Assembly (NCBI RefSeq): GCF_003217155.1
Contig: NZ_QJSU01000003.1
Coordinates: 124,001 to 188,000, forward strand
Origin: Psychrobacter fozii
GTDB taxonomy: Bacteria; Pseudomonadota; Gammaproteobacteria; Pseudomonadales; Moraxellaceae
Reading direction: 5' to 3'
DNA length: 64,000 nucleotides
Program-made: the position numbers and the translations under genes
In this document: in pieces, positions 1 through 64,000 of the stretch
Layout of the letters: the number at the start of each line of letters is the position of its first letter
Numbering within the stretch: the first letter of the stretch is position 1
The notes under the pieces: generated by a model
Seen by the model: the letters and a program-made list of their open reading frames with translations, nothing else
What the model was told of the DNA's origin: nothing
Databases searched by the model: none

Positions 1-2
1 AA

Positions 3-170
3 CACGGTAGTCATGATCCGGTTGTCCCTGTTGTTTTGGGTGAGCAAGCACAGCAATTATTGTCTGATAAAGGCTATAACGTGGCATATCATACTTATCC
101 GATGGCGCATCAAGTATGTATGCCACAGATCCAAGCGATTGGTACATGGTTGAATGCAGTACTTGCTTAG
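3..170 (+). CDS. Carboxylesterase/phospholipase-like alpha/beta hydrolase, C-terminal fragment
   Basis: The window opens inside this gene; 55 codons plus the stop are visible. The residues HGSHDPVVP carry the Asp of an alpha/beta-hydrolase triad, and MAHQVCMPQI carries the His. This spacing and wording match the carboxylesterase/phospholipase family (PF02230 type), where the motif is usually HG..D.VVP and later H.v....I. The nucleophile region lies outside the window, so the substrate cannot be inferred. The gene ends 85 bases before ssrA. Confidence 0.7.
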   Translation, partial: HGSHDPVVPVVLGEQAQQLLSDKGYNVAYHTYPMAHQVCMPQIQAIGTWLNAVLA

Positions 171-212
171 ACAGTTGAGCTGTAACGTAATGTAATACAG
201 GGTTTATAAAGG

Positions 213-242
213 TTGAAACCTACCCACTACCTACTATATAAT
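213..242 (+). promoter_or_regulatory. Probable sigma70 promoter of ssrA
   Basis: A -35 like TTGAAA (213-218) and a perfect -10 TATAAT (237-242) are separated by 18 bases. They lie immediately upstream of the mature tmRNA 5' end at 256, leaving a short leader to be trimmed. Confidence 0.65.
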
Positions 243-255
243 AGTCGACCTTATT

Positions 256-614
256 GGGGATGTTCTGGCTTCGACGCTGGTAATGAAACTCAATGATGCA
301 TGTCGAGAGTATATGTCCTCTCGTTAATCCAACATATATTGTTATAGTCGCAAACGACGAAAATTACGCTCTAGCAGCATAAACCCTGCTTACTAAGTTG
401 CTGATCACCTACAGTTGGTCAACTAAGTTGAAGCGTCCGCATGTAGGCTCGCCACAAGGGATTGTCTCAATCGCTTGGGTTCAAAAGTAGAGAATCGGCT
501 AATCCATCCTGACTGTCGGATCGGTGCAGACTAAAATTAAAGACAGAAACTAAACATGTAGATTCATGAGCGTAATGCTGGCGGACGCGGGTTCAACTCC
601 CGCCATCTCCACCA
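256..614 (+). ncRNA. ssrA: Transfer-messenger RNA (tmRNA)
   Basis: tmRNA rescues stalled ribosomes by acting as tRNA-Ala and then as a short mRNA. The 5' end GGGGATG...TGGCTTCGACG and the 3' end GGTTCAACTCCCGCCATCTCCACCA form the tRNA-like domain, with the CCA encoded. The resume codon is GCA at 350, and the tag reading frame 350-382 gives ANDENYALAA followed by TAA, a typical gammaproteobacterial degradation tag ending in LAA. The length of 359 nt is normal. A Rho-independent terminator follows directly. Confidence 0.97.
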
Positions 615-620
615 AATATT

Positions 621-654
621 AAAAATCCGATCACCTAGGTGGTCGGATTTTTTT
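621..654 (+). terminator. Rho-independent terminator of ssrA
   Basis: The stem ATCCGATCACC / GGTGGTCGGAT (one G-U pair) is followed by a run of seven T. It lies 6 bases after the tmRNA CCA end. A near-identical hairpin recurs at 3073-3107. Confidence 0.9.
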
Positions 655-784
655 GTCTAAATTTTATGTGTTTGTATCCAAAATGACCACGAATGAGTGT
701 TCAAAAACAGATTATAAAAAATAGTACAGTATTTTTTTGCCAATTAAGGTCATAGTATTCGCTTGTTTTAACCAATGATTCTGA

Positions 785-840
785 TTATTCTTAGTTGTGG
801 CTTATTCGGCGTATCAGACGATATACCGATAAGAATAAGC
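785..840. promoter_or_regulatory. Cluster of inverted half-sites upstream of the acyl-CoA ligase
   Basis: TTATTCTTA (785-793) and GCTTATTC (800-807) are both inverted against the overlapping TAAGAATAA/GAATAAGC (830-840). The cluster ends 19 bases before the ribosome-binding site of the ligase gene. This layout fits an operator for a dimeric repressor, but no regulator is known, so the role is inferred. Confidence 0.35.
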
Positions 841-870
841 GGACGTTCAAACAACTACAGGGAATGTACT

Positions 871-2502
871 ATGTTAGGAAAAATGATGTATCAGCCATTG
901 CTGATCAGTGGTCTCATTGAACATGCTGCACGCTATCATGGTGATACAGCGGTTGTCTCCAAAGAAGTCAATGGACAGATAATACATACTGACTGGCTCA
1001 GTGTGTCTAACAATTCAAAACGTTTGGCCAATGCGCTGGCTACACTTGGATTGAAGTCCTCAGAACGAATCGCTACACTGGCTTGGAACAATCATCGTCA
1101 CTTAGAAGCGTGGTATGCGATTTCGGGCAGTGGCATGGTCTGCCACACTATCAATCCTCGATTGTTCCCTGAGCAGCTTAGCTACATTATCAATGATGCT
1201 GACGACCGTGTATTGTTCTTTGATGTGACCTTTTTGCCATTGATTATGGCCATTAAGGAACATATCAAAGGCGTCGAGCATTTTATTTGCTTGAGCGCTC
1301 GAGATGAGAAAGTTGTAGCGCAGTTGCCAAATGTACTGTTCTTTGATGAGTTGCTAGCAGCGCATTCTCCTGATTTTGAATGGCCTCAGTTTGATGAGTC
1401 TACGGCCAGCTCGTTATGCTATACCTCAGGCACGACAGGCAACCCTAAAGGCATTTTATATACTCATCGCTCTTCTGTACTCCATGCAATGTCATTATGT
1501 ATGCCTGACGTCTCAGCATTATCTGCGCAAGATGTTTTATTGCCAGTAGTACCCATGTTTCATGTCAATGCATGGGGCACGCCTTATGCTGCTGCATTAA
1601 CAGGTTGCTCTCTCATATTGCCTGGTCCCAATCTAGACGGTGACAGTCTGGTCTCTCTCATTGATGATTATCAAGTAACCGTCGCACTAGGCGTTCCAAC
1701 GATTTGGCAAAGTCTATTGACCGCTGCAAAATCTAGAGGCAGTAAGCTTGAGAGTATGACGCGAACCATCGTTGGCGGCGCAGCATGTCCGCCATCAGTC
1801 ATCAAAACATTTAGAGAAGATTTCAATTGTGATGCGATACATGGCTGGGGCATGACTGAAACCAGTCCGCTTGGAACGATGAATCAAATAAAAGCCAAGC
1901 ATAAATCACTGAGCAGAGATGAAATCAATGAGCTACGCAAATCTCAAGGTCGTCCGCCTTATGGCGTTCAGCTACGTCTGATAGACACTGATGAGCCATT
2001 GCAGCGCGTAAAAGAAGATGGTCTGTCTCAAGGTCGTTTGCAGATTAAAGGGCACTGGATTATCAATGACTATTACACCGAGAACCCTGACGCCATCACT
2101 GAAGACGGCTGGTTCGACACGGGTGATATTGCCACTATCGATGCAGATGGTTACATGAATATCCGTGATCGCTCAAAAGACTTGATAAAATCTGGTGGTG
2201 AGTGGATATCCTCAGTGGAGCTTGAGAACATCGCAGTCGCGCATCCGGAAATCAAAATCGCGGCGGCCATCGCTGCAAAGCATAAAAAGTGGGGCGAGCG
2301 CCCAGTCTTGATCGTCGTGAAAGAAGACTATTCAGCAATCGACGAGGCACAAGTACTGAGCTTTTATCAAGACAAAATAGCCAGCTGGCAGATACCAGAT
2401 AAAGTTATTTTTGTAGAGAGTATTTTGCTGAACGGTGCTGGAAAAATGGTGAAAAAGGATTTACGTGATGATCATGGCGATGCCCTGTTGGCTATATCGT
2501 AG
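871..2502 (+). CDS. Long/medium-chain fatty acid-CoA ligase (AMP-forming, AlkK-like)
   Basis: This enzyme activates a carboxylic acid, probably a fatty acid, to its CoA thioester through an acyl-adenylate. The ANL-family motifs are all present in the 543-aa protein: YTSGTTGNPKG (about 184-194), GWGMTETSPLG (325-335), the D of GWFDTGD (413-419) and the hinge DRSKDLIKSGGEW (433-445). A C-terminal lysine in GAGKMVKK is the likely adenylation Lys. I prefer the ATG at 871 because AGGGA lies just before it and the protein then begins like its relatives. An in-frame start at 775 adds 32 residues that run through the inverted half-sites. It stands alone, so chain-length preference is unknown. Confidence 0.85.
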   Translation: MLGKMMYQPLLISGLIEHAARYHGDTAVVSKEVNGQIIHTDWLSVSNNSKRLANALATLGLKSSERIATLAWNNHRHLEAWYAISGSGMVCHTINPRLFPEQLSYIINDADDRVLFFDVTFLPLIMAIKEHIKGVEHFICLSARDEKVVAQLPNVLFFDELLAAHSPDFEWPQFDESTASSLCYTSGTTGNPKGILYTHRSSVLHAMSLCMPDVSALSAQDVLLPVVPMFHVNAWGTPYAAALTGCSLILPGPNLDGDSLVSLIDDYQVTVALGVPTIWQSLLTAAKSRGSKLESMTRTIVGGAACPPSVIKTFREDFNCDAIHGWGMTETSPLGTMNQIKAKHKSLSRDEINELRKSQGRPPYGVQLRLIDTDEPLQRVKEDGLSQGRLQIKGHWIINDYYTENPDAITEDGWFDTGDIATIDADGYMNIRDRSKDLIKSGGEWISSVELENIAVAHPEIKIAAAIAAKHKKWGERPVLIVVKEDYSAIDEAQVLSFYQDKIASWQIPDKVIFVESILLNGAGKMVKKDLRDDHGDALLAIS

Positions 2503-2572
2503 TATATTTTGACGGCATAAATGCATAAGGTATTTAGTCAGTGAATTGGTATTGAGAGATGAATGTAATGAT

Positions 2573-2605
2573 AAAGGGCTAATAGTCTATGACTTTTAGC
2601 CCTTT
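2573..2605 (+). terminator. Probable terminator after the acyl-CoA ligase
   Basis: A 10-bp stem AAAGGGCTAA / TTAGCCCTTT has a 13-base loop and ends in a short T-rich tract, 70 bases after the ligase stop. Confidence 0.6.
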
Positions 2606-2769
2606 GCTTTGGGCATGTTTTGGGTATCGAGGTTTATATTGATTAATGCAAAGACACTATTTTAAGGTTTAGCATTTATCGAAGAAAGTATATTAAATAA
2701 AGATTGATAAAAGAATGTCACAGTAATATAGTTCGAATTTATATTATTCATTTACTGAGGATTTTATTT

Positions 2770-2943
2770 ATGAGAACTTGGTCAGCATTTTTTATCTCTA
2801 TATTTATGCTAGTGCCTGTCATGCAGGCAAATGCAAAGAATACACCTTGTTCTGGCAAGATGGGTGGCATATCGCATTGTCAAGGTGCTAAGTTCGTCTG
2901 TAAAAATGGAAAGATCAGTCAGTCTAAAAAATCATGTAGCTAA
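2770..2943 (+). CDS. Small exported four-cysteine protein, unknown function
   Basis: A 57-aa protein with a clear Sec signal peptide (about residues 1-22, MRTW followed by a hydrophobic core and ending MQANA). The mature part is about 35 residues, rich in Gly, Lys and Ser, with four Cys (CSGKMGG, HCQGAKFVC, KKSC) that could form two disulfides in the periplasm. I chose the ATG at 2770 because ACTGAGGA precedes it and the signal peptide begins there; an in-frame start at 2704 would add 22 residues before the signal. Similar small Cys proteins occur as unannotated products in Moraxellaceae and Xanthomonadaceae, but I know no function. Confidence 0.65.
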   Translation: MRTWSAFFISIFMLVPVMQANAKNTPCSGKMGGISHCQGAKFVCKNGKISQSKKSCS

Positions 2944-3072
2944 TAAATGCTAATAGTTTAAAAAAATAATTGATATATAGATTGTTCTCTACGAATAAAA
3001 TAAGAATGATTTGGTGCAAACGTTAACGATAAAAACTATCATAAATCTTAGTTTTAAATACCTTGAGACAAT

Positions 3073-3107
3073 AAAAATCCGATCACTACAAGTGGTCGGA
3101 TTTTTTT
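3073..3107. terminator. Bidirectional terminator, near-copy of the ssrA terminator
   Basis: AAAAATCCGATCAC-TACAA-GTGGTCGGATTTTTTT forms a stem with an A run before it and a T run after it, so it can stop transcription from both sides. It sits between the rightward small exported protein and the leftward crotonase gene. Its stem matches the ssrA terminator at 621-654 almost base for base. Confidence 0.8.
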
Positions 3108-3181
3108 ATGGTGTAGTTCATTATCCCAAAGTTTTTCAATAATTAGTTTGTTATAGAAGTCAGTAACTGGTATTTCGACAT

Positions 3182-3258
3182 TATAGTTGATTCAGTTTAA
3201 AAGAGGTACAAGGCAAGCGAGGTTAACGCTGTCACTCTTTTATAGAGGATTGACTATA
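3182..3258 (+). repeat. Dispersed intergenic repeat, family R1, short copy
   Basis: Begins TATAGTTGATTCAGTTT and ends GAGGATTGACTATA; the ends are imperfect inverted repeats of each other. It matches copies at 15001-15106 and 33996-34102 but lacks about 30 internal bases, as if deleted between the two CAAG-like words. It carries no gene. It lies at the 3' end of the crotonase gene. Confidence 0.75.
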
Positions 3259-3268
3259 GATAATAAAA

Positions 3269-4066
3269 CTATTTACCTTGATAAACTGGCTTACGCTTTT
3301 CTACAAAGGCTGTGACACCTTCGATAAAATCATCCGTCTTTGCCATCATAGTCTGTTGTTCAACTTCCATATCTAAGGCTTCATTTAGACCCATAAAAGC
3401 ATGCACATTGAGCATATGTTTCATTGAAGCCAATGCTTTACCTGGCAACTGACTTAAGCGGTTTGCTAAAGCCTGTACGCTCGCGTCTAACTCATCAGCA
3501 CTAACCACACTATTCACTAGATTTAAGCGCGCCATATCTTCGGCTTTGAGCTTATCACCCAACATTACCAGTTCAGTAGTTTTAGCCGCGCCCACTAGTT
3601 GGTTTAGCAAGTAGATACCGCCCGCATCTGGAATTAGGCCAATATTGACAAAGGCTTGTACAAATTTGGCATTATCAGCCGCAATACGGAAATCACAAGT
3701 TAAGGCTAAGTTCATGCCTGCGCCAGCTACTGCACCTTCTAACTTAGCAATAATAGGTTTATGAATATTACGCAACTTTAAGCTGACTTCTCCAGCACCT
3801 TCCACCATGCCTTTTAGCTTGCTTGAAATAATGTCTTTATCCAGACCTTCAGACAGCATTTCTTTGATATCGCCGCCGCTAGAAAAATTGCCACCTGCAC
3901 CTTGTAAAATAATGACACGCACTTGGTCATCGGCATCGGCCTCAGCAAGCGCTTTCAACACGCCATTTTTTAGAGGCGTACCAAAAGCATTTAGGCTTTT
4001 TGGGTCATTGAATGTAATGGTAGCAATATGCTGTTCGACTTGATAATCGACTAAAGGCTGCGACAT
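3269..4066 (-). CDS. Enoyl-CoA hydratase/isomerase family protein, PaaG-like
   Basis: A 265-aa crotonase-fold enzyme acting on an acyl-CoA. The oxyanion-hole regions GGNFSSGGD (58-66) and GAVAGAGMNLAL (111-122) are intact. The usual hydratase Glu before the GLIPDAGG motif (143-150) is replaced by a hydrophobic residue, while Asp147 is present. That pattern matches isomerases of the PaaG/Dci type rather than classic hydratases, so double-bond or ring isomerisation is more likely (inferred). The start at 4066 (MSQPLVDY) is chosen because the longer in-frame extension to 4228 is only the read-through of a dispersed repeat. It is divergent from the next hydrolase gene. Confidence 0.8.
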   Translation of the reverse strand: MSQPLVDYQVEQHIATITFNDPKSLNAFGTPLKNGVLKALAEADADDQVRVIILQGAGGNFSSGGDIKEMLSEGLDKDIISSKLKGMVEGAGEVSLKLRNIHKPIIAKLEGAVAGAGMNLALTCDFRIAADNAKFVQAFVNIGLIPDAGGIYLLNQLVGAAKTTELVMLGDKLKAEDMARLNLVNSVVSADELDASVQALANRLSQLPGKALASMKHMLNVHAFMGLNEALDMEVEQQTMMAKTDDFIEGVTAFVEKRKPVYQGK

Positions 4067-4120
4067 GGTATCTATCCTTGTATAAGTTTTTATAAGTATC
4101 GTATGGTCGATCACATATAA

Positions 4121-4200
4121 GTCAGATACGTAAAATCTACGGTTTGTAGTACTTTCACTAGCCTTACTTATATCTGAATTATATTGAACTGACGATGTAG
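4121..4200 (-). repeat. Dispersed intergenic repeat, family R2, copy A
   Basis: It contains a stem TCAGATA (4122-4128) / TATCTGA (4171-4177). It then has the conserved stretch TTTGTAGTACTTTCACT and the end ATTATATTGAAC.GAC, shared with the copy at 46001-46088. In the other copy the stem is TTGGATAC/GTATCCAA, so the two arms have changed together. Its outer end resembles that of family R1. It occupies the divergent promoter region between the crotonase and hydrolase genes. Confidence 0.65.
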
Positions 4201-4383
4201 ACAGCATATTACTATAGCAGTTTGGCATGATTATAAAAGTGGGTTTTGTGGGCGCTCAAGACACATCGAAATTTGATAGGTTATGCTAAAATGCCAAAAG
4301 CTGTGTCAGGGAATTATTCATGAAGATGCTAAAATTCTGAGGGATATATTAGCCTCTCTTATCTATCAAACAAGGAAGTTATT

Positions 4384-5196
4384 ATGCCAGTCATTAAAAT
4401 CAATGATGCAGATATTTATTATGAAGACAGTGCACCAAATGATGTGCAAAAACCGGTCATGGTATTTGCACACGGCCTGCTGTGGAGTACGCAAATATAT
4501 GACGAACAAGTCAAACATTTCCAAACAGATTATCGCTGTATCGCTTTTGATTTCCGTGGACAAGGTCAATCGCAAATTACCAAGTCTGGCTATGATATGG
4601 ATGCGCTCACAGAGGATACACTTGGCCTGATTGCTGCGCTTGGTATTGATAAATGTCACTTTGTAGGATTGTCTATGGGTGGTTTTGTCGCTCAGCGAGT
4701 TGCAATTAAGCGTCCTGATTTATTACTATCGCTTACCTTATTAGCAACGTCTGCTGATCCTGAAGATCCTAAAAATATGCCGCAGTATCGTAAACTTGTC
4801 CAAGCCATTCGTTGGTTGGGTAGCAAGCGTGTGAGTAATAAACTCATGCCTATTATGTTCGGCGATACTTTTTTGGCAGACAAGTTGCGTAAAGTGGAAC
4901 GCAAGCAATGGCTTACGATGCTACAAGGCAATCGTAAAGGCGGAGTAATTAAGGCTACGATGGGTGTGATTGAGCGTAAAGGCATCTATGAGCAGCTCGG
5001 TGATATTACAACACCCACATTAATTATCGTTGGTGATGAAGATGTAGCGACCCCTTATGCAAAGGCTGAGCGCATGCATTTTGCGATTGCAGGGTCCAAG
5101 CTAGCGATTATTAAAGGTGCGGGTCATACATCATCTGTAGAAGAGCCAGAGCAAGTAAACCGAGTCATGAGTCAGTTTTTAGAAAACTGTGTGTAG
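4384..5196 (+). CDS. Alpha/beta-fold hydrolase
   Basis: A 270-aa soluble hydrolase. FAHGLLWS supplies the oxyanion-hole region (about 28-35), GLSMGG the nucleophile elbow with Ser (about 97-102), GDEDVATP the acid (about 218-225) and GAGHTSSVEEPEQV the His near residue 248. The overall pattern, with a short lid, is like 3-oxoadipate enol-lactonase/esterase relatives, but the substrate cannot be told from sequence. AGGAAG lies 8 bases before the ATG. It is divergent from the PaaG-like gene; a shared acyl/aromatic catabolic role is possible but unproven. Confidence 0.8.
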   Translation: MPVIKINDADIYYEDSAPNDVQKPVMVFAHGLLWSTQIYDEQVKHFQTDYRCIAFDFRGQGQSQITKSGYDMDALTEDTLGLIAALGIDKCHFVGLSMGGFVAQRVAIKRPDLLLSLTLLATSADPEDPKNMPQYRKLVQAIRWLGSKRVSNKLMPIMFGDTFLADKLRKVERKQWLTMLQGNRKGGVIKATMGVIERKGIYEQLGDITTPTLIIVGDEDVATPYAKAERMHFAIAGSKLAIIKGAGHTSSVEEPEQVNRVMSQFLENCV

Positions 5197-5211
5197 TCAG
5201 TGAATGACTAA

Positions 5212-5301
5212 ACCGCTACAGCGCTATCCTTCTTAGATGTACTACTCGTACAATCTGTAGTCGGCTGCCTTGTACCCATTTTATAGTTCTTTGACTGTAG
5301 T
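5212..5301 (-). repeat. Probable degenerate copy of dispersed repeat R1
   Basis: The words ACAGCGCTATCCTT, TCGGCTGCCTTGT and the end GACTGTAG align in order with ACAGCGTTAACCTC, TCGGTTGCCTTGT and CAACTATA of the copy at 33996-34102. The rest is diverged, so this is a tentative call. Confidence 0.4.
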
Positions 5302-5337
5302 GTATTAAAGCCTCATTCTCAAGGTTAAACTTCGCAC

Positions 5338-5374
5338 AAAAAAGCCGCTATCAAATGGTGATAGCGGCTTTTTT
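5338..5374. terminator. Bidirectional terminator between convergent genes
   Basis: AAAAAAGCCGCTATC-AAATG-GTGATAGCGGCTTTTTT: a GC-rich stem of about 9 bp with an A run on the left and a T run on the right. It serves the hydrolase (rightward) and the aldolase operon (leftward). Confidence 0.9.
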
Positions 5375-5399
5375 GTGACATACATTAAATATCCGGTTG

Positions 5400-6476
5400 C
5401 TACATTCGAGAGCTGTATTCACTACTGCCATCATCAATAGTTCCAAACACTTCGGCGCGATTCACGACCTCAGTCGCCCAAGCACGATGCGTGGCTGGCT
5501 CTAACATGGTGTTGTTGTATTTGAATACCGCTTTGGCTTCGCTATGAAGAATCGCTTGCGCCTCATCCAAGGTGCTGAGTGGTACGCAATATGCTTGCTG
5601 TACCAAAGCGATTTGGCTTGGATGAATGACAGTTTTGCCAACCAAACCTAAGCTAACATCGTGGGTCAGCTCCTGCATAAACAGTGTTGGTTGATCTAAG
5701 TATTCAAACACAGGTGCCGTCAGATAAAAGCCATGCGGCACAAAGCAGCCCAGTAGCTGATAGGCTAGGGTGCCGATTGGCGTATCATAGACAATACTGT
5801 GCTTAGGTCGCCTGAGACGTAGCGCGGCAAACAAGTCATTGCCGCCGATGCGTAGTGCAAATACTGGCTGGCTAAAAGCTTCTTTAAAACCGATGGCCAG
5901 TTCTTGATTGTGATGTGGATTGAATAAGGCAGCAGTCTCAAGCGTGGGCATTAAGAGTTGCTCGGCACTTAGATTTTGACAAGCCATGCGCCAGTTGGAT
6001 AAGCTATACATATCGACTTTTGGCATGACGAATCCATCGATAAGATCGATATGAGGGTAGTCTGCCAACTGCTGTAGCATCATCGGATTGCGCGGACGAA
6101 TGAACACCAACGGCCTGGTTGGATATTGCGTTTTGATGTCTGCTTTTCTAGATGGATTATTGATACTATCGACATGCGCAGCCCACGTATCGAGCAATGC
6201 TTGCAAGCGTTCAAGCGCCAAATCGACATCGCTGTGACTGACTGCATCCTCTAAACAAATAATAATGCTATTAATCGTGGGCAGCTTGTCACGCTTGATG
6301 ACTTGCCATATATCTTCGCGAGTTGCAGGCATATAAAGGCTAGCACCAAGCTGATAAGGATGATGGGTGTGCGGTTTAACCATCGCATGACGCTCAGTAA
6401 ATAGATGAGCGTAAGACTGGGAATGGTTGTAGATATTGGCTTCGTTGTGTGGCGTATCTGACATAGTTGGCATCAT
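5400..6476 (-). CDS. HpcH/HpaI aldolase/citrate lyase (CitE-like) protein of the Ter-associated pathway
   Basis: A 358-aa TIM-barrel lyase. Recognisable CitE-superfamily elements are ASLYMPATRED (about 46-56), ICLEDAV (73-79), a FIRPRNP arginine pair (124-130), VMPKVD (about 150), PTLETAALF (about 177) and GKTVIHPSQI (about 285), with the metal-binding Glu/Asp residues in place. It would make or break a C-C bond next to a carboxylate. It is the last gene of the leftward operon that also holds two phosphoribosyltransferase-fold proteins and a HAD phosphatase. This set is the predicted nucleoside-like-metabolite pathway of Ter systems (Anantharaman, Iyer and Aravind). A start at 6464 (MSDTP) is an alternative. 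The real substrate is unknown. Confidence 0.8.
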   Translation of the reverse strand: MMPTMSDTPHNEANIYNHSQSYAHLFTERHAMVKPHTHHPYQLGASLYMPATREDIWQVIKRDKLPTINSIIICLEDAVSHSDVDLALERLQALLDTWAAHVDSINNPSRKADIKTQYPTRPLVFIRPRNPMMLQQLADYPHIDLIDGFVMPKVDMYSLSNWRMACQNLSAEQLLMPTLETAALFNPHHNQELAIGFKEAFSQPVFALRIGGNDLFAALRLRRPKHSIVYDTPIGTLAYQLLGCFVPHGFYLTAPVFEYLDQPTLFMQELTHDVSLGLVGKTVIHPSQIALVQQAYCVPLSTLDEAQAILHSEAKAVFKYNNTMLEPATHRAWATEVVNRAEVFGTIDDGSSEYSSRM

Positions 6477-6634
6477 AAGTAGTGATAAGTAAGTAATTAT
6501 AAAAGATCGAAGGTATTATCAAGTGGCATGGCTCAAGGGTCATTACTTATCAACAGCTCTAAGTTCAATAGCTCTAAATATAGACATTGAAATGTAGTTA
6601 TTAAAATATAGCCATTAAAACTAGAAAATAGCCA

Positions 6635-7837
6635 TTAGCTGTCTTTGGTGCGTTGCTTGATGAGAGTGATGGCTTGATAAGGCAGTATTTTATCACCTAA
6701 TACACTGATAGCGATATCTCGTTGCGCACATAAATGTCTGAGCAGTATCGTATCTGGATGATCGGCTGTTGCTAGCAAAATACGTTCAGGATCACGGCGC
6801 AATATGGCCCTCGTTGCTTCTGCAATGGTCGGCTTGATTCGGTTACGATTGTCGATAGCATAATCTGCTGCGAGCGTATCGATTAAGTCAGCTGTTTGAT
6901 AGCGGGGTTGTTTGTATAGTGATAAATACTTCAAAGAATTGGTCAGTGTACGACGTGCCGCATCGATTTGATCGACAAAGGCTAAGCTGTGATCTGACGC
7001 TACCAAGTTATCATAAAAAACACTGCGATGCAGCCCTGATTGTGGCTCGGTATATAAGCTGCGTGATATGAGCCCTGACACGGTGCTGTTTAATAGCCCT
7101 GATGGAATCAACCAGTCTTCTTCGCTTGCCGCAAGCCAAGCGACGCCAGCCGGATCAGCAAGCGTCAATAATGGAATCACACCTTTACCCTGATGAAAGA
7201 TATTGGCGAAATTTGAATGGCTAGGATTGCTAAATACCTCTAGGCTACGAGATAGCTCTTGGTAAATAGCGCCTTTACCTGTCCATCCGTCAACGAATAC
7301 AATTGGGCTGTTTGGATGTAATTTTAATATTAATGCTAGGGCTACAGAATCCAAACCTCGGTCACGAATGATGCTAATACCGTAGTGTACGCTTGGCAAA
7401 GCGTAGTGGCTATCAGTATCTGCTAATGCACGCTGCAACAGTACCCCAATCGGTAAACCTGCGCGCACTAAGCTGACCAAAACTAATGGATTCTCAGTAT
7501 TAACGGTTTGTTCAAAAGTACCTTGTAATGTATAAGCCAAGTTAGCGATATCAGCCGCAGTTCTGTTTGTGCCTTGCTCTAGCGCCTGATGATAGAGTCG
7601 CTCATGCATCGCTGTTGGTGCATCTTCTAACGTCAACATATCAGAATAGTGACGCTGGCCACTTTGGATAAGCGCTTCTTTTTGGCTGACAGGTACATCA
7701 GCCACGGCATCTTTATCAACGATATCGAGTAGAACAGTCACATCACTGGCAAGGTAACTGCCTGAACCGTAACTTTTTAAGTCAGCTGTTTTTGTATTAG
7801 TGTTATTTGAAGTCATGGTAGCAATATTAGCTCTCAT
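6635..7837 (-). CDS. StiP-family phosphoribosyltransferase-like protein with C-terminal PELOTA domain
   Basis: A 400-aa protein. The N-terminal two thirds is a phosphoribosyltransferase-like fold, shown by LVSLVRAGLPIGVLLQR (about 121-137) and by FVDGWTGKGAIYQEL (about 179-193) at the PRPP-loop position. The last 50 or so residues (HPDTILLRHLCAQRDIAISVLG) match the PELOTA-type RNA-binding domain seen in this family. Databases often call it cysteine protease StiP, but the domain logic favours a transferase. It lies 42 bases after the HAD gene and 158 bases before the aldolase gene. Start choice: 7837 (MRAN) or 7816 (MTSN) are both possible. Confidence 0.8.
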   Translation of the reverse strand: MRANIATMTSNNTNTKTADLKSYGSGSYLASDVTVLLDIVDKDAVADVPVSQKEALIQSGQRHYSDMLTLEDAPTAMHERLYHQALEQGTNRTAADIANLAYTLQGTFEQTVNTENPLVLVSLVRAGLPIGVLLQRALADTDSHYALPSVHYGISIIRDRGLDSVALALILKLHPNSPIVFVDGWTGKGAIYQELSRSLEVFSNPSHSNFANIFHQGKGVIPLLTLADPAGVAWLAASEEDWLIPSGLLNSTVSGLISRSLYTEPQSGLHRSVFYDNLVASDHSLAFVDQIDAARRTLTNSLKYLSLYKQPRYQTADLIDTLAADYAIDNRNRIKPTIAEATRAILRRDPERILLATADHPDTILLRHLCAQRDIAISVLGDKILPYQAITLIKQRTKDS

Positions 7838-7879
7838 TATAGAAAAGGTGAGGGTTGTGAGAGTGGCTAGCCTAGCCTA

Positions 7880-8713
7880 TCACAAAGGCTGTAACTGCGA
7901 CTGTAACTGCGAATGCAGCTGACCATGATTGGGCATCCCATACCAGTCTAACAGTTGCAGAAATGGCAAGTCCGCTAGGCTGTCACCAAAGCCAAAACTA
8001 GGTCGCTGACTGTCTAAATGATGGTCTAACAAAAACTTTACAGCATGATGCTTATGCACGGCACGCGGTAATATCGCTAGATTATTTGCATTCACGTGTA
8101 CATAAAAATCTTGATCAAAATCACGTACTAGGGATGGCAGCTTTTCAGCCAAATCTATCAATGCCTGATGGTTTTTGTGAGCATGTTTAATGGCCAGATA
8201 AATGGTTAATTCTTCATCAACAGAACCATTATGAAAGCTATCGATATGCGGTGTAAATACGAGCTGACTGCCATCACTTTTGCTGTAATTGGCGAATACT
8301 TGACTCAGTTGATTTAATTTATCCTGCAATGGTGCAAGCTCGTCATACATATGCTGTTGCCACTGGGCTTGTAGCTTGCCATCCTTGCTGAGAATAATCG
8401 CACCATGAGTCAGGACTTGCCAACTGTCAAAGGGCAGCTTCACGCGTTTGATTTCACTACGGTCACGGGCAGTGACGACTACCAACTCAGTGCTCGCAAG
8501 TAGCCAATTAAATAGCGCCGCTTGACGTTGACTCATAAAGCTTAATGGCTCGTCTTGCTTATTGACGGTCGCACAAACCAACTGCTCAGGTTCCGTAGTG
8601 GGTAAGTTCCACGCGTCAATTTTGCGTTGAGTTTGGAATAGCGTATCGTCTAAATCCATGAGTGCATAGGGTTTTACGATATTTGCATTGGGTTGAAAAA
8701 ATGGGGTGGTCAT
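7880..8713 (-). CDS. HAD-superfamily hydrolase (Cof/COG0561-like) of the Ter-associated pathway
   Basis: A 277-aa phosphatase. HAD motif I is LMDLDDTLF (18-26) with both Asp, motif II is the Thr of VVVTARDR (about 80), and motif IV is GFGDSLADLPFL (about 241-252). The insert between motifs II and IV is the large C2-type cap. It probably removes a phosphate from a sugar or nucleotide intermediate. It is 41 bases downstream of the PRTase-TRSP gene, so both are likely on one transcript. Confidence 0.85.
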   Translation of the reverse strand: MTTPFFQPNANIVKPYALMDLDDTLFQTQRKIDAWNLPTTEPEQLVCATVNKQDEPLSFMSQRQAALFNWLLASTELVVVTARDRSEIKRVKLPFDSWQVLTHGAIILSKDGKLQAQWQQHMYDELAPLQDKLNQLSQVFANYSKSDGSQLVFTPHIDSFHNGSVDEELTIYLAIKHAHKNHQALIDLAEKLPSLVRDFDQDFYVHVNANNLAILPRAVHKHHAVKFLLDHHLDSQRPSFGFGDSLADLPFLQLLDWYGMPNHGQLHSQLQSQLQPL

Positions 8714-8754
8714 AGAACCGTTCCTAAACGTTAAACAGAATGTTATATAGTAAA

Positions 8755-10056
8755 TTAAGGCGTAGGACTAACCACCAATACATTGTCCAAACCTTGCCAC
8801 ATGTCATCAACGCTATCGCTTGAAGTCTCCACGCACAACACAATCAAATTCCAATCGCTAGGCTCAACGTTATAGGCAAAGTTAGTCATACCAAGCCCAT
8901 AATTATCGCTAAAGCTTAGCATGGTGGTAATCGCACCACCTAAAGCAATGGGTGATCTTGTCAAAGCGCTAAAGTTAACCGTAGCCGTTGCCTCAGAGTC
9001 TTTAGCCTGACTTTCAAGCCATTCAGCCAATAAAAACGGCAGCCATACAAACTCATTACTGCCTAATACTAGAATTCGTTCAGGCAACTGCTGTTTGTCA
9101 AACGGTGCTTGATCACTAAAACTCGTCAATGCTGCTTGAAAGCTCTTCAGATAGTTATCGAATCCATCGGTACTATCGAGTGTGGGGAAGCGTCCCCACT
9201 TGCCCGTGTTGCCTAATGACTGACTACCAGCGTCAGTGGTATCGACCGATGGCATGATGATGGGTTCAGGATTGGGCGCATCCGTCCATTGCCAAGCGCC
9301 AGATAATAGGTGATGACGATGAAAGTCAATGTTCGGCAAGCGAGCAGATATGGAGTCGTCTATATCTGCTGCATCTTGATTCTGACTTAGAGACCAGTCA
9401 ACCAACGTGGTGAGATGCACTTGCTCTAATTGGCTTAGCCCTGCATTGCATAATGCTGTGACGACATTGACGCAAGTATTACCCGTTGACGCTTCATCGT
9501 CGACCATAATCAGAGTTTTACTGGCCAGTAGCTGCGCTTGCGTGGCTTTATCAGAGCTTTGATAAATGAGATGCTGGCTAGCATGGCTGTGGTCTTCGCT
9601 GAATGTGGTCAGCAACGTTTCACTGTTATCATCATTGTGTTGCGCATGACGCGTAGAGTTCAACAATAAAGCATTAGGGTAACGCGTTTGTAGTGCTTGA
9701 TGGACGCCAGCCGATAAGCCAACGGCCGTCTCTGCCATACCAATAACCAAAATCGGCTCAGGTAAATCGCTAGGCACTAAGTTTGCCAAATCCGTAAAAG
9801 CACTACGCATCGTACTAGGCGCTACCGGAATATGACGGCCTAAAACCTTTGATACGAATAAAAATGCACGTTTTGGGTTAATACGTTGGGCAAATCCGAG
9901 TAAGTCTTCTAATTGATAGTTGTCATCTTTTTGCGAGTCATTTTTAGCCGCTGCTGGATTAATTTTATAGGTCAGATCAAGCGTACCACGAGGTAAAGAG
10001 ATACTTCGCTTATAAGTTTTATTAGATGTCGTATTGTTTTTAGAATCAGTTATCAC
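8755..10056 (-). CDS. Phosphoribosyltransferase with C-terminal TRSP domain
   Basis: A 433-aa two-domain protein. The N-terminal part (about 20-250) has the PRTase core: ILVIGMAETAVGLSAGV (about 103-119) and the PRPP-binding loop LIMVDDEASTGNTCVN (about 182-197). The C-terminal part (about 325-433), with RILVLGSNEFVWLPFLLAEWLE, matches the TRSP domain found after PRTases in Ter islands. It would transfer a ribose-5-phosphate to or from a base-like acceptor. Its start overlaps the end of the NYN-TerD gene by 11 bases, indicating translational coupling. Confidence 0.85.
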   Translation of the reverse strand: MITDSKNNTTSNKTYKRSISLPRGTLDLTYKINPAAAKNDSQKDDNYQLEDLLGFAQRINPKRAFLFVSKVLGRHIPVAPSTMRSAFTDLANLVPSDLPEPILVIGMAETAVGLSAGVHQALQTRYPNALLLNSTRHAQHNDDNSETLLTTFSEDHSHASQHLIYQSSDKATQAQLLASKTLIMVDDEASTGNTCVNVVTALCNAGLSQLEQVHLTTLVDWSLSQNQDAADIDDSISARLPNIDFHRHHLLSGAWQWTDAPNPEPIIMPSVDTTDAGSQSLGNTGKWGRFPTLDSTDGFDNYLKSFQAALTSFSDQAPFDKQQLPERILVLGSNEFVWLPFLLAEWLESQAKDSEATATVNFSALTRSPIALGGAITTMLSFSDNYGLGMTNFAYNVEPSDWNLIVLCVETSSDSVDDMWQGLDNVLVVSPTP

Positions 10057-11368
10057 TTAGTTCTACTCCATATTTTTCACAGAGATAACGTAGGTCGCCA
10101 TCTATATTTTGATGTTTTGGCACAAACTGCCATTGGTTGCCAGTTCGGTTTAACGTAAATAATATTAGGCTTTTACCTGATTTATTTTGGACGTCAAATT
10201 TGCCTGAGAATAATAATGTATTTTGTTGCTCATCAGTGATATTTAATTCAATACTGGTTTGCTGTGGGTCAATTGCTAAGCTTCCCAATTCACTTGATAG
10301 CACGAAGTTAAGTTGTTCAATGCTAGTAGGTTGATGGTTTAGATCACAACTAAACTCAGAGACTGATGTATTACTTTCGAGCTGTTGGTTTAGCTCGATT
10401 GAACCATCCTCGCTATGCGTTTGACCATAAAATATCATATCTTCATCACCGCGTACCTTTGCAGTGGGAGTCACTCTAAATAAGACGGCATCGATAGTAG
10501 GTGCTGTTGATATTTTGACAAGAATAGGAGCAGCTGGGAACAGGTTAGAAGTTGGCTTAGTATTAATTGTTTTTTTATTAGCAGTTGTAGCGGCTGTTAA
10601 TGCCTTCTGTATTTTAATCTTTGCCCACATGCCATTAGATTGCTTTCTAATATCATATAAACGCAATGCAATCATTAAATTAGAAAATTTATCATAGCCA
10701 TACTTATCGAGTTTGATGTCATTATGGTTTTTACTAAGCTCGCTGGCTATATAAGATAGATTCGACCAACCATTATGGGCGTTAATATTTTCTTTGATTA
10801 TTTTATTTAATAAGTTAATTAAGTGCGTTTGTGTTTGTAACTGTTTAGTCGTCCATTGTTTTGATGAATTATTATTAGGTGCTCTTTTAGGAGAAAGGGT
10901 TGTTTGCGTAGAATTGCTATTATTCTGATCGACCAATAAATCTTCTACGTAAAAGAATTTATCACAAGCCCGCGAAAACGCGCTAACCGTGTTACGCTTT
11001 CCAAAGCCAAATACTTTTACATGGTTTTTGCGAATGCGTAAAGCCAGTGAGGTAAAGTCACTATCACTTGATATGAGACAAAATCCATCATAGTTATTGC
11101 TATACAGCAAATCCATGGCTTCGATGACCATGCCTATATCAGTGGCATTCTTGCCTTTAACATAAGCGAATTGCTGCATAGGATCGATAGCATATTTAAG
11201 TAATGCTTCTTGCCAACTTTGAATATGAGTATTTCCCCAATCACCATATATTTTTTTGCAAGTAATATGACCAAGCTTTTCTATTTCTTGCAAAATATGG
11301 CCAATATTTTTTGCTGATGCATTATCAGCATCGATAAGTATGGCTATATTTTTGAGCTGAGCTGACAT
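10046..11368 (-). CDS. NYN-domain nuclease fused to a LOTUS/OST-HTH domain and a TerD-like domain
   Basis: A 440-aa three-domain protein. Residues 5-145 are a NYN (PIN-like, LabA/DUF88) RNase domain with the full acidic set: D13 and D15 in LIDADN, D77 in NATDIG, D102 and D104 in SSDSDF. Residues about 175-255 resemble a LOTUS/OST-HTH RNA-binding winged helix. Residues about 285-437 are a TerD-like domain with KVRGDEDMIFYGQT, very close to the N-terminal domain of the TerA protein at 16704. The Ca2+-binding GDNRTGxGDGDDE motif of classic TerD is absent. It probably cleaves RNA under Ter control (inferred). It is the second gene of the leftward operon. Confidence 0.85.
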   Translation of the reverse strand: MSAQLKNIAILIDADNASAKNIGHILQEIEKLGHITCKKIYGDWGNTHIQSWQEALLKYAIDPMQQFAYVKGKNATDIGMVIEAMDLLYSNNYDGFCLISSDSDFTSLALRIRKNHVKVFGFGKRNTVSAFSRACDKFFYVEDLLVDQNNSNSTQTTLSPKRAPNNNSSKQWTTKQLQTQTHLINLLNKIIKENINAHNGWSNLSYIASELSKNHNDIKLDKYGYDKFSNLMIALRLYDIRKQSNGMWAKIKIQKALTAATTANKKTINTKPTSNLFPAAPILVKISTAPTIDAVLFRVTPTAKVRGDEDMIFYGQTHSEDGSIELNQQLESNTSVSEFSCDLNHQPTSIEQLNFVLSSELGSLAIDPQQTSIELNITDEQQNTLLFSGKFDVQNKSGKSLILFTLNRTGNQWQFVPKHQNIDGDLRYLCEKYGVELSDN

Positions 11369-11440
11369 TTATATTCCCTAATACGTTTTCTTTAAGTCAC
11401 TGTTTTATATTTTTTAGGTTCGTTCCATGATTCTTTAACC

Positions 11441-12676
11441 TCAACCTTGACAGCCAACCAGCCATAGCGCACTACGGCTTTGTTTGCTCAACTGCGGTGT
11501 GGTTAGTGGTGGCACTTTTGTATGAGGCGAGTCTGATAAATCACCTAAGCCAATGCCAGCACTGGCCAGTAGGGCAGATAATAACTGAAATTTCACTGCA
11601 TAGTTCATGTTTTGTGCATGCTCGTGGACGAGGCTAGAGGTTACCATGCCGACAACTTCACCAGTAGGCAGTAATAAAGGGCTGCCACTAGATCCGGGCT
11701 GAATGGGTGCGGTGAATTGCATATAGCGAATATCATCGCCAAACCCTGTCAGACCTGAGATACAACCTTGCGTGACTTGCAGTTGGCTACTTAGTCCTGA
11801 CAGCGGGAATCCCAATGTCGTAATGGTCTCTCCCAAATTATCAGAGCATCGCTGTGCTAATGGCAAATAGCTAGGCAGAGGTTCGCTCACTCGAATAATA
11901 GCTGAGTCGCTGCCAATATCGCTGAGGACTACTTGCGCTTCGCGATCAGGTTGGCCTTGCTGACGGATACCAATCATCGCCGCCGACTCAATGACATGAT
12001 AGCAGGTCAATAGGTGATAGGGGTCAATAGCGAATGCCGTTCCCGTCCAAGTTTCGCCAGGCTGAACGTGACGTGGGGGACGCGACTCGTTGTTTGGCTG
12101 AGTTCGCTGTTGCTGCTGAGCCGCTTGAATTAGCGCATGCGTATCTGGCGGACGGGTATCGAGACTGATTCCGACTCGATGCTCTACGCTTGCTAGTCCT
12201 TGCGTAGAGCTTTCACCCAGTGCACGGCATTTAAACTGGCCATTACGTCGATATATTTCCAATACAATGGCGGCTTTAATATGACGCTCATTTGCAGTGA
12301 AATCATATTTAATCGCGCCATTATTGAGTGTTAGACAGATATTGTTGAGCTCAATCGCTGGCAAGTTGAGGCTTGGATCATGATAAACATATGCAATCAG
12401 TTGCAAAGAAACAACAGCTTGCGTATCAAACAGTTTGGTCAAATCTAGCTGCCATACGTTTGGATTATTATTATCGTCTAACTGAGCCCAGTCCTTAGGC
12501 TCATGAAGATAGGCAGGACTACAAGCTGCTTTACGATGTTCATCTAACGGCAGCCATATCAGTCCAAGTTGCTGCCCAAATATAAGCTGGTCTGTTGTAG
12601 AAAAAGCAACCGAACAATTAGATTGCGTGATAATCGTATTTGCTCCTAGCACTAACGCGGTCTGTACAGTCATCAT
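11441..12676 (-). CDS. TerD-like domain fused to a trypsin-like (S1C/DegP-type) serine protease
   Basis: A 411-aa protein. Residues 1-175 form a TerD-like domain (strands ending KAAIVLEIYRRNGQFKCRALGE). An Ala/Gln-rich linker (about 180-205) precedes a trypsin-like domain, about 208-375. The triad is visible: H227 in LLTCYHVIE, D257 in GSDSAIIRV and S330 in PGSSGSPL, with the supporting GxGxxF-like opening TGTAFAI. No signal peptide or PDZ domain is seen, so it should act in the cytoplasm. It is the first gene of the leftward operon and has a 718-base regulatory region upstream. Its targets are unknown. Confidence 0.85.
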   Translation of the reverse strand: MMTVQTALVLGANTIITQSNCSVAFSTTDQLIFGQQLGLIWLPLDEHRKAACSPAYLHEPKDWAQLDDNNNPNVWQLDLTKLFDTQAVVSLQLIAYVYHDPSLNLPAIELNNICLTLNNGAIKYDFTANERHIKAAIVLEIYRRNGQFKCRALGESSTQGLASVEHRVGISLDTRPPDTHALIQAAQQQQRTQPNNESRPPRHVQPGETWTGTAFAIDPYHLLTCYHVIESAAMIGIRQQGQPDREAQVVLSDIGSDSAIIRVSEPLPSYLPLAQRCSDNLGETITTLGFPLSGLSSQLQVTQGCISGLTGFGDDIRYMQFTAPIQPGSSGSPLLLPTGEVVGMVTSSLVHEHAQNMNYAVKFQLLSALLASAGIGLGDLSDSPHTKVPPLTTPQLSKQSRSALWLVGCQG

Positions 12677-13394
12677 ATGCCTCTAATTGAGTTGATTATA
12701 AATCATTATAGACAGTTTTTAGATAGCTGTTTAAATAACTATGGGGTCATTATAAAAAACCGATATTTGTCTATTGTAGTGGTTTTTGTTTATAATTTGG
12801 CATAGAATGATTAAAATACCGTCATGCCGATCTTGAATAAAAACATCTAGCAAATAGTGAGATTCAAAAACCAATCCAAGCTATCCTTTTAAAGCCCTGC
12901 GATATATTTATAATTAGATAAGATAACTTTCCATTTTTATTCACCACCACCTATCGGATAATATTGCCATTTATCCGACAATATTAAGTTAAGTCTTGTC
13001 ATAATATATCTATTCGGTAATAATGCTGCTTAATTACTTCTATAAAGTAACTAAATTTTATCAGATTAGGATTAAGTAGTAGTTGTATATCTAAATACCA
13101 TCTATGAGTACCCCTCTTGCCTTAAAAGTATAAGAAAATAATGATATATAAAGCTGTGCTTAATTATGAGTGATAAAAAAATTATCAAAAGATTAAAATA
13201 TATGGATTTGGTTGTTTTATAACACTCATAATTAAAAGAAAAAAATGTATTAAACACTGCTTTCTCATTGTATTTGTGCGACAACAAAGTCGGCAAACCA
13301 CAAGTCTGAAACTGAATTTATATTAATCGTTGAGCTTGGCCAGATAGTTTGTTATCAAGAAAGTTTAGCGATATTTTTAGAAAAGGAGTAATCT
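12677..13394. promoter_or_regulatory. Long AT-rich divergent control region with inverted repeats
   Basis: No credible gene is seen in these 718 bases, which separate the leftward protease operon from the rightward V4R-like gene. Two structures stand out. Interlaced inverted words TCGGATAA/TTATCCGA and TAATATTG/CAATATTA lie at 12954-12986. A 13-bp perfect inverted repeat TTAATTATGAGTG (13160-13172) / CACTCATAATTAA (13223-13235) extends 6 bp further with a 2-base bulge. AT content is well above the neighbouring genes. Confidence 0.5.
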
Positions 13395-14129
13395 TTGAAA
13401 TTTTCTTGTTCATTGGAAACGTCTTCTGAGCGGATTCGTTTGGTTAATGTTATCTCGCCACTTATTAAAGCAGGTTACCAACTCGTAACCCAAAGACAAG
13501 AGCCTTCAGAAAACGGTGGCAACATTATTCATGTTGTTGCCAAAAGCCAGGGATCAAAGACACAAGAAGATTTAATCGATGATCTTTCTTCTATCGAAGG
13601 CTGTACACTTTTTCAGCTAGAGATAGATGGAGAGGGAAGTGCGGATACAATACCATCAGCAGTAGCATCAGCACCACCACCGGTAACACAAGATTTGGAT
13701 CAGAAAAATGCGTTAGCAGCTATTGGTGCACAGTATCCTGATATTGCCGATATCGTTAGGCACTATGAGGCCAGTTTGCCACATGAGAGTCGTGCTAAGG
13801 CAATGCATGAATTAGGACGCAAAGTGGGAAGTGGGATCTACAAGCGTGACTATTCACTTGGTAGCCCATTAAAAATGCCAACCACGATTAATCGCGAACT
13901 TGTACCAGCATTAAAGAGCTTTTCTAAAGTTAAAGCTAAGAACAATTTGGTTGCCTTGACTAAATGTCCATTCTGCAAGTTGTCAGATAGCAACCATTCA
14001 GGCTGTCACTTTGTAGTGGGTTACATAGATGGTTTCTTATCAAGTAATCCTGCCGTAGACAGAGTTCGGGTTGAGGAATCAAGTTGTGGCGCTGGCACTA
14101 CCAATATTTGTGAATTTATCATCTGGTAG
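13395..14129 (+). CDS. ACT-like/V4R-like sensor protein (putative)
   Basis: A 244-aa soluble protein. Residues 1-75 have an ACT-like alternation (MKFSCSLETSSERIRLVNVI...VVAKSQG). A flexible Pro/Ala stretch (about 80-105) follows. The C-terminal half resembles the V4R domain: a GRKVGSGIY helix, CPFC (about 192-195), SGCHFVVGYIDGFL (about 203-216), and the final VEESSCGAGTTNICEF, which matches the Cys..G...C.F ending of V4R proteins. V4R domains bind small hydrophobic ligands or metals, so a sensing role is inferred. It starts at TTG, with AAAGGAG 8 bases upstream. The MHYT gene follows 124 bases later. Confidence 0.5.
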   Translation: MKFSCSLETSSERIRLVNVISPLIKAGYQLVTQRQEPSENGGNIIHVVAKSQGSKTQEDLIDDLSSIEGCTLFQLEIDGEGSADTIPSAVASAPPPVTQDLDQKNALAAIGAQYPDIADIVRHYEASLPHESRAKAMHELGRKVGSGIYKRDYSLGSPLKMPTTINRELVPALKSFSKVKAKNNLVALTKCPFCKLSDSNHSGCHFVVGYIDGFLSSNPAVDRVRVEESSCGAGTTNICEFIIW

Positions 14130-14253
14130 AAAATAATTATTCATAGACAGTTGAATGCCTATGAAAAACAGTAATAAATGCATAAAGCAATGTCAGTTCA
14201 TTAAAATGCACATTGCTTAAGCTCAGTTTTTATTAAATATAAAGGTCGAAAAA

Positions 14254-14997
14254 ATGATTGAAGTTGAATATAACCTGCTTTTGGTGTTTATCTCATATGT
14301 TATTGCCGTAATGGGCTCTTACGTTGGTCTAAACCTTGCCATTCGCGTGCCATCAGCCAAACCAGGAGGCGATCTGTACTTTTGGGTAGCGTTATCTTCA
14401 ATCGCGATCGGTGGTGCCATTTGGTCTATGCATTATATTGGTATGATGGCCGTTGATATGAAAATGCCGGTCACTTATGATTTGGGTTTGACCGTTATTT
14501 CAATGCTACTTGCTATTTTGTTTGTGGCCGTTGGTATTGTTATCGTTGGACGCGGCGCGTCAAGTATTGCCAAGTTGATCAGTGGTGGCGTGCTTACTGG
14601 ACTGGGTGTTGCAGCAATGCACTATACAGGTATGGCTTCAATGCAGATGGATGCAACCATGTCATATAATATACCACTGTTAATCACTTCAATCGTCATT
14701 GCTATCGTGGCAGCTATCTCTGCGTTATGGTTGGCATTTAACCTACGTGGTACGGTTCAGCGCTTTGGTAGTGCATTCATTATGGGTATCGCTGTTTGTG
14801 GTATGCATTATACTGGTGTAGCAGCGATGGAGATGAGCGTTACAGCGGGTCACACAATGTCTATGAGTCATACACATGATGGTGCGATTAATTCATCGAT
14901 TATCATCTTTATCGGTTCAGCGATTGTACTTGGCTTACTATGGTTCTTAGCATCTAAAAATGCTCCTAAACAAGAAAACTTAGTATTCGGCGAGTAA
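14254..14997 (+). CDS. Stand-alone MHYT-domain membrane sensor
   Basis: A 247-aa integral membrane protein with about seven transmembrane helices and three copies of the MHYT motif: WSMHYIGMM (about 58-66), AAMHYTGMA (about 121-129) and GMHYTGVAAME (about 182-192). MHYT domains are thought to bind copper through the Met and His residues and to sense O2, CO or NO. No GGDEF, EAL or other output domain follows, which is unusual. The His/Met-rich loop HTMSMSHTHDG (about 204-214) adds more metal ligands. AAAGG precedes the ATG. Pairing with the V4R-like gene suggests a signal relay, which is inference. Confidence 0.85.
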   Translation: MIEVEYNLLLVFISYVIAVMGSYVGLNLAIRVPSAKPGGDLYFWVALSSIAIGGAIWSMHYIGMMAVDMKMPVTYDLGLTVISMLLAILFVAVGIVIVGRGASSIAKLISGGVLTGLGVAAMHYTGMASMQMDATMSYNIPLLITSIVIAIVAAISALWLAFNLRGTVQRFGSAFIMGIAVCGMHYTGVAAMEMSVTAGHTMSMSHTHDGAINSSIIIFIGSAIVLGLLWFLASKNAPKQENLVFGE

Positions 14998-15000
14998 TGA

Positions 15001-15106
15001 TATAGTTGATTCAGTTAAAGAGAGAGTCAAAGCAACCGAGTACAGAGGTATATGTGATATCTCAAGCGAGGTTAACATGTCACTCTTTTATAGAGGATTA
15101 ACTATA
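15001..15106 (+). repeat. Dispersed intergenic repeat, family R1, full-length copy
   Basis: Starts TATAGTTGATTCAGTTAAAG and ends TAGAGGATTAACTATA, with imperfect terminal inverted repeats and an AGCGAGGTTAAC core. It has about the same length as the 33996-34102 copy, which is in the opposite orientation. It begins 3 bases after the MHYT stop. Confidence 0.8.
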
Positions 15107-15144
15107 AGCCATTGTTGTTCTGTTTATTGAATGGTTAATACAAT

Positions 15145-15183
15145 AAAAAGGTTTTTAGATATTATTCTAAAAACCTTTTTTTG
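15145..15183. terminator. Bidirectional terminator between MHYT and ATP-grasp genes
   Basis: AAAAAGGTTTTTAGA-TATTA-TTCTAAAAACCTTTTTTT forms a long stem flanked by A and T runs in a convergent gene gap. Confidence 0.9.
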
Positions 15184-15223
15184 TGTGGAATAGCTGATGT
15201 ATAGCTAAGGGATTATCTACAGT

Positions 15224-16372
15224 CTAATCCATTGTAGTTTCTTCGATTTTTACACCCATCATGATTGAACGTACTTGGCAAGGTACTATCTTTTGAGCGA
15301 TATCAGCTAGCCTTGGTTTATCAGTCAAGCCTAACCAGTATGCAAAGCCGACCTGTGTTAAATCCACACCGCTATGAGTTGTGTAGCCAATACCACCAGA
15401 TGGGCGACTATTAATCTCAAGTACACGGTGCTGACCCTCATCATCGGCCTTGGTTTGTACACTGACGATACCATCACAGTTGAAAGCTTTGATTAATGGA
15501 ATGACGACATCCATAACGGATTGCTCGTAGCCGATATGCTGGATTTTCCCTGTTTTATAACGAGTAATAGCGGCCAGTACTTCACCATATTCGCATGCTA
15601 CATCGATAGAGTACTCTTGCCCTGACAAGTAAGGCATTAATAGCATTGGAATAGGGCGCTCATGCACCATTAAGCTGTTTGTATACGCATTTATAAATTG
15701 GGCAGTGCTGATTTTCTTCTCTTCGGTAAAGTATAAATGCTCAAAGCTATCGTATTTCTCTTCTTCTGTTTTACCTAAATCTAACCGCCAAAACCCTTGC
15801 GCAAAAATACCAGTGACTGGTTTGACACACAAAGGCTGATGGCCATGTTCGGCAAGTAGCGCCTCAAGCTGCTCAGTCGTATCAAAGCGCCACGCATCAG
15901 CGACAGGTATGTCATGAGAATGGCACTGTTGCATAAAAGCAAATTTATCATCGATTGATTCTAACGATGCAACACTGGTTGCGCCGGTCAATAAGCGAAT
16001 ACCTGCTGCATCAAATACCTCTCGATGGGCCTCATAATCAATACCATTTCGACCAGTCAATAATACCTTTACGTTGTGCTGTTGAGCCTGTTCTAGGACG
16101 AACTGCCAACGCGGTATAACGGGCTCAGGTTCAACGTCCACTTCATCGAGGCTACCTATAGAAGCTATAGTAGGTTCAAGATAGACATCATCCGCAAACT
16201 CAAAAATTTCAGGTCTATCGTGACGGTGTGAGGCGATGATATTGAATGGTGTCTCAGATTGGGTCTTTAATGCTTGTAAGCTGGCTAACATATCACGCTG
16301 GCTTGACTGGCCTTCGGCTAACCAAGCTGCAGTTGGCGTTGTATGGTGACTATCGTTAGCAATGTTATGCAT
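15224..16372 (-). CDS. ATP-grasp ligase of the Ter-associated pathway
   Basis: A 382-aa ATP-grasp enzyme. The ATP-binding Lys region is HQPLCVKPVTGIFAQGF (about 175-191). The metal-binding and carboxylate region is VSVQTKADDEGQHRVLEINSR (about 303-323), followed by PSGGIGYTTHSGVDL. These are the conserved ATP-grasp core with the Glu-x-Asn pair. It should join a carboxylate to an amine or thiol via an acyl-phosphate. ATP-grasp genes of this type accompany the PRTase/HAD/aldolase module in Ter islands, so it probably completes the same metabolite. It is transcribed divergently from terA across a 331-base gap. Substrate unknown. Confidence 0.85.
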   Translation of the reverse strand: MHNIANDSHHTTPTAAWLAEGQSSQRDMLASLQALKTQSETPFNIIASHRHDRPEIFEFADDVYLEPTIASIGSLDEVDVEPEPVIPRWQFVLEQAQQHNVKVLLTGRNGIDYEAHREVFDAAGIRLLTGATSVASLESIDDKFAFMQQCHSHDIPVADAWRFDTTEQLEALLAEHGHQPLCVKPVTGIFAQGFWRLDLGKTEEEKYDSFEHLYFTEEKKISTAQFINAYTNSLMVHERPIPMLLMPYLSGQEYSIDVACEYGEVLAAITRYKTGKIQHIGYEQSVMDVVIPLIKAFNCDGIVSVQTKADDEGQHRVLEINSRPSGGIGYTTHSGVDLTQVGFAYWLGLTDKPRLADIAQKIVPCQVRSIMMGVKIEETTMD

Positions 16373-16703
16373 AATTCTCTCAGCAGTATCATAAGTGTTA
16401 GATATAATTGGATAACGAAATACCGTTATCGCAAAACCAACAGCAATCTAGATAAGCTAAAAATGTAGTTAACCATCCAAGTCATCATATTGCTGATAGT
16501 AGCGCTATTATATACAAATGCTAGGCGTTATAAATGATACTGATAAAATAGTATGAACAAGAATGCTTAAGATTTATTGTGGGGTTTTTAGTACTTAACA
16601 GAAGGCGTGTACCGACTAAAAATCTTGTAATAACCGTGCTACTATATGCTGATAGTAGACATAATAAATACATCGATATAATAAATAAATGAAAGGATGA
16701 GTA
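16373..16703. promoter_or_regulatory. Divergent promoter region of the ATP-grasp and terA genes
   Basis: No gene is seen in these 331 AT-rich bases. The 12-base word TGCTGATAGTAG occurs twice in the same orientation, at 16491-16502 and 16647-16658. A repeat of this length in a short divergent promoter is a candidate binding site for a common regulator. No promoter boxes are assigned. Confidence 0.4.
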
Positions 16704-17984
16704 ATGAGTCAAACCCTAATTGCAGGTGCCAATGCGCCACTACCGACGGACAATATTAGTATTCGTATCTTAAGCCAAAATGCGATTGATTGTGCTGCTT
16801 ATCGCCTAACTGCCGATGGTAAAGTGCGCGGTGATGGAGACATGATATTTTATGGGCAGACACGTAGCGATGATAGCAGTGTCAGCTTTCGTGGTCACGA
16901 CAGCGATGGCTTTTTTGACATCAATTTGCCAGCTCAACCTGCAAATATTGAAAAGATAGCGCTCGCATTTTCTAGTGATAAAACACTTGCTCAAGTCGGT
17001 GATGTTGATATTCAAGTATTACAAGGCAGTCAAGTACTGATGACTTGTCAGCTCAGTAGCGCAGGCCGTAATGAAAAAGCGATTATTTTAGCTGAGTGCT
17101 ATCGTAGGCAGGGCAGTTGGAAGTTTAGATTTATTGCTCAAGGTTTTGAAGGTGGTCTAAAACCTTTGTCAGAGCATTTCGGTGTTGAGATTGCTGATGA
17201 AGCGCCAGTTCAGAATCAGCCACAGAGTCAAGCCCAAAACCAGTCACAGAGTCAGGCTCAACCTATCAACACGCAGCGTCCAATCAATACTCAAAAACCG
17301 GGTAGCGCCCCTCAAGCAAACACACCACCACCGATACCAGCCAATCCCGCCATAAATCTGAGTAAAGTTACCTTAACTAAAAATCAATCTAGCATCAATC
17401 TCAAAAAACGCGATGATTTTGGTAAAATTACTGTGAACTTAAACTGGAATCAACGACCGAATGCTGATCAGCAAGCACCTAAAAAAGGTCTCTTGGGTGA
17501 TCTGTTCAAGCAACATAAAGCGGGTGGTATTGATCTGGATGTTGGTGCGATGATTCACCTGAAAAATGGTGAAAAGACGCTTATTCAAGCATTGGGTAAT
17601 CGTTTTGGTAGCTTGCAATCAGCGCCTTATGTTTGTCTGCGTGCCGATGATAGAACAGGGCAAATAAGTGGTGGTGAATGGCTGGATATCAATGGTCAGC
17701 AGTGGTCGCAGATTGAGGAGGTCTTTATCTTCGCCTTTATCTACGAAGGGGCTCCGAACTGGGCACAAACAGATGGCGTGGTCACCATTGCCGTACCAGA
17801 GCAGCCACCGATTGAAACGCGTTTAACAGAAGGCACAGGCAACTTGCCCATGTGTGCAATCGCTCGTTTGGTCAATCAACAAGGCAGTATCAATGTTGAG
17901 CGTATCAATCAATACTTTAAAGGTCACCAAGAAATGGACAAAGCCTTTAATTGGGGATTTAGCTGGAAACGTGGTAGTAAGTAA
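16704..17984 (+). CDS. terA: TerA-type tellurium/stress-resistance protein (two TerD-fold domains)
   Basis: A 426-aa protein. Residues about 15-165 are a TerD-like domain with GKVRGDGDMIFYGQT and CYRRQGSWKFRFIAQGFEGGL. Residues about 170-215 are a Gln/Asn/Pro-rich linker. Residues about 220-426 match the TerA C-terminal domain (LKKRDDFGKITVNLNW, GGIDLDVGAM, a C-terminal FNWGFSWKRG). The total length is close to that of known TerA (about 385). The N-terminal domain lacks the GDNRTGxGDGDDE calcium motif. AAAGGATGAGT precedes the start. TerA is part of a membrane-associated Ter complex; exact biochemistry is unsettled. The Shedu gene follows 61 bases downstream on the same strand. Confidence 0.85.
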   Translation: MSQTLIAGANAPLPTDNISIRILSQNAIDCAAYRLTADGKVRGDGDMIFYGQTRSDDSSVSFRGHDSDGFFDINLPAQPANIEKIALAFSSDKTLAQVGDVDIQVLQGSQVLMTCQLSSAGRNEKAIILAECYRRQGSWKFRFIAQGFEGGLKPLSEHFGVEIADEAPVQNQPQSQAQNQSQSQAQPINTQRPINTQKPGSAPQANTPPPIPANPAINLSKVTLTKNQSSINLKKRDDFGKITVNLNWNQRPNADQQAPKKGLLGDLFKQHKAGGIDLDVGAMIHLKNGEKTLIQALGNRFGSLQSAPYVCLRADDRTGQISGGEWLDINGQQWSQIEEVFIFAFIYEGAPNWAQTDGVVTIAVPEQPPIETRLTEGTGNLPMCAIARLVNQQGSINVERINQYFKGHQEMDKAFNWGFSWKRGSK

Positions 17985-18045
17985 GTCGCATCATTGAAGG
18001 TATCTCTATTTCAGATAGTAGATTAAAGACAGTTTGGAGAAAACA

Positions 18046-19269
18046 ATGAATAGACCAGAGCCTTTCACTGTAAATGAGGTTATCCTTTCTCTAATGAAAG
18101 TTTTAGAGGATAATTATTTTAAAGTTATTTTTGATGAAATAGACAGAAGCCCTGATTTAGAAAGTACAACTCCTGGGCTTATAGTAAATCCAGATATTAT
18201 TACGATTTATATGGGTAAAGAGCATATTGTAATAGAGTTTTCTGGCTCAGAAGTTTTGAGAAAGGATTTTAAAGAGCGTTATGGTTTTGAAGTAAGGTTT
18301 TTTGACTTTTCGCTAAATGATGGTAGTTTGTTAAAAAATATTTTGGGGTTTGGGAAAGATTATAATAATAGATTTTCTCCTCCAATTTTTGGTGATGTAT
18401 TCGATTTAGTATGGGCAACGGACGACGGATATGAGAAGCTTAGAGAGTTAAGATGGAACTATTTTGCTCAAGATATGATGTTGATAATGGGTTCTTCTAT
18501 ACCAACAGTAGTCTCAGGTAGCGCATGTAGTTTAATAAATTCTTTCTTTTTCGATGCTAATGAAACGGGTTTGAAAACTAGACACATAAAATGGATGAAT
18601 TTCATTCCTATTATTTATGATGATGCTGATAGCAGGCATGATACATTTAAGATTAATGAGGGACTTATAAGAAAAATAGCTATTGAGAATGCGCATACTG
18701 TTTATCCCTTGCCTGAAGAGTATAAAAATATTCACTTGCCAAAGATTAATAGATTTATTGAGCTTTGGGGTAATGAAGAAACATCAGAGCCACAGATAAC
18801 TAAATTCTTAGAAGAAAATAGTTTTATCTTAAAAATGGCATTTGGTGCTACTGATATATATGCTGAAAAAGAATGTATTTGGCAGACAGAAAACAAAAAA
18901 TCTATCAGACCTGACTTTTTTATCAAACGACCTCATAGAGTCGATATTGTAGAGTTTAAACTCCCTACTATGAAAAGTAGCTCTATTGTAGGTAGAGAAA
19001 ATAGAGAGTCTTTTTCCGCTCAGTTAAACTCTTATGTAGCCCAGACTAGAACGTATGCTAATTATTTTAATGATCCAAATAATAGAATATGGGTACAAGA
19101 AAAGTATGGTATAGACGTCTACAAACCCCGACGTATCTTGATCATCGGACGTAGAGCAAATTTTGATAGAGAAGAGTGGAGAGAAATAGTTGCTGATTAT
19201 AATAATTTTGAGGTTATGACATTTGATGATTTGGTAGATGGGGTCGTCGCTCAGTTCTATCATGAATGA
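18046..19269 (+). CDS. Shedu-family (DUF4263) anti-phage nuclease, SduA-like
   Basis: A 407-aa protein. The C-terminal half (about 240-400) carries the DUF4263 nuclease signature: ITKFLEENSFILKMAFG (251-267), the PD-(D/E)xK core with D290 in RPDFFIK and E303-x-K305 in IVEFKLP, Q333 in VAQTRTYANYF, and the PRRILIIGRR strand (361-370). Residues 1-230 are an unrecognised sensor region. Shedu proteins protect against phage by cleaving DNA. The ATG at 18046 has TTGGAG 6 bases before it; an upstream TTG at 18034 is less likely. The gene is more AT-rich than terA before it, suggesting separate acquisition, yet it sits in the terA transcript. Confidence 0.8.
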   Translation: MNRPEPFTVNEVILSLMKVLEDNYFKVIFDEIDRSPDLESTTPGLIVNPDIITIYMGKEHIVIEFSGSEVLRKDFKERYGFEVRFFDFSLNDGSLLKNILGFGKDYNNRFSPPIFGDVFDLVWATDDGYEKLRELRWNYFAQDMMLIMGSSIPTVVSGSACSLINSFFFDANETGLKTRHIKWMNFIPIIYDDADSRHDTFKINEGLIRKIAIENAHTVYPLPEEYKNIHLPKINRFIELWGNEETSEPQITKFLEENSFILKMAFGATDIYAEKECIWQTENKKSIRPDFFIKRPHRVDIVEFKLPTMKSSSIVGRENRESFSAQLNSYVAQTRTYANYFNDPNNRIWVQEKYGIDVYKPRRILIIGRRANFDREEWREIVADYNNFEVMTFDDLVDGVVAQFYHE

Positions 19270-19287
19270 GAACTGAATTACTGTATA

Positions 19288-19323
19288 AAAATACGCTGTT
19301 GAGCTATGTCAGCAGCGTATTTC
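19288..19323. terminator. Bidirectional terminator between Shedu and terZ
   Basis: AAATACGCTG (19288-19297) pairs with CAGCGTATTT (19313-19322) across a 15-base loop in the convergent gap. Confidence 0.75.
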
Positions 19324-19346
19324 CTTAATTGTAAATAGCTCAATAC

Positions 19347-19955
19347 CTACGCATGCGGTGTGATAGCAGGCATCAAGTCATGAAAAGTGCGACCAGACGC
19401 TGTTTCACCAATGGCATGCATTTTCCATTCATTGTTATGGCGATAGACTTTTGCCATTACCATCGCTGTGTGTCCACCTTGCGCTGATAAGTTATAGCGG
19501 GCAACTTCTTGGTTGTTATTGGCATTGACGATACGACAAAATGCATTTTCTACGGTCTCAAAAGTCTGACCAGTAAAGCTATTGACGGTAAATACCAGCG
19601 ATACAACATTAGCAGGAATTCTAGATAGGTCTACGTTGATGACTTCATCATCGCCATCGCCATCACCCGTACGGTTATCACCAGTATGTACAATGCTGCC
19701 ATCTTTTGATTTTAGCTGACTGAACCAAATAGCATCGACCGCCTGTTTATTGCTATCAAACATGATGCATGAGGCATCAAGATCGATAGAGTCGCCACCA
19801 CTACCGCCACCGAATAATTTACCTAAGAACCCACCTTTTTTCTCTTGTGGACCTTGTGCGACGTCCCAGCCTAAACCTAGTTTTACCTGCGTGAGGTCAC
19901 CACCAGCTTCTTTGCTAAGTGAGATTTTTTGACCTTTTTGTAAGCTAACTGCCAT
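19347..19955 (-). CDS. terZ: TerZ-type TerD-family protein
   Basis: A 202-aa TerD-fold protein. KLGLGWD is followed by a Gly-rich insert (GGFLGKLFGGGSGGDS, about 41-56), then SIDLDASCIMFD and [19 protein letters not shown] (about 90-108), the Ca2+-binding signature. VFTVNSFTGQTF and the C-terminal GRTFHDLMPAI are specific for TerZ rather than TerD/TerE. AAGGAT precedes the ATG. It acts with other TerD proteins in tellurite, colicin and phage tolerance in known Ter operons. It is followed by a shared terminator with the Shedu gene. Confidence 0.9.
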   Translation of the reverse strand: MAVSLQKGQKISLSKEAGGDLTQVKLGLGWDVAQGPQEKKGGFLGKLFGGGSGGDSIDLDASCIMFDSNKQAVDAIWFSQLKSKDGSIVHTGDNRTGDGDGDDEVINVDLSRIPANVVSLVFTVNSFTGQTFETVENAFCRIVNANNNQEVARYNLSAQGGHTAMVMAKVYRHNNEWKMHAIGETASGRTFHDLMPAITPHA

Positions 19956-20099
19956 ATGATTATCCTTATAGTATCAATATTGAGAAATATGAACTGAGTG
20001 TAGTGTTACCACTCGTCTTCCTTGCTATCTAAGTTTTTAAAAATGTTGTAATAGTTCTGAGTAAAGCGTCGAATAAAAACTGTATATGACAACGTCCAG

Positions 20100-20852
20100 T
20101 TATAAGATATTACCTAACAAGCCATTACTACCACCGCGACCGCCTGAGCTACTACCCAGGACACTTTGTAGCCAGCCTTGGTAGCTATCACGATTGCGTG
20201 AACAGATAATGACTTTGCCAGTACCAGAGAAGTTCAATACCATGCCTTCACCACTGGTGACGGAGTTGATGATATTGCTCATGAATCCTTTTTTCTTGCT
20301 GGTAGATACTGACAGCTTATAATCTAAGTTGGAGTCCCAGCAGACCACGTGACCATTATCGATGATAACGTCTTTACCTGCTTCTACATCGATCTCGAAT
20401 AGTGAGCCAAACCCTGATACCACGACCTGACCTTGGCCTTGTGTTTGCATAACCATAAAGCCACCAGTATCACCAAATACTGCACCGCCAAGGTTGCGTT
20501 GAATATTGGCTCTGATATCGACTCCAGTTTGTGCCGCGACAAAAGCGCCATCGCTCAACGTATACTGCTGAGCACCGCAATCAATGATTTGCATATCACC
20601 ATCGAGCGTGGGCGCAAGCAAGCAATCACCTTCACCATTGACCGCTTCGATTTGCTGTTGAAATAATGACTCATCATTAGCAAAACGGCGCATAAGTGAC
20701 TGCATCAACCCGCCTTGCAGCTTACCTTTGAGCTCAAGGTTTGATTCCATCATCACCATTGCATTGGCTTCACAATAAATCGAGTCGCCTTTTTTGAGAT
20801 TACAATGTAAAAAAGGTTCGATGGTACCGATTAAGCTAAATGTTGCGGCCAT
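20100..20852 (-). CDS. AIM24/TIGR00266-family protein
   Basis: A 250-aa beta-rich protein of the AIM24 (DUF124) family. Recognisable parts are the opening FSLIGTIEPFLHCNLKKGDSIYCE, MVMMESNLELKGKLQGGL (about 33-50), FGDTGGFMVMQTQGQG (about 148-163) and the closing FSGTGKVIICSRN, followed by a Gly/Ser tail. In Ter islands such proteins sit next to terD genes. The family also includes a mitochondrial inner-membrane factor, but molecular function is unknown. ATG at 20852 is chosen, 10 bases after AAGGA; a TTG three codons upstream (20861) lies too close to that site. Confidence 0.8.
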   Translation of the reverse strand: MAATFSLIGTIEPFLHCNLKKGDSIYCEANAMVMMESNLELKGKLQGGLMQSLMRRFANDESLFQQQIEAVNGEGDCLLAPTLDGDMQIIDCGAQQYTLSDGAFVAAQTGVDIRANIQRNLGGAVFGDTGGFMVMQTQGQGQVVVSGFGSLFEIDVEAGKDVIIDNGHVVCWDSNLDYKLSVSTSKKKGFMSNIINSVTSGEGMVLNFSGTGKVIICSRNRDSYQGWLQSVLGSSSGGRGGSNGLLGNIL

Positions 20853-20980
20853 GACTTGCAAATCCTTATTCTAATTTTTTAATATGTGCGCTTGATAGCT
20901 ATGTTTATGGCTGTTTATGTATATGGTTCTATATAAGCTATCTTCAAGACTTTGGCTTTTTGGGTTAGCCAATTAAAATT

Positions 20981-21021
20981 AAAGCCATCAAATGCGTTAA
21001 AAGGGCACACTTGATGGCTTA
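20981..21021 (-). terminator. Probable terminator of the terE-like gene
   Basis: On the minus strand AAGCCATCAA and TTGATGGCTT pair across a 20-base loop and are followed by a moderately T-rich stretch. It lies about 80 bases past the gene's stop. Confidence 0.5.
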
Positions 21022-21103
21022 TTTATATCGTAATCAACTATATGATTGCGATATTTATTTTGCTAAGCGATTACGTCAAAGCTAAAATTAGTCAAAGCTA
21101 AGC

Positions 21104-21679
21104 TTATACGTTTACGCCATAAGAACCCGCTAATGGTCCAAGACCACCGCTGAAGCCTTGACCAACGGCACGGAATTTCCAGTCGCCGCTGTGACGATAC
21201 AACTCACCAAAGATCATGGCCGTTTCAGTGCTGCCGTCTTCTGATAGGTCATAGCGTGCAATTTCACTGCCGCCATTGTCATTAACGATACGGATGTAAG
21301 CTTCGCCTACTTGACCGAAGTTTTGGTTACGGGCTTGACCTTCATAAATGATGGCACAAAGTGCTACTTTATTAACGTCAGCTGGAATGCTCGCTAGATT
21401 TACTTTGATAGCTTCATCATCGCCATCACCTTCGCCAGTACGGTTGTCGCCTGTGTGCTCAACAGCGCCATTGTCTGACTTTAGGTTGTTAAAGAAAATA
21501 AAATCTTGGTCGTTACGTACTTTACCTGCTTCATTGACCAAAAAGCCAATCGCATCCAAGTCAAACTCTTGACCGTCAGTAGCGCGTGGATCCCAGCCAA
21601 GACCGACTGTAATATTGGTTAAGCCTGGCGCTTCTTTTGATAAGTTTACGTTGCCGCCTTTTGTTAAGCTAATAGCCAT
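21104..21679 (-). CDS. terE: TerE-type TerD-family protein
   Basis: A 191-aa protein that is a single TerD domain. [18 protein letters not shown] (about 27-44), [29 protein letters not shown] (about 62-90, the two-site Ca2+-binding signature) and [29 protein letters not shown] (about 152-180) are all intact. FIFFNN and the ending GVNV make it closer to TerE than to TerD, though the two are hard to separate by eye. AGGATATTTAT precedes the ATG. A large palindrome lies about 210 bases upstream. Confidence 0.85.
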
Positions 21680-22143
21680 ATAAATATCCTATTGATTAAT
21701 AATTGATTAATAAAAAAATGAACTGAAAGTGGTGCAATGGTTGATACGTAAGCACAGACAATAGTGCTACCTGTATATCACGGCCTGCGTATCATTACGT
21801 TTTACTATACTAAGCGTTTGCTTAGTAAGCAAGGCGTATTTTGTGCACTTACTATATGTTTCCTAAGAGACATAATGTCTCTGTATATCTGATACTTTTT
21901 AACAATCTTAATAGCAATACTTAAGGTATTGTTATCAAAAGTAAATTGTTGGTCTACTACCATTTGTAGATTAAATAAGAAAAATCGGTATTTAGCTAAT
22001 AAGAGCATATTTTCCTAAAGAAAGCTTTAAAACGAAAAAGGGTCATGCCAATATATTTAGCATGACCCGAAGTAAAACTCATCATGTTTAACGGTGCACA
22101 TCATTTTGAATAACTCACCGATAAAAGCATTAGATGATAGTCT
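21680..22143. promoter_or_regulatory. terE upstream region with a long interrupted palindrome
   Basis: These 464 bases hold the glsA terminator and the terE leader. The segment 21890-21943 is strongly palindromic: TACTTTTTAACAAT pairs with ATTGTTATCAAAAGTA apart from a 2-base bulge, and inside it GCAATACTTAAGGTATTG is itself near-palindromic. It could be an operator or an RNA hairpin. No gene is seen. Confidence 0.4.
22030..22068 (-). terminator. Terminator of glsA
   Basis: On the minus strand GGGTCATGC and GCATGACCC form a 9-bp stem followed by TTTTTCG. It lies about 75 bases after the glsA stop. Confidence 0.85.
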
Positions 22144-23073
22144 TTAATCACCGAAAACCGACCAGCCAGTTTCTTGTACAAACAGCTCTAATGCTTTGGT
22201 TCCAAGCTTAGAGTTTCCTATATGATCGAGCCCTGGAGACCAGACGGCGATAGAACCTTCACCTGGTGCTATCGTTAAAATACCACCGCCAACACCACTT
22301 TTTCCTGGCAGACCGACACGATAGGCAAACTCACCAGAGCCATCGTAATGACCACACATCATCATCAGCGAATTAATCCGGCGAGAACGCTGTGCATTAA
22401 TAACTCTAACGCCTGTGTGTTCATTGATGCCATTAGATACTAAAAATAGGCCAGCTTGAGCTAACTGTTGGCAGTTCATCGCGATTGAGCATTGATGAAA
22501 ATAAGTACCCAACACTTTATCTACATCATGCTTTAGACGACCAAAGGATTTCATAAAATAGGCCAACGACGCATTTCGATCTTTATGTGCCATTTCAGAT
22601 GCGGCCACTTTGTGATCAAAACTGATTGAGTCATCGTCTGCGATAAAGCGAACAAATTGCAGTATCTCGCCCAATGTCTCTTTTGGCTCATGACCCATCA
22701 TAATCGCATCTACTACCGCAATTGCACCCGCATTGATGAAAGGATTACGTGGCCTGCCAGATTCATGTTCTAGCATCATGATAGAGTTGAAGGGGTCACC
22801 AGATGGTTCGCGACCGACGTGTGTCCAGAGCGCATTACCTAACTTGCCAAGACCGATGGTTAAGGTAAATACCTTTGAGATACTTTGAATAGAAAACAGT
22901 GTGCCAGCATCTCCCGCTGTATAGACCTGTCCGTCAGGTGTCGCTACCGCAATACCGAACTGATTTGGGTCGACATGAGCCAGTTGCGGGATATAATCTG
23001 CCACTTTGCCACGATCGGTTTCATTTGCCATTTCTTTAGCAATGTCATCAAGAATTTTTTGTATATTGATCAT
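22144..23073 (-). CDS. glsA: Glutaminase
   Basis: A 309-aa enzyme converting glutamine to glutamate and ammonia. It belongs to the serine-beta-lactamase-like glutaminase family. The catalytic Ser-x-x-Lys is in [12 protein letters not shown] (about 61-72), with [15 protein letters not shown] (about 109-123), [10 protein letters not shown] and the late [15 protein letters not shown] (about 258-272) typical of bacterial glutaminases. The length equals that of E. coli YneH (308). It lies between terE and the DUF475 gene, each with its own terminator, so it may be a bystander. It could also feed ammonia or glutamate to the ligases of the island (speculative). Confidence 0.93.
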
Positions 23074-23240
23074 GTAGTCGTATTTTTATGGTGTTGTTAG
23101 AGGGTGGAGATTTTAACTGAATAAAGGATGATAGTAATCATGGAATTGTATTTTAATGGTTGGTTATCTTAATTATTGGTCAATCTGGTATACCGATGAA
23201 TGCCTCATATATTTATAACTTGTTACTTTAATTAGGCTAT

Positions 23241-23280
23241 AAAAAAGCAGGTCATATCAATTTTTTGATATGACCTGCTT
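23241..23280 (-). terminator. Terminator of the DUF475 gene
   Basis: On the minus strand AAGCAGGTCATATCA and TGATATGACCTGCTT form a 15-bp stem followed by TTTTT. It begins about 35 bases past the stop. Confidence 0.9.
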
Positions 23281-23315
23281 AAATACATCACTAGATGCTA
23301 TATGAACGACATGCC

Positions 23316-24383
23316 TTAATTCAGACTTGCCTTTTCAGCCTTACGATAATTAAGTGATGCAACAAATGCCCAACCAATAAAGGTAATGCCGATCAGACCA
23401 GTAATGAGTTCTGGTACATGGAACTTAACCGACAACAGCATGATAATTGCCAATGCACCAATCGCATAATGTGCGCCATGCTCAAGATAGACAAACTCGT
23501 CAAGCGTACCTTTATCGACCAAGAAGATAGTCATAGAACGTACAAACATTGCACCAATAGCAAGACCCAACATGATGACAATAACGTCGTTGGTAATGGC
23601 AAATGCACCAATAACACCATCAAAACTGAATGAAGCATCAAGAACTTCTAAGTATAAGAAGCCGATGATACCACCTTTCATGATAGCGCTAGTCGCTGCT
23701 GCACCCGAACCGCTTTCTTCGTTTTCTAAGCCTTCTTCGAGATCACCTTCGAGCATGCCAGAGACAACCTGTACGCCAAGGTAAACAAGAATACCCCAGA
23801 CACCTGCAATTAAGACGGCACCTGACTGCTCAGCGCTGGCCCATGATACGGCAATCATTAAGACGATGAGAGCGACAAACACGCTCATAGCATCGACTTT
23901 GCCGAGCTTAGCCAAACGGCTTTCTAGCCAATCAAACCAATGAACTTCTTTCTCATCAAAGATGAAGTTCAAGAAAACTAATAGTAGGAAAATACCACCA
24001 AATGCTGAGATTTCAGCGTGATGCGCCATTAGTCTGGCTGAGTATTCTTCTGGTTGATACAGCGCTAGATTGATAACTTCCATCATGCCAAGATCAGCGG
24101 TAACCGCGACGATGACAATAGGGAAGACCAAGCGCATACCAAATACTGCAATCAAAATACCAACGGTTAAAAATATCTTCTTCCAAAATTCGTCCCAGCC
24201 CTTGAGGACTGAAGCGTTGACCACCGCATTATCAAATGATAATGAAATCTCCATGACGGCCAAAATAGCGGTAATAGATAAGGTGGATATCATGCCACCC
24301 ATACCGCCATGTGAATATCCCCACCATGCCGCTACCGCTAGGGCAATGGCTGTGAAGATAAAATCTAAATAAAAATGTCTCAT
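23316..24383 (-). CDS. DUF475 family TerC-like integral membrane protein
   Basis: A 355-aa membrane protein with about nine hydrophobic helices. The TerC-superfamily signature is seen twice: acidic residues inside helices in AVMEISLSFDNAVVNASVLK (about 40-59) and in LEVLDASFSFDGVIGAFA (about 245-262), thought to form a metal-ion path. DUF475 proteins are the TerC-like partner in many Ter islands and probably anchor TerD-type proteins at the inner membrane or export metal. ATG at 24383 is chosen because ACAGGATG lies 5 bases upstream; a longer frame to 24464 has no such site. Confidence 0.85.
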   Translation of the reverse strand: MRHFYLDFIFTAIALAVAAWWGYSHGGMGGMISTLSITAILAVMEISLSFDNAVVNASVLKGWDEFWKKIFLTVGILIAVFGMRLVFPIVIVAVTADLGMMEVINLALYQPEEYSARLMAHHAEISAFGGIFLLLVFLNFIFDEKEVHWFDWLESRLAKLGKVDAMSVFVALIVLMIAVSWASAEQSGAVLIAGVWGILVYLGVQVVSGMLEGDLEEGLENEESGSGAAATSAIMKGGIIGFLYLEVLDASFSFDGVIGAFAITNDVIVIMLGLAIGAMFVRSMTIFLVDKGTLDEFVYLEHGAHYAIGALAIIMLLSVKFHVPELITGLIGITFIGWAFVASLNYRKAEKASLN

Positions 24384-24610
24384 GACACATCCTGTCTGGT
24401 TGCGTAAAGCTAAGGTCGGCCTATTATAGACACAAACTGCAAAAAAGTGGTTATTGCTAACCACCTTTGATAGGTAATTCTAAACGAAACGCAGAGCATT
24501 ACTAGTCATTTGGTCACTATAAATTGTGACTATTTGCAACTATGTCAGCTCTACGTTTTGGACGTGATAACGACGACTGATAACCACCTAAATGTTAATA
24601 AAATAGGGTT

Positions 24611-25186
24611 TTAAATATCAACGCCATATTGCTGGCACATCGCCTGTAGACCACCTGAATAGCCTTGACCAACGGCGCGGAATTTCCATTCACCGTTATG
24701 GCGATATACTTCGCCAAATACCATTGCCGTCTCGACAGAGTAGTCTTCAGCCAAATCAAAACGTACGACTTCGGTGCCTGTTTCTTCATTAACGACACGG
24801 ATAAAGGCGTTGGCTACTTGGCCAAAGTTTTGACTACGTGCTGCAGCATCATGAATAGTCACGGTGACGACAATTTTGTCGACATCAGCAGGCACTTGAG
24901 TTAGGTTTACTTTGATAACTTCATCATCACCATCCCCTTCGCCAGTACGGTTATCACCAGTATGTTCAACGGCACCATTGTCAGATTTAAGCTGATTATA
25001 AAAGATAAAGTCATGGTCGCCGCGCACTTTACCAGCGCCACTTAGCAAGAATACGCTCGCATCAAGATCAAACTCTGCACCTGATGTGGCACGCTCATCC
25101 CAGCCAAGGCCGATAAGTAGCTTGGTTAGGTTTGGATCCGTTTTGGTTAGCGATAAATTACCGCCTTTATTAAGTGATAAAGCCAT
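24611..25186 (-). CDS. terD: TerD protein
   Basis: A 191-aa single TerD domain. [26 protein letters not shown] (about 23-48), [38 protein letters not shown] with the full Ca2+-binding motif, [18 protein letters not shown] and the ending QQYGVDI are those of canonical TerD rather than TerE. AAGGATATTCTC precedes the ATG. It is 227 bases upstream of the DUF475 gene on the same strand, so the two may share a transcript. TerD binds Ca2+ and is linked to tellurite and phage tolerance in known operons. Confidence 0.9.
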
Positions 25187-25528
25187 GAGAATATCCTTGT
25201 TATTAGAGTAGGGAGAGGTGCAATATTAAAGCAATAACCATGCAAAGAAGTACAGCTAAGCGAGAAAAGTAGATAGTGGGATTAACATTATCAAAAAACT
25301 ATCGCCGCAAAACTATTGCTTAATAACGCCCTATCATAACAACAAAAAATGACCCAATCAAAGCTGATTGGGTCATTGTTATGTTTCATAAAAAATTGAG
25401 CGTAAAACTTAAGATTTAGTGGCTTATAGATGACCGTTTATATGATTAGTCATCTGTAGGCGCTTATCTAAAAGCTGTCATTTAAAAGCTCTGGTGACAG
25501 CCATAGCCATAAGATTATAGACTATCGC
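25187..25528. other. Intergenic region upstream of terD
   Basis: It contains the terD leader near 25187-25250 and the rlmKL terminator at 25345-25377. No gene is seen in the rest. Confidence 0.6.
25345..25377 (-). terminator. Terminator of rlmKL
   Basis: On the minus strand AATGACCCAATC and GATTGGGTCATT form a 12-bp stem followed by a T run. It is about 150 bases after the rlmKL stop. Confidence 0.8.
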
Positions 25529-27835
25529 TTAAAAACTTTGACGATGACGAATCTCAAAGCTCTGATGGATTGGCTTTTTGATATTGAAATCAAAGCCAAT
25601 GGTTTTTTGCGTAATCTCAACAATATCGTAGCGCTCAGTCAACTGCTCATCGAGCTCAAAGCGGGTAAAGTTGTTTGAGAAATACAACACACCATCTGAC
25701 GTTAAGCGATTCATGGCGCGATTGATAAGGGCAGCATGGTCACGTTGTACGTCAAAAGTACCTTGGAACTTTTTAGAGTTTGAAAAGGTCGGTGGATCAA
25801 TGAAGATAATATCAAACTGCTCGGTATTGTCTTTGATCCATTCGAAGATATCAGCAGCAACGAATTGGTATTTATTGCGGCTAACGTCCAAACCATTGAG
25901 TACAAAGTTTTGCTTGCCCCAATCTAGATAGTTCTGTGATAAATCGACACTGGTGACTTTTTTCGCGCCAGCCAATGCAGCGTGAACACTCGCTGTACAG
26001 GTATAAGCAAATAAGTTCAATACCGCTTTGCCGCGGCTGTTGTCCTTGATTCGTGCACGCATGTTACGGTGATCGATGAACAGACCGGTATCAAGATAAT
26101 CTGTAAAATTCACGTAAAGATAAGCGCCGTCTTCGCGCGCAACATGAAACTTGCCACGTTTTTCTGTGGTGTTCTGCTTGCTATATTGATCATTACCAGA
26201 CTGGCGTGCACGCGTTTTGATAAAGATTTGTTCGCGGTTAATACCGAACACTTCACGTATCCCCATCAATGCTAAGTTGAAGCGCTTTTTAGCTGTTTCA
26301 GGTGGGATAGTCTTTGGTGGTGCATACTCTTGCACATGAGCGTAGTCGCCATATAAGTCAATCGCGACTTTGAAATCTGGCAGGTCAGCATCGTAGACAC
26401 GTACATTACTGACGTTGTCTTTTTTCGCCAGTTTTTTAAGCTTGGCAAGATTTTTTTGCAAGCGGTTGATGAAGTCTTGTCCATCCTCTACTTCAATCTC
26501 ACGTTTTTCAAAGCGACTCACGAGGTTGCCCGTTTGTCCTGCAATCAAGGTACCATAGCGGAAATAAACGGTGATGGCACCATTATGACAACGCAACGTT
26601 TTTGGTTCTTTAATTGGTAAGATATCGACTTGTTCGACATGAGATGCCAGTATGCCAAGCATTGGATCAACACCACTACCGGCAAAGCTATCTTGCAAAA
26701 TAAGACCAATCGCTTGATATAATGGCTTAATCATTTCTTCATCACCCAAACGCTCACCATAAGGTGGGTTGGTAATGATTAAAGGATTGCTCAATCGACC
26801 ATCACTGACGAGGGGGCTTAGTACAGCACCCAACTGGTCAAGGGCGCGTGTCTCGATATCGAGCAGCGGCAGTAAATCTTGTAAGCCTGCGGCAATGATG
26901 TTTTTTTCTGTGGCGAGAATCGCGCCACTATCAGCGTCGAAACCTAAGATTAGCGGTAGGGTGTCAGGCTGCTCGTTTGCAATCTCCAACGCGTCGCGGA
27001 AACGTGTCTGTGCATCATTAATCATTTCTTGCCAGAGCACATCGTCATGATGCTGCCATTGATAAAAACCAAATTGATTGGCGGCTTTATCGATACCAAC
27101 CGCATAATCACAATGCATGAGTAACGCTTCAATGATGAACGTTCCAGAGCCACACATAGGGTCGATTAAGGCATTGTAGAAAGGCGCATTACCCTCTTCG
27201 TTCTTTTTATGCCAACCAGCACTATAAAGCAGGGCGGCAGCCAAGTTTTCTTTTAAAGGTGCGTCTGTCATGGCCACACGGTAGCCACGGCGATGCAAGC
27301 TGGTACCTGATAAATCTAAATATAGTTCAGCTTGTTTGTCATTTACGGTGGCAAAAATAGAAAAATCTGGATTTTTGCTATCGACGTTAGGACGGCTGTC
27401 ATAAACTTCATTGAAGGTATCGGCAATCGCATCTTTAATACGCAGCATGGCGAACTGCTGGCTAACGGCAACGCGCTTGTCTACAGAGAGACGAATCGCA
27501 AACGTTTGCTCCAAGCTAAATTGCTCAGTCCAATTAACCGATTTTGCCAAACCATAAATCTGCTCAGCCACGTCGTACTCGGCATTGATGTTTTTACGTT
27601 TAATCAGCATTAACACACGAGAGGCGACTCGCGACCAAAGGCAAATAGTATATAGGTCGCGCAAAGTACCTGTAACCGCTAAACGGCCCGTACTTTTGAC
27701 TTCGCTGGCAATACCAAAACTGGTCAGTTCGGTCTGTAGCGGTGCCTCAAGCCCATCGGCACAAGTGATGATAAGGTCAAGCGACAACTCTGGCGAAGCT
27801 GCTACTAAAGTTGAGGGCGCGGTTGTTTCGGTCAT
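25529..27835 (-). CDS. rlmL: Bifunctional 23S rRNA methyltransferase RlmKL
   Basis: A 768-aa fusion that makes m2G2445 and m7G2069 in 23S rRNA. The N-terminal half has a THUMP domain (about 60-170) and the RlmL methyltransferase, with DPMCGSGTFIIEALL (about 225-239) for SAM and NPPYGERLGD (about 355-364) as catalytic motif. The C-terminal half is RlmK, with NLFAYTCTASVHAALAGA (about 606-623) and FIDPPTFSNSK (about 677-687). Size and domain order are as in gammaproteobacteria. It has its own terminator and is divergent from the response regulator. Confidence 0.95.
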   Translation of the reverse strand: MTETTAPSTLVAASPELSLDLIITCADGLEAPLQTELTSFGIASEVKSTGRLAVTGTLRDLYTICLWSRVASRVLMLIKRKNINAEYDVAEQIYGLAKSVNWTEQFSLEQTFAIRLSVDKRVAVSQQFAMLRIKDAIADTFNEVYDSRPNVDSKNPDFSIFATVNDKQAELYLDLSGTSLHRRGYRVAMTDAPLKENLAAALLYSAGWHKKNEEGNAPFYNALIDPMCGSGTFIIEALLMHCDYAVGIDKAANQFGFYQWQHHDDVLWQEMINDAQTRFRDALEIANEQPDTLPLILGFDADSGAILATEKNIIAAGLQDLLPLLDIETRALDQLGAVLSPLVSDGRLSNPLIITNPPYGERLGDEEMIKPLYQAIGLILQDSFAGSGVDPMLGILASHVEQVDILPIKEPKTLRCHNGAITVYFRYGTLIAGQTGNLVSRFEKREIEVEDGQDFINRLQKNLAKLKKLAKKDNVSNVRVYDADLPDFKVAIDLYGDYAHVQEYAPPKTIPPETAKKRFNLALMGIREVFGINREQIFIKTRARQSGNDQYSKQNTTEKRGKFHVAREDGAYLYVNFTDYLDTGLFIDHRNMRARIKDNSRGKAVLNLFAYTCTASVHAALAGAKKVTSVDLSQNYLDWGKQNFVLNGLDVSRNKYQFVAADIFEWIKDNTEQFDIIFIDPPTFSNSKKFQGTFDVQRDHAALINRAMNRLTSDGVLYFSNNFTRFELDEQLTERYDIVEITQKTIGFDFNIKKPIHQSFEIRHRQSF

Positions 27836-28023
27836 ACGGATACCTGTGGGCTAAATTGATAATTAATGCACATCATAGAGTAAGATGTTTAACCGGCAAT
27901 TTTACCATATTTCAATAAGTTTAGTTTAAAAGCTATCTAGGATTATAAGATTGAATGTCACAGTAGTTAATAAACCAGTAATAAACTGGTAAGTTAACGC
28001 AATATTTGTTTTATACTAAAAAA

Positions 28024-28686
28024 ATGGAGACGATAACCACAGTAATCGTAGCAGATGACCATCCAATATTTTTGGAGGGTTTGATACTTTTGCTTGCACG
28101 TGTAGAAGGGTTGAATGTTGTAGGCCATGCGACTGATGGCGATCAAACATTACATCTAATAGAACAGTATGAGCCAGATATTGTCTTAATGAATGTCACC
28201 ATGTCTGGCATGAGTATCGAAAACATCATTCTCTCGGTCGAAAAGCAATCACTCATCACGCAATTGATTGCATTGACTACTGTCAATGATGGTGCTAAAG
28301 CAAAGCAATTACTCAATATTGGATTGTCAGGTTATGTGTTAAAAAATACGGCCTTTGTAGATTTATTAGCCATTATTAAGCAGGTTCGTACAGGCAAAAA
28401 ATTCATATCCCCGTCATTACTCGCTAGTCTGAAACCTATCACAGCAGAAATCAATAAACCCCAACTCACTAATCGCGAAATTGAAGTGCTAACCTGCATC
28501 GTAAAAGGGGATAGCAATAAAAAAATCGCGTGCGATCTTGGTATCTCACAGCGGACCGTTTGCTTTCACATGAGCAACTGCCTTAGAAAGCTAGAAGTTT
28601 CTAACCGTACACATGCCATAGTACAAGCAGTCAATCATGGGCTGATAGATATTGACTTAAAAGTATATGATTTGAAAAATGGTTGA
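28024..28686 (+). CDS. NarL/FixJ-type response regulator with a substituted phospho-acceptor
   Basis: A 220-aa protein with a receiver domain (about 5-120) and a LuxR-type helix-turn-helix (about 148-212; LTNREIEVLTCIVKGDSNKKIACDLGISQRTV). The acidic pocket DD (11-12), the Thr of ALTT and the Lys of GYVLKN are kept, but the phosphorylated Asp is Asn57 in IVLMNVTMSGM. It therefore probably works without phosphorylation. No histidine kinase gene is nearby. The ATG at 28024 lacks a good ribosome-binding site; a TTG at 28006 is the alternative. A convergent terminator follows. Confidence 0.85.
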   Translation: METITTVIVADDHPIFLEGLILLLARVEGLNVVGHATDGDQTLHLIEQYEPDIVLMNVTMSGMSIENIILSVEKQSLITQLIALTTVNDGAKAKQLLNIGLSGYVLKNTAFVDLLAIIKQVRTGKKFISPSLLASLKPITAEINKPQLTNREIEVLTCIVKGDSNKKIACDLGISQRTVCFHMSNCLRKLEVSNRTHAIVQAVNHGLIDIDLKVYDLKNG

Positions 28687-28732
28687 GCTGGATTGAAGAA
28701 GCGGTAGCACTAAATTGGAGTCTACATTAACG

Positions 28733-28769
28733 AATAAACCACCCATCATAAAATGATAGGTGGTTTATT
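28733..28769. terminator. Bidirectional terminator between convergent genes
   Basis: AATAAACCACC-C-ATCAT-AAA-ATGAT-AGGTGGTTTATT is a long stem with one bulge, A/T-rich on both flanks. Confidence 0.75.
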
Positions 28770-28851
28770 AATTGATAATTAACGTCTTCAAAATTCTATG
28801 ACTTCTCCATTACTCTCTTGTCAGGTTTCTCTAAAGAGTTATAGATCTATT

Positions 28852-30165
28852 TTAGAATCGTTTTAGAGTAGCGCTTTTTTTCATTGACATAGATTTAGGC
28901 TGAGCTTTAGATTCCACTTTGACTCTAGCAATCTCTTTCTTACCATCACTAATGACGAAGCTACCGGCACTACCATTAGAGCCAGACGACTTGTTTCCGC
29001 CAACTTGCCAATTAACCCAATAATCAGCAGATTCGCATGTTTGGGGGAAGAATTTGTTACCACCATTAAAATATGTACCTACTTGTACACGATACCAGTT
29101 GTTCGGTTTCATGTCATAACTTGATGAAGTATTACCATGATTTATAGGATTAGTGATGTGGAAATTGGTATAAAATGCGTCAATACTAGTGCCCCAACCT
29201 GGTGACGTAGGTACGGGTGAACCTAATGCACCTGGTCCTTTATCATATATAGTCCATTTGGATATCAATGCATTGATAGGTGGCTTCATGCTATGCACAT
29301 AGTTCAAGTAGCTTTGCATCTGATTGTTAAATTGTGATGTCGCTGAGAAATTAAGACGATATTTTGCATTTGATCCGCCACCGGGTTGAAATACCGGGGT
29401 TAATTGTCGAATGATAGCTTCTTCATTGATGGGTGGGCAGCAGTTATCAGCAGGTATATTAATGACGACATCATCAAAATCTATTGGAACCAAATCACCT
29501 AAATTTGTAGCCTCATCAAAAATTATGGGACCCGGTCCAGTACCGCCATCGCCATCGTCAGCACAACCTTTGATATTGACAAAGGCTTCATCAAAATTCA
29601 TTGAATTATCCATCGCTATGACTAATGAATAAGTATTACCTGCTTGTACTTGGCCAGTGTAAGACACCAAAGTCCAAGGGTCTGTGTGAGAGTTACCACC
29701 TGAGAGAGCGACAGGGTTAGATTGACCAACGATTGAACCAGTAAATCCTGTTCCGTTACGCAAGGTGACAGTAGCGTTGCCTCCACTATCGCCTCTTGTA
29801 GAAAAGTAGCCACCAAAAGTTGCTTCACCAGTACAGGATGATGTGAAAGTTTGATAGAAGTCATTACTTCCATTAGTAATATCAAGATAATGTCTAATAG
29901 TCCCTGACGCAGTACCCGATGCATCACTCCGAGGGCCATCTCCCGTGGAATTAATGCCTTGGTTGGTTCTGATGACGTTTGAAGAATTACCCGAACCTAA
30001 TACCCAAGGAGTAATAGGGTGACCTATATGGTTGCCAAACCCACTGGCAGGCGGACTTAGCTCAAAGCCTCCATTAATCAGTTGATTTGCAAATGCTCCC
30101 GTTGTCAATATTAAACTAGCACCAGCTATGCTCAAAGCTTGAGTGAGTCTTAATTTGATTTCCAT
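28852..30165 (-). CDS. Secreted protein of unknown function with a jelly-roll-like N-terminal domain
   Basis: A 437-aa protein with a Sec signal peptide (about 1-26, ending GAFA). Residues 27-200 begin NQLINGGFELSP and run through glycine/serine/asparagine-rich strands up to VNIKGC. NGGFE openings are typical of carbohydrate-binding or DUF642-like jelly-roll domains. An acidic Gly/Pro linker (DDGDGGTGPGP, about 203-213) follows. The C-terminal part (about 240-437) is unrecognised and ends in a basic tail (KSMSMKKSATLKRF). No catalytic motif or sorting signal was found. It may bind polysaccharide outside the cell. Confidence 0.7.
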   Translation of the reverse strand: MEIKLRLTQALSIAGASLILTTGAFANQLINGGFELSPPASGFGNHIGHPITPWVLGSGNSSNVIRTNQGINSTGDGPRSDASGTASGTIRHYLDITNGSNDFYQTFTSSCTGEATFGGYFSTRGDSGGNATVTLRNGTGFTGSIVGQSNPVALSGGNSHTDPWTLVSYTGQVQAGNTYSLVIAMDNSMNFDEAFVNIKGCADDGDGGTGPGPIIFDEATNLGDLVPIDFDDVVINIPADNCCPPINEEAIIRQLTPVFQPGGGSNAKYRLNFSATSQFNNQMQSYLNYVHSMKPPINALISKWTIYDKGPGALGSPVPTSPGWGTSIDAFYTNFHITNPINHGNTSSSYDMKPNNWYRVQVGTYFNGGNKFFPQTCESADYWVNWQVGGNKSSGSNGSAGSFVISDGKKEIARVKVESKAQPKSMSMKKSATLKRF

Positions 30166-30277
30166 GCGCAGAACTCCCTGTCAGTAATCAATTGATTATG
30201 CCCCTAGATATTTTGTCAAACCTATTCAACGGTCTATTAGTATCTGTTTGCAGCATAACAAGGATTTATCAAAGATG

Positions 30278-30299
30278 TACCTGTAGATATCTACAGGTA
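30278..30299. promoter_or_regulatory. Perfect 22-bp palindrome upstream of the secreted-protein gene
   Basis: TACCTGTAGAT|ATCTACAGGTA is a perfect palindrome with no spacer. It is 112 bases before the start of the secreted-protein gene and past the MscS stop. It lacks a T run, so it looks more like a dimer-binding site than a terminator. Confidence 0.5.
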
Positions 30300-30410
30300 T
30301 AGAGTTAGGGCATGTCATCAATTAGCAATGTAATAAACAGTCTATTGAGTGCATAATTTTTTTATTACGCTAACAGAACAGCCATAAACTATTATTGGTT
30401 TTATTTGATA

Positions 30411-31619
30411 TTAAGGCTGAATGTTGTTTTCAGGCTGAGCATGGTTGTCTGGTGCTACCCGTTGTGTCGTCGTTGCAAAGGGTTTAGTCGCTATGGGATA
30501 GTCGACGTCTTTTGGCATCAGCAAACGCATATGTGGATAAGGCGTTGAGATGTTTGCTGCATCGAAAGCGCACTTGATATCTTCTCTCAAATGTTCTTTG
30601 ATTTTTGGCATACGTGCCACAGCTGCTGGTTTCACCCAAAACCGTACAATAAAGAACACACCATACTCACCAATCTCTGCTACGGTGGCCGAGGTTTCAG
30701 GACGGCTAAGTACCACCTCAGTGTCGGTCAGTACTTGCAAAATCTCCTTACGGGCAGTGTCAATATCATCTTCGAAAGCAATACGTACACGAACATCAAA
30801 GCGTATAAAGTTTTTGGAGGTTAGGTTAATCACTTCGGAGGAGGCAACATTAGAGTTTGGAATAATGACAGTGATGTTGTCTCGAGTCAGAATGTGAGTG
30901 GTACGTAAGGCGATGAGTACCACACGGCCCTCATTCTCATTGATATGAATCCAGTCGCCAACTTGAAAGGACTGCTCAAGTAAAATAGTAATACCAGCGA
31001 TAAAGTTAGCAAGCGTCGATTGAGCAGCAAAACCGACTGCTAAACCTACAATACCCAAACCCGCTACTAGTGAGACGATATCAAAGCCAAACTGCGCCAT
31101 AACACTGGCAAGTCCGAGTACCAATAGCAGCACGGACAAGATATTTTTAAGGAGCTGCTCTATGGAGGCGTTGAGGCCATAATGCTGTAGCACTCTGTGA
31201 ATGATTTGTCCCGAGGAGGCCCAGAGCACATAATAGATACCGGCCCAGGTACTGGCCTTTACCGTCGCTTTGATGGTATCTGGTTCAAAGTAAATCTGAC
31301 TCATAATGGCGATTAAACTGGCCACAACCCATATATAACGTAGCACTGAGCGAACAATTTTAGTTCGACGCTCATTTAAACGTATCTTTGCTTTGCTTTG
31401 CTTGAGGATATAAATAGCCAACCAATAAAAAAACCCTAATACCGCAAGCAGTATTAGGATTTTGATGCCAGTACTTGCCAGATCCACTGCTTGAGATGAC
31501 CAGTCAAGTGACTCTTCATCTGCAGATCCACCAAGCGCAAGATAGAGGCTAGTATGGAGATCACGTATGATCTCTTTGAAAAAATCAGTAATACTAGCGA
31601 TTGGCATTTTTTGGTCCAT
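30411..31619 (-). CDS. MscS-family mechanosensitive ion channel
   Basis: A 402-aa inner-membrane protein. Four or so hydrophobic helices (about 50-75, 90-110, 128-145, 158-180) lead into the pore helix VAGLGIVGLAVGFAAQSTLANFIAGI (about 186-211). The cytoplasmic vestibule follows with FQVGDWIHI and TIIPNSNV-like ITVIIPNSNVASSEVINLT (about 255-273). It releases solutes on hypo-osmotic shock. The C-terminus has a short extension rich in Pro, Asn and Gln. The start is uncertain between 31619 (MDQKM) and four codons later. Confidence 0.9.
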   Translation of the reverse strand: MDQKMPIASITDFFKEIIRDLHTSLYLALGGSADEESLDWSSQAVDLASTGIKILILLAVLGFFYWLAIYILKQSKAKIRLNERRTKIVRSVLRYIWVVASLIAIMSQIYFEPDTIKATVKASTWAGIYYVLWASSGQIIHRVLQHYGLNASIEQLLKNILSVLLLVLGLASVMAQFGFDIVSLVAGLGIVGLAVGFAAQSTLANFIAGITILLEQSFQVGDWIHINENEGRVVLIALRTTHILTRDNITVIIPNSNVASSEVINLTSKNFIRFDVRVRIAFEDDIDTARKEILQVLTDTEVVLSRPETSATVAEIGEYGVFFIVRFWVKPAAVARMPKIKEHLREDIKCAFDAANISTPYPHMRLLMPKDVDYPIATKPFATTTQRVAPDNHAQPENNIQP

Positions 31620-31758
31620 GCAGATTTTGGTATATGCAAAGTATTTAACATAAGATATAGGATTATAAGTTACCTTAAATCATCAGTGCAATCAAACACA
31701 AGAGATGTGCTGATTGACACTGAGTATACCTGTTTTGCAGGTGCGGCTGAGCTGATAA

Positions 31759-33249
31759 TTAAGAGCTATTTTTCTGAGTATCTTGATACTGATAAGGTAT
31801 CTCCATTTTATGCTGTACATCACGTAAAGCAGTGCGTAGACCTTCCAATATCGTTGGGTGATAAAAAGGCGTGTCAAGCATGTCTTTGACACTCAAATCA
31901 TTGGTAATCGCTGATGCCAAAATATGACCAATATATTCAGCGTCAGGGCCCACCATGCTAGCACCTAAAATCTTATCCGTTTTTTTACAGCCATAGATAT
32001 GTAATAGACCACAATTGACGCCCATCACACGACTACGGCCTTGATTGTCAAAGCTGACGCTGCCGATCACATGCTCTAGATTTGAGTCTTGTTGAATTTC
32101 TGGTAAGGACATACCAACATTGACGATTTGCGGTGAGCAAAACACGATAGAGAAGGGTGTGGCGGGCGGGCGAATATAGGCATTTTCTTCGTTTTCGCAA
32201 ACCATACTTCCCGCACTATAGCCTTCATCACTGGCCACATGTAGCAATGGAATATGTGTGTTGGCATCACCCACAATATAAACGTTTGAATCACCAATCT
32301 TGCCTGTTTTTTTACTCAAATATTTTGGGCGATTTTTGTCATCAAGTTCGACACCTAGGTTTTCAACGCCTAGCTGTTTGATATTATTACGGCGTCCTGT
32401 TGCGACCAGTACGTATTCACCTTGCCATTGTTTCGACTCGCCAGCACTGTCTTCATAATCAATAAATGCTGCTTTATGCTCTGCATTTGTCTGGGTACCG
32501 ACGTTATTAATCTCACTACCCAAGTGCATGGTTAACTCACCACTCAGGCAATCAATCGCTTTGTTATTGATATCGTCATCTTTGAGTCCGGCAACACGTT
32601 TGACTCGATTGAATAATGTCACGTCCACGCCCAAACGTGTCAACGCTTGAGCTATTTCTAACCCTATCGCACCTGCGCCAACGACTGCCATTGACTTTGG
32701 TAAATCTGTGAGCTCAAAGACACTATCAGAAGTGAGTATCGTATCGCCCAGCTTATCCGTCCAACCGTCTGGAATGAACGGAGAGCTACCAGTCGCGATA
32801 ATGATTTGCTCTGCCTCGATTAGTTCATCATTGACTTCGATAAGCCCCTGCTTATTGATATGAGCACGACCATCTATCTTCTTATCGTCAGGCCATCCCT
32901 CGACTTGCTTTTTGATGTAGCTAGCAAAGTGATTGCGCTCATCACGGACACGCTGCATGACTTGCTTGCCATCTATCTGAACGGTAGCATGAACACCAAA
33001 CTTAGCAGAACTTTTAGCATCATGAGCACGCTCAGCGGCTGCAATCAACAGTTTGCTTGGCATACAGCCGACTTGGATACAAGTGGTTGTCCAAAAGCCA
33101 TCATTGATAATGACAATGTCGTCATGAATTTTGCTGGCTTGGCGAAAGGCATTTTGACCAGCGGTACCTGCACCGATGACGGCTACAGATACTTTGCGAG
33201 TGACTTTGGGTCCTGCATTATCAACACCAGTCTCAGATTGTTTATTCAT
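31759..33249 (-). CDS. Dihydrolipoyl dehydrogenase-like pyridine nucleotide-disulfide oxidoreductase
   Basis: A 496-aa flavoprotein. FAD-binding GAGTAGQNAF is at about 26-35 and the redox-active disulfide in CIQVGCMPSKL at about 57-67. NAD(P) binding uses VVGAGAIGLEIAQAL (about 188-202). The C-terminal dimer-domain His lies in FYHPTILEGL (about 469-478), where family members have His-x-x-x-x-Glu. It has the length and order of Lpd/mercuric-reductase-like enzymes. No pyruvate or oxoglutarate dehydrogenase gene is nearby, and there is no lipoyl domain, so the physiological disulfide is unclear. Confidence 0.85.
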   Translation of the reverse strand: MNKQSETGVDNAGPKVTRKVSVAVIGAGTAGQNAFRQASKIHDDIVIINDGFWTTTCIQVGCMPSKLLIAAAERAHDAKSSAKFGVHATVQIDGKQVMQRVRDERNHFASYIKKQVEGWPDDKKIDGRAHINKQGLIEVNDELIEAEQIIIATGSSPFIPDGWTDKLGDTILTSDSVFELTDLPKSMAVVGAGAIGLEIAQALTRLGVDVTLFNRVKRVAGLKDDDINNKAIDCLSGELTMHLGSEINNVGTQTNAEHKAAFIDYEDSAGESKQWQGEYVLVATGRRNNIKQLGVENLGVELDDKNRPKYLSKKTGKIGDSNVYIVGDANTHIPLLHVASDEGYSAGSMVCENEENAYIRPPATPFSIVFCSPQIVNVGMSLPEIQQDSNLEHVIGSVSFDNQGRSRVMGVNCGLLHIYGCKKTDKILGASMVGPDAEYIGHILASAITNDLSVKDMLDTPFYHPTILEGLRTALRDVQHKMEIPYQYQDTQKNSS

Positions 33250-33342
33250 AGTATTCTCACATTATAGAGGCGGTAGCCTTGAATGCTTTTATTGGTATTT
33301 GGCACCGCGTTATTATTGTCGTTATTGTCAGCGCTTATTTTA

Positions 33343-33422
33343 AAGTGACTTTGTATATAAGTAACTTTATATATAAGTGACTTTATATAAAAATGGTTTT
33401 ATACAAAAGTAACTTTATATCA
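33343..33422. repeat. Short degenerate tandem repeat (about 16-bp period)
   Basis: About five units of AAGTGACTTTATATAT-like sequence follow one another (variants AAGTAACTTTATATAT, AAATGGTTTTATACAA). They lie between the Lpd-like and peroxiredoxin genes, and no gene is present. Confidence 0.65.
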
Positions 33423-33471
33423 TTTATGACTGTCGTGATTTATGGCTATATTGGTTAAGAGGCTATGTTGA

Positions 33472-33969
33472 TTAAGGTGCTAATATTTCAAGCAACCGTT
33501 CGGTGTAGCCTTTGGCACGTAGATTGCGCTGAGCGTGAGTTAGGGTGCCATCCGTATCGAAAACAAATGCGGAACGGACTAAGCCGAGCGTTATTTTCCC
33601 ATACATATTTTTTTCTTTAATAACGTCAAAGTACTGACACAGTTTTTCGTCAGTATCACTAATAAGCGCGATGTTTAGGTCTTGTTTAGCGATGAATTTT
33701 TCGTGAGACTCAACGCTATCACGTGAGACACCGATGATGTCATAGCCTAGTTCATCAAAATCATTGAGATGAGCGGTAAACTCTGTCGCTTGCGTGGTAC
33801 AGCCAGGCGTATTGTCTTTTGGATAAAAGTAAAGAATGAGTCCTTTATTGGTATTGCTGATCATCTCTTTTAAATTTATCTCGTCATGGACGAAGTTGCC
33901 ATCTAGCTCTCGTACTATCGTGACTGGGAACTCAGGTAGTGTGAGGTTTTCTGTGGTTGGCTTTGCCAT
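33472..33969 (-). CDS. bcp: Bcp/PrxQ-type peroxiredoxin
   Basis: A 165-aa thiol peroxidase reducing H2O2 and organic peroxides. The peroxidatic Cys is in YFYPKDNTPGCTTQATEF (about 47-64). The arginine and YGKITLGLVRSAFVFD (about 124-139) complete the active site. The usual resolving Cys of Bcp, five residues after the first, is not present (PGCTTQATEF). However, the Cys in DEKLCQYFD could serve. AAGGACTTTATA precedes the ATG. Confidence 0.88.
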   Translation of the reverse strand: MAKPTTENLTLPEFPVTIVRELDGNFVHDEINLKEMISNTNKGLILYFYPKDNTPGCTTQATEFTAHLNDFDELGYDIIGVSRDSVESHEKFIAKQDLNIALISDTDEKLCQYFDVIKEKNMYGKITLGLVRSAFVFDTDGTLTHAQRNLRAKGYTERLLEILAP

Positions 33970-33995
33970 TATAAAGTCCTTATTAATTTTGATGA

Positions 33996-34102
33996 TATAG
34001 TCAACCCTCTATAAAGGAGTGACAGCGTTAACCTCGCTTGACGTATCACATATACATCTGCAATCGGTTGCCTTGTCTCTTCTTTAAACTGAATCAACTA
34101 TA
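33996..34102 (-). repeat. Dispersed intergenic repeat, family R1, full-length reverse copy
   Basis: Read on the minus strand it begins TATAGTTGATTCAGTTTAAAGA and ends TATAGAGGGTTGACTATA. It matches the 15001-15106 copy throughout, with several substitutions. It sits in the leader of the peroxiredoxin gene, 26 bases from its start. Confidence 0.8.
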
Positions 34103-34193
34103 TATTGGCTGTATTTAGTTATCGTATTCTTATTATAGGGGGATTCATTAGAATTCATAATGAGTTTTACATTTTACTTGTCTATTCCCAACA

Positions 34194-34220
34194 AAAAAGA
34201 CTGGTAATGACCAGTCTTTT
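34194..34220 (-). terminator. Terminator of the small periplasmic protein gene
   Basis: On the minus strand AAAGACTGGTCATTACCAGTCTTTTTT forms an 8-9-bp stem with a T run; it is 22 bases after the stop. Confidence 0.8.
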
Positions 34221-34241
34221 GTATGTTCAGCAAGTTGCAGG

Positions 34242-34571
34242 CTAAGCAGGTTTTTGTGGCTGCTTTAAGTCTAAGCCAACGGTGCATTGTTGCAGCTCTT
34301 TTTGCATTTTTTTGACATAGGGTAGGCCAGAAGGGTCTTTTTTATCTTGCGCGTAGCTTTCTATTTCCCACATTTGACCGATGGTCATGTTGCTACGGAC
34401 GTCAATGGTGCAATTACACAGCTTGGTAGCAGTGCCTTTATCCGCGACTTTGTATTTGACCGCACCATCAATGCAAGTATTGATATTTTCTTTTTTGATA
34501 TCAGCAGCGTTCGCTTGTGGCATCGCAAAAATAGCAGCTAGAGCTAAAGGTAATATTGGTAGTAACTTCAT
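34242..34571 (-). CDS. Small periplasmic protein with four cysteines, unknown function
   Basis: A 109-aa protein with a Sec signal peptide (about 1-22, ending PQANA). The mature part of about 87 residues has Cys in NTCIDGAV, LCNCTID and QQCTVG. These give an isolated Cys, a CxC pair and a late Cys that could form two disulfides. I recognise similar unannotated products in Moraxellaceae but no function. ATG at 34571 is chosen because AAGAGG lies 7 bases before it and the signal peptide begins there; the same frame extends to 34688 without support. Confidence 0.7.
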   Translation of the reverse strand: MKLLPILPLALAAIFAMPQANAADIKKENINTCIDGAVKYKVADKGTATKLCNCTIDVRSNMTIGQMWEIESYAQDKKDPSGLPYVKKMQKELQQCTVGLDLKQPQKPA

Positions 34572-34806
34572 AAACATCCTCTTACAGGTGGCATCAGTTT
34601 TTATATTTTGTACGCAAAACACTAATAGTTGATGATTGATATGGACACTTGTGTCTTTCAATAAAGGCAATCGCCCATACCATAGCAAGTATATTGACTA
34701 AAATACAATGGCGACATGCTGTGTTAATGCAAGCGAATGTTGCGCTAATGTTGAGCACTGCCATTATTTAGTATGAATCTTAATAAGACTCAGCTTATAC
34801 TATTTA

Positions 34807-35586
34807 CTAAGATTGATAGTGGGTAGGGTCAGCAACGCCAGCTTGTTCAAAGCCTTGACGACGTAATGTACAGCTATCACACACACCGCAAGCAAGGCCG
34901 TTTTCATCGGCACGGTAGCAAGAAATGGTCTGCCCATAATCGACACCGAGTGATAAGCCAAGCTCAATAGTTTTTGCTTTGGACAACTGCTGTAATGGTG
35001 TTTGAATCGATAAATGGTGTCCGGTGACGCCTGCTTTTGTAGCAAGGTTGGCCATATGTTCAAACGCTGCGATATACTCTGGACGGCAATCAGGGTAGCC
35101 TGAGTAATCGACTGAGCTGACCCCGATGACGATATGGTTGGCATCAGCCACTTCTGCCACTGCTAGTGCATACGATAAAAATATGGTATTGCGGGCAGGT
35201 ACATAAGTGTTAGGAATAGCGTCGTTATCGATTTCGTCACGGTTTTTATTAGGGAATTTATCTGAATCACCGTCAGGAACGATCATACTATGATCTGTCA
35301 GGGATGAGCCACCGAGTTGAGCGATGTCGATATCGATAATTCTGTGATTAACTTCAGCCGTCTCAGCGATAGTCTTGGCTGCGACAAGTTCACTATTATG
35401 ACGTTGACCATAATTGAAGCTGACGGCTGTCACAGAGGCATAGCGTGCCTTTGCCCAATATAAACAAGTGACCGAATCAAGCCCGCCTGACAATAGTACG
35501 ACGGCATTTTGGTAGTTATGAAGGCTATCTAATTCGCTATCAAGCGTTGTGTTATCGGCGGTACTTTGTGAGGTAACGTTAGTCAT
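34807..35586 (-). CDS. queC: 7-cyano-7-deazaguanine synthase QueC
   Basis: A 259-aa enzyme that converts CDG to preQ0 in queuosine biosynthesis, using ATP and ammonia. The PP-loop is LLSGGLDSVTCLYWA (about 30-44). The zinc site is the Cys set in CYRADENGLACGVCDSCTLRR (about 222-242), four Cys as expected. The start is ambiguous: MTNV at 35586 fits homologues better, while an upstream ATG at 35661 adds 25 residues and has AGAGGA nine bases before it. It is divergent from ttcA. Confidence 0.92.
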   Translation of the reverse strand: MTNVTSQSTADNTTLDSELDSLHNYQNAVVLLSGGLDSVTCLYWAKARYASVTAVSFNYGQRHNSELVAAKTIAETAEVNHRIIDIDIAQLGGSSLTDHSMIVPDGDSDKFPNKNRDEIDNDAIPNTYVPARNTIFLSYALAVAEVADANHIVIGVSSVDYSGYPDCRPEYIAAFEHMANLATKAGVTGHHLSIQTPLQQLSKAKTIELGLSLGVDYGQTISCYRADENGLACGVCDSCTLRRQGFEQAGVADPTHYQS

Positions 35587-35677
35587 AATGGTATCTATTA
35601 TTGGTTTACGAAAAACGGTTATTTTAGCAAAAATCCAACCGTTACAGAACCATGAAGCCATTATTTAATGTCCTCTT

Positions 35678-35706
35678 TTCAAACTGTTAGCAAATTTTGT
35701 TATAAT
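35678..35706 (+). promoter_or_regulatory. Probable promoter of ttcA
   Basis: A perfect -10 TATAAT (35701-35706) has TTCAAA 17 bases upstream as a -35, about 110 bases before the ttcA start. Confidence 0.5.
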
Positions 35707-35814
35707 CGCTGCTTTTAAAGCATCAGTGTTAGTGCTTGCCCATCATGTATGACAGCACTGTAATAGCAGTTTGCTGTATAGCAAAATCACCCTTGTAAAG
35801 ATATTGAGTAACTT

Positions 35815-36954
35815 ATGACCGCAGCGACCTTGTTTACGCCAAAAATTACGCCAGAGTTTGATGAGATGTCTGCTGATGCAGGTATGGCTGACTATACTTT
35901 AGAGACTGATGGCATGGAAGATGATGATGCCGCTGAGGATGAGTTGATGGCGGAGCAGTTATCACCTACTCAATCAGCACAGTTCCGCAAGCTACAGAAA
36001 AAACTGCGTAGACAAGTATCTTGGGCGATTCGTGATTTTAATATGATCGAAGAGGGTGATGTGGTGATGGTCTGTGTGTCAGGCGGCAAAGACAGTTATA
36101 CGCTGCTTGATATTTTATTATTGCTCAAGCGCATTGCACCGATTAGTTTTGATATCGTCGCGGTGAACCTCGATCAGAAACAACCTGGCTATCCCGAAGA
36201 TATTTTGCCCGCATATCTGAACGAGCAAGGCATTGCTCACTATATTTTAGAAAAAGACACTTATAGTATCGTTAAAAGCGTGGTACCAGAAGGTAAGACT
36301 TATTGCTCTGCCTGCTCACGTTTGCGTCGAGGCTCGCTATATGGCTTTGCGAAGCAGATTGGTGCCACCAAGATTGCACTGGGTCATCACCGCGATGATA
36401 TGTTGGCCACGTTCTTTTTAAACTTATTCCATGGTGGTACGCTCAAGTCTATGCCACCTAAGCTACTGAGCGATGATAAGCAAAACATGCTTATTCGCCC
36501 GCTGGCTTATGTCGAAGAAAAAGACATCATTGAATATGCCAAATTGAAAGAATTCCCAATCATTCCATGTAACTTGTGTGGTAGCCAAACCAATCTACAA
36601 CGAGCCATTATCAATGATATGCTGCGAGAATGGGACGATGCTCATCCACAGCGTTTGGCGTCTATCTTTAAAGCGATGCAAAACGTTGCCCCATCGCAAT
36701 TAGCCGATCGTGAACTGTTTGACTTTGAAGGGTTGAGTCTTGATCGTGATGACAACGAGCGTTTGTTTGAAGGGGATAATATTCAAGCAGGGCAGACCGA
36801 TAGTCTTGCCGAAATTGGCTTGCCTATATCACCAAAGACCCAAACGTTTAGTCCGAAGTTTATGAGTAATAAACAGCAACAGCCAGAATCGGATAAAGCG
36901 TCAGAAGTCAGTCGTACAGCACAGAAAATCCCAACGATTAATCCAGTTGTTTGA
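35815..36954 (+). CDS. ttcA: tRNA 2-thiocytidine(32) synthetase TtcA
   Basis: A 379-aa enzyme that thiolates cytidine 32 of certain tRNAs, using an iron-sulfur cluster and ATP. The PP-loop [11 protein letters not shown] is at about 91-101, and the cluster Cys are in [11 protein letters not shown] (about 162-172) and PCNLCGSQ (about 251-258). The core ends near residue 305. It has an acidic N-terminal extension of about 60 residues and a C-terminal tail of about 70 that E. coli TtcA (311 aa) lacks. It stands alone with a terminator, though queC, another tRNA-modification gene, is divergent from it. Confidence 0.95.
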
Positions 36955-37002
36955 TGTTTCTATACTGAACCAGCTATCGCTAAAACCTTTAAATTGACTA
37001 TA

Positions 37003-37038
37003 AAAAACCAGCTCATTATCTACTAATGGCTGGTTTTT
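37003..37038. terminator. Bidirectional terminator between ttcA and fixH
   Basis: AAAAAACCAGC and GGCTGGTTTTTTT form a stem across a 15-base loop, with A and T runs on the two sides of the convergent gap. Confidence 0.8.
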
Positions 37039-37061
37039 TTACGTCTTCAGATTATGTCTGA

Positions 37062-37652
37062 TCAATCAGGTTGTTTTTTTTCGAAAGCTTGTAAGGGTAC
37101 AAAACTAACATTTGAACGAGGTAGCTTGGCGACATCTTGCATACGCCAGTTGTTTGTACCACCATTACTGACTTGCAGATAGTATTTGGCTTTTACTGGA
37201 TCCATATTGACTCGCGCACTATATTTATTACCTTCTTGGTGCTTTAGTATCACATCATGGTCTTTTTTGATATCAGTGGCATGCGAGATAGACAGATCTA
37301 GCTGTTCTGGATAAACAAGCGGCGTACCATTCAATAATTTACCTGATTGCAAGCTTTGCTCAGGATAATCTAAATAAAAGGTAACATCCCCATTATCAGC
37401 AAATTGCATTTTGCCATGTAGGTCTAAATCATAAGTCAGCTTGTCACGTGACACATCTTGATAAAGGGTCTTGCCATCCATGTACCAATCGTCACGTACG
37501 ACACTGTCCCGAATCTGATAAGAGTAATAAACAAAGTAGATACAGGCCACTACCACAAATGCTGGCATGCCAATCACAAAGATAACGACCATGTAATTTT
37601 TATACCATGGCTGAGTGTCTTGATGCTTAAAGTTTGATGCTGGAGTAGACAT
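37062..37652 (-). CDS. FixH-family protein of the cbb3 oxidase operon
   Basis: A 196-aa protein with one transmembrane segment (about 20-43, VVIFVIGMPAFVVVACIYFVYY) and a periplasmic domain (FixH, PF05751). The WYxxG-like WYMDGKTLYQD (about 57-67) and MQFADNGDVTFYLDYP (about 81-96) fit this family. FixH/CcoH helps assemble cbb3 oxidase. It is the last gene of the operon, 346 bases after ccoG because of an inserted MITE-like element. Confidence 0.8.
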   Translation of the reverse strand: MSTPASNFKHQDTQPWYKNYMVVIFVIGMPAFVVVACIYFVYYSYQIRDSVVRDDWYMDGKTLYQDVSRDKLTYDLDLHGKMQFADNGDVTFYLDYPEQSLQSGKLLNGTPLVYPEQLDLSISHATDIKKDHDVILKHQEGNKYSARVNMDPVKAKYYLQVSNGGTNNWRMQDVAKLPRSNVSFVPLQAFEKKQPD

Positions 37653-37800
37653 AAAGTACCTATTAATCAGATATCTGGTTTGTCAGACATCTATAAACTG
37701 TATCAACGAACCATCTGACGGCTACATGCTGCCAATGTAATGATAAACGGTTTACCTGCTAGTCATAGACTAACAGGTAATATGTATAATTATATACTAG

Positions 37801-37968
37801 GGCGTGTCTTCAATTCACTCGATAGGCATCTAAATGGGCTAAAAATGGCTAAATCTTGCCAAACATCGTCAAATAACTGGTTAATATCTCGATATTATCT
37901 GCGCTATTTTTCTTGTTTGGCAGCAATTTATCTCAGTTTTATCACCATTTTTAAAATGAAGATACGCC
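37801..37968 (+). mobile_element. MITE-like element, copy 1 (168 bp)
   Basis: The ends GGCGTGTCTTCA and TGAAGATACGCC are terminal inverted repeats with one mismatch. CTAG lies on each side (37797-37800 and 37969-37972), consistent with a YTAR-type target duplication as in IS5-family elements. The interior is the reverse of copy 2 at 60284-60451, also 168 bp. It encodes nothing, so it would need a transposase elsewhere. It lies between ccoG and fixH. Confidence 0.8.
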
Positions 37969-37998
37969 CTAGCGAAGCACTCAATAGTTTATTGAAGC

Positions 37999-39402
37999 TT
38001 ATTGAGTAGTAAAGACATTCTGCTTACTGACTTTGTATTGTCCATCTTCACTGGTCACATTTAGAGTGACTGGCGTCTGTTCGAAATCGATAACATCTGG
38101 ATCTCCATAAATGCTAACTGGCATATCGAAGCTTTCGCCTGCCTCTAGTGGTACGTCATTAAATCGTAGCTCTAAACTCAAACCATCTTTCGGTGCTAAT
38201 GTTATTTTATAAGCATGAGGATTCTGCGTTTTATTGGTCAGTTTAACAATATAACTGTTCTCAATCATGCCTTGATTGTTTATGGATGACAACTGATTAC
38301 GGTCACGACGAATATCAATCTCTAAGGGCACACGATCCGTCAATGCATAAACTAGACCACCACATAAAATAGAAATAACAGCTAAATAAGCAAATAAGCG
38401 TGGACTGAATACACGAGTATCTTCTTTTTCTGCCAGCTGTCGTTCTGTCGTGTAGCGGATGAGCCCACGAGGGTAGCCCACTTTATCCATAACGTCATTA
38501 CAGGCATCAATACAAGCGGCACACTGAATACAACCCACCTGCAAACCATCTCGAATGTCGATACCAGTGGGGCAGACCTGCACACACATCGTACACTCAA
38601 TACAGTCGCCCAAATGCTCAGGATTTGTACCTTTTTTGCGTGTGCCACGTGGCTCACCACGCTCATAGTCATAAGATACAACCAAGGTATCTTTATCAAA
38701 CATGACACTCTGAAAGCGGCCATAAGGACAGATCTGGATACACATCTGCTCACGCATATAACCTGCATTGGCATAGGTGGCAAAGGTGAAAATAAACATC
38801 GATACCCATACCCATGTTGGCCAATCAGGAATTGGGACAACACCAATCATTTGCCAGCTTTGATACAGATAATCTGTTCCAGCGACGTAGCTTACAAAGG
38901 TCGCCGCTGTGATAACTGAAAGTACAAACCAAATAAAATATACAGCAGAGCGTTTAAAGGCTTTTTGCGCGCTCATTGGTTCTTTATCGAACTTTATACG
39001 CTTATTGCGATCACCAATGATCCACTTTTCAACATACTGATACAGGTGTGTCCAAATCGTCTGTGGACAAGCATAACCACACCATACGCGGCCTGCATAA
39101 ACGGTCACCATAAATAGCATAAATGCAGCAATAATGGCAAAAGCAGCAATGAAATAAAAGTCTTGAGTCAGAAATGTCGTACCAAAAATATAGTAATGCT
39201 GCGAGGGAACATCAAACCATATTGCTTGTCTGCCATTATAACGTAGCCATGGCAAAAGCAAAAAAGCGGCCAATAGGGCATACATTGTGATAATGCGGAT
39301 ATTTTGATAAAAGCCTTTGATAAACCTAGGATGAACACGGTGCTTGGTGGCATCCAAGTCAATTTGCTGTACAGGGATTTTATTGGGTTGTTGTGCTGAC
39401 AT
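37999..39402 (-). CDS. ccoG: cbb3 oxidase assembly protein CcoG (FixG/RdxA)
   Basis: A 467-aa membrane iron-sulfur protein that reduces Cu2+ for cbb3 oxidase assembly. Membrane helices lie at about 35-55, 70-95, 150-175 and 190-205. The ferredoxin region holds two 4Fe-4S motifs: CIECTMCVQVCP (about 264-275) and CIQCAACIDACN (about 289-300). A further CxxxC pair is in REQMCIQICPYGRFQ. The C-terminal Ig-like domain (about 345-467) is typical. It follows ccoP by 420 bases. Confidence 0.93.
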   Translation of the reverse strand: MSAQQPNKIPVQQIDLDATKHRVHPRFIKGFYQNIRIITMYALLAAFLLLPWLRYNGRQAIWFDVPSQHYYIFGTTFLTQDFYFIAAFAIIAAFMLFMVTVYAGRVWCGYACPQTIWTHLYQYVEKWIIGDRNKRIKFDKEPMSAQKAFKRSAVYFIWFVLSVITAATFVSYVAGTDYLYQSWQMIGVVPIPDWPTWVWVSMFIFTFATYANAGYMREQMCIQICPYGRFQSVMFDKDTLVVSYDYERGEPRGTRKKGTNPEHLGDCIECTMCVQVCPTGIDIRDGLQVGCIQCAACIDACNDVMDKVGYPRGLIRYTTERQLAEKEDTRVFSPRLFAYLAVISILCGGLVYALTDRVPLEIDIRRDRNQLSSINNQGMIENSYIVKLTNKTQNPHAYKITLAPKDGLSLELRFNDVPLEAGESFDMPVSIYGDPDVIDFEQTPVTLNVTSEDGQYKVSKQNVFTTQ

Positions 39403-39822
39403 AAACGTGCCTCTTTAAAAAAAGAATCAGTTTGCTGGCATGATGAACAAACATCTTTAATCATAAGATGTATGAGCGAACGATGTTATCAATGTCAGTA
39501 GGTAGCGGATAAATCTTTGTTAAACCATCTACCAAATGATCGATTACGAATGACTTCATGAAAATGAAAAATAGCTCCATAAATCAGCGATTAATGAGCT
39601 GTTTTTGAGTGCGGCTATTTTAGCATTCTCCTTACTATAAATGGGGTAATAATAATAAAAAGCAATTAATATCTTACTCTAAAAATATGCCAGTTATGCA
39701 CTAGCCAGTATCCAAATTTCATACACATGCTAGCAAAAGTATATAAAAAAGGGAGAACTGCAATAACAGTTCTCCCTTTTTTCAATCTCATTCATTTACT
39801 ACAGAGCAATCTACTAAAAGTA
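39403..39822. other. Intergenic region between ccoP and ccoG
   Basis: 420 bases with the ccoP terminator at 39745-39782 and a small inverted repeat ACATCTT (39451-39457) / AAGATGT (39465-39471) close to the ccoG start. No gene is seen. The terminator suggests ccoG-fixH may also have its own promoter here. Confidence 0.5.
39745..39782 (-). terminator. Terminator of the ccoNOQP operon
   Basis: AAAAAAGGGAGAACTG-CAATAA-CAGTTCTCCCTTTTTT is a 12-bp GC-containing stem with T runs on either strand. Confidence 0.9.
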
Positions 39823-40989
39823 TTAGTTAGCAGTAGCTTCTGCAGTTGGAGCAGGAGCAGCAGTTTGCTGTGTCACAGGTGGTGTTGTCTTATCTGATAA
39901 TGAATAAACATAGGCCGCAAGCAGCATAATACGTTCATTCCCCAGTTTAGTCTGCCATTGTGGCATTACACCAGCACGACCATAACGTAAGGTGTCACGA
40001 ATAGTTTCACGCTCTCCACCGAACAGCCAGATGTTATCTGTTAGGTTTGGTGCACCTGTAGATACCATACCTTTGCCTTCTGGACCATGACAAAGTACGC
40101 AGTTAGTAGGCTGATTAAATAACGTCTTACCTTGTGTAACTAACGTTTGGTCTAGATCGTAATCGTTTTGATTGCCAGAGATTGATAGTACATACTCAGC
40201 AACCGCACGCACACCATCTTCACCAAGGTTTTCACGCCAAGCAGGCATTGGTAGTTTTGCAGGTTCTTTCTTGTAATCTACACCAATGTGCCAGCCGTTA
40301 TGTAAGGTCAGCAAGATATTTTCTGGCTTTCCACCATGCAACCAATCATTATCAGTCAGATTTGGATAACCTGTTGCACCTTTAGCATTAGAGCCATGAC
40401 ATACAGAACAGTTCTGTAAAAATAAACGGCTACCAACTTTTAAAGCATTTGGATTTTCAGATAGCTTCTCAACATAAGGTGCAAGTTCTGCAACTTTGCC
40501 ATCAATCTGAGCTTTTAAGTCTGCTGGTGCTGTTTCGCTATGACGCAAAGTCGATTGCATATCTGCAAGTGTGGCTAACGTTGATGTTGCACCACTGGCA
40601 TCTGCTTTCGCTAAGATATTCTGTTCAAAGTTAGCCGTAAATACTTTGTTGTTCTGTTCAAGCTCACTATTTAGCTCGTTATGAGAGGTCCACGGTACCG
40701 TTTCACCATCGACTTCTACCGTGGCAATTCCTTCCCAATGTTTGGGGAACATAGCTGGGAAAAATACCCAATAAGCAACACCCCAAACGATCGAACCAAA
40801 AAATATCACTAGCCACCATTTAGGCAATGGTTTGTCGTATTCTCGGATGCCGTCATATTCATGACCAGTGGTGCCATCTTCTTCTACGTCAGGTTTGTAT
40901 TTTAGAACAAATAACAGAACCCCAAGAATAAAAAGCCAGCAGCCGATACTGATTAGCGTGATCCAAGAACTCCAAAAAAATGTCATCAT
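39823..40989 (-). CDS. ccoP: cbb3-type cytochrome c oxidase subunit III (diheme)
   Basis: A 388-aa subunit that passes electrons to CcoN. Two N-terminal membrane helices (about 8-30 and 58-80) anchor it. Two c-type heme sites follow, CSVCH (about 192-196) and CVLCH (about 285-289), each with a distal Met (PMPAW; GVMPQW). An Ala/Pro/Thr-rich tail ends it. Its ATG overlaps the ccoQ stop (ATGA). Confidence 0.97.
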   Translation of the reverse strand: MMTFFWSSWITLISIGCWLFILGVLLFVLKYKPDVEEDGTTGHEYDGIREYDKPLPKWWLVIFFGSIVWGVAYWVFFPAMFPKHWEGIATVEVDGETVPWTSHNELNSELEQNNKVFTANFEQNILAKADASGATSTLATLADMQSTLRHSETAPADLKAQIDGKVAELAPYVEKLSENPNALKVGSRLFLQNCSVCHGSNAKGATGYPNLTDNDWLHGGKPENILLTLHNGWHIGVDYKKEPAKLPMPAWRENLGEDGVRAVAEYVLSISGNQNDYDLDQTLVTQGKTLFNQPTNCVLCHGPEGKGMVSTGAPNLTDNIWLFGGERETIRDTLRYGRAGVMPQWQTKLGNERIMLLAAYVYSLSDKTTPPVTQQTAAPAPTAEATAN

Positions 40990-41165
40990 TTATCCTTATT
41001 GCGCTGCTCTTCAGACAAAGACTTTATATCTTCATCATCAAGCGCAAGTTGTGCATCTTCTTCGAAGCGTTTTTTGTTTTTTGGCGAATACGCCCACCAT
41101 GCAACACCTACGAAGGCAATAAAGGCAGAAACGGTCGCAATTGTTTGTAATTCACCAATACCCAT
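40986..41165 (-). CDS. ccoQ: cbb3-type cytochrome oxidase subunit CcoQ
   Basis: A 59-aa protein read on the minus strand as [20 protein letters not shown], then VAWWAYSPKNKKRFEEDAQL and a charged tail ending RNKDK. One transmembrane helix followed by WAYSPKNKKRFEEDA is the CcoQ/FixQ signature. Its ATG shares one base with the ccoO stop (TAATG), and its TGA overlaps the ccoP start (ATGA), so the three are translationally coupled. Confidence 0.92.
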   Translation of the reverse strand: MGIGELQTIATVSAFIAFVGVAWWAYSPKNKKRFEEDAQLALDDEDIKSLSEEQRNKDK

Positions 41166-41803
41166 TAGCGCTGTCCTTCCATCGCGGTGCCTAGTTGCTG
41201 TAGATAGGCAACCAAAGCATCAAGTTCAGTGGCACCAAGAACAGCATCTGGCGCTCCTTCGATATCTTCTTCAGTATAAGGAACACCAAAGCGATCACGG
41301 AATAGGCGCATTTTTTCTTGAATGTTTGCACCATCCACTTCATTCTCAGCAAGCCAAGGGAAGCCAGGCATTACTGATTCAGGAACCAATGAACGTGGAT
41401 TGATCAAATGCTGCTTTTGCCAGTCTTCAGAGTAGCGTCCACCAACACGTGCTAGATCAGGTCCAGTACGTTTAGATCCCCATAAGAATGGGTGATCCCA
41501 CGTTGATTCTGCAGCACGCGAGTATGGTCCATAACGTTCAACTTCAGCACGTAGCGGACGAATCATTTGGGTATGACATACGTGACAACCTTCACGAATA
41601 TAAATGTCACGGCCTTCGAATTCTAGTGCAGTCCAAGGTTCCATAGTGGGAAGGGGAGCGTTAACCCCGCCTTCTTCAGGACCCTTGTTGTCATATATTA
41701 ATGGTACGATTTCAACTAGCGTTGCAAAGCTAATAGCAATAACGATACCGATGACCAACAAGCCTGTATTTTTTTCAATAATTTCATGCGGTGTACCAGC
41801 CAT
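41165..41803 (-). CDS. ccoO: cbb3-type cytochrome c oxidase subunit II (monoheme)
   Basis: A 212-aa subunit with an N-terminal membrane helix (about 13-33) and one heme c site CHVCH (about 73-77). [10 protein letters not shown] and [16 protein letters not shown], which holds the axial Met, are typical of CcoO. It starts 9 bases after the ccoN stop. Confidence 0.96.
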
Positions 41804-41812
41804 GATAGCTCC

Positions 41813-43294
41813 TTATACGTTAGCTGCTGAAGGTTTATCAACACTAGTTTCATGATCCGTTGGATCAGCCACATCTACAGGCTTACCTTCTGGCATCTTA
41901 AGTGTTTTATAAACGTTATATGCCATCACAAACATGCCCGACACATATAAGAAGCCACCAAAAGCACGACCAATATATGGGAAATGTGAGAACTCAACAG
42001 TATCAACGAAGCTATATACCAAAGTACCATCTGGATTGGTAGCAAGCCACATCATGCCTTGGCCAATACCTGAAATCCACATAGACACGATATAGAAGAT
42101 CGTTCCTGCAGTCGCTAACCAGAAATGCGTGGTGATTAAGCTAATAGAGTACATTTTTGGTTTGTTGAAGATACGTGGTAACAATACGTATAGTGAACCA
42201 ATAGTAATCATACCAACCCAGCCAAGCGCACCTGAGTGTACGTGTCCTACTGTCCAATCCGTGTTATGCGATAGCGCATTGACTGTCTTAATAGACATCA
42301 TTGGGCCTTCGAACGTCGACATGGCGTAGAACGACAATGCAACAATCATAAAGCGAATGATTGGATCGGTACGTAACTTATCCCAACTACCCGATAACGT
42401 TAGTACACCGTTAATCATACCACCCCAAGATGGTGCAAATAGGATGATTGAGAATACCATTGCTAATGACTGCGTCCAATCTGGAAGCGCTGAATAATGC
42501 AAATGGTGACCACCAGCCCACATATATGAAGCAATCAATGCCCAAAAGTGAACGATAGACAAACGGTACGAGTAAATAGGGCGGCCAATCTGTACTGGAA
42601 CGAAGTAGTACATCATCCCAAGGAATGCTGCCGTTAGATAAAAACCTACCGCGTTATGTCCGTACCACCATTGCACCATCGCATCAGTTGCACCGCCAAA
42701 TAACGAGTAAGATTTAAATGCGCTAACAGGAATCGCCATGCTGTTTACGATATGCAGTAGTGCAATCGTAATAATAAAAGCTGCAAAGAACCAGTTAGCT
42801 ACATATATATGTGAGGTTTTACGTTTGATGAGCGTACCGAAAAAGACAATGGCATAAGATATCCATACCAAAGCAATCAAAATATCGATTGGCCACTCAA
42901 GCTCAGCGTATTCCTTAGTCGAGGTCAAACCTAGAGGAAGGGTAATAACTGCTGATACGATAACCGCTTGCCAACCCCAAAAGGTAAACCAAGCTAAATA
43001 AGGCGCAAATAATCTTGTCTTACAGGTACGTTGAACAATATAGTAAGACGTTGCGAACAGGGCAGAGCCACCGAACGCAAAAATGACCGCATTGGTATGA
43101 AGCGGTCTTAGGCGACTAAAAGTCAGCCATGGAATGTCAAAGTTGAGTGCTGGCCATGCTAACTGTGAAGCAATGAACACACCAATACTCATGCCGACGA
43201 TGCCCCAAACTACGGCCATTATCGCAAAAAATCTTACGATAGTAATTTCGTACTCACGGTCCACTGGGGCGACTGCTGTGTTTTGTAAACTCAT
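41813..43294 (-). CDS. ccoN: cbb3-type cytochrome c oxidase subunit I
   Basis: A 493-aa catalytic subunit with 12 membrane helices. It reduces O2 at a heme b3-CuB centre with high affinity. [18 protein letters not shown] (about 62-79), [25 protein letters not shown] (about 208-232) and [18 protein letters not shown] (about 346-363) carry the conserved His ligands. It heads the ccoNOQP operon. Confidence 0.97.
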
Positions 43295-44141
43295 TGGATG
43301 ATTCCTTTACAGCCCGAATTATCAACAGAATTAACTAACTCTCCGCACTATTTGCATCATAATAATTGATGGTCAAATAGTAGTTGCGGTACATGCTGTT
43401 TTTTGGATTGCTTATAGTTTTAACGTTATTAGCTATCAATCTAAGCCATATATTGGCTGGTGCTCATGTACAGAGGCATTTAAAATTACAGCGCTCATGG
43501 CCAATCGATAGTAGGATTATTAATAACTGTTAAGGTGAATAAGAAAATGCGCCGTTTTTGAGCATCAAACATCTAATGAGGCTAAGTATTTATCTTAATT
43601 ATTACCAATAAATCTGTACCAATGAAGATAGATACCAATATCCATAGGGCCATGAAAATGCACTGACCATAGACGTATGCTAGCGGCGGCTGACAAAAAA
43701 ACATGTTTACGTAATGTTTAGTTAAAACTCCCGACTCTGTTTAAGGGTATTGTAACGCAATCCTAATCAAATATCATCAGAACTATGCGGCAAAATACAA
43801 ACTCTTTGGTAAAAACTCTAGCGAGCAACTTATTATTGCTACGCTATCCACCTATTTTATACACAATTTTGTCATGATTCTAGAGGCGGTCTTTGGTTAG
43901 AAATGGATAGTGATTGTCATACGTTACTGTCAGTATGAAAAAGAATCTTGTAACAATGGCAGCATGAGTCATGTAAATAAGTTTTACTTATCATCAAGTC
44001 GACCCTTATAATGAGGCTAAATATGATGGGTAGCAGCGTTTTTATATCGTTGCTATCAGAAACTATTTTATAATTTGATGTTCAGTCAGGCGAGGGTGAA
44101 TAAAACCTTAGCCTCACATAATACTAATTAAGGACAATAAT
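43295..44141. promoter_or_regulatory. Long upstream region of the cbb3 operon
   Basis: 847 bases without a convincing gene, between two divergent genes. On the minus strand TTGATAGCTAATAA (43426-43439) has one perfect half of an Anr/FNR box (TTGAT-N4-ATCAA) and one weak half. TATAAG (43411-43416) is a possible -10. Neither is strong. A possible 40-codon frame (43704-43582, minus) lacks a ribosome-binding site and was not called. Confidence 0.3.
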
Positions 44142-44531
44142 ATGGCAGTTTTTTTGACAAATGAATGGTTTGAGCAAGTTGAGCAAATGGGTCAAGAAGC
44201 GGGCGAGCTTAACTTACCGCCAGCACTTGCAAATATGATCGTCAACTTGAAATTATCTGATACGGATCAAGATATTGAAGCCAACTTCACTAATGGCTTA
44301 TTACATCGCGGATTAAATGACGCGGCGACCACTACCTTGCTACTTGATCGCAGTATCTTGCAATCTATCATCACTGATTTTGATACCAATCAAATCATGG
44401 GTGCATTTATGAGCGGTAAAATTCGTGTTGAAGGCGATATGTCACAATTGATGGCAGTACAGACTGCTCGCCCAAGCACTGAACAAAAAGAACTGTACTC
44501 TCGTATCAAATCTATGACGACTATGGCGTAG
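44142..44531 (+). CDS. SCP2 sterol-binding domain protein
   Basis: A 129-aa soluble protein that is a single SCP2-type domain. The pattern DQDIEANFTNGLLHRGL...ATTTLLLDRSILQSIITD..TNQIMGAFMSGKIRVEGDMSQLM is the SCP2 fold core, with the FMSGKIRVEGD strand-turn typical of bacterial SCP2/UbiT-like proteins. It likely binds a lipid. AAGGACAATAATATG precedes the start. It stands alone with a terminator. Confidence 0.82.
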   Translation: MAVFLTNEWFEQVEQMGQEAGELNLPPALANMIVNLKLSDTDQDIEANFTNGLLHRGLNDAATTTLLLDRSILQSIITDFDTNQIMGAFMSGKIRVEGDMSQLMAVQTARPSTEQKELYSRIKSMTTMA

Positions 44532-44573
44532 TTTTATATTCACATGGTTTTATGTGATACGCCCTAGTTGACA

Positions 44574-44612
44574 TAAAAAAAGCCTCTAATTCATATTAGA
44601 GGCTTTTTTATT
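44574..44612. terminator. Bidirectional terminator after the SCP2 gene
   Basis: AAAAAAAGCCTCTAAT-TCAT-ATTAGAGGCTTTTTTA: a 10-bp stem with A and T runs in the convergent gap. Confidence 0.9.
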
Positions 44613-44644
44613 GATAGATTTAATAGCAACATGTTTTTGTTTGA

Positions 44645-45682
44645 TTAACTAGCTTTTGATTGTTGTGTTGTGCTTTTTTGGTTTTGCTTATAGATAGCCG
44701 CCTGTAGCCAAACGTTGGCTTGTATATAATCATGCACTTTAATGATGGCTGTCTCTGCGGTGTTGAGCGCACCAACACGTATCACAAATGGATCTGCGTC
44801 TTGTTCACGTAGTATGACGACATCAAACAAAATAATAGATTTGCCATTGAAGACAGTCTCTTGTTTGCCAAGCACTTGACCTTGACACCATGCTTCGTCT
44901 TCTTGTCCTAGTGTATCGCCAAAGAGATATGCACACATATGACCTAAGTTGATCTCGACAGGCGCCATCTGTTCTTTGGTCTCAGGTTTCCATTCTTTGA
45001 TTTGCTCTTGTAAATCGTCTGGTATCTTTCCATCATTGGCGGCAACAATGTCATTAAAGGCACGATGATAGCGAATCGACTCTTGATCTTCGACCATAAT
45101 CACTTCGTTTTGTTCGCTGTGTTTGATCTCGTGCGCCCAAGCGCTAAGGTTTACGAAGTACGACGTATCTCGCTGATATAAATGACGATTGGTGGTATAA
45201 AGCTGATCAAATGCATAAATGATACTGCCATCAGCCGTATGTAAGCGTAGTACAGCATCATGTGATTTGTCATTAGCGATGATACGCTCAATTTTACAAT
45301 TCAAACCATATGGGCTATCGACACAAGGGTAGGCATTGATAAAGCACTCAGGCTTACCATTTTTCATCGCCAACACTTGATTGATGTGACAGGGCTGATT
45401 TTCAGATAGTAATAGGCAGCTGTCTTGCGAGCTGACATTGCTATTAAGACCTTTAGGCATCGCTGCTTGTTCGATCATTTTCTGTAGCCATTCTGGTACG
45501 TCATGGCTCATATCATCAGTCAAAATTCGCCAATGATCAGCGTGACCTGCAGATTGTTCGTCAGTTAAGGTTACCTTAGTAGGAGATTGGATGTTTTTAT
45601 ATTGGTAATTAATGGTCATGAGAGTACTCAAAATTAAGTCAGCGTGAAGTCTGTCGCTAAAGCTGCGATTGCTGGTCATCAT
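44645..45682 (-). CDS. Conserved-looking protein of unknown function
   Basis: A 345-aa soluble protein; I do not recognise the family. It has no signal peptide or membrane segment. The middle (about 100-190) is acidic and Tyr/His-rich with GMN-like strands (CHINQVLAMKNGKPECFINAYPCV). The part about 240-320 (INLGHMCAYLFGDTLGQEDEAWCQGQVLG, IILFDVVILRE) looks like a folded domain. A start at 45619 (MTIN) is an alternative to 45682 because neither has a strong ribosome-binding site. Confidence 0.6.
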   Translation of the reverse strand: MMTSNRSFSDRLHADLILSTLMTINYQYKNIQSPTKVTLTDEQSAGHADHWRILTDDMSHDVPEWLQKMIEQAAMPKGLNSNVSSQDSCLLLSENQPCHINQVLAMKNGKPECFINAYPCVDSPYGLNCKIERIIANDKSHDAVLRLHTADGSIIYAFDQLYTTNRHLYQRDTSYFVNLSAWAHEIKHSEQNEVIMVEDQESIRYHRAFNDIVAANDGKIPDDLQEQIKEWKPETKEQMAPVEINLGHMCAYLFGDTLGQEDEAWCQGQVLGKQETVFNGKSIILFDVVILREQDADPFVIRVGALNTAETAIIKVHDYIQANVWLQAAIYKQNQKSTTQQSKAS

Positions 45683-46000
45683 AACCTACTATGCTAAATA
45701 TGGGTCTATGATGGCTAGCAACGTTGTCATCAGCAAAAGGTCAACAAACTACAATGAATGGGTAATGACAATTGTCCTTAGCATACAATATATAGGTATT
45801 GACGCAAGTAATAGCAAGTCCCACATAAAAAATAGTAACAAAACCCTATTTTTTAGCAAAAAACATACTCAGTTTTTGCTAATGATTGGCACATATCAGC
45901 CGATTTGTGTCAAACTAGCTCCCTTTTGACGGCTGTCTTAAGCCCGTCTGAAACCCAGTTTGTGTGCTCGTTTTATAGCATATAGCCAATACTTTATAAG
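45683..46000. other. Intergenic region upstream of the lol operon
   Basis: About 320 AT-rich bases between divergent genes, ending at the R2 repeat copy (46001-46088). No gene or clear promoter pair is seen. Confidence 0.5.
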
Positions 46001-46088
46001 TTGGATACGGTGTCAGTCTCGCTTAGTTTACTATTTGTAGTACTTTCACTCGCTTTCCTTGTATCCAAATTATATTGAACCGACTATA
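46001..46088 (-). repeat. Dispersed intergenic repeat, family R2, copy B
   Basis: The stem TTGGATAC (46001-46008) / GTATCCAA (46061-46068) is followed by ATTATATTGAACCGACTATA. It shares TTTGTAGTACTTTCACT and the end with copy A at 4121-4200. It lies 38 bases before the lolC-type start, so it may form a hairpin in that leader. Confidence 0.7.
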
Positions 46089-46125
46089 TATAAAGTCGCA
46101 CGTAGATAAGATAAAGAGTTTGAAT

Positions 46126-47361
46126 ATGTTTCGTCCTTTAGCGTTATTTATCGGCTTACGATATACCCGAGCAGAGCGTAGTAATGGTTTTATCTCCTTT
46201 ATATCGCTGATCTCGATGATTGGTTTGACTCTTGGGGTTGCCGTATTAATCACGGTGTTGTCGGTCATGAATGGTTTTGATCGGGAGCTAAAAACCCGTA
46301 TTTTGGGTATGGTCCCGCAAGCAACGGTCGTCTCATCCGAGATTATTAGTGACTGGGAACAGTTGGCAGACAAGATCAAAGAAGACCCAGAAGTGGCAGC
46401 AGTAGCGCCATTTATCCAACTGCAAGGGATGTTGACCTCAAATGGTCAGGTTGCAGGGATTATGGTCACAGGTATTGAACCTGAGTATGAAAAAAAGGTC
46501 TCTATTATCAATGAGCACATGGTTGAGGGTAGTATTGATACCTTGCAAAACGGTGACTTTAGTATTGTGCTGGGTGAAGAGATGGTGCAATCATTAGGAT
46601 TGCAACTCGGTGATAAAGTCACGTTAGTTCTGCCAGAGGCATCACCGTCAGCAGCCGGTGTCATACCGCGATTTAAGCGCTTTACCTTGACGGGTATCTT
46701 CACCATCAGTCCAGAAGTCGATAGTCTGATGGCCTTTATTCCTATGGGTGATGCTGCAAAACTGTTACGTTTGCCAGAGGGTGCGCAGGGTGTCCGTATG
46801 AAGCTCAACGATATCTTTACTGCGCCAATTGCCTCAGAGAAAGCAGCTGCGATTGCCCCTGATAGATTGTATCCAAATAATTGGACACAGACTCATGGCA
46901 ATCTGTTTGGTGCCATTCAGATGGAAAAAGCGATGGTAGGCTTACTGCTCTTTTTGATTATATTAGTTGCAGCCTTTAATATCGTTTCTAGTCTCGTCAT
47001 GCTTGTCACTGATAAGAAAGCGGACATTGCAATCTTAAAAACCTTTGGTGCATCACCTCGTTTGATTACCCAAGTGTTTATGGTTCAAGGTGTGGTCATC
47101 GGTGTCATCGGTACGGTTGCTGGCACGATATTGGGTGTGATATTTGCCCTCACAGTCAGCGATATTTTGGGTTTCATCAATCAAGTCTTTAACCTGAACC
47201 TATTTGATGCGTATTTTGTGAACTATTTGCCATCAGAGTTGCGTTTGCTAGATGTGGTGTTGATTACTGGTGCCTCGTTTGTATTGAGCTTTTTGGCAAC
47301 GATTTATCCAGCACGTCGCGCGGCTAAAATTCAGCCAGCACAAACATTGCGTTATGAGTAA
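46126..47361 (+). CDS. lolC: Lipoprotein-releasing ABC permease (LolC/LolE/LolF type)
   Basis: A 411-aa inner-membrane permease that frees lipoproteins for transport to the outer membrane. The opening FRPLALFIGLRYTRAERSNGFISFISLISMIGLTLGVA (TM1) is followed by a periplasmic domain (about 45-255) and three helices (about 265-295, 310-345, 375-400) of the FtsX type, with TDKKADIAILKTFGA between. Only one permease gene precedes lolD, which suggests a LolF-type homodimer rather than LolC plus LolE. The ATG at 46126 is preceded by a weak site (AAAGAG); the longer frame to 46075 reads into the R2 repeat. Confidence 0.9.
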   Translation: MFRPLALFIGLRYTRAERSNGFISFISLISMIGLTLGVAVLITVLSVMNGFDRELKTRILGMVPQATVVSSEIISDWEQLADKIKEDPEVAAVAPFIQLQGMLTSNGQVAGIMVTGIEPEYEKKVSIINEHMVEGSIDTLQNGDFSIVLGEEMVQSLGLQLGDKVTLVLPEASPSAAGVIPRFKRFTLTGIFTISPEVDSLMAFIPMGDAAKLLRLPEGAQGVRMKLNDIFTAPIASEKAAAIAPDRLYPNNWTQTHGNLFGAIQMEKAMVGLLLFLIILVAAFNIVSSLVMLVTDKKADIAILKTFGASPRLITQVFMVQGVVIGVIGTVAGTILGVIFALTVSDILGFINQVFNLNLFDAYFVNYLPSELRLLDVVLITGASFVLSFLATIYPARRAAKIQPAQTLRYE

Positions 47362-47408
47362 ATAATTTTATAAAGTATCAACTATATAAATAGAATAAAG
47401 GAAATACC

Positions 47409-48089
47409 ATGTCTGCCATTTTAGAGGCGAAAAACATCAACAAGATATATGATGAAGGGGCAGTCAGTACGCAAGTATTGACTGGCTTGGATTTGACGGT
47501 TAAGGCTGGCGAACGTATTGCTATCGTTGGTACCAGTGGCTCAGGTAAGAGTACATTGCTACATTTGCTAGGCGGTCTTGATACACCTACTACGGGTGAA
47601 GTGTGGCTACATGGTCAATTATTAAATAGCATGAATGAAACCGAACGTGGTGCGATGCGTAACAAGCATTTAGGGTTTATTTATCAGTTTCATCATCTGT
47701 TGGCTGAATTTACGGCTATCGAAAACGTCGCTATGCCGCTACTGATGCGACCAAAAGTATCAACAACTGAAGCACGTCAACAAGCGATTGATATCCTAGA
47801 AAGTGTCGGTCTTGAGCATCGTTTGATGCATCGACCAGGCGAGTTATCAGGTGGTGAGCGTCAGCGTGTGGCGATTGCCCGTGCACTTGTAACCAAGCCA
47901 TCGCTTATCTTAGCAGATGAGCCAACCGGTAATTTGGATTATGATAATGCCCAAAGCGTTTTCGGACTGTTGACCGAATTACAAAACACGATGCAAACGG
48001 CACTATTGATGGTGACGCATGATCGCAATCTGGCCGCATTGGCAGATCGTCAGCTACTATTGCGCAATGGTCATTGGGAACAGTATTAA
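47409..48089 (+). CDS. lolD: Lipoprotein-releasing ABC ATPase LolD
   Basis: A 226-aa ABC ATPase. Walker A is GTSGSGKST (about 43-51), the Q-loop is in [12 protein letters not shown], the signature is [15 protein letters not shown] (about 145-159), and Walker B is [12 protein letters not shown] (about 166-177). FHHLLAEF after the Q-loop is typical of LolD. It is 47 bases after the permease gene. Confidence 0.95.
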
Positions 48090-48115
48090 GCCCCTTATGT
48101 CTGACAAGGATAAAC

Positions 48116-48424
48116 ATGATGAATGAAAATGAAGATCCAATCGAAGCTTTTGGCAGTGCCGAAGAAGGTAATGCGCCGCTACATTCTTATATGGATCCGG
48201 CATTGTTCGATACGATTAATAGACAGGCACAGATAGATCTGCTGACACCTGTCTTTGATGCTATAACTCTGGCTGGTGTTGATTACGATCTCAAAGCCCA
48301 AGATAGTGCAACAGGCAAACGCTATACACTATTCAAAGGTGAAGAGGTGATTGAGGTCTTTGTGATGGATAGCAATCTCACCAGTAATATCACGGAAGCT
48401 ATAGAAAATAGCAAAGACGTGTAG
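48116..48424 (+). CDS. Small acidic protein downstream of lolD, unknown function
   Basis: A 102-aa acidic soluble protein with no signal or membrane segment. I do not recognise it. It starts 26 bases after lolD, with AAGGA before two consecutive ATG codons (48116, 48119), so it is probably in the lol operon. The C-terminal half (YDLKAQDSATGKRYTLFKGEEVIEVFVMDSN) looks like two strands and a helix. Confidence 0.6.
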   Translation: MMNENEDPIEAFGSAEEGNAPLHSYMDPALFDTINRQAQIDLLTPVFDAITLAGVDYDLKAQDSATGKRYTLFKGEEVIEVFVMDSNLTSNITEAIENSKDV

Positions 48425-48493
48425 TGTAGATAGCCTAGCGTACAGACAGTTGATGCTGTTAGTAATCTATAATCTAATGGCATCTAGCATAAT

Positions 48494-49069
48494 TTAGGAT
48501 TCAGGCGGTTTGTCAGAAGGTATATCCTGACGGTTTTGCCAGCTGACAACCGTTTTATAGCGCCAAATAGCTTTGAATGCTAACCCACAAATAATACTAG
48601 TCAACACTGCTAAAATCGTGAGTCCAATACAAAATGCCGCAATCGATACAGTGCCGCGATAGGTAATAAATGGATTGGCACCATCTGACAATACCCATAA
48701 ACTAAAATCAGCGATCATTCGTCCAATAAGTCGAAGACTGAGCACGGGTGCGTCGATAATTTTGGCGCCGATGTAATAACCAGCATAAAAAATAGGCAAG
48801 CTAGTAAGCGGATTGGTAATCCAAGTCAAACCGAGCGCCATCGGAACATTAGCACGGAAGATTAATGAACCAACCAACGCTATTAGCATCTGTCCCGGCA
48901 ATGGAAAAAATGCGCTAAGCACACCAATGTAGACCGCTTTATTTAGGCTGTGACGATTAAAGTGCCATAATCGTGGATCAGCTAAATGCGGTGCAAACAG
49001 TTTTAATGTGCGACTTTCTAGAATTTTCTCTGGTGTAGGAAGCAGGCTTTTTAGACGTTTTTGGGGCAC
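48494..49069 (-). CDS. DUF2062 family membrane protein
   Basis: A 191-aa membrane protein with about three hydrophobic segments (about 50-75, 78-110, 135-165). LNKAVYIGVLSAFFPLPGQMLIALVGSLIFRANVPMALGLTWITNPLTSLPIFYAGYYIG (about 43-102) is the DUF2062 signature, including WITNPLT. The function is unknown; in other gammaproteobacteria it neighbours comEC and lol genes, as here. Confidence 0.85.
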   Translation of the reverse strand: MPQKRLKSLLPTPEKILESRTLKLFAPHLADPRLWHFNRHSLNKAVYIGVLSAFFPLPGQMLIALVGSLIFRANVPMALGLTWITNPLTSLPIFYAGYYIGAKIIDAPVLSLRLIGRMIADFSLWVLSDGANPFITYRGTVSIAAFCIGLTILAVLTSIICGLAFKAIWRYKTVVSWQNRQDIPSDKPPES

Positions 49070-49394
49070 AAGATTGCCTTTAATCGTTAACTACAGCCCG
49101 ACCAATTATCTTGATGGACTGTTATAAGGTAATATTATTAATAAAAAATACGGGTGAAATTATATAGTATGATAATGTCAGAATATCGTCATCGTACTAT
49201 GTATGAGCAGTATAGGGTAATATAAATATAAATGCCATTGTATGACGTATTAGCTACCGCTCGTTTGGACTCGATTTTATGCCAATACTTCTCTGTGGTG
49301 GCAGGTTGTTTATGATGGTAGGTTGCTGCCCATCGTAACCAATGACTATATTTAGTCATATCATAATATTTATATCATCAAGCAAGGAGTGCTG
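49070..49394. other. Intergenic region between the DUF2062 gene and comEC
   Basis: 325 bases without a gene or clear hairpin; it must hold the divergent promoters of both flanking genes. Confidence 0.5.
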
Positions 49395-52300
49395 GTGTAT
49401 TGGTTAATCTGTAGCTTGATTATTAGCACTATGATGGGCGTGTTGGCAGTTTCAGATAATATGCCAATGAGTCTGTTGTCCATGGATATTGCTAACGTCT
49501 CTATCGTACCTTTAGCCCTAATGGCGCTTGCTATCGTTTTGATTATCCTTGTTCAATTCAATATACCTTCCGTCAATATTAACCGTTCCTCGCAAAAACA
49601 TTCTAGCTATTCTCCACTTTATCCTAAACTATTATGTCGTATTGCTCATCATTTGGTAGTCGCTATATTAGCGATTGGATTGCTTATTGGTAGCACGATG
49701 CAAGCTTTACTCAGCCACCAGCAAGCAGAAATGACAGCCGTCACTGATAGTATGCGTGTGCAAGCGTTGGTGACCATTGAGGGGATAAGTGATAGCGTCT
49801 ATGATGCAAATACAGAGAGTGGCTATCGACAAGTGGCGGTTATTAGTCATATATCACCGCTGGTATCAGAGTTAACATCGCAAGACTTAGATGATATTAC
49901 CGTTGGTTTTTTAGGCGATGGCAAAAATAGCCTAAGTGACAATACTTCAAATAATGATACGTCGCATGATAACTATTCAGATAGCAGTGACAATGGCAAT
50001 AAGGGTATAGAGTACCGTGTATTACTCAATGCTTATCCAAAAAAATCCCTATCTACAACGTCTCCAGATAATCATCAGTTTACAAAATTAAATCATTTGC
50101 AGCCAGGTGATCAGTTGTTTATGAGTTTGACGCTTGCACCACTGGCTACTTCTGAACAAGCCCTAAACAATCCGTCTGGTTTTGATAGCTATCGTTGGCT
50201 GCGAGGTCGTCATATTGATGGTATCGCAAATATATTGGCGGCTAGTACATTGCCCGTTACTGATGGCGATAGTGAATCGTCAAACATAGCACCTACTTCC
50301 GATAGCTATCTTCAACGTTTGCGTACTCGTATTGACCAAGGGCGTTGGCAATTGCGGCAGCATTTTCATACCGATTGGAGTGATAAAACCACAGCAGAGC
50401 AGCAAGCAAAAGCCGTCACGCTCAGTTTATTGACAGGCGACCGCAGTTTAATCAATCGCGATACTAAGGATTTGTATCAGCTGGCAGGTATCTCGCATTT
50501 ACTGGCAATATCAGGGACGCATGTATTGTTTTTAGCGATTGTCCTAGCTGGAGGTGCGGTTTTACTTTTTGATCGATTCTGTCCAGTTGTTTATCGCTAT
50601 ATACCACGTTGGCAAGTGCGTTGGTGGGTGATGATTGGTGCTGCTTTTGTCTATGCATTATTCACAGGGTTTGATGTGCCCGCTGCCCGTACTGCGTGGA
50701 TGCTACTGGCAATAGGCTTGATGCGTTTAACCTTATTACCTATCAGTACTATGCGTGTATTGTTTGCACTGGCAGTATTAATGGCATGGCTTGATCCTTA
50801 TGTGCTATGGCAAGCAGGGTATTGGTTGTCTTTTATCGCAGTGGCACTGCTACTCAAATACGAAGACACATCCTATAAATATAGGCAAGCCTCTGTATTT
50901 ACTCATCAAGCTGGCGCCCATAAATCCAATGCCATAAATGGCTTGGCTAAACGTATTTGGATGATAGGTAGACGCATATTTAAACTACAGTTTTGGTTGT
51001 TTATTACTTTACTGCCTATTACGTTACTGCTGTTCGGCAAGGCCTCACTATGGGGACTTTTCATCAATCTATTTGCTATCGGCTTATTTGGTTGGGTGAT
51101 TGTACCGCTCAATCTGCTGGCAGGGCTTTTTTATCTGTTTTCACCTACTATCGCCGATAGTATTTGGGCGCTAGTCATTGCCATTATTGCAAGCTTGCAT
51201 GAGCTAATGATATGGCTAACGTCATTACCTTCATTGTCAGAAGCATGGCTCTATACACCAGTGAATATGGCGATTTTGTTAATGGTATTGCTGAGCATCT
51301 TGCCTTGGCTGTTACCACGTGGGTTTGTCAGTCGTTGGCTAGTGTTGCCGCCATTGACTATGCTAATGATGACGGTCTATGCCAATCAGCAATCACTAAC
51401 GATGACGCCAACGTTATATATACTACCAACGGGCGATCAATATATAAGCGCCGCTTTGTTGCAATATCCTATTATCAATTCTGAAAATACCAATAATGAG
51501 AGTGTCAGTTGGCTGTTTTTAGCTGATCATAGACCGAAAGCCACGCGAACGATGCCAAGTAACTTGACGGTAGAGAAGCTCTCGACGATGTTGGAGCAGC
51601 AATTGGGCAGTTTATCGATTAATAAGCTAGAGGGTATTACCGTACAGAGTGGTAGTGTTGGATTAACGGCTACGCTGACAACTGATGATAAGCGTGCTGA
51701 CATCAATACTACAGGTTCTGAGTTATTACTATTGACGGTTGCACAGTTAAATCAGAAGCTACCTATTAATCAGTACTGGCAGGCAGGGCGTTTTGATCGT
51801 TGGCCTGCACTTCAGCGCTCATATAAGGTCACTAGTCAATCTAAGAGTAAGTCAAATATTAGCGTGCAAGGTTGCGAGCAGGGTAAAACATGGCAGCTAC
51901 CAAATGGCGACTTGTTCATACAAGCATTGACAGGTTGGCGCACAATAGATGATGAAAGTGTTTGGGATTGCACGCTCGCTATAGATACTGGCCTACCGAT
52001 ACAAGTATTAAGATATAATGCCGCTGATCCACTCAGGTCATTACCTGCAGCTATACAAACACTGCCATCAAATATTTCACCATTGATGGATAGAACAGTG
52101 CCTACTTCATCACGTCTGGTTTTGAATGTAGATACTCATCAGCGTATTTGGCAGATGTGGGAGTTGCTGTGTTCAATGGAGCCACTATCTGATCAAGCAG
52201 CCACTGGTCAAACACCTATTAATCCAATAACCATTAATCAAAGAACAATGCCATCTAATACCACATGGCTGGGACACAGTACATCGCATATAACCGCCAA

Positions 52301-52406
52301 TGTACTAGGCCTTCAAAGTATCAATGACATCATGACCTATGATGATAAAGCGCTGGAGGTGGCACTATCTATAGATGATAACGCTCAGAGCAAATTCTCA
52401 TACTAA
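49395..52406 (+). CDS. comEC: DNA internalisation competence protein ComEC/Rec2
   Basis: A 1003-aa inner-membrane channel that takes up single-stranded DNA. After N-terminal helices and an OB-like domain with an Asn/Asp/Ser-rich insert (about 180-200), the Competence domain starts at LTGDRSLINRDTKDLYQLAGISHLLAISGTHVLFLAIVL (about 345-383) and has about eight helices to residue 665. The last 330 residues occupy the place of the metallo-beta-lactamase domain but show no HxHxDH motif. GTG at 49395 is chosen, with AAGGAG 5 bases upstream; GTG at 49389 overlaps that site. Confidence 0.88.
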   Translation: MYWLICSLIISTMMGVLAVSDNMPMSLLSMDIANVSIVPLALMALAIVLIILVQFNIPSVNINRSSQKHSSYSPLYPKLLCRIAHHLVVAILAIGLLIGSTMQALLSHQQAEMTAVTDSMRVQALVTIEGISDSVYDANTESGYRQVAVISHISPLVSELTSQDLDDITVGFLGDGKNSLSDNTSNNDTSHDNYSDSSDNGNKGIEYRVLLNAYPKKSLSTTSPDNHQFTKLNHLQPGDQLFMSLTLAPLATSEQALNNPSGFDSYRWLRGRHIDGIANILAASTLPVTDGDSESSNIAPTSDSYLQRLRTRIDQGRWQLRQHFHTDWSDKTTAEQQAKAVTLSLLTGDRSLINRDTKDLYQLAGISHLLAISGTHVLFLAIVLAGGAVLLFDRFCPVVYRYIPRWQVRWWVMIGAAFVYALFTGFDVPAARTAWMLLAIGLMRLTLLPISTMRVLFALAVLMAWLDPYVLWQAGYWLSFIAVALLLKYEDTSYKYRQASVFTHQAGAHKSNAINGLAKRIWMIGRRIFKLQFWLFITLLPITLLLFGKASLWGLFINLFAIGLFGWVIVPLNLLAGLFYLFSPTIADSIWALVIAIIASLHELMIWLTSLPSLSEAWLYTPVNMAILLMVLLSILPWLLPRGFVSRWLVLPPLTMLMMTVYANQQSLTMTPTLYILPTGDQYISAALLQYPIINSENTNNESVSWLFLADHRPKATRTMPSNLTVEKLSTMLEQQLGSLSINKLEGITVQSGSVGLTATLTTDDKRADINTTGSELLLLTVAQLNQKLPINQYWQAGRFDRWPALQRSYKVTSQSKSKSNISVQGCEQGKTWQLPNGDLFIQALTGWRTIDDESVWDCTLAIDTGLPIQVLRYNAADPLRSLPAAIQTLPSNISPLMDRTVPTSSRLVLNVDTHQRIWQMWELLCSMEPLSDQAATGQTPINPITINQRTMPSNTTWLGHSTSHITANVLGLQSINDIMTYDDKALEVALSIDDNAQSKFSY

Positions 52407-52638
52407 ATTATAATAATACCTCTCAAAAAATTGCTCATACTCTTAGCGTTACAATATGGTGATATTTCACAGTTATACTATTGAACCATGATGGAAATGC
52501 GACCATACTTACCAACCTATTAATATAAATGACGCTTGCATTACAAATGCGTCGAGAGTAAGAACTAGCTTCTTACTACATTTATATTCTATATCATCTC
52601 TTTTATCGTTTTAGATTGTTTCTGACTTAGGAAGTTAT

Positions 52639-53691
52639 ATGCCCAACTGGCCACCAGACCCTAACAAACGTCCTGACACTTCGGCAAATCAGCCAGCACC
52701 CATGCAGCAATCAAGCCAACCGACTGGACAAGAGTGGCGACTGCTGGAAAACACATTGCTGGCTAGTGTGGTTGAACAGCGCCGCGCTCGTCGCTGGAGT
52801 ATCTTTTTTAAATTATTGACCTTTGGTTATATCTTATTGATATTTTTGACCCTTGGCCGTGGTTGCAGCAGTGCCTCAACAGGCATGGATGCAGTCGACA
52901 ACAGTGAGCCACATTTGGCCGTGGTTGAGCTACAAGGTGTCATCAGTAGCGGCGATGTGGCCAATGCCTATGATGTCAACGAAGCATTGACCCGTGCTTT
53001 TGAAAACAGTAATTCAAAAGCTGTTGTGCTAGATATCAACTCACCTGGTGGCTCACCTGTACAGTCTGATGAAATTTGGCAGACTATGATGGAGTTGCGT
53101 CAAGAGTATCCAGACAAAAAGCTTTATGCAGTGATTGGTGATATTGGTGCTTCTGGCGCTTATTACATTGCTTCTGCAGCAGACGAGATTTATGTCAATC
53201 CATCAAGTTTAGTTGGCTCTATCGGCGTGATTATGTCGAGCTATAATATCGAAGGCTTGATGGATAAAGTCGGCGTAAAAGATCGCACTTTGACCGCTGG
53301 TGAGTATAAAGATATCTTAAGCTTATCGCGTCCATTGACTGACTATGAAGAAGGTCATGTCGAAAAAGTATTAGCAAATACGCACAAGCATTTCATCGAT
53401 GCAGTGAAAGAAGGCCGTGGCGACCGTCTAAAAAATCCTGAACAGAACAAGTTGTTCTCAGGACTATTTTGGACAGGTGAGCAGTCTATCGAACTTGGTT
53501 TAGCAGACAAGAAAGGTAGCATCGCGAGCTTAGAAAAAGAGTTAGATCTTGATACGGCGATTAACTACAGCCCAACAGATCCTTTTGAGTCATTTATGGA
53601 TCGTTTTGCTATTAAGTTAGGTGCAGGCATTGGTTCTAGTGTCAATCTTGATGTCCTAACAAAAGAAGATGGCAATGTGGAGATGCGTTAA
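52639..53691 (+). CDS. S49 signal peptide peptidase (SppA-like)
   Basis: A 350-aa inner-membrane protease degrading cleaved signal peptides. One membrane helix (about 57-75) is followed by the serine protease domain. LDINSPGGSPVQSDEIW (about 133-149) supplies the oxyanion region, GDIGASGAYYIASAADEIYVNP (about 170-191) the Ser nucleophile, and AGEYKDILSL the Lys general base (about 225). It is the short single-domain form. The first 50 residues are Pro/Gln-rich and cytoplasmic. Confidence 0.9.
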   Translation: MPNWPPDPNKRPDTSANQPAPMQQSSQPTGQEWRLLENTLLASVVEQRRARRWSIFFKLLTFGYILLIFLTLGRGCSSASTGMDAVDNSEPHLAVVELQGVISSGDVANAYDVNEALTRAFENSNSKAVVLDINSPGGSPVQSDEIWQTMMELRQEYPDKKLYAVIGDIGASGAYYIASAADEIYVNPSSLVGSIGVIMSSYNIEGLMDKVGVKDRTLTAGEYKDILSLSRPLTDYEEGHVEKVLANTHKHFIDAVKEGRGDRLKNPEQNKLFSGLFWTGEQSIELGLADKKGSIASLEKELDLDTAINYSPTDPFESFMDRFAIKLGAGIGSSVNLDVLTKEDGNVEMR

Positions 53692-53727
53692 GCATTTTGT
53701 ATTTTAGATTTACTGTGTATGATTGAT

Positions 53728-53762
53728 AAGGCTGAGCGTATGATTATGCTCAGCCTTCTTAT
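53728..53762 (+). terminator. Terminator of the S49 protease gene
   Basis: AAGGCTGAGCGT-ATGATT-ATGCTCAGCCTT with a T-rich tail; it is 37 bases after the stop. Confidence 0.8.
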
Positions 53763-53848
53763 TTATATATTAGATATGTCAGGTATGTCAGATTTAATCA
53801 TGATAAATGACACATAAGCTATCCATAATGATTCGATGAGAGCCTGTT

Positions 53849-54739
53849 ATGACTGATGAACGCAATTTTCAGACCTTTGCCACTTTACCTATCTCTAAAA
53901 TAACAAACAAACCTGTTATTCATTTTGCGCATGCCAACGGAATGCCAAGTGCTGTTTATCAGCCATTTTTTGAGAACTTAGCAGAGTTTTTCACGATTGA
54001 ATATATTGCAATGCTGGGCGATACTCCAGGTTATCCCGTAGATGATCACTGGCGTAGTCTCACAAACCAAATTATTGATAGTGTGAAAAGCGCTTGTGAG
54101 AAACATGGCGTCACACAAGTAGTGGCAGTTGGTCACTCACTTGGGGCAATGTGTACCATGCAAGCATTGTATCGCGAGCCAAAGTACTTTGCGCAAGCAG
54201 TCCTCATGGATCCACCTTGGATTTATGGCAAGGTCAGTTTGTTCTGGCATTTAGCAAAGACAGCAGACAGACTGCCGTTGATGAAGAACCGTTTGATGGA
54301 TAAGTTATCACCCGCTGGAATATCTAAGCACCGCCGTGATGTGTGGGATAGTCGAGCGGATGCTTATGAACAGATGCGCCATAAGGGGTTTTTTAAGAAT
54401 TTTGATGAGCGCAGTTTTCAAGGCTATATTGACCATGGCTTACACCAACGTGCTGACGGTAAAGTAACCTTGGCCATTCCCAAATCTAGCGAAGTTGCCG
54501 TATTCCGTACCAACCCATCTTGGTATTGGCTGGCACCAAACCGTGGTCCTAAGGTACCTGTTACCTTGATTATTGGTGAAGACAGCATATTCTTAAAACG
54601 TCACTTCCCTCAGCAAGTGCAGGCACGGTTAGGGGTGCCTTATACCACTCATGCAGGTGGTCATATGTTCCCGCTTGAATATCCTGACTCTGTATCGCTG
54701 CAAGTATTGTCATTGATTGAGCAGCAACTGTTAAAATAG
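53849..54739 (+). CDS. Alpha/beta-fold hydrolase
   Basis: A 296-aa soluble hydrolase. PVIHFAHANGMPSAVYQPF (about 22-40) supplies the oxyanion region, VAVGHSLGAMCTMQAL (about 93-108) the Ser nucleophile, LIIGEDSIFLKRHF (about 242-255) the Asp, and HAGGHMFPLEYPD (about 271-283) the His. The HAN-G.P opening matches a Moraxellaceae/Pseudomonadaceae family of unknown substrate. The CPBP protease gene follows 66 bases later. Confidence 0.8.
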   Translation: MTDERNFQTFATLPISKITNKPVIHFAHANGMPSAVYQPFFENLAEFFTIEYIAMLGDTPGYPVDDHWRSLTNQIIDSVKSACEKHGVTQVVAVGHSLGAMCTMQALYREPKYFAQAVLMDPPWIYGKVSLFWHLAKTADRLPLMKNRLMDKLSPAGISKHRRDVWDSRADAYEQMRHKGFFKNFDERSFQGYIDHGLHQRADGKVTLAIPKSSEVAVFRTNPSWYWLAPNRGPKVPVTLIIGEDSIFLKRHFPQQVQARLGVPYTTHAGGHMFPLEYPDSVSLQVLSLIEQQLLK

Positions 54740-54805
54740 TCGCCAATTCTTATTGATGATTTTTATAGACATGGGCTGAAAACCAGACTTTTGAGTAACG
54801 ACTTT

Positions 54806-55597
54806 ATGCTAAAAAATGCTACTGACGCAAACAAGCAAGTTGCATCGCTTAACCATGTACCACTGTTTTCACACTTGGGTGCATTCCTACTGACGGTAGG
54901 CATGGTGATGGTGTTTTTTATCAGTCAGTTATTAGGGATATATGTCGCTGGCAAGTTGGTGTTACCTGCCACTCAAAACGCAACAGTAGGCGATATATTC
55001 TTATTTGGCGGTAATGATGGCACGGTTGTGAGCCTCTCTATCATTATAGGTTGTGTGTTAATAACAGCGATTACTGTCTCTGTCATTCGTTTGAGGGGAG
55101 GCAGTGTGCGTCAGTATCTGGCGCTAAAGTCATTTTCACCTGCGGCAGGGCTGAAAATGGCTGGGCTGCTATTGATATTTATGATTGCCAGTCAGGCGTT
55201 GACGTACTTTCTCGATGAGACGCCATTGGTATTTGTGGATCCGCTATACCAATCTGTCAGTTCGGTATGGCTGTTGGTCTTTGCAATGGTCATCGTTGCA
55301 CCATTATATGAGGAGCTGGTCTTTCGTGGTATCTTGTGGACGGCTATCGCAGAACAGTTCGCTGATTCCTCTTATTCAACAAAGTATCGAGGCGCAATCG
55401 TTGCCAGTATTGTGACCAGTTTGATATTTGCAGTGATCCATGTGCAGTATGGTATTTATGAAATCAGCACCATTGTCGTATTGGCATTGGTATTTTGCTA
55501 TGCACGTGTCAAATCAGGGTCGTTATTATTGCCAATACTATTGCACATCGCTAATAACGGTGCGGCGATGTGGCAATATATGGCGCAAGCAGCTTAA
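54806..55597 (+). CDS. CPBP-family intramembrane metalloprotease
   Basis: A 263-aa polytopic membrane protein. The catalytic motifs EELVFRGILW (about 167-176), HVQYG with the second metal site (about 210-214), and HIANNGAAM (about 246-254) are those of CAAX-processing and bacteriocin-processing (CPBP/Rce1) proteases. Helices flank each motif. Its substrate is unknown. ATG at 54806 is chosen, but a TTG at 54791 adds five residues. Neither has a clear ribosome-binding site. Confidence 0.82.
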   Translation: MLKNATDANKQVASLNHVPLFSHLGAFLLTVGMVMVFFISQLLGIYVAGKLVLPATQNATVGDIFLFGGNDGTVVSLSIIIGCVLITAITVSVIRLRGGSVRQYLALKSFSPAAGLKMAGLLLIFMIASQALTYFLDETPLVFVDPLYQSVSSVWLLVFAMVIVAPLYEELVFRGILWTAIAEQFADSSYSTKYRGAIVASIVTSLIFAVIHVQYGIYEISTIVVLALVFCYARVKSGSLLLPILLHIANNGAAMWQYMAQAA

Positions 55598-55663
55598 ATA
55601 AACAGTTATGGTTCCTAACGTTTGAATATATCTTTATTGTCGTTCTTATGATGATAAAAGCGA

Positions 55664-56638
55664 CTACATATCAGGATTCAATAAGAAGACTTCATCTGCC
55701 GCGCGTTTGATATCATCAATGGTCAGCTGAGGTTTGCCACTCAATGCCTGACGCCATTTACGTGCACCCATAAGTCCTTGGAACAATCCTAAATAATGAC
55801 GTGTCATCGTAGGTAGAGGCTCACCTTTGGCGAGTTGCTCTTCGAGGTAGGGATAAAGCTGCGATAGAATCTCTGAGCGTTTAGGTGCTGGCTCGTCGCT
55901 CCATAAACTATTGGCTTCTGCTAATAAGTAAGGATTGTGATAAAACGCTCGTCCAATCATGACCCCATCGATATGCTGCAAGTGCGTTTCAATATCAGCG
56001 ATGGTGTCAATCCCACCATTAATCTCAATATCAAGTGCTGGAAAGTCTTGTTTGAGGCGATACACATCTTCATAGCGGAGTGGTGGTATCTCGCGATTCT
56101 GCTTAGGACTCAGCCCTTGTAGCCACGCAGTACGTGCATGAACGATGAATCGCGTACAGCCAGCCTCGGCGACGGCCTGCACAAAATCTACCATAAACTC
56201 ATAACTGTCAAAGTCATCAATACCGATGCGATGCTTAACCGTCACCGGAATATCGACTGCTGCTTGCATATGTTTGACTAAGTCTGCAACTGTATGAGGC
56301 TCTGCCATTAGGCAAGCGCCTATCTTATTATGCTGTACGCGATCTGATGGGCAACCAACGTTGATATTGACTTCATCATAACCATGCTGCTGTGCAAATT
56401 CAGCGCATTGAGTCATCTCGCCGTTGTCAGCGCCACCTAGCTGCAACACTAACGGATGCTCTTGTGTATCAAAGCGCAGATGGCGTGCGCGATTGCCATG
56501 TATTAGGGCACCCGTACTGATCATCTCTGTATATAAATACACGTGTGGATTAAAGAGCCGTGCAAAGTACCGATAATCTGTGGTTGTCCAATCGATCATT
56601 GGTGCGACAGAGAGTCTTTTATTGGTCATATCAACCAT
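55664..56638 (-). CDS. dusA: tRNA-dihydrouridine(20/20a) synthase DusA
   Basis: A 324-aa FMN enzyme that reduces uridine in the D-loop. APMIDWTTTDYRYFARLF (about 12-29) opens the barrel. NVGCPSDRVQHNKIGACLMAEP (about 93-114) holds the catalytic Cys. KHRIGIDD, HARTAWLQGLSPKQNREIPPL (about 170-190), and EINGGID...GVMIGRAFYHNP complete the FMN site. HARTAWLQGLSPKENR is the DusA hallmark. It stands alone. Confidence 0.95.
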   Translation of the reverse strand: MVDMTNKRLSVAPMIDWTTTDYRYFARLFNPHVYLYTEMISTGALIHGNRARHLRFDTQEHPLVLQLGGADNGEMTQCAEFAQQHGYDEVNINVGCPSDRVQHNKIGACLMAEPHTVADLVKHMQAAVDIPVTVKHRIGIDDFDSYEFMVDFVQAVAEAGCTRFIVHARTAWLQGLSPKQNREIPPLRYEDVYRLKQDFPALDIEINGGIDTIADIETHLQHIDGVMIGRAFYHNPYLLAEANSLWSDEPAPKRSEILSQLYPYLEEQLAKGEPLPTMTRHYLGLFQGLMGARKWRQALSGKPQLTIDDIKRAADEVFLLNPDM

Positions 56639-56738
56639 GATTGTTAAGCCTTAATATTCTAATCTTTGAGGGTGTGGAGTTTCGTGCAAAAATGTTTATA
56701 CCAAATAACGGTACAAATATTTTAATGAGTATCCCGAT

Positions 56739-58040
56739 CTAGATAATCTGGTCGATTTTTTTGGCTTCTGGCAAATTATAGAAGTAAATGCCCATTATTA
56801 TTCCAATAAAACCGATGAACGCAATGTAGAGTGCTGGTGAGAAAGCCACATAAAGAGTGGCATAGCCAAGCCCGAAAGGTACTAACACCCCGACAATGCC
56901 GTACGCTATATTATAACAAAAAGCCATTCCTGTGAGTCTGACATTGGTTGGAAATAACTGCAAGATAATGGCTGGTATCATACCAATGATGCCAGCACAA
57001 AATCCTAACAGCGCATACATAATGAGGATGTAGTCACCGCTCAACTGTAGATGATAAAAGAATGCCAGCATCTGGACGATTAATAGAATAGAACCAATGG
57101 TCAAAATTTTACCAAAATTTTGATGGTTAGAGATTATTCCATAAAAAATACAGCCAAGAATCATGAATATAATACCTAGACTGTGTGAAAATCCGAACAG
57201 GTCGCTATCTAACGTAAAGTGCATCTCAATCAAATCAGGCAATAAGAGTACGACCACAGTCGTTACGCTAGAAACAATAAGCGTGAGAATCATACCAATA
57301 AACAGTGAATGTTTGCAGTGCTTGAAGAGTAGGCGGAATGGTTTGGCAACATAGTCGTTTGGTTGCGAGTTTTTCATTTCAAGGAAAAACGGCGACTCAT
57401 CAATCCATCGCCATGCCAATAATGGCATAAGGCTTAAGGCAGCCGCGATGAAAAATGGTAAACGCCAACCGTAATCAGCCAATTGCGCCGTCGTCATGGC
57501 ACTGGTCAGCCAAAGAAAAAAGGCATTAGAGAATAATACCCCTACATAGAAACTGGCACTGACATAACTACAGACGACCGATGAATAAAGCCGTGGCACA
57601 TGCTCTGCTACAAAAATCCAAGCGAGTGGTACATAAATACCAAATGCCATACCTTGTATAAATCGTAAAGTGATAAATAAGATGGGTGCAATCAAACCCC
57701 ATTGTGCATAAGTAGGTAAGCTTGCCATTGCCAATAGGCTGAGTGCAGTGACTAATATACTGATTAGTAGTATGGGTTTGCGACCTTTTATATCACCATA
57801 ACGGCCAAAAACAATGCCACCAATCGGGCGTGCGAAATAGCCAATCGTAAACAGTCCAAGCCCTTGTATCTTTGTAATAGTCGGGTCGATGTTAGCAGGA
57901 AAAAAAGCGGCCGCCACAATATCTGAGATATATAAATAAATCAAAAAATCAAAAAACGCCACTGCACTACTAAAGCAGATAAACATTACTGTATTTCTGT
58001 CTCTAGAAGACATCAGTGCATATTGGGAACGGGAAGGCAT
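56739..58040 (-). CDS. MFS transporter of the metabolite:H+ symporter (MHS) family
   Basis: A 433-aa membrane protein with 12 predicted helices. The MFS motif GRYGDIKGRKPILL (about 78-91) lies after helix 2, and ARPIGGIVFG just before it is typical of MHS carriers (proline/betaine, citrate or ketoglutarate transporters). The large loop after helix 6 has SPFFLEMKN. The substrate cannot be told from sequence. Upstream (58074-58098) is a hairpin GCCGGTTAT/ATAACCGGC that may regulate it. Confidence 0.82.
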   Translation of the reverse strand: MPSRSQYALMSSRDRNTVMFICFSSAVAFFDFLIYLYISDIVAAAFFPANIDPTITKIQGLGLFTIGYFARPIGGIVFGRYGDIKGRKPILLISILVTALSLLAMASLPTYAQWGLIAPILFITLRFIQGMAFGIYVPLAWIFVAEHVPRLYSSVVCSYVSASFYVGVLFSNAFFLWLTSAMTTAQLADYGWRLPFFIAAALSLMPLLAWRWIDESPFFLEMKNSQPNDYVAKPFRLLFKHCKHSLFIGMILTLIVSSVTTVVVLLLPDLIEMHFTLDSDLFGFSHSLGIIFMILGCIFYGIISNHQNFGKILTIGSILLIVQMLAFFYHLQLSGDYILIMYALLGFCAGIIGMIPAIILQLFPTNVRLTGMAFCYNIAYGIVGVLVPFGLGYATLYVAFSPALYIAFIGFIGIIMGIYFYNLPEAKKIDQII

Positions 58041-58073
58041 AATAGATCACGCATATATAAAGGCATTCGTTAA

Positions 58074-58098
58074 GCCGGTTATTATCTAGATAACCGGC
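58074..58098. promoter_or_regulatory. Palindrome upstream of the MHS transporter gene
   Basis: GCCGGTTAT and ATAACCGGC form a 9-bp perfect inverted repeat with a 7-base spacer, 33 bases before the transporter ATG. It has no T run, so an operator or leader hairpin is more likely than a terminator. Confidence 0.45.
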
Positions 58099-58104
58099 CA
58101 TAAT

Positions 58105-58144
58105 AAAAAACGACAAATCAGTATGAATAGATAGTGATTTGTCG
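58105..58144 (-). terminator. Terminator of the phospholipase D-family gene
   Basis: On the minus strand CGACAAATCA and TGATTTGTCG form a 10-bp stem followed by six T. It is about 146 bases after the stop. Confidence 0.8.
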
Positions 58145-58290
58145 AAAAAATAAAGGTTTGGGAGCTAATATATGAATATGATGAAACAGATGTCTAAGTT
58201 ACAAAGGTTCTGAGAGTAAGCGAAAATCACTCACTCAGTCATTCTAATTTACCTCTAAATAGTCATTTCGAGGGTTATCAAGTATGAGCG

Positions 58291-59922
58291 CTACAATAGC
58301 CAGTCAATAGGTAACCATGACATGATAGTCAGCCAAACATGATCACTGACATCGACACGCGGCTCTGAATCGTAAACCACTTTTTTACCATTTTCCATGG
58401 TTTGCCACTGCAGGTTGCCATTGTCTAATAACTTCACTTCATAAGCTTTGCTTAATAAATCGTCGCCAAGTGCGCCATGCAACTGTCTCGCTAGCTCATC
58501 ATCATTGATAATCACACCCATTTCGGTATTGATATTGGCAGATCGAGGGTCAACATTATATGAGCCAATGAATACTTGGTGGTCATCAACCGCAAAAGTC
58601 TTTGCATGTAGGCTGGTTGAAGACTGACTGCGCGCTTTCCACAGCTTATTTTCACGTTGTTCTTCAGAAGCAGTCGATTTTAGCTCATAGATTTTGACAC
58701 CGGCACTGAGCAGGCTAGGACGCCATTGGCTATAGCCGGAATGCACAGCTGTTACGTCGGTTGCATCAAACGAATTGGTTAAGATTTTGATATCAACACC
58801 AGCTTCGGACAGTTTTACTAGGGTATTGACGCCGTCTTTAGTAGGCACAAAATAAGAGGAGATAATCGTTAGCTGCTTGGTTGGTGTACCTAGTAATGTC
58901 CGTAGTTGATGCACCAAATTGGTGTCAGCAGGGACAGCTTTTGTCAGTTTACCAACATCATCACTCAAAAACTGCATGTCTGTCCAACGAAAGGGCACAC
59001 GCTTATTGATCAAATCGCTGTCTATCGTTGAGTCTTCGATGGCTGTTTTATAAATCGTTAAATCGCTTTCTGACTTTTTGTCATCTAAACCAAGTTTGTC
59101 TAACGCTGATAAAAAATCAGACGGTGCGCTATCATCAGCGGTGACTAGAGTTTCGATATCAAATGATAGTGGTGATGACCAATAACTGGTAAAGCTGTTA
59201 TCAATGTCTGCGACTACTCTACCAATCAGTAAAACATCTAAATCGGCAAATTGGCTGTTTTTATCATTACTTAGGTATTCATCGCCAATATTACGTCCAC
59301 CAATAATAGTAATCTGCTTATCAAAGGTCATGCTCTTGTTATGCATACGGCGGTTGATACGTGGCAAGCCCGTGACGTAATTCAATGTTTGAAATTTACG
59401 GTGCATAAGGGGGTTGATGATACGTACCGCAATATTAGGGTGGCTGGCAAAACGCAGTAAATGCTGATCGAATGTCGCGTTATTATTAAAATCATCTAAT
59501 AATAAACGCACAAGCACGCCACGCTCAGCAGCTTTCCATAAATCTCTTAACAGTAATTGGCCTGCTTGATCATTGTGCCAAATATAATACTGTGCATCGA
59601 TATTGCGTGTGGCCATATCCGTCAATATACTGCGAGACGCAAATGCATTGGCACCAGTCACGATAGGGTGGTAGCCTGACAATTCTGGATGAATATCATT
59701 CTGCTCACTAACGGCTGCCACTAGATCGATGTTGCTGGTTATAGATGTTTCATTGTCTTGGCTGCTTTTAGGTTGATATAGAGCATCGACCCGCGCTGAT
59801 AGTGCTTGGCTTTCAGGCAGATGTGGTTGCTTCGGTAAGCTTTGGCACCCAACAAGTCCTAAGGTAAGTCCAAGCGTTAGACTCAACGATAGATTACTTG
59901 GATCTATACTGAACATCGACAT
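58291..59922 (-). CDS. Phospholipase D-family lipoprotein (cardiolipin synthase C-like)
   Basis: A 543-aa protein with two HKD motifs: HNKSMTFDKQITIIGGRNIGDEY (about 192-214) and HAKTFAVDDHQVFIGSYNVDPRS (about 432-454). Both have the full His-x-Lys-x4-Asp pattern, so it should be active in phosphatidyl transfer or hydrolysis. The N-terminus is a lipoprotein signal with lipobox LVGC (Cys26), so it is likely an envelope lipoprotein. The layout resembles ClsC/YmdC; other PLD-family functions remain possible. It has its own terminator. Confidence 0.85.
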   Translation of the reverse strand: MSMFSIDPSNLSLSLTLGLTLGLVGCQSLPKQPHLPESQALSARVDALYQPKSSQDNETSITSNIDLVAAVSEQNDIHPELSGYHPIVTGANAFASRSILTDMATRNIDAQYYIWHNDQAGQLLLRDLWKAAERGVLVRLLLDDFNNNATFDQHLLRFASHPNIAVRIINPLMHRKFQTLNYVTGLPRINRRMHNKSMTFDKQITIIGGRNIGDEYLSNDKNSQFADLDVLLIGRVVADIDNSFTSYWSSPLSFDIETLVTADDSAPSDFLSALDKLGLDDKKSESDLTIYKTAIEDSTIDSDLINKRVPFRWTDMQFLSDDVGKLTKAVPADTNLVHQLRTLLGTPTKQLTIISSYFVPTKDGVNTLVKLSEAGVDIKILTNSFDATDVTAVHSGYSQWRPSLLSAGVKIYELKSTASEEQRENKLWKARSQSSTSLHAKTFAVDDHQVFIGSYNVDPRSANINTEMGVIINDDELARQLHGALGDDLLSKAYEVKLLDNGNLQWQTMENGKKVVYDSEPRVDVSDHVWLTIMSWLPIDWLL

Positions 59923-60283
59923 AAATGAGTTACCTTAGTGAGCTTTAATGTAATAAAAATTCCGTTAAAAATGAGCATGATATATCTGTGTTTGCTGACA
60001 GAAAATAGTGCCAATTATGGGACAAATAATAAAACTGCCCAAGGTGGAACTTAGATCGCCGCTAAGCTTATCAGCTGTCGGCATCTATGCCTATTATAAA
60101 TACGTTATTTTTGTTAGATTTAACGGCTCATTTATTGGTTGTTTAACTACTCTTTAATCTTTATTAATCTTCAAACCTATCTTGATATAGAGGTATATCG
60201 GTATTCAAAAATAACATTTGATAATCATCTGAAACCAGCTGTTTGGAATAAGTTGGCATGATATGATAACGCTGGTGTATTAG
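59923..60283. other. Intergenic region between the PLD gene and the MITE-like element
   Basis: About 360 bases with no gene. It holds the leftward PLD promoter near 59930-60000, not resolved by eye. The stretch to the metZ start at 60543 is largely taken by the MITE-like element. Confidence 0.5.
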
Positions 60284-60451
60284 GGCGTGTCTTCATTTCA
60301 AAAATGGTGATAAAAATGAGATAAACTGCCGTCAAACAAGAAAAATAGCGCAGATGATATCGGGATATTAACCGGCTATTTGACGATGTTTGGCAAGATT
60401 TAGCCATTTTTAGCCCATTGAAATGACTATCGAGTGAATTGAAGACACGGC
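60284..60451 (-). mobile_element. MITE-like element, copy 2 (168 bp)
   Basis: The ends GGCGTGTCTTCA and TGAAGACACGGC are inverted repeats with 1-2 mismatches. The flanks are TTAG (60280-60283) and CTAG (60452-60455). The body is the reverse complement of copy 1 at 37801-37968, with the same length and about a dozen substitutions. It is non-coding and sits 91 bases upstream of metZ, so it may affect its promoter. Confidence 0.8.
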
Positions 60452-60542
60452 CTAGGTCAATAATTAAAAAATAATCAGTCATTTTTATTACAGTCAAATT
60501 TATAACTATCAAGTCTATAACTATCAAAGTAACGGAAGATTT

Positions 60543-61817
60543 ATGAGCCAGTCGCAAACCAATGATGAAAGCAATGCAAACAAATTAGATCCAAACTGGC
60601 GCAACGATGCCTTAGATTTAGGGCTAGATTATGGTATGCAGACCATTGCCGTACGAGCAGGGCAACATCGTACGGACGAAGGTGAACATTCAGAGCCTAT
60701 TTTTACCACTAGCTCTTATGTTTACACGTCTGCTGCTGATGCCGCTGCGCATTTTGATGGCACCAAGACGGGCAATGTTTATTCACGTCATACCAACCCA
60801 AGTGTACGTACCTTTGAGCGTCGTCTAGCCGCCCTCGAAAATGGTGAGCGCGCAGTTGCGACGGCTTCAGGTATGGGTGCGATTTTGACCATGTGTTTGG
60901 CCTATTTGAAAGCAGGCGATCACCTACTGGCGGCCAATCAATTATTCGGTTCCTCTATTGGTCTATTCAACAACTATATGGCCAAGTTTGGTGTTGAAGT
61001 TAGCTACGTTGATTGCTTCGATAACGAAGCATGGGCGAATGCCGTTCAGCCAAATACCAAGGTTATTTATTGCGAGAGCCCAAGCAATCCGTTGGCGCAG
61101 ATTTGCGACCTTGGTTATCTCAGTCAATTATGTAAAGCCAATGATATTTTATTGGTGGTTGATAATTGCTTTGCCACGCCAGCATTACAGCGCCCGTTAG
61201 ATTTGGGTGCCGATGTGGTGATTCACTCTGCAACTAAATATTTAGATGGTCAAGGTCGAGTACTTGGCGGCGCGCTGGTCGGTAGCGACAAGCTCATGCA
61301 AGAAGCGTTTACCGTGGTACGTTCAGGCGGTATTAGTATGAGCCCATTTAACGCTTGGGTGTTTACCAAAGGCCTTGAAACGCTTAAATTGCGTATGCAA
61401 GCACATTGTCAAAATGCCAATCAAGTGGCTGATTTCTTAGTCAATCACCCTAATGTAAGTACCGTGCATTTCTCAGGATTGAGCGATCATCCGGCTCATG
61501 AGCTTGCTACGCGCCAACATCATATGAAAGGTGGCTATGGTGCTATCATGGGTTTTGAAGTAAAACCAACTGCTGACCTTGACTCAAAAGCTGCCGCTTG
61601 GCATGTCATTGACTCAACACGGATGGTGTCTATCACCAATAACTTGGGCGATGCGAAAACAACCATTACCCATCCGGCGACCACCACACATTTCCGTCTG
61701 ACTGCTGAGGCTCGTGCAGAAGCAGGCGTCAAAGATGGTCTTATCCGTCTGTCTGTAGGTTTAGAAGACGTAGAAGATATCATCAAAGATTTGGCGCGTG
61801 GTTTAGACAGTTTGTAA
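60543..61817 (+). CDS. metZ: O-succinylhomoserine sulfhydrylase
   Basis: A 424-aa PLP enzyme of the Cys/Met-metabolism family that joins sulfide to O-succinylhomoserine, giving homocysteine for methionine. YSRHTNPSVRTFERRLAALENGE (about 80-102), ASGMGAI (about 107-113) and the PLP lysine in VIHSATKYLDGQGRVLGGALVG (about 223-244) are present. The ending ARAEAGVKDGLIRLSVGLEDVEDI is typical of MetZ. AACGGAAG precedes the ATG. Confidence 0.92.
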   Translation: MSQSQTNDESNANKLDPNWRNDALDLGLDYGMQTIAVRAGQHRTDEGEHSEPIFTTSSYVYTSAADAAAHFDGTKTGNVYSRHTNPSVRTFERRLAALENGERAVATASGMGAILTMCLAYLKAGDHLLAANQLFGSSIGLFNNYMAKFGVEVSYVDCFDNEAWANAVQPNTKVIYCESPSNPLAQICDLGYLSQLCKANDILLVVDNCFATPALQRPLDLGADVVIHSATKYLDGQGRVLGGALVGSDKLMQEAFTVVRSGGISMSPFNAWVFTKGLETLKLRMQAHCQNANQVADFLVNHPNVSTVHFSGLSDHPAHELATRQHHMKGGYGAIMGFEVKPTADLDSKAAAWHVIDSTRMVSITNNLGDAKTTITHPATTTHFRLTAEARAEAGVKDGLIRLSVGLEDVEDIIKDLARGLDSL

Positions 61818-61897
61818 AGATAACGGTATAATCGCTGTTAGCACCTTATATTAGTAAAATATCAATCATTTATTATTAAAAAACAAAAGAGGCAACT

Positions 61898-62227
61898 ATG
61901 AATATTCAAGCATTAATGCAACAAGCACAAACGATGCAAAAGAAAGTCGAAGCAAACGTTGAAAACGCTAAGAAAGATCTTGCCAATAAAGAAGTGCACG
62001 CAGAAGCGGGTAGTGGTCTAGTAAAAGTAACTATGACTGGTCGCCATGTCGTTAAGCGTTTAACCATCGACCCAAGCTTGCTCGAAGACGAGCCAGACAT
62101 GATCGAAGACTTAATTGCTGCTGCTATCAATGATGCCGTTCGTCAAGCAGATGACTTGTATGAAGAAACCATGGCTGGCGCAACATCAGGTATGGGTTTA
62201 CCACCAGGTATGCAAGGCATGTTCTAA
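61898..62227 (+). CDS. ybaB: YbaB/EbfC nucleoid-associated protein
   Basis: A 109-aa DNA-binding protein. [18 protein letters not shown] (1-18), [23 protein letters not shown] (about 40-62) and [12 protein letters not shown] (98-109) are the family hallmarks. AAAGAGG precedes the ATG. As in most bacteria it precedes recR, here with a terminator between them. Confidence 0.97.
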
Positions 62228-62376
62228 TATCTATTCCAAACATAACATAACTTGTTAGACTTACTGAACCCACTAGGTTGGTACTAGTCTTCCAAGTTAT
62301 TTTTAATTTTTGGTATGGATAGTCAGCTTGTTTTATAGTTAATTGGCGATATGTCAGCTGACTATAATGTCTAGTA

Positions 62377-62414
62377 AATGGGGTTGTTATCGACACGATA
62401 CGACCCCATTTTTA
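62377..62414 (+). terminator. Terminator between ybaB and recR
   Basis: ATGGGGTTGT and ACGACCCCAT pair (one G-U) across a 14-base loop, followed by TTTTT. It ends about 30 bases before recR. Confidence 0.75.
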
Positions 62415-62445
62415 TAGCTACGGTTTATAGATAAAGGAAGTGGTT

Positions 62446-63039
62446 TTGCTGACAGCCAAATTTGATCAGCTGGTCAAACAGCTACGTATTTTGCCAGGCG
62501 TCGGGCAAAAAAGTGCCCAACGTATGGCGTTACATCTGCTCACCAAAAAACGCCCACAAGGCATGGCGCTCGCCCAAGCACTTGATGATGCGATGCGTGA
62601 TATTGTTGAATGTCAGCGTTGTCATAGCTTCAGCGATGAGGCTATCTGTCCGTTGTGTCAAGATCCTAGACGTGATGATGGATTGTTATGTGTGGTCGAA
62701 ACGGCTGCAGATGTGATGGCGATAGAGCAGACAGCAGGTTATCGTGGACGTTATTTTGTCTTAGGCGGGCACTTATCACCTATCGACGGCATCAGTGCTG
62801 ATGATTTAAATATTGATCAGTTGGTCTGGCGTGTCAAACAAGAGCCTGTCGAAGAGTTGATACTGGCTACTGGTACTACTGTTGAAGGACAGACCACCGC
62901 ACACTTTATCAGTGAAGCAGTTAGCCGTCATGTCAATAAAGTCACGCGCTTGGCGCAAGGCGTACCGATGGGCGGTGAGCTTGAGTACTTAGACAGTATG
63001 ACGCTTGGTCAAGCCATGCAAAACCGCTCATTTTTATAG
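62446..63039 (+). CDS. recR: Recombination mediator protein RecR
   Basis: A 197-aa protein that helps load RecA at gaps. [20 protein letters not shown] (helix-hairpin-helix), the C4 zinc finger [16 protein letters not shown], a Toprim domain ([29 protein letters not shown]) and the C-terminal [18 protein letters not shown] are all present. The start is judged to be TTG at 62446 (MLTAKFD), with AAAGGA 7 bases upstream; GTG at 62440 is too close to that site. Confidence 0.95.
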
Positions 63040-63175
63040 ACTTGTTATAGTATTTTTATCACCGTCAAGTCTTGCCCATTTGATTTTATGGTACTGTTAT
63101 AATTGTTTTATTATTTCATTTTATCAAAACGTGGTTTAGCGTTTTATTTTCTCTTATTTATGCAGGTATCTGCCC

Positions 63176-64000
63176 GTGTCCAACCATGTTTCGAACGCTT
63201 CTACCCATTCAAACACTCAAGACGACGCTTGTGTTGCCAATGATGATGTATCCCGTCAATCACTTAATACCAACGTCGATTCAGCAGTGTTACCGCCACA
63301 ACCAGATATCGATGCGTTACTAGACATCGCTGATGAAGCTGCTGTCACATGGGTGCGTGAGCAAGGTGGTCTGGCTCAAGTCATTGATGCATTGGCTACT
63401 TGTGGCCGCGTCGCATTAGATACCGAATTTATCAAGCGTGATACGTATTATCCACGATTGGCTTTGGTTCAACTGAATACAGGTGACCATATTTATTTGC
63501 TAGATGCGCCGCAGTTGCAATTGGCTGAACTGTGGCAGGCGCTGAGTGAAGTGGATGTAGCTATTTGGCATGCATGCGGCGAAGATTTAGGTATTTTTTA
63601 TCTGTTGTCTGGTTGTCCGCCATTGACTAATATATTTGACACGCAAATTGCGTTGTCTTATTTAACTGGTCAACTGCAGATGGGTTATCAGCAAGCGCTT
63701 GATGATCAGTTGGATATGCATATTGATAAAGAACAAAGCCAGTCAGATTGGCTACAGCGCCCGCTATCGGATGAGCAAGAGCAATATGCGATTGATGATG
63801 TGCGGTTTTTACCAGCGTTGTATTTAAACCTTGAATACGAGCTAAAAAAACAAGGTCTGTACGATTATGTATGGGCAGATTGTCAGCTTTATGCCAGTGA
63901 TTTGTATAATACGCAGCACGTTGAAGATGATGCGATGTACTTAACGATGGCAGATTATCGTTATAACTCGCAGCAGATGGCGATACTCAAAGGAGTTGCT
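63176..64000 (+). CDS. rnd: Ribonuclease D, 5' part (runs off the window)
   Basis: 275 codons from a GTG at 63176 to the window end; the C-terminal HRDC domains are cut off. DEDDy exonuclease motifs are visible: LDTEFIKRDTYYPRL (motif I), HACGEDLGIF and NIFDTQIA (motif II region), and YAIDDVRFLPALY (motif III, Tyr and Asp). RNase D trims tRNA 3' ends. A Ser/Asn/Thr-rich N-terminal extension of about 45 residues precedes the conserved core. No strong ribosome-binding site lies before the GTG. Confidence 0.9.
   Translation, partial: MSNHVSNASTHSNTQDDACVANDDVSRQSLNTNVDSAVLPPQPDIDALLDIADEAAVTWVREQGGLAQVIDALATCGRVALDTEFIKRDTYYPRLALVQLNTGDHIYLLDAPQLQLAELWQALSEVDVAIWHACGEDLGIFYLLSGCPPLTNIFDTQIALSYLTGQLQMGYQQALDDQLDMHIDKEQSQSDWLQRPLSDEQEQYAIDDVRFLPALYLNLEYELKKQGLYDYVWADCQLYASDLYNTQHVEDDAMYLTMADYRYNSQQMAILKGVA

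What the first reader, a model, noticed from the sequence alone, without database searches (positions are those of the whole stretch)
18046..19269. Shedu (DUF4263) nuclease in the terA transcript
Catalytic D290, E303-x-K305 and Q333 are present. The gene is 61 bases downstream of terA, is more AT-rich than its neighbours and is bounded by a terminator. A known anti-phage nuclease directly behind terA suggests functional integration or defence-island hitch-hiking. The 230-residue N-terminal domain is unrecognised.
Basis: partly seen in the sequence, partly recalled or inferred. Interest (0 to 1): 0.75.

Follow-up and report, generated by a model that had tools for sequence, protein, structure and literature searches.

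The report
Lone Shedu defence gene behind terA
A known kind of bacterial anti-phage DNA-cutting gene (Shedu) has been dropped, by gene transfer between species, into a small gap next to a tellurite-resistance gene that also hosts other unrelated passenger genes, so its position looks like a landing site and not a working partnership.

Summary
In detail: window 18046-19269 (+) encodes a 407-residue Shedu protein, 61 bp behind terA, with D290, E303-x-K305 and Q333, AT-rich and followed by a terminator-like hairpin. It matches a full-length Shedu model (PDLC00383, E 1.9e-148), and its modelled C-terminal half resembles solved Shedu nucleases (Z 13.8 and 13.5). Residues 1-222 match no Pfam domain above cut-off. 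In Psychrobacter the gap between terA and the converging terD is about 130 bp, but exceeds 600 bp in 15 of 95 copies, with at least four unrelated cargoes (LytS/LytTR/DcuC set, ion-channel gene, cysteine-rich ORF, Shedu). Shedu occurs in 2 of 105 genus genomes. In the second, P. immobilis, break points place an IS630-type element between terA and Shedu. Fourfold-degenerate sites agree 88% in Shedu between the two species but 41-68% in six neighbouring genes, so Shedu spread laterally. No TerD-domain ORF was found around other Shedu genes (26 loci, about 24 distinct genes). Best reading: an ordinary stand-alone Shedu in a permissive accessory slot, perhaps read from the terA transcript, with no evidence of a Ter-specific role. 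A new member of a known kind.

The parts
16704..17984 (+). terA (TerD-domain protein, 426 aa), upstream neighbour
   Evidence: Pfam TerD E 4.1e-28; matched in 96 of 105 genus genomes at E 1e-30
17975..17976 (.). TA dinucleotide in the last codons of terA at which the homologous site of P. immobilis (G020) is interrupted by an IS630-type element
   Evidence: contig break points; TA checked; element ends repeated in that genome; element type
17985..18045 (+). 61-bp terA-Shedu gap without terminator-like or promoter-like site on the + strand; GGAG at 18036-18039 as likely ribosome-binding site
18046..19269 (+). shedu (sduA), 407 aa, Shedu nuclease
18046..18711 (+). N-terminal part, residues 1-222; conserved within PDLC00383 relatives; no Pfam hit above cut-off; barely tested by the fold comparison
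18712..19266 (+). C-terminal PD-(D/E)XK nuclease part, residues 223-407 (SduA_C 246-397)
18913..19044 (+). active-site span: D290 (18913-18915), E303 (18952-18954), K305 (18958-18960), Q333 (19042-19044)
18465..18465 (.). best-fit breakpoint of the mosaic between the two Psychrobacter alleles (68 differences before, 20 after)
19289..19322 (+). intrinsic-terminator-like hairpin after shedu; near-identical sequence follows shedu in P. immobilis
19347..19955 (-). terD (202 aa), converging neighbour, right border of the accessory slot
   Evidence: Pfam TerD E 2.9e-56

Best explanation
The gene is a stand-alone Shedu anti-phage nuclease, probably of the type I kind. A conserved N-terminal sensor/regulatory part holds a C-terminal PD-(D/E)XK nuclease in check until it meets the right phage DNA substrate, probably DNA ends as in E. 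coli SduA, and the nuclease then cuts that DNA. It reached this genome by lateral transfer inside Psychrobacter, entering the permissive gap between the converging terA and terD, probably by recombination in conserved flanks, replacing the terminator found in empty sites and bringing its own. It may be partly read from the terA promoter, but it serves no Ter-specific function. Shown: gene, domain, active-site residues, fold of the C-terminal half (model), empty and otherwise filled sites, lateral signal, lack of Ter linkage in the other loci examined. Inferred from the literature: end sensing, autoinhibition, phage restriction. Inferred from anatomy: read-through from terA and the recombination route.
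For: SduA_C 53.5 bits; PDLC00383 over residues 2-405, E 1.9e-148. D290/E303/K305/Q333 invariant in 10 of 10 aligned sequences, the window's included, and aligned with D/E/K/Q of an EcSduA-like protein. The model (mean pLDDT 72.9) matches EcSduA 8ps4 at Z 13.8, 179 residues, 3.7 A, and BcSduA 8ti9 at Z 13.5, 166 residues, 3.0 A, both within residues 223-407; the first non-Shedu row is Z 8.6. Slot: terA-terD gap median 130 bp, above 600 bp in 15 of 95 copies, against terD-AIM24 1 of 68 by the strict rule or 0 of 92 by a looser one, AIM24-terD2 0 of 62 and ATP-grasp-terA 0 of 28. Other cargo: LytS/LytTR/DcuC, ion channel, cysteine-rich ORF. Lateral transfer: fourfold-site identity G000-G020 97/110 in shedu against 65/158 terA, 39/88 terD, 54/122 ATP-grasp, 50/104 AIM24, 54/80 terD2, 95/160 terC. 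Relatives on viral contigs and a plasmid sit among prophage, plasmid or defence-like genes (several labels recalled).
Against: No activity or expression data. The N-terminal part was not matched to the EcSduA clamp, so end sensing by this protein is by analogy only. The gap carries no recognisable promoter and no terminator, which would fit deliberate co-transcription with terA. The lateral case rests on two genomes, one of them broken into contigs at this very point. Fourfold identity also varies among the neighbours (0.41 to 0.68). Slot counts are not corrected for shared ancestry. No donor was seen, so the recombination route is inferred.
Confidence: 0.85

Rival explanations
1. Functional integration: Shedu is the nuclease arm of the Psychrobacter Ter system, co-transcribed with terA so that envelope or metal stress sensed by Ter proteins arms the nuclease.
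For: 61-bp gap with no + strand terminator-like or promoter-like site and only weak folding of the gap (-6.3 kcal/mol). Ter genes have long been linked with phage resistance (passages of PMC5822837).
Against: Shedu in 2 of 105 genus genomes while terA is in 96 of 105. Empty in the two best terA matches. P. immobilis keeps an intact Shedu although the break points put an element with an antisense transposase between the genes. No TerD-domain ORF in 26 other Shedu loci, about 24 distinct genes.
Confidence: 0.07
2. Defence-island hitch-hiking: the ter cluster is a defence island that gathers anti-phage genes.
For: A defence gene does lie in the slot; some remote relatives of this Shedu lie near other defence-like genes.
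Against: Of 6 other cargo proteins scanned with PADLOC, 5 had no hit and 1 a weak response-regulator hit. Of 15 flanking genes scanned, hits are limited to an HtrA-like protease (best E 9.1e-18 to RT-Protease_XI), an NYN protein (E 0.014) and an RlmL-like methylase (mad2, E 1.2e-24), read here as cross-matches.
Confidence: 0.05
3. Vertical inheritance with repeated loss: the ancestor of Psychrobacter had Shedu here and nearly all species lost it.
For: Same site and near-identical trailing hairpin in both species.
Against: Shedu is more alike at fourfold sites than each of the six neighbouring genes compared (97/110 against 357/712 pooled). Absence in 103 of 105 genomes would have to be loss.
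Confidence: 0.05

Closest known systems
E. coli SduA (EcSduA, PDB 8ps4/8ps5), called type I Shedu in PMC12904381
   Same: C-terminal nuclease half: Z 13.8 over 179 residues, 3.7 A; D/ExK/Q active-site columns align (through an EcSduA-like protein); similar length (407 against 411 residues)
   Different: 17% identity in the aligned part; N-terminal parts did not align by sequence and the listed structural match covers residues 223-407 only
Bacillus cereus SduA (PDB 8ti8, 8ti9)
   Same: nuclease domain, Z 13.5 over 166 residues, 3.0 A
   Different: 20% identity; N-terminal part not matched
PADLOC SduA model PDLC00383 (full-length subfamily)
   Same: whole length, residues 2-405 to model 2-407 of 408, E 1.9e-148; 7 of 7 aligned sequences match it
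   Different: no difference in layout seen; relatives examined lie in prophage-like, plasmid or defence-like contexts, none beside a TerD-domain ORF

Membership tests
Shedu (SduA) | SduA_C (DUF4263) domain | tested here: met
   PF14082 53.5 bits, cut-off 27, residues 246-397
Shedu (SduA) | PD-(D/E)XK catalytic residues D, E-x-K and the downstream Q | tested here: met
   D290, E303, K305 in place, with Q333 invariant in 10 of 10, aligned to D/E/K/Q of an EcSduA-like protein
Shedu (SduA) | nuclease fold of solved Shedu proteins | tested here: met
   Z 13.8 and 13.5 to 8ps4 and 8ti9 over residues 223-407; model mean pLDDT 72.9
Shedu (SduA) | full-length match to a Shedu model | tested here: met
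   PDLC00383 E 1.9e-148; 7 of 7 aligned sequences likewise
Shedu type I, EcSduA-like | N-terminal clamp that binds DNA ends | tested here: inconclusive
   sequence comparison aligned only the C-terminal part; fold list covers residues 223-407; the N-terminal part could not be folded alone (both jobs used)
Shedu (SduA) | oligomer (tetramer) and phage restriction | not testable with these tools
   needs protein and phage assays
Ter system component | conserved linkage to ter genes across genomes | tested here: not met
   2 of 105 genus genomes carry it; no TerD-domain ORF in 26 other Shedu loci (about 24 distinct genes, 398,511 bases), while the same search found 6 in the window
Defence island | further defence genes beside it | tested here: not met
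   15 flanking genes between 7.9 and 27.8 kb scanned with PADLOC: three with hits, read as cross-matches (protease, NYN protein, rRNA-methylase-like)

The most novel reading that the evidence does not exclude
The N-terminal 222 residues are a Shedu sensor of a kind not yet solved, and the sensor and nuclease halves have separate histories. Between two Psychrobacter alleles the first 140 codons carry 68 of 88 nucleotide differences and 31 of 39 amino-acid-changing codons, while the rest is nearly identical. This would mean that species keep or renew their own sensor while sharing the nuclease, and that the terA-terD gap is an exchange slot for such alleles.
Probability: 0.2. Interest if true: 0.5.

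Novelty: new member of a known kind. Interest (0 to 1): 0.25.

Why it matters
It removes a tempting but unsupported link between tellurite-resistance genes and an anti-phage nuclease, and puts a testable genome-dynamics picture in its place: a convergent-gene gap that tolerates unrelated cargo. The pair of alleles with a shared nuclease half and a diverged sensor half offers a natural experiment on what the N-terminal part of a Shedu recognises.

Tried and rejected
Rejected: Ter integration, defence island, vertical inheritance (see rivals). The hits of the N-terminal profile to two PDB chains named 'Iron Transport-associated domain protein' (E 0.0005-0.003) cover one short stretch and were set aside as likely chance. 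Foldseek against viral models gave only nuclease-like or unnamed matches at low TM-scores. The first structure model with 7 sequences was too poor to use (mean pLDDT 51.5). Genome-contig, phage and first viral-contig searches with the single protein found 1, 0 and 0 relatives; the alignment-based viral scans found 8 distinct contigs in all, and further single-protein viral scans added none. No Rfam match at 15000-21000, no tandem repeat at 17000-20000. The two primary Shedu structure papers are not in the library; their content is taken from passages of two later papers. No paper in the library holds both Shedu and Psychrobacter; the 15 papers listed for Shedu with tellurite terms show no occurrence of Shedu (676 papers met the looser rule). 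An earlier count said 16 gaps above 600 bp; the correct count is 15. In one search glutaminase found no partner in the G020 stretches and was left out of the fourfold comparison.

Full report
What is there. The ORF at 18046-19269 (+) is open and encodes 407 residues. All the stated particulars hold: catalytic positions, 61-bp gap, AT-richness (GC 0.330 against 0.447 and 0.445 in the flanking genes), hairpin at 19289-19322.

What the protein is. Pfam SduA_C matches residues 246-397 (53.5 bits, cut-off 27). The PADLOC model PDLC00383 matches residues 2-405 at E 1.9e-148 and a second Shedu model, PDLC00377, residues 18-403 at 9.8e-27; NCBIfam gives nothing. D290, E303, K305 and Q333 are invariant in 10 of 10 aligned sequences, the window's included, down to 39% identity. 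A profile comparison with a protein that is itself close to solved EcSduA (8ps4, E 1.1e-92) aligns only the C-terminal part, with these four columns falling on D, E, K and Q (probability 59.8, E 8.8e-5). An AlphaFold2 model from 10 sequences (mean pLDDT 72.9, pTM 0.54) matches EcSduA 8ps4 (Z 13.8, 179 residues, 3.7 A) and B. cereus SduA 8ti9 (Z 13.5, 166 residues, 3.0 A), with the first non-Shedu entry at Z 8.6. These matches concern residues 223-407. For residues 1-222 nothing comparable was listed, which is inconclusive because the domain could not be searched alone. Sequence searches of PDB with this protein or its alignments gave no Shedu hit.

How it probably works. [quoted passage not shown] By analogy this protein senses a phage DNA feature with residues 1-222 and cuts with the C-terminal domain. 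That step is inferred; only the nuclease part is supported here.

The site. In the genus, terA was found in 96 of 105 genomes at E 1e-30. I could measure the distance from the terA stop to the converging terD in 95 copies from 94 genomes (G081 has two copies). Not measured were G020 (L015/L034) and G041 (L073), where the contig ends; a first short stretch of G013 (L029) was replaced by a longer one (L103). The median is 130 bp; 15 of 95 exceed 600 bp. These 15 are Shedu in the window, a LytS-type kinase + LytTR regulator + DcuC-family transporter set in 6 (Pfam run on one of the six, L103), a cysteine-rich ORF in 5 (one weak zinc-ribbon hit below cut-off, none in a second copy; shortened or split in 3 of the 5), an ion-channel gene with RCK and Castor/Pollux parts in 1, a 962-bp gap with small ORFs in 1, and a 703-bp gap without an ORF of 60 codons in 1. 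Of 6 of these cargo proteins scanned with PADLOC, 5 had no hit and 1 a weak response-regulator hit. Gaps beside it are quieter: terD-AIM24 above 600 bp in 1 of 68 by the strict rule and in 0 of 92 by a looser one (of 98 loci, the 6 unmeasured are loci that end before AIM24), AIM24-terD2 in 0 of 62, ATP-grasp-terA in 0 of 28. The last two were measurable in only part of the loci because the fetched stretches are short, and species are not independent samples. Empty sites such as G068 fold into a strong hairpin in the gap, which the window's terA-Shedu gap lacks.

Lateral spread. Shedu is in 2 of 105 genus genomes and, by PDLC00383, in 3 of 348 family genomes (the third, G290, has two pieces on two contigs, 36% and 50% identical to the window's protein). 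The genomes whose terA is closest to the window's (G068 and G070, 99%) are empty. In G020 (P. immobilis) the gene sits at the same border: one contig ends in the last codons of terA at the TA of window 17975-17976, the other resumes at the same TA with the Shedu leader. Both contig ends carry the ends of a multi-copy element. Their edge frames, read antisense to terA and to Shedu, resemble the C-terminal and N-terminal ends of ORFs of a related element elsewhere in the same genome, which match HTH_Tnp_IS630 and DDE_3; the short edges alone gave no Pfam hit. That the two contigs adjoin is inferred, since they were not joined. Fourfold-degenerate sites between G000 and G020 agree in 97 of 110 for Shedu but in 65 of 158 for terA, 39 of 88 for terD, 54 of 122 for the ATP-grasp gene, 50 of 104 for AIM24, 54 of 80 for terD2 and 95 of 160 for terC (pooled Fisher p 2.8e-15; glutaminase found no partner). 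Shedu has therefore been shared more recently than these neighbours.

A mosaic. The two Shedu alleles differ at 88 nucleotides, 68 of them before window 18465 and 20 after (max-chi-square scan; 0 of 1000 shuffles as strong). Synonymous changes follow the same split (26 of 140 codons against 12 of 267, p 8e-6), as do amino-acid changes (31 against 8). Even the first 140 codons are more alike at fourfold sites (25 of 34) than terA (65 of 158; p 0.001). dS is 0.43 for codons 1-175 and 0.08 for the rest. This looks like recombination that renewed the C-terminal part, with an older N-terminal part; dN (0.095 and 0.011) is below dS in both, so positive selection is not shown.

Context of relatives. 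Plasmid relatives: Pantoea sp. S18 and Azospirillum lipoferum 4B, both about 45% identical; the Pantoea one lies among plasmid genes with an annotated Dsr1 defence gene about 8 kb away. Eight distinct viral contigs carry relatives of 39-49% identity; one of them (L152) looks like the same Azospirillum stretch again. Contexts: beside a SIR2-like gene and near a phage integrase (L148), in a tail-gene module between baseplate-type genes and a Phage_tail_S gene (L150; L168 looks alike from its ORFs), beside a tape-measure-like ORF (L169), within some kilobases of Vsr-like and cytosine-methylase genes (L149, L152), near an nSTAND3 gene and an IS30-like transposase (L151), and near three recombinase-like ORFs (L170) (labels are tool results, the others are read from ORF sequences and recalled). 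In the class sample, 16 of 369 genomes have SduA_C at E 1e-5, and 2 of 369 match PDLC00383 at E 1e-20, the window's genome counted in both. In 26 loci around other Shedu genes (398,511 bases, 3 to 31 kb each; about 24 distinct genes, since G290 and the Azospirillum gene each appear twice; the three viral contigs L168-L170 were not in this search) no TerD-domain ORF was found, while the same search found 6 in the window.

Transcription. The promoter scan of 16300-20200 found no + strand site within 17985-18045, and it found as many sites overall as expected by chance (12 against 11.3), so it has little power. Read-through from terA is plausible and unproven. In P. glacincola BNF20 the ter genes were described as separately promoted by prediction, with terA opposite to the rest (passages of PMC5822837).

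Verdict. Observation confirmed; interpretation partly supported. An ordinary Shedu gene in a permissive slot. Its sensor part remains the interesting unknown.

Noticed in passing
window 17985-19346 and homologous sites in loci L018, L019, L024, L071, L102, L037, L076-L078, L081, L103, L091, L092, L095: The convergent terA-terD gap of Psychrobacter is an accessory slot: above 600 bp in 15 of 95 copies, with at least four unrelated kinds of cargo.
   Followed up: partly
window 10046-11368 (-): A single ORF joins an NYN domain, an OST-HTH/LOTUS domain and a TerD domain.
   Followed up: no
window 11441-12676 (-): A single ORF joins a weak TerD-like stretch (25.2 bits, cut-off 25.3) with an HtrA-like trypsin domain.
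   Followed up: no
loci L018, L024, L102 against L019, L071: The cysteine-rich ORF in the terA-terD gap is long in two genomes and shortened or split in three, as if decaying.
   Followed up: no
G048 contig C36 (26333-27588): terA of this genome is matched only in pieces with several stops inside.
   Followed up: no
L150:5953-7191 and L168:3989-5224: Two viral contigs carry this Shedu type as an extra gene in what looks like the same slot of a tail-gene module.
   Followed up: partly
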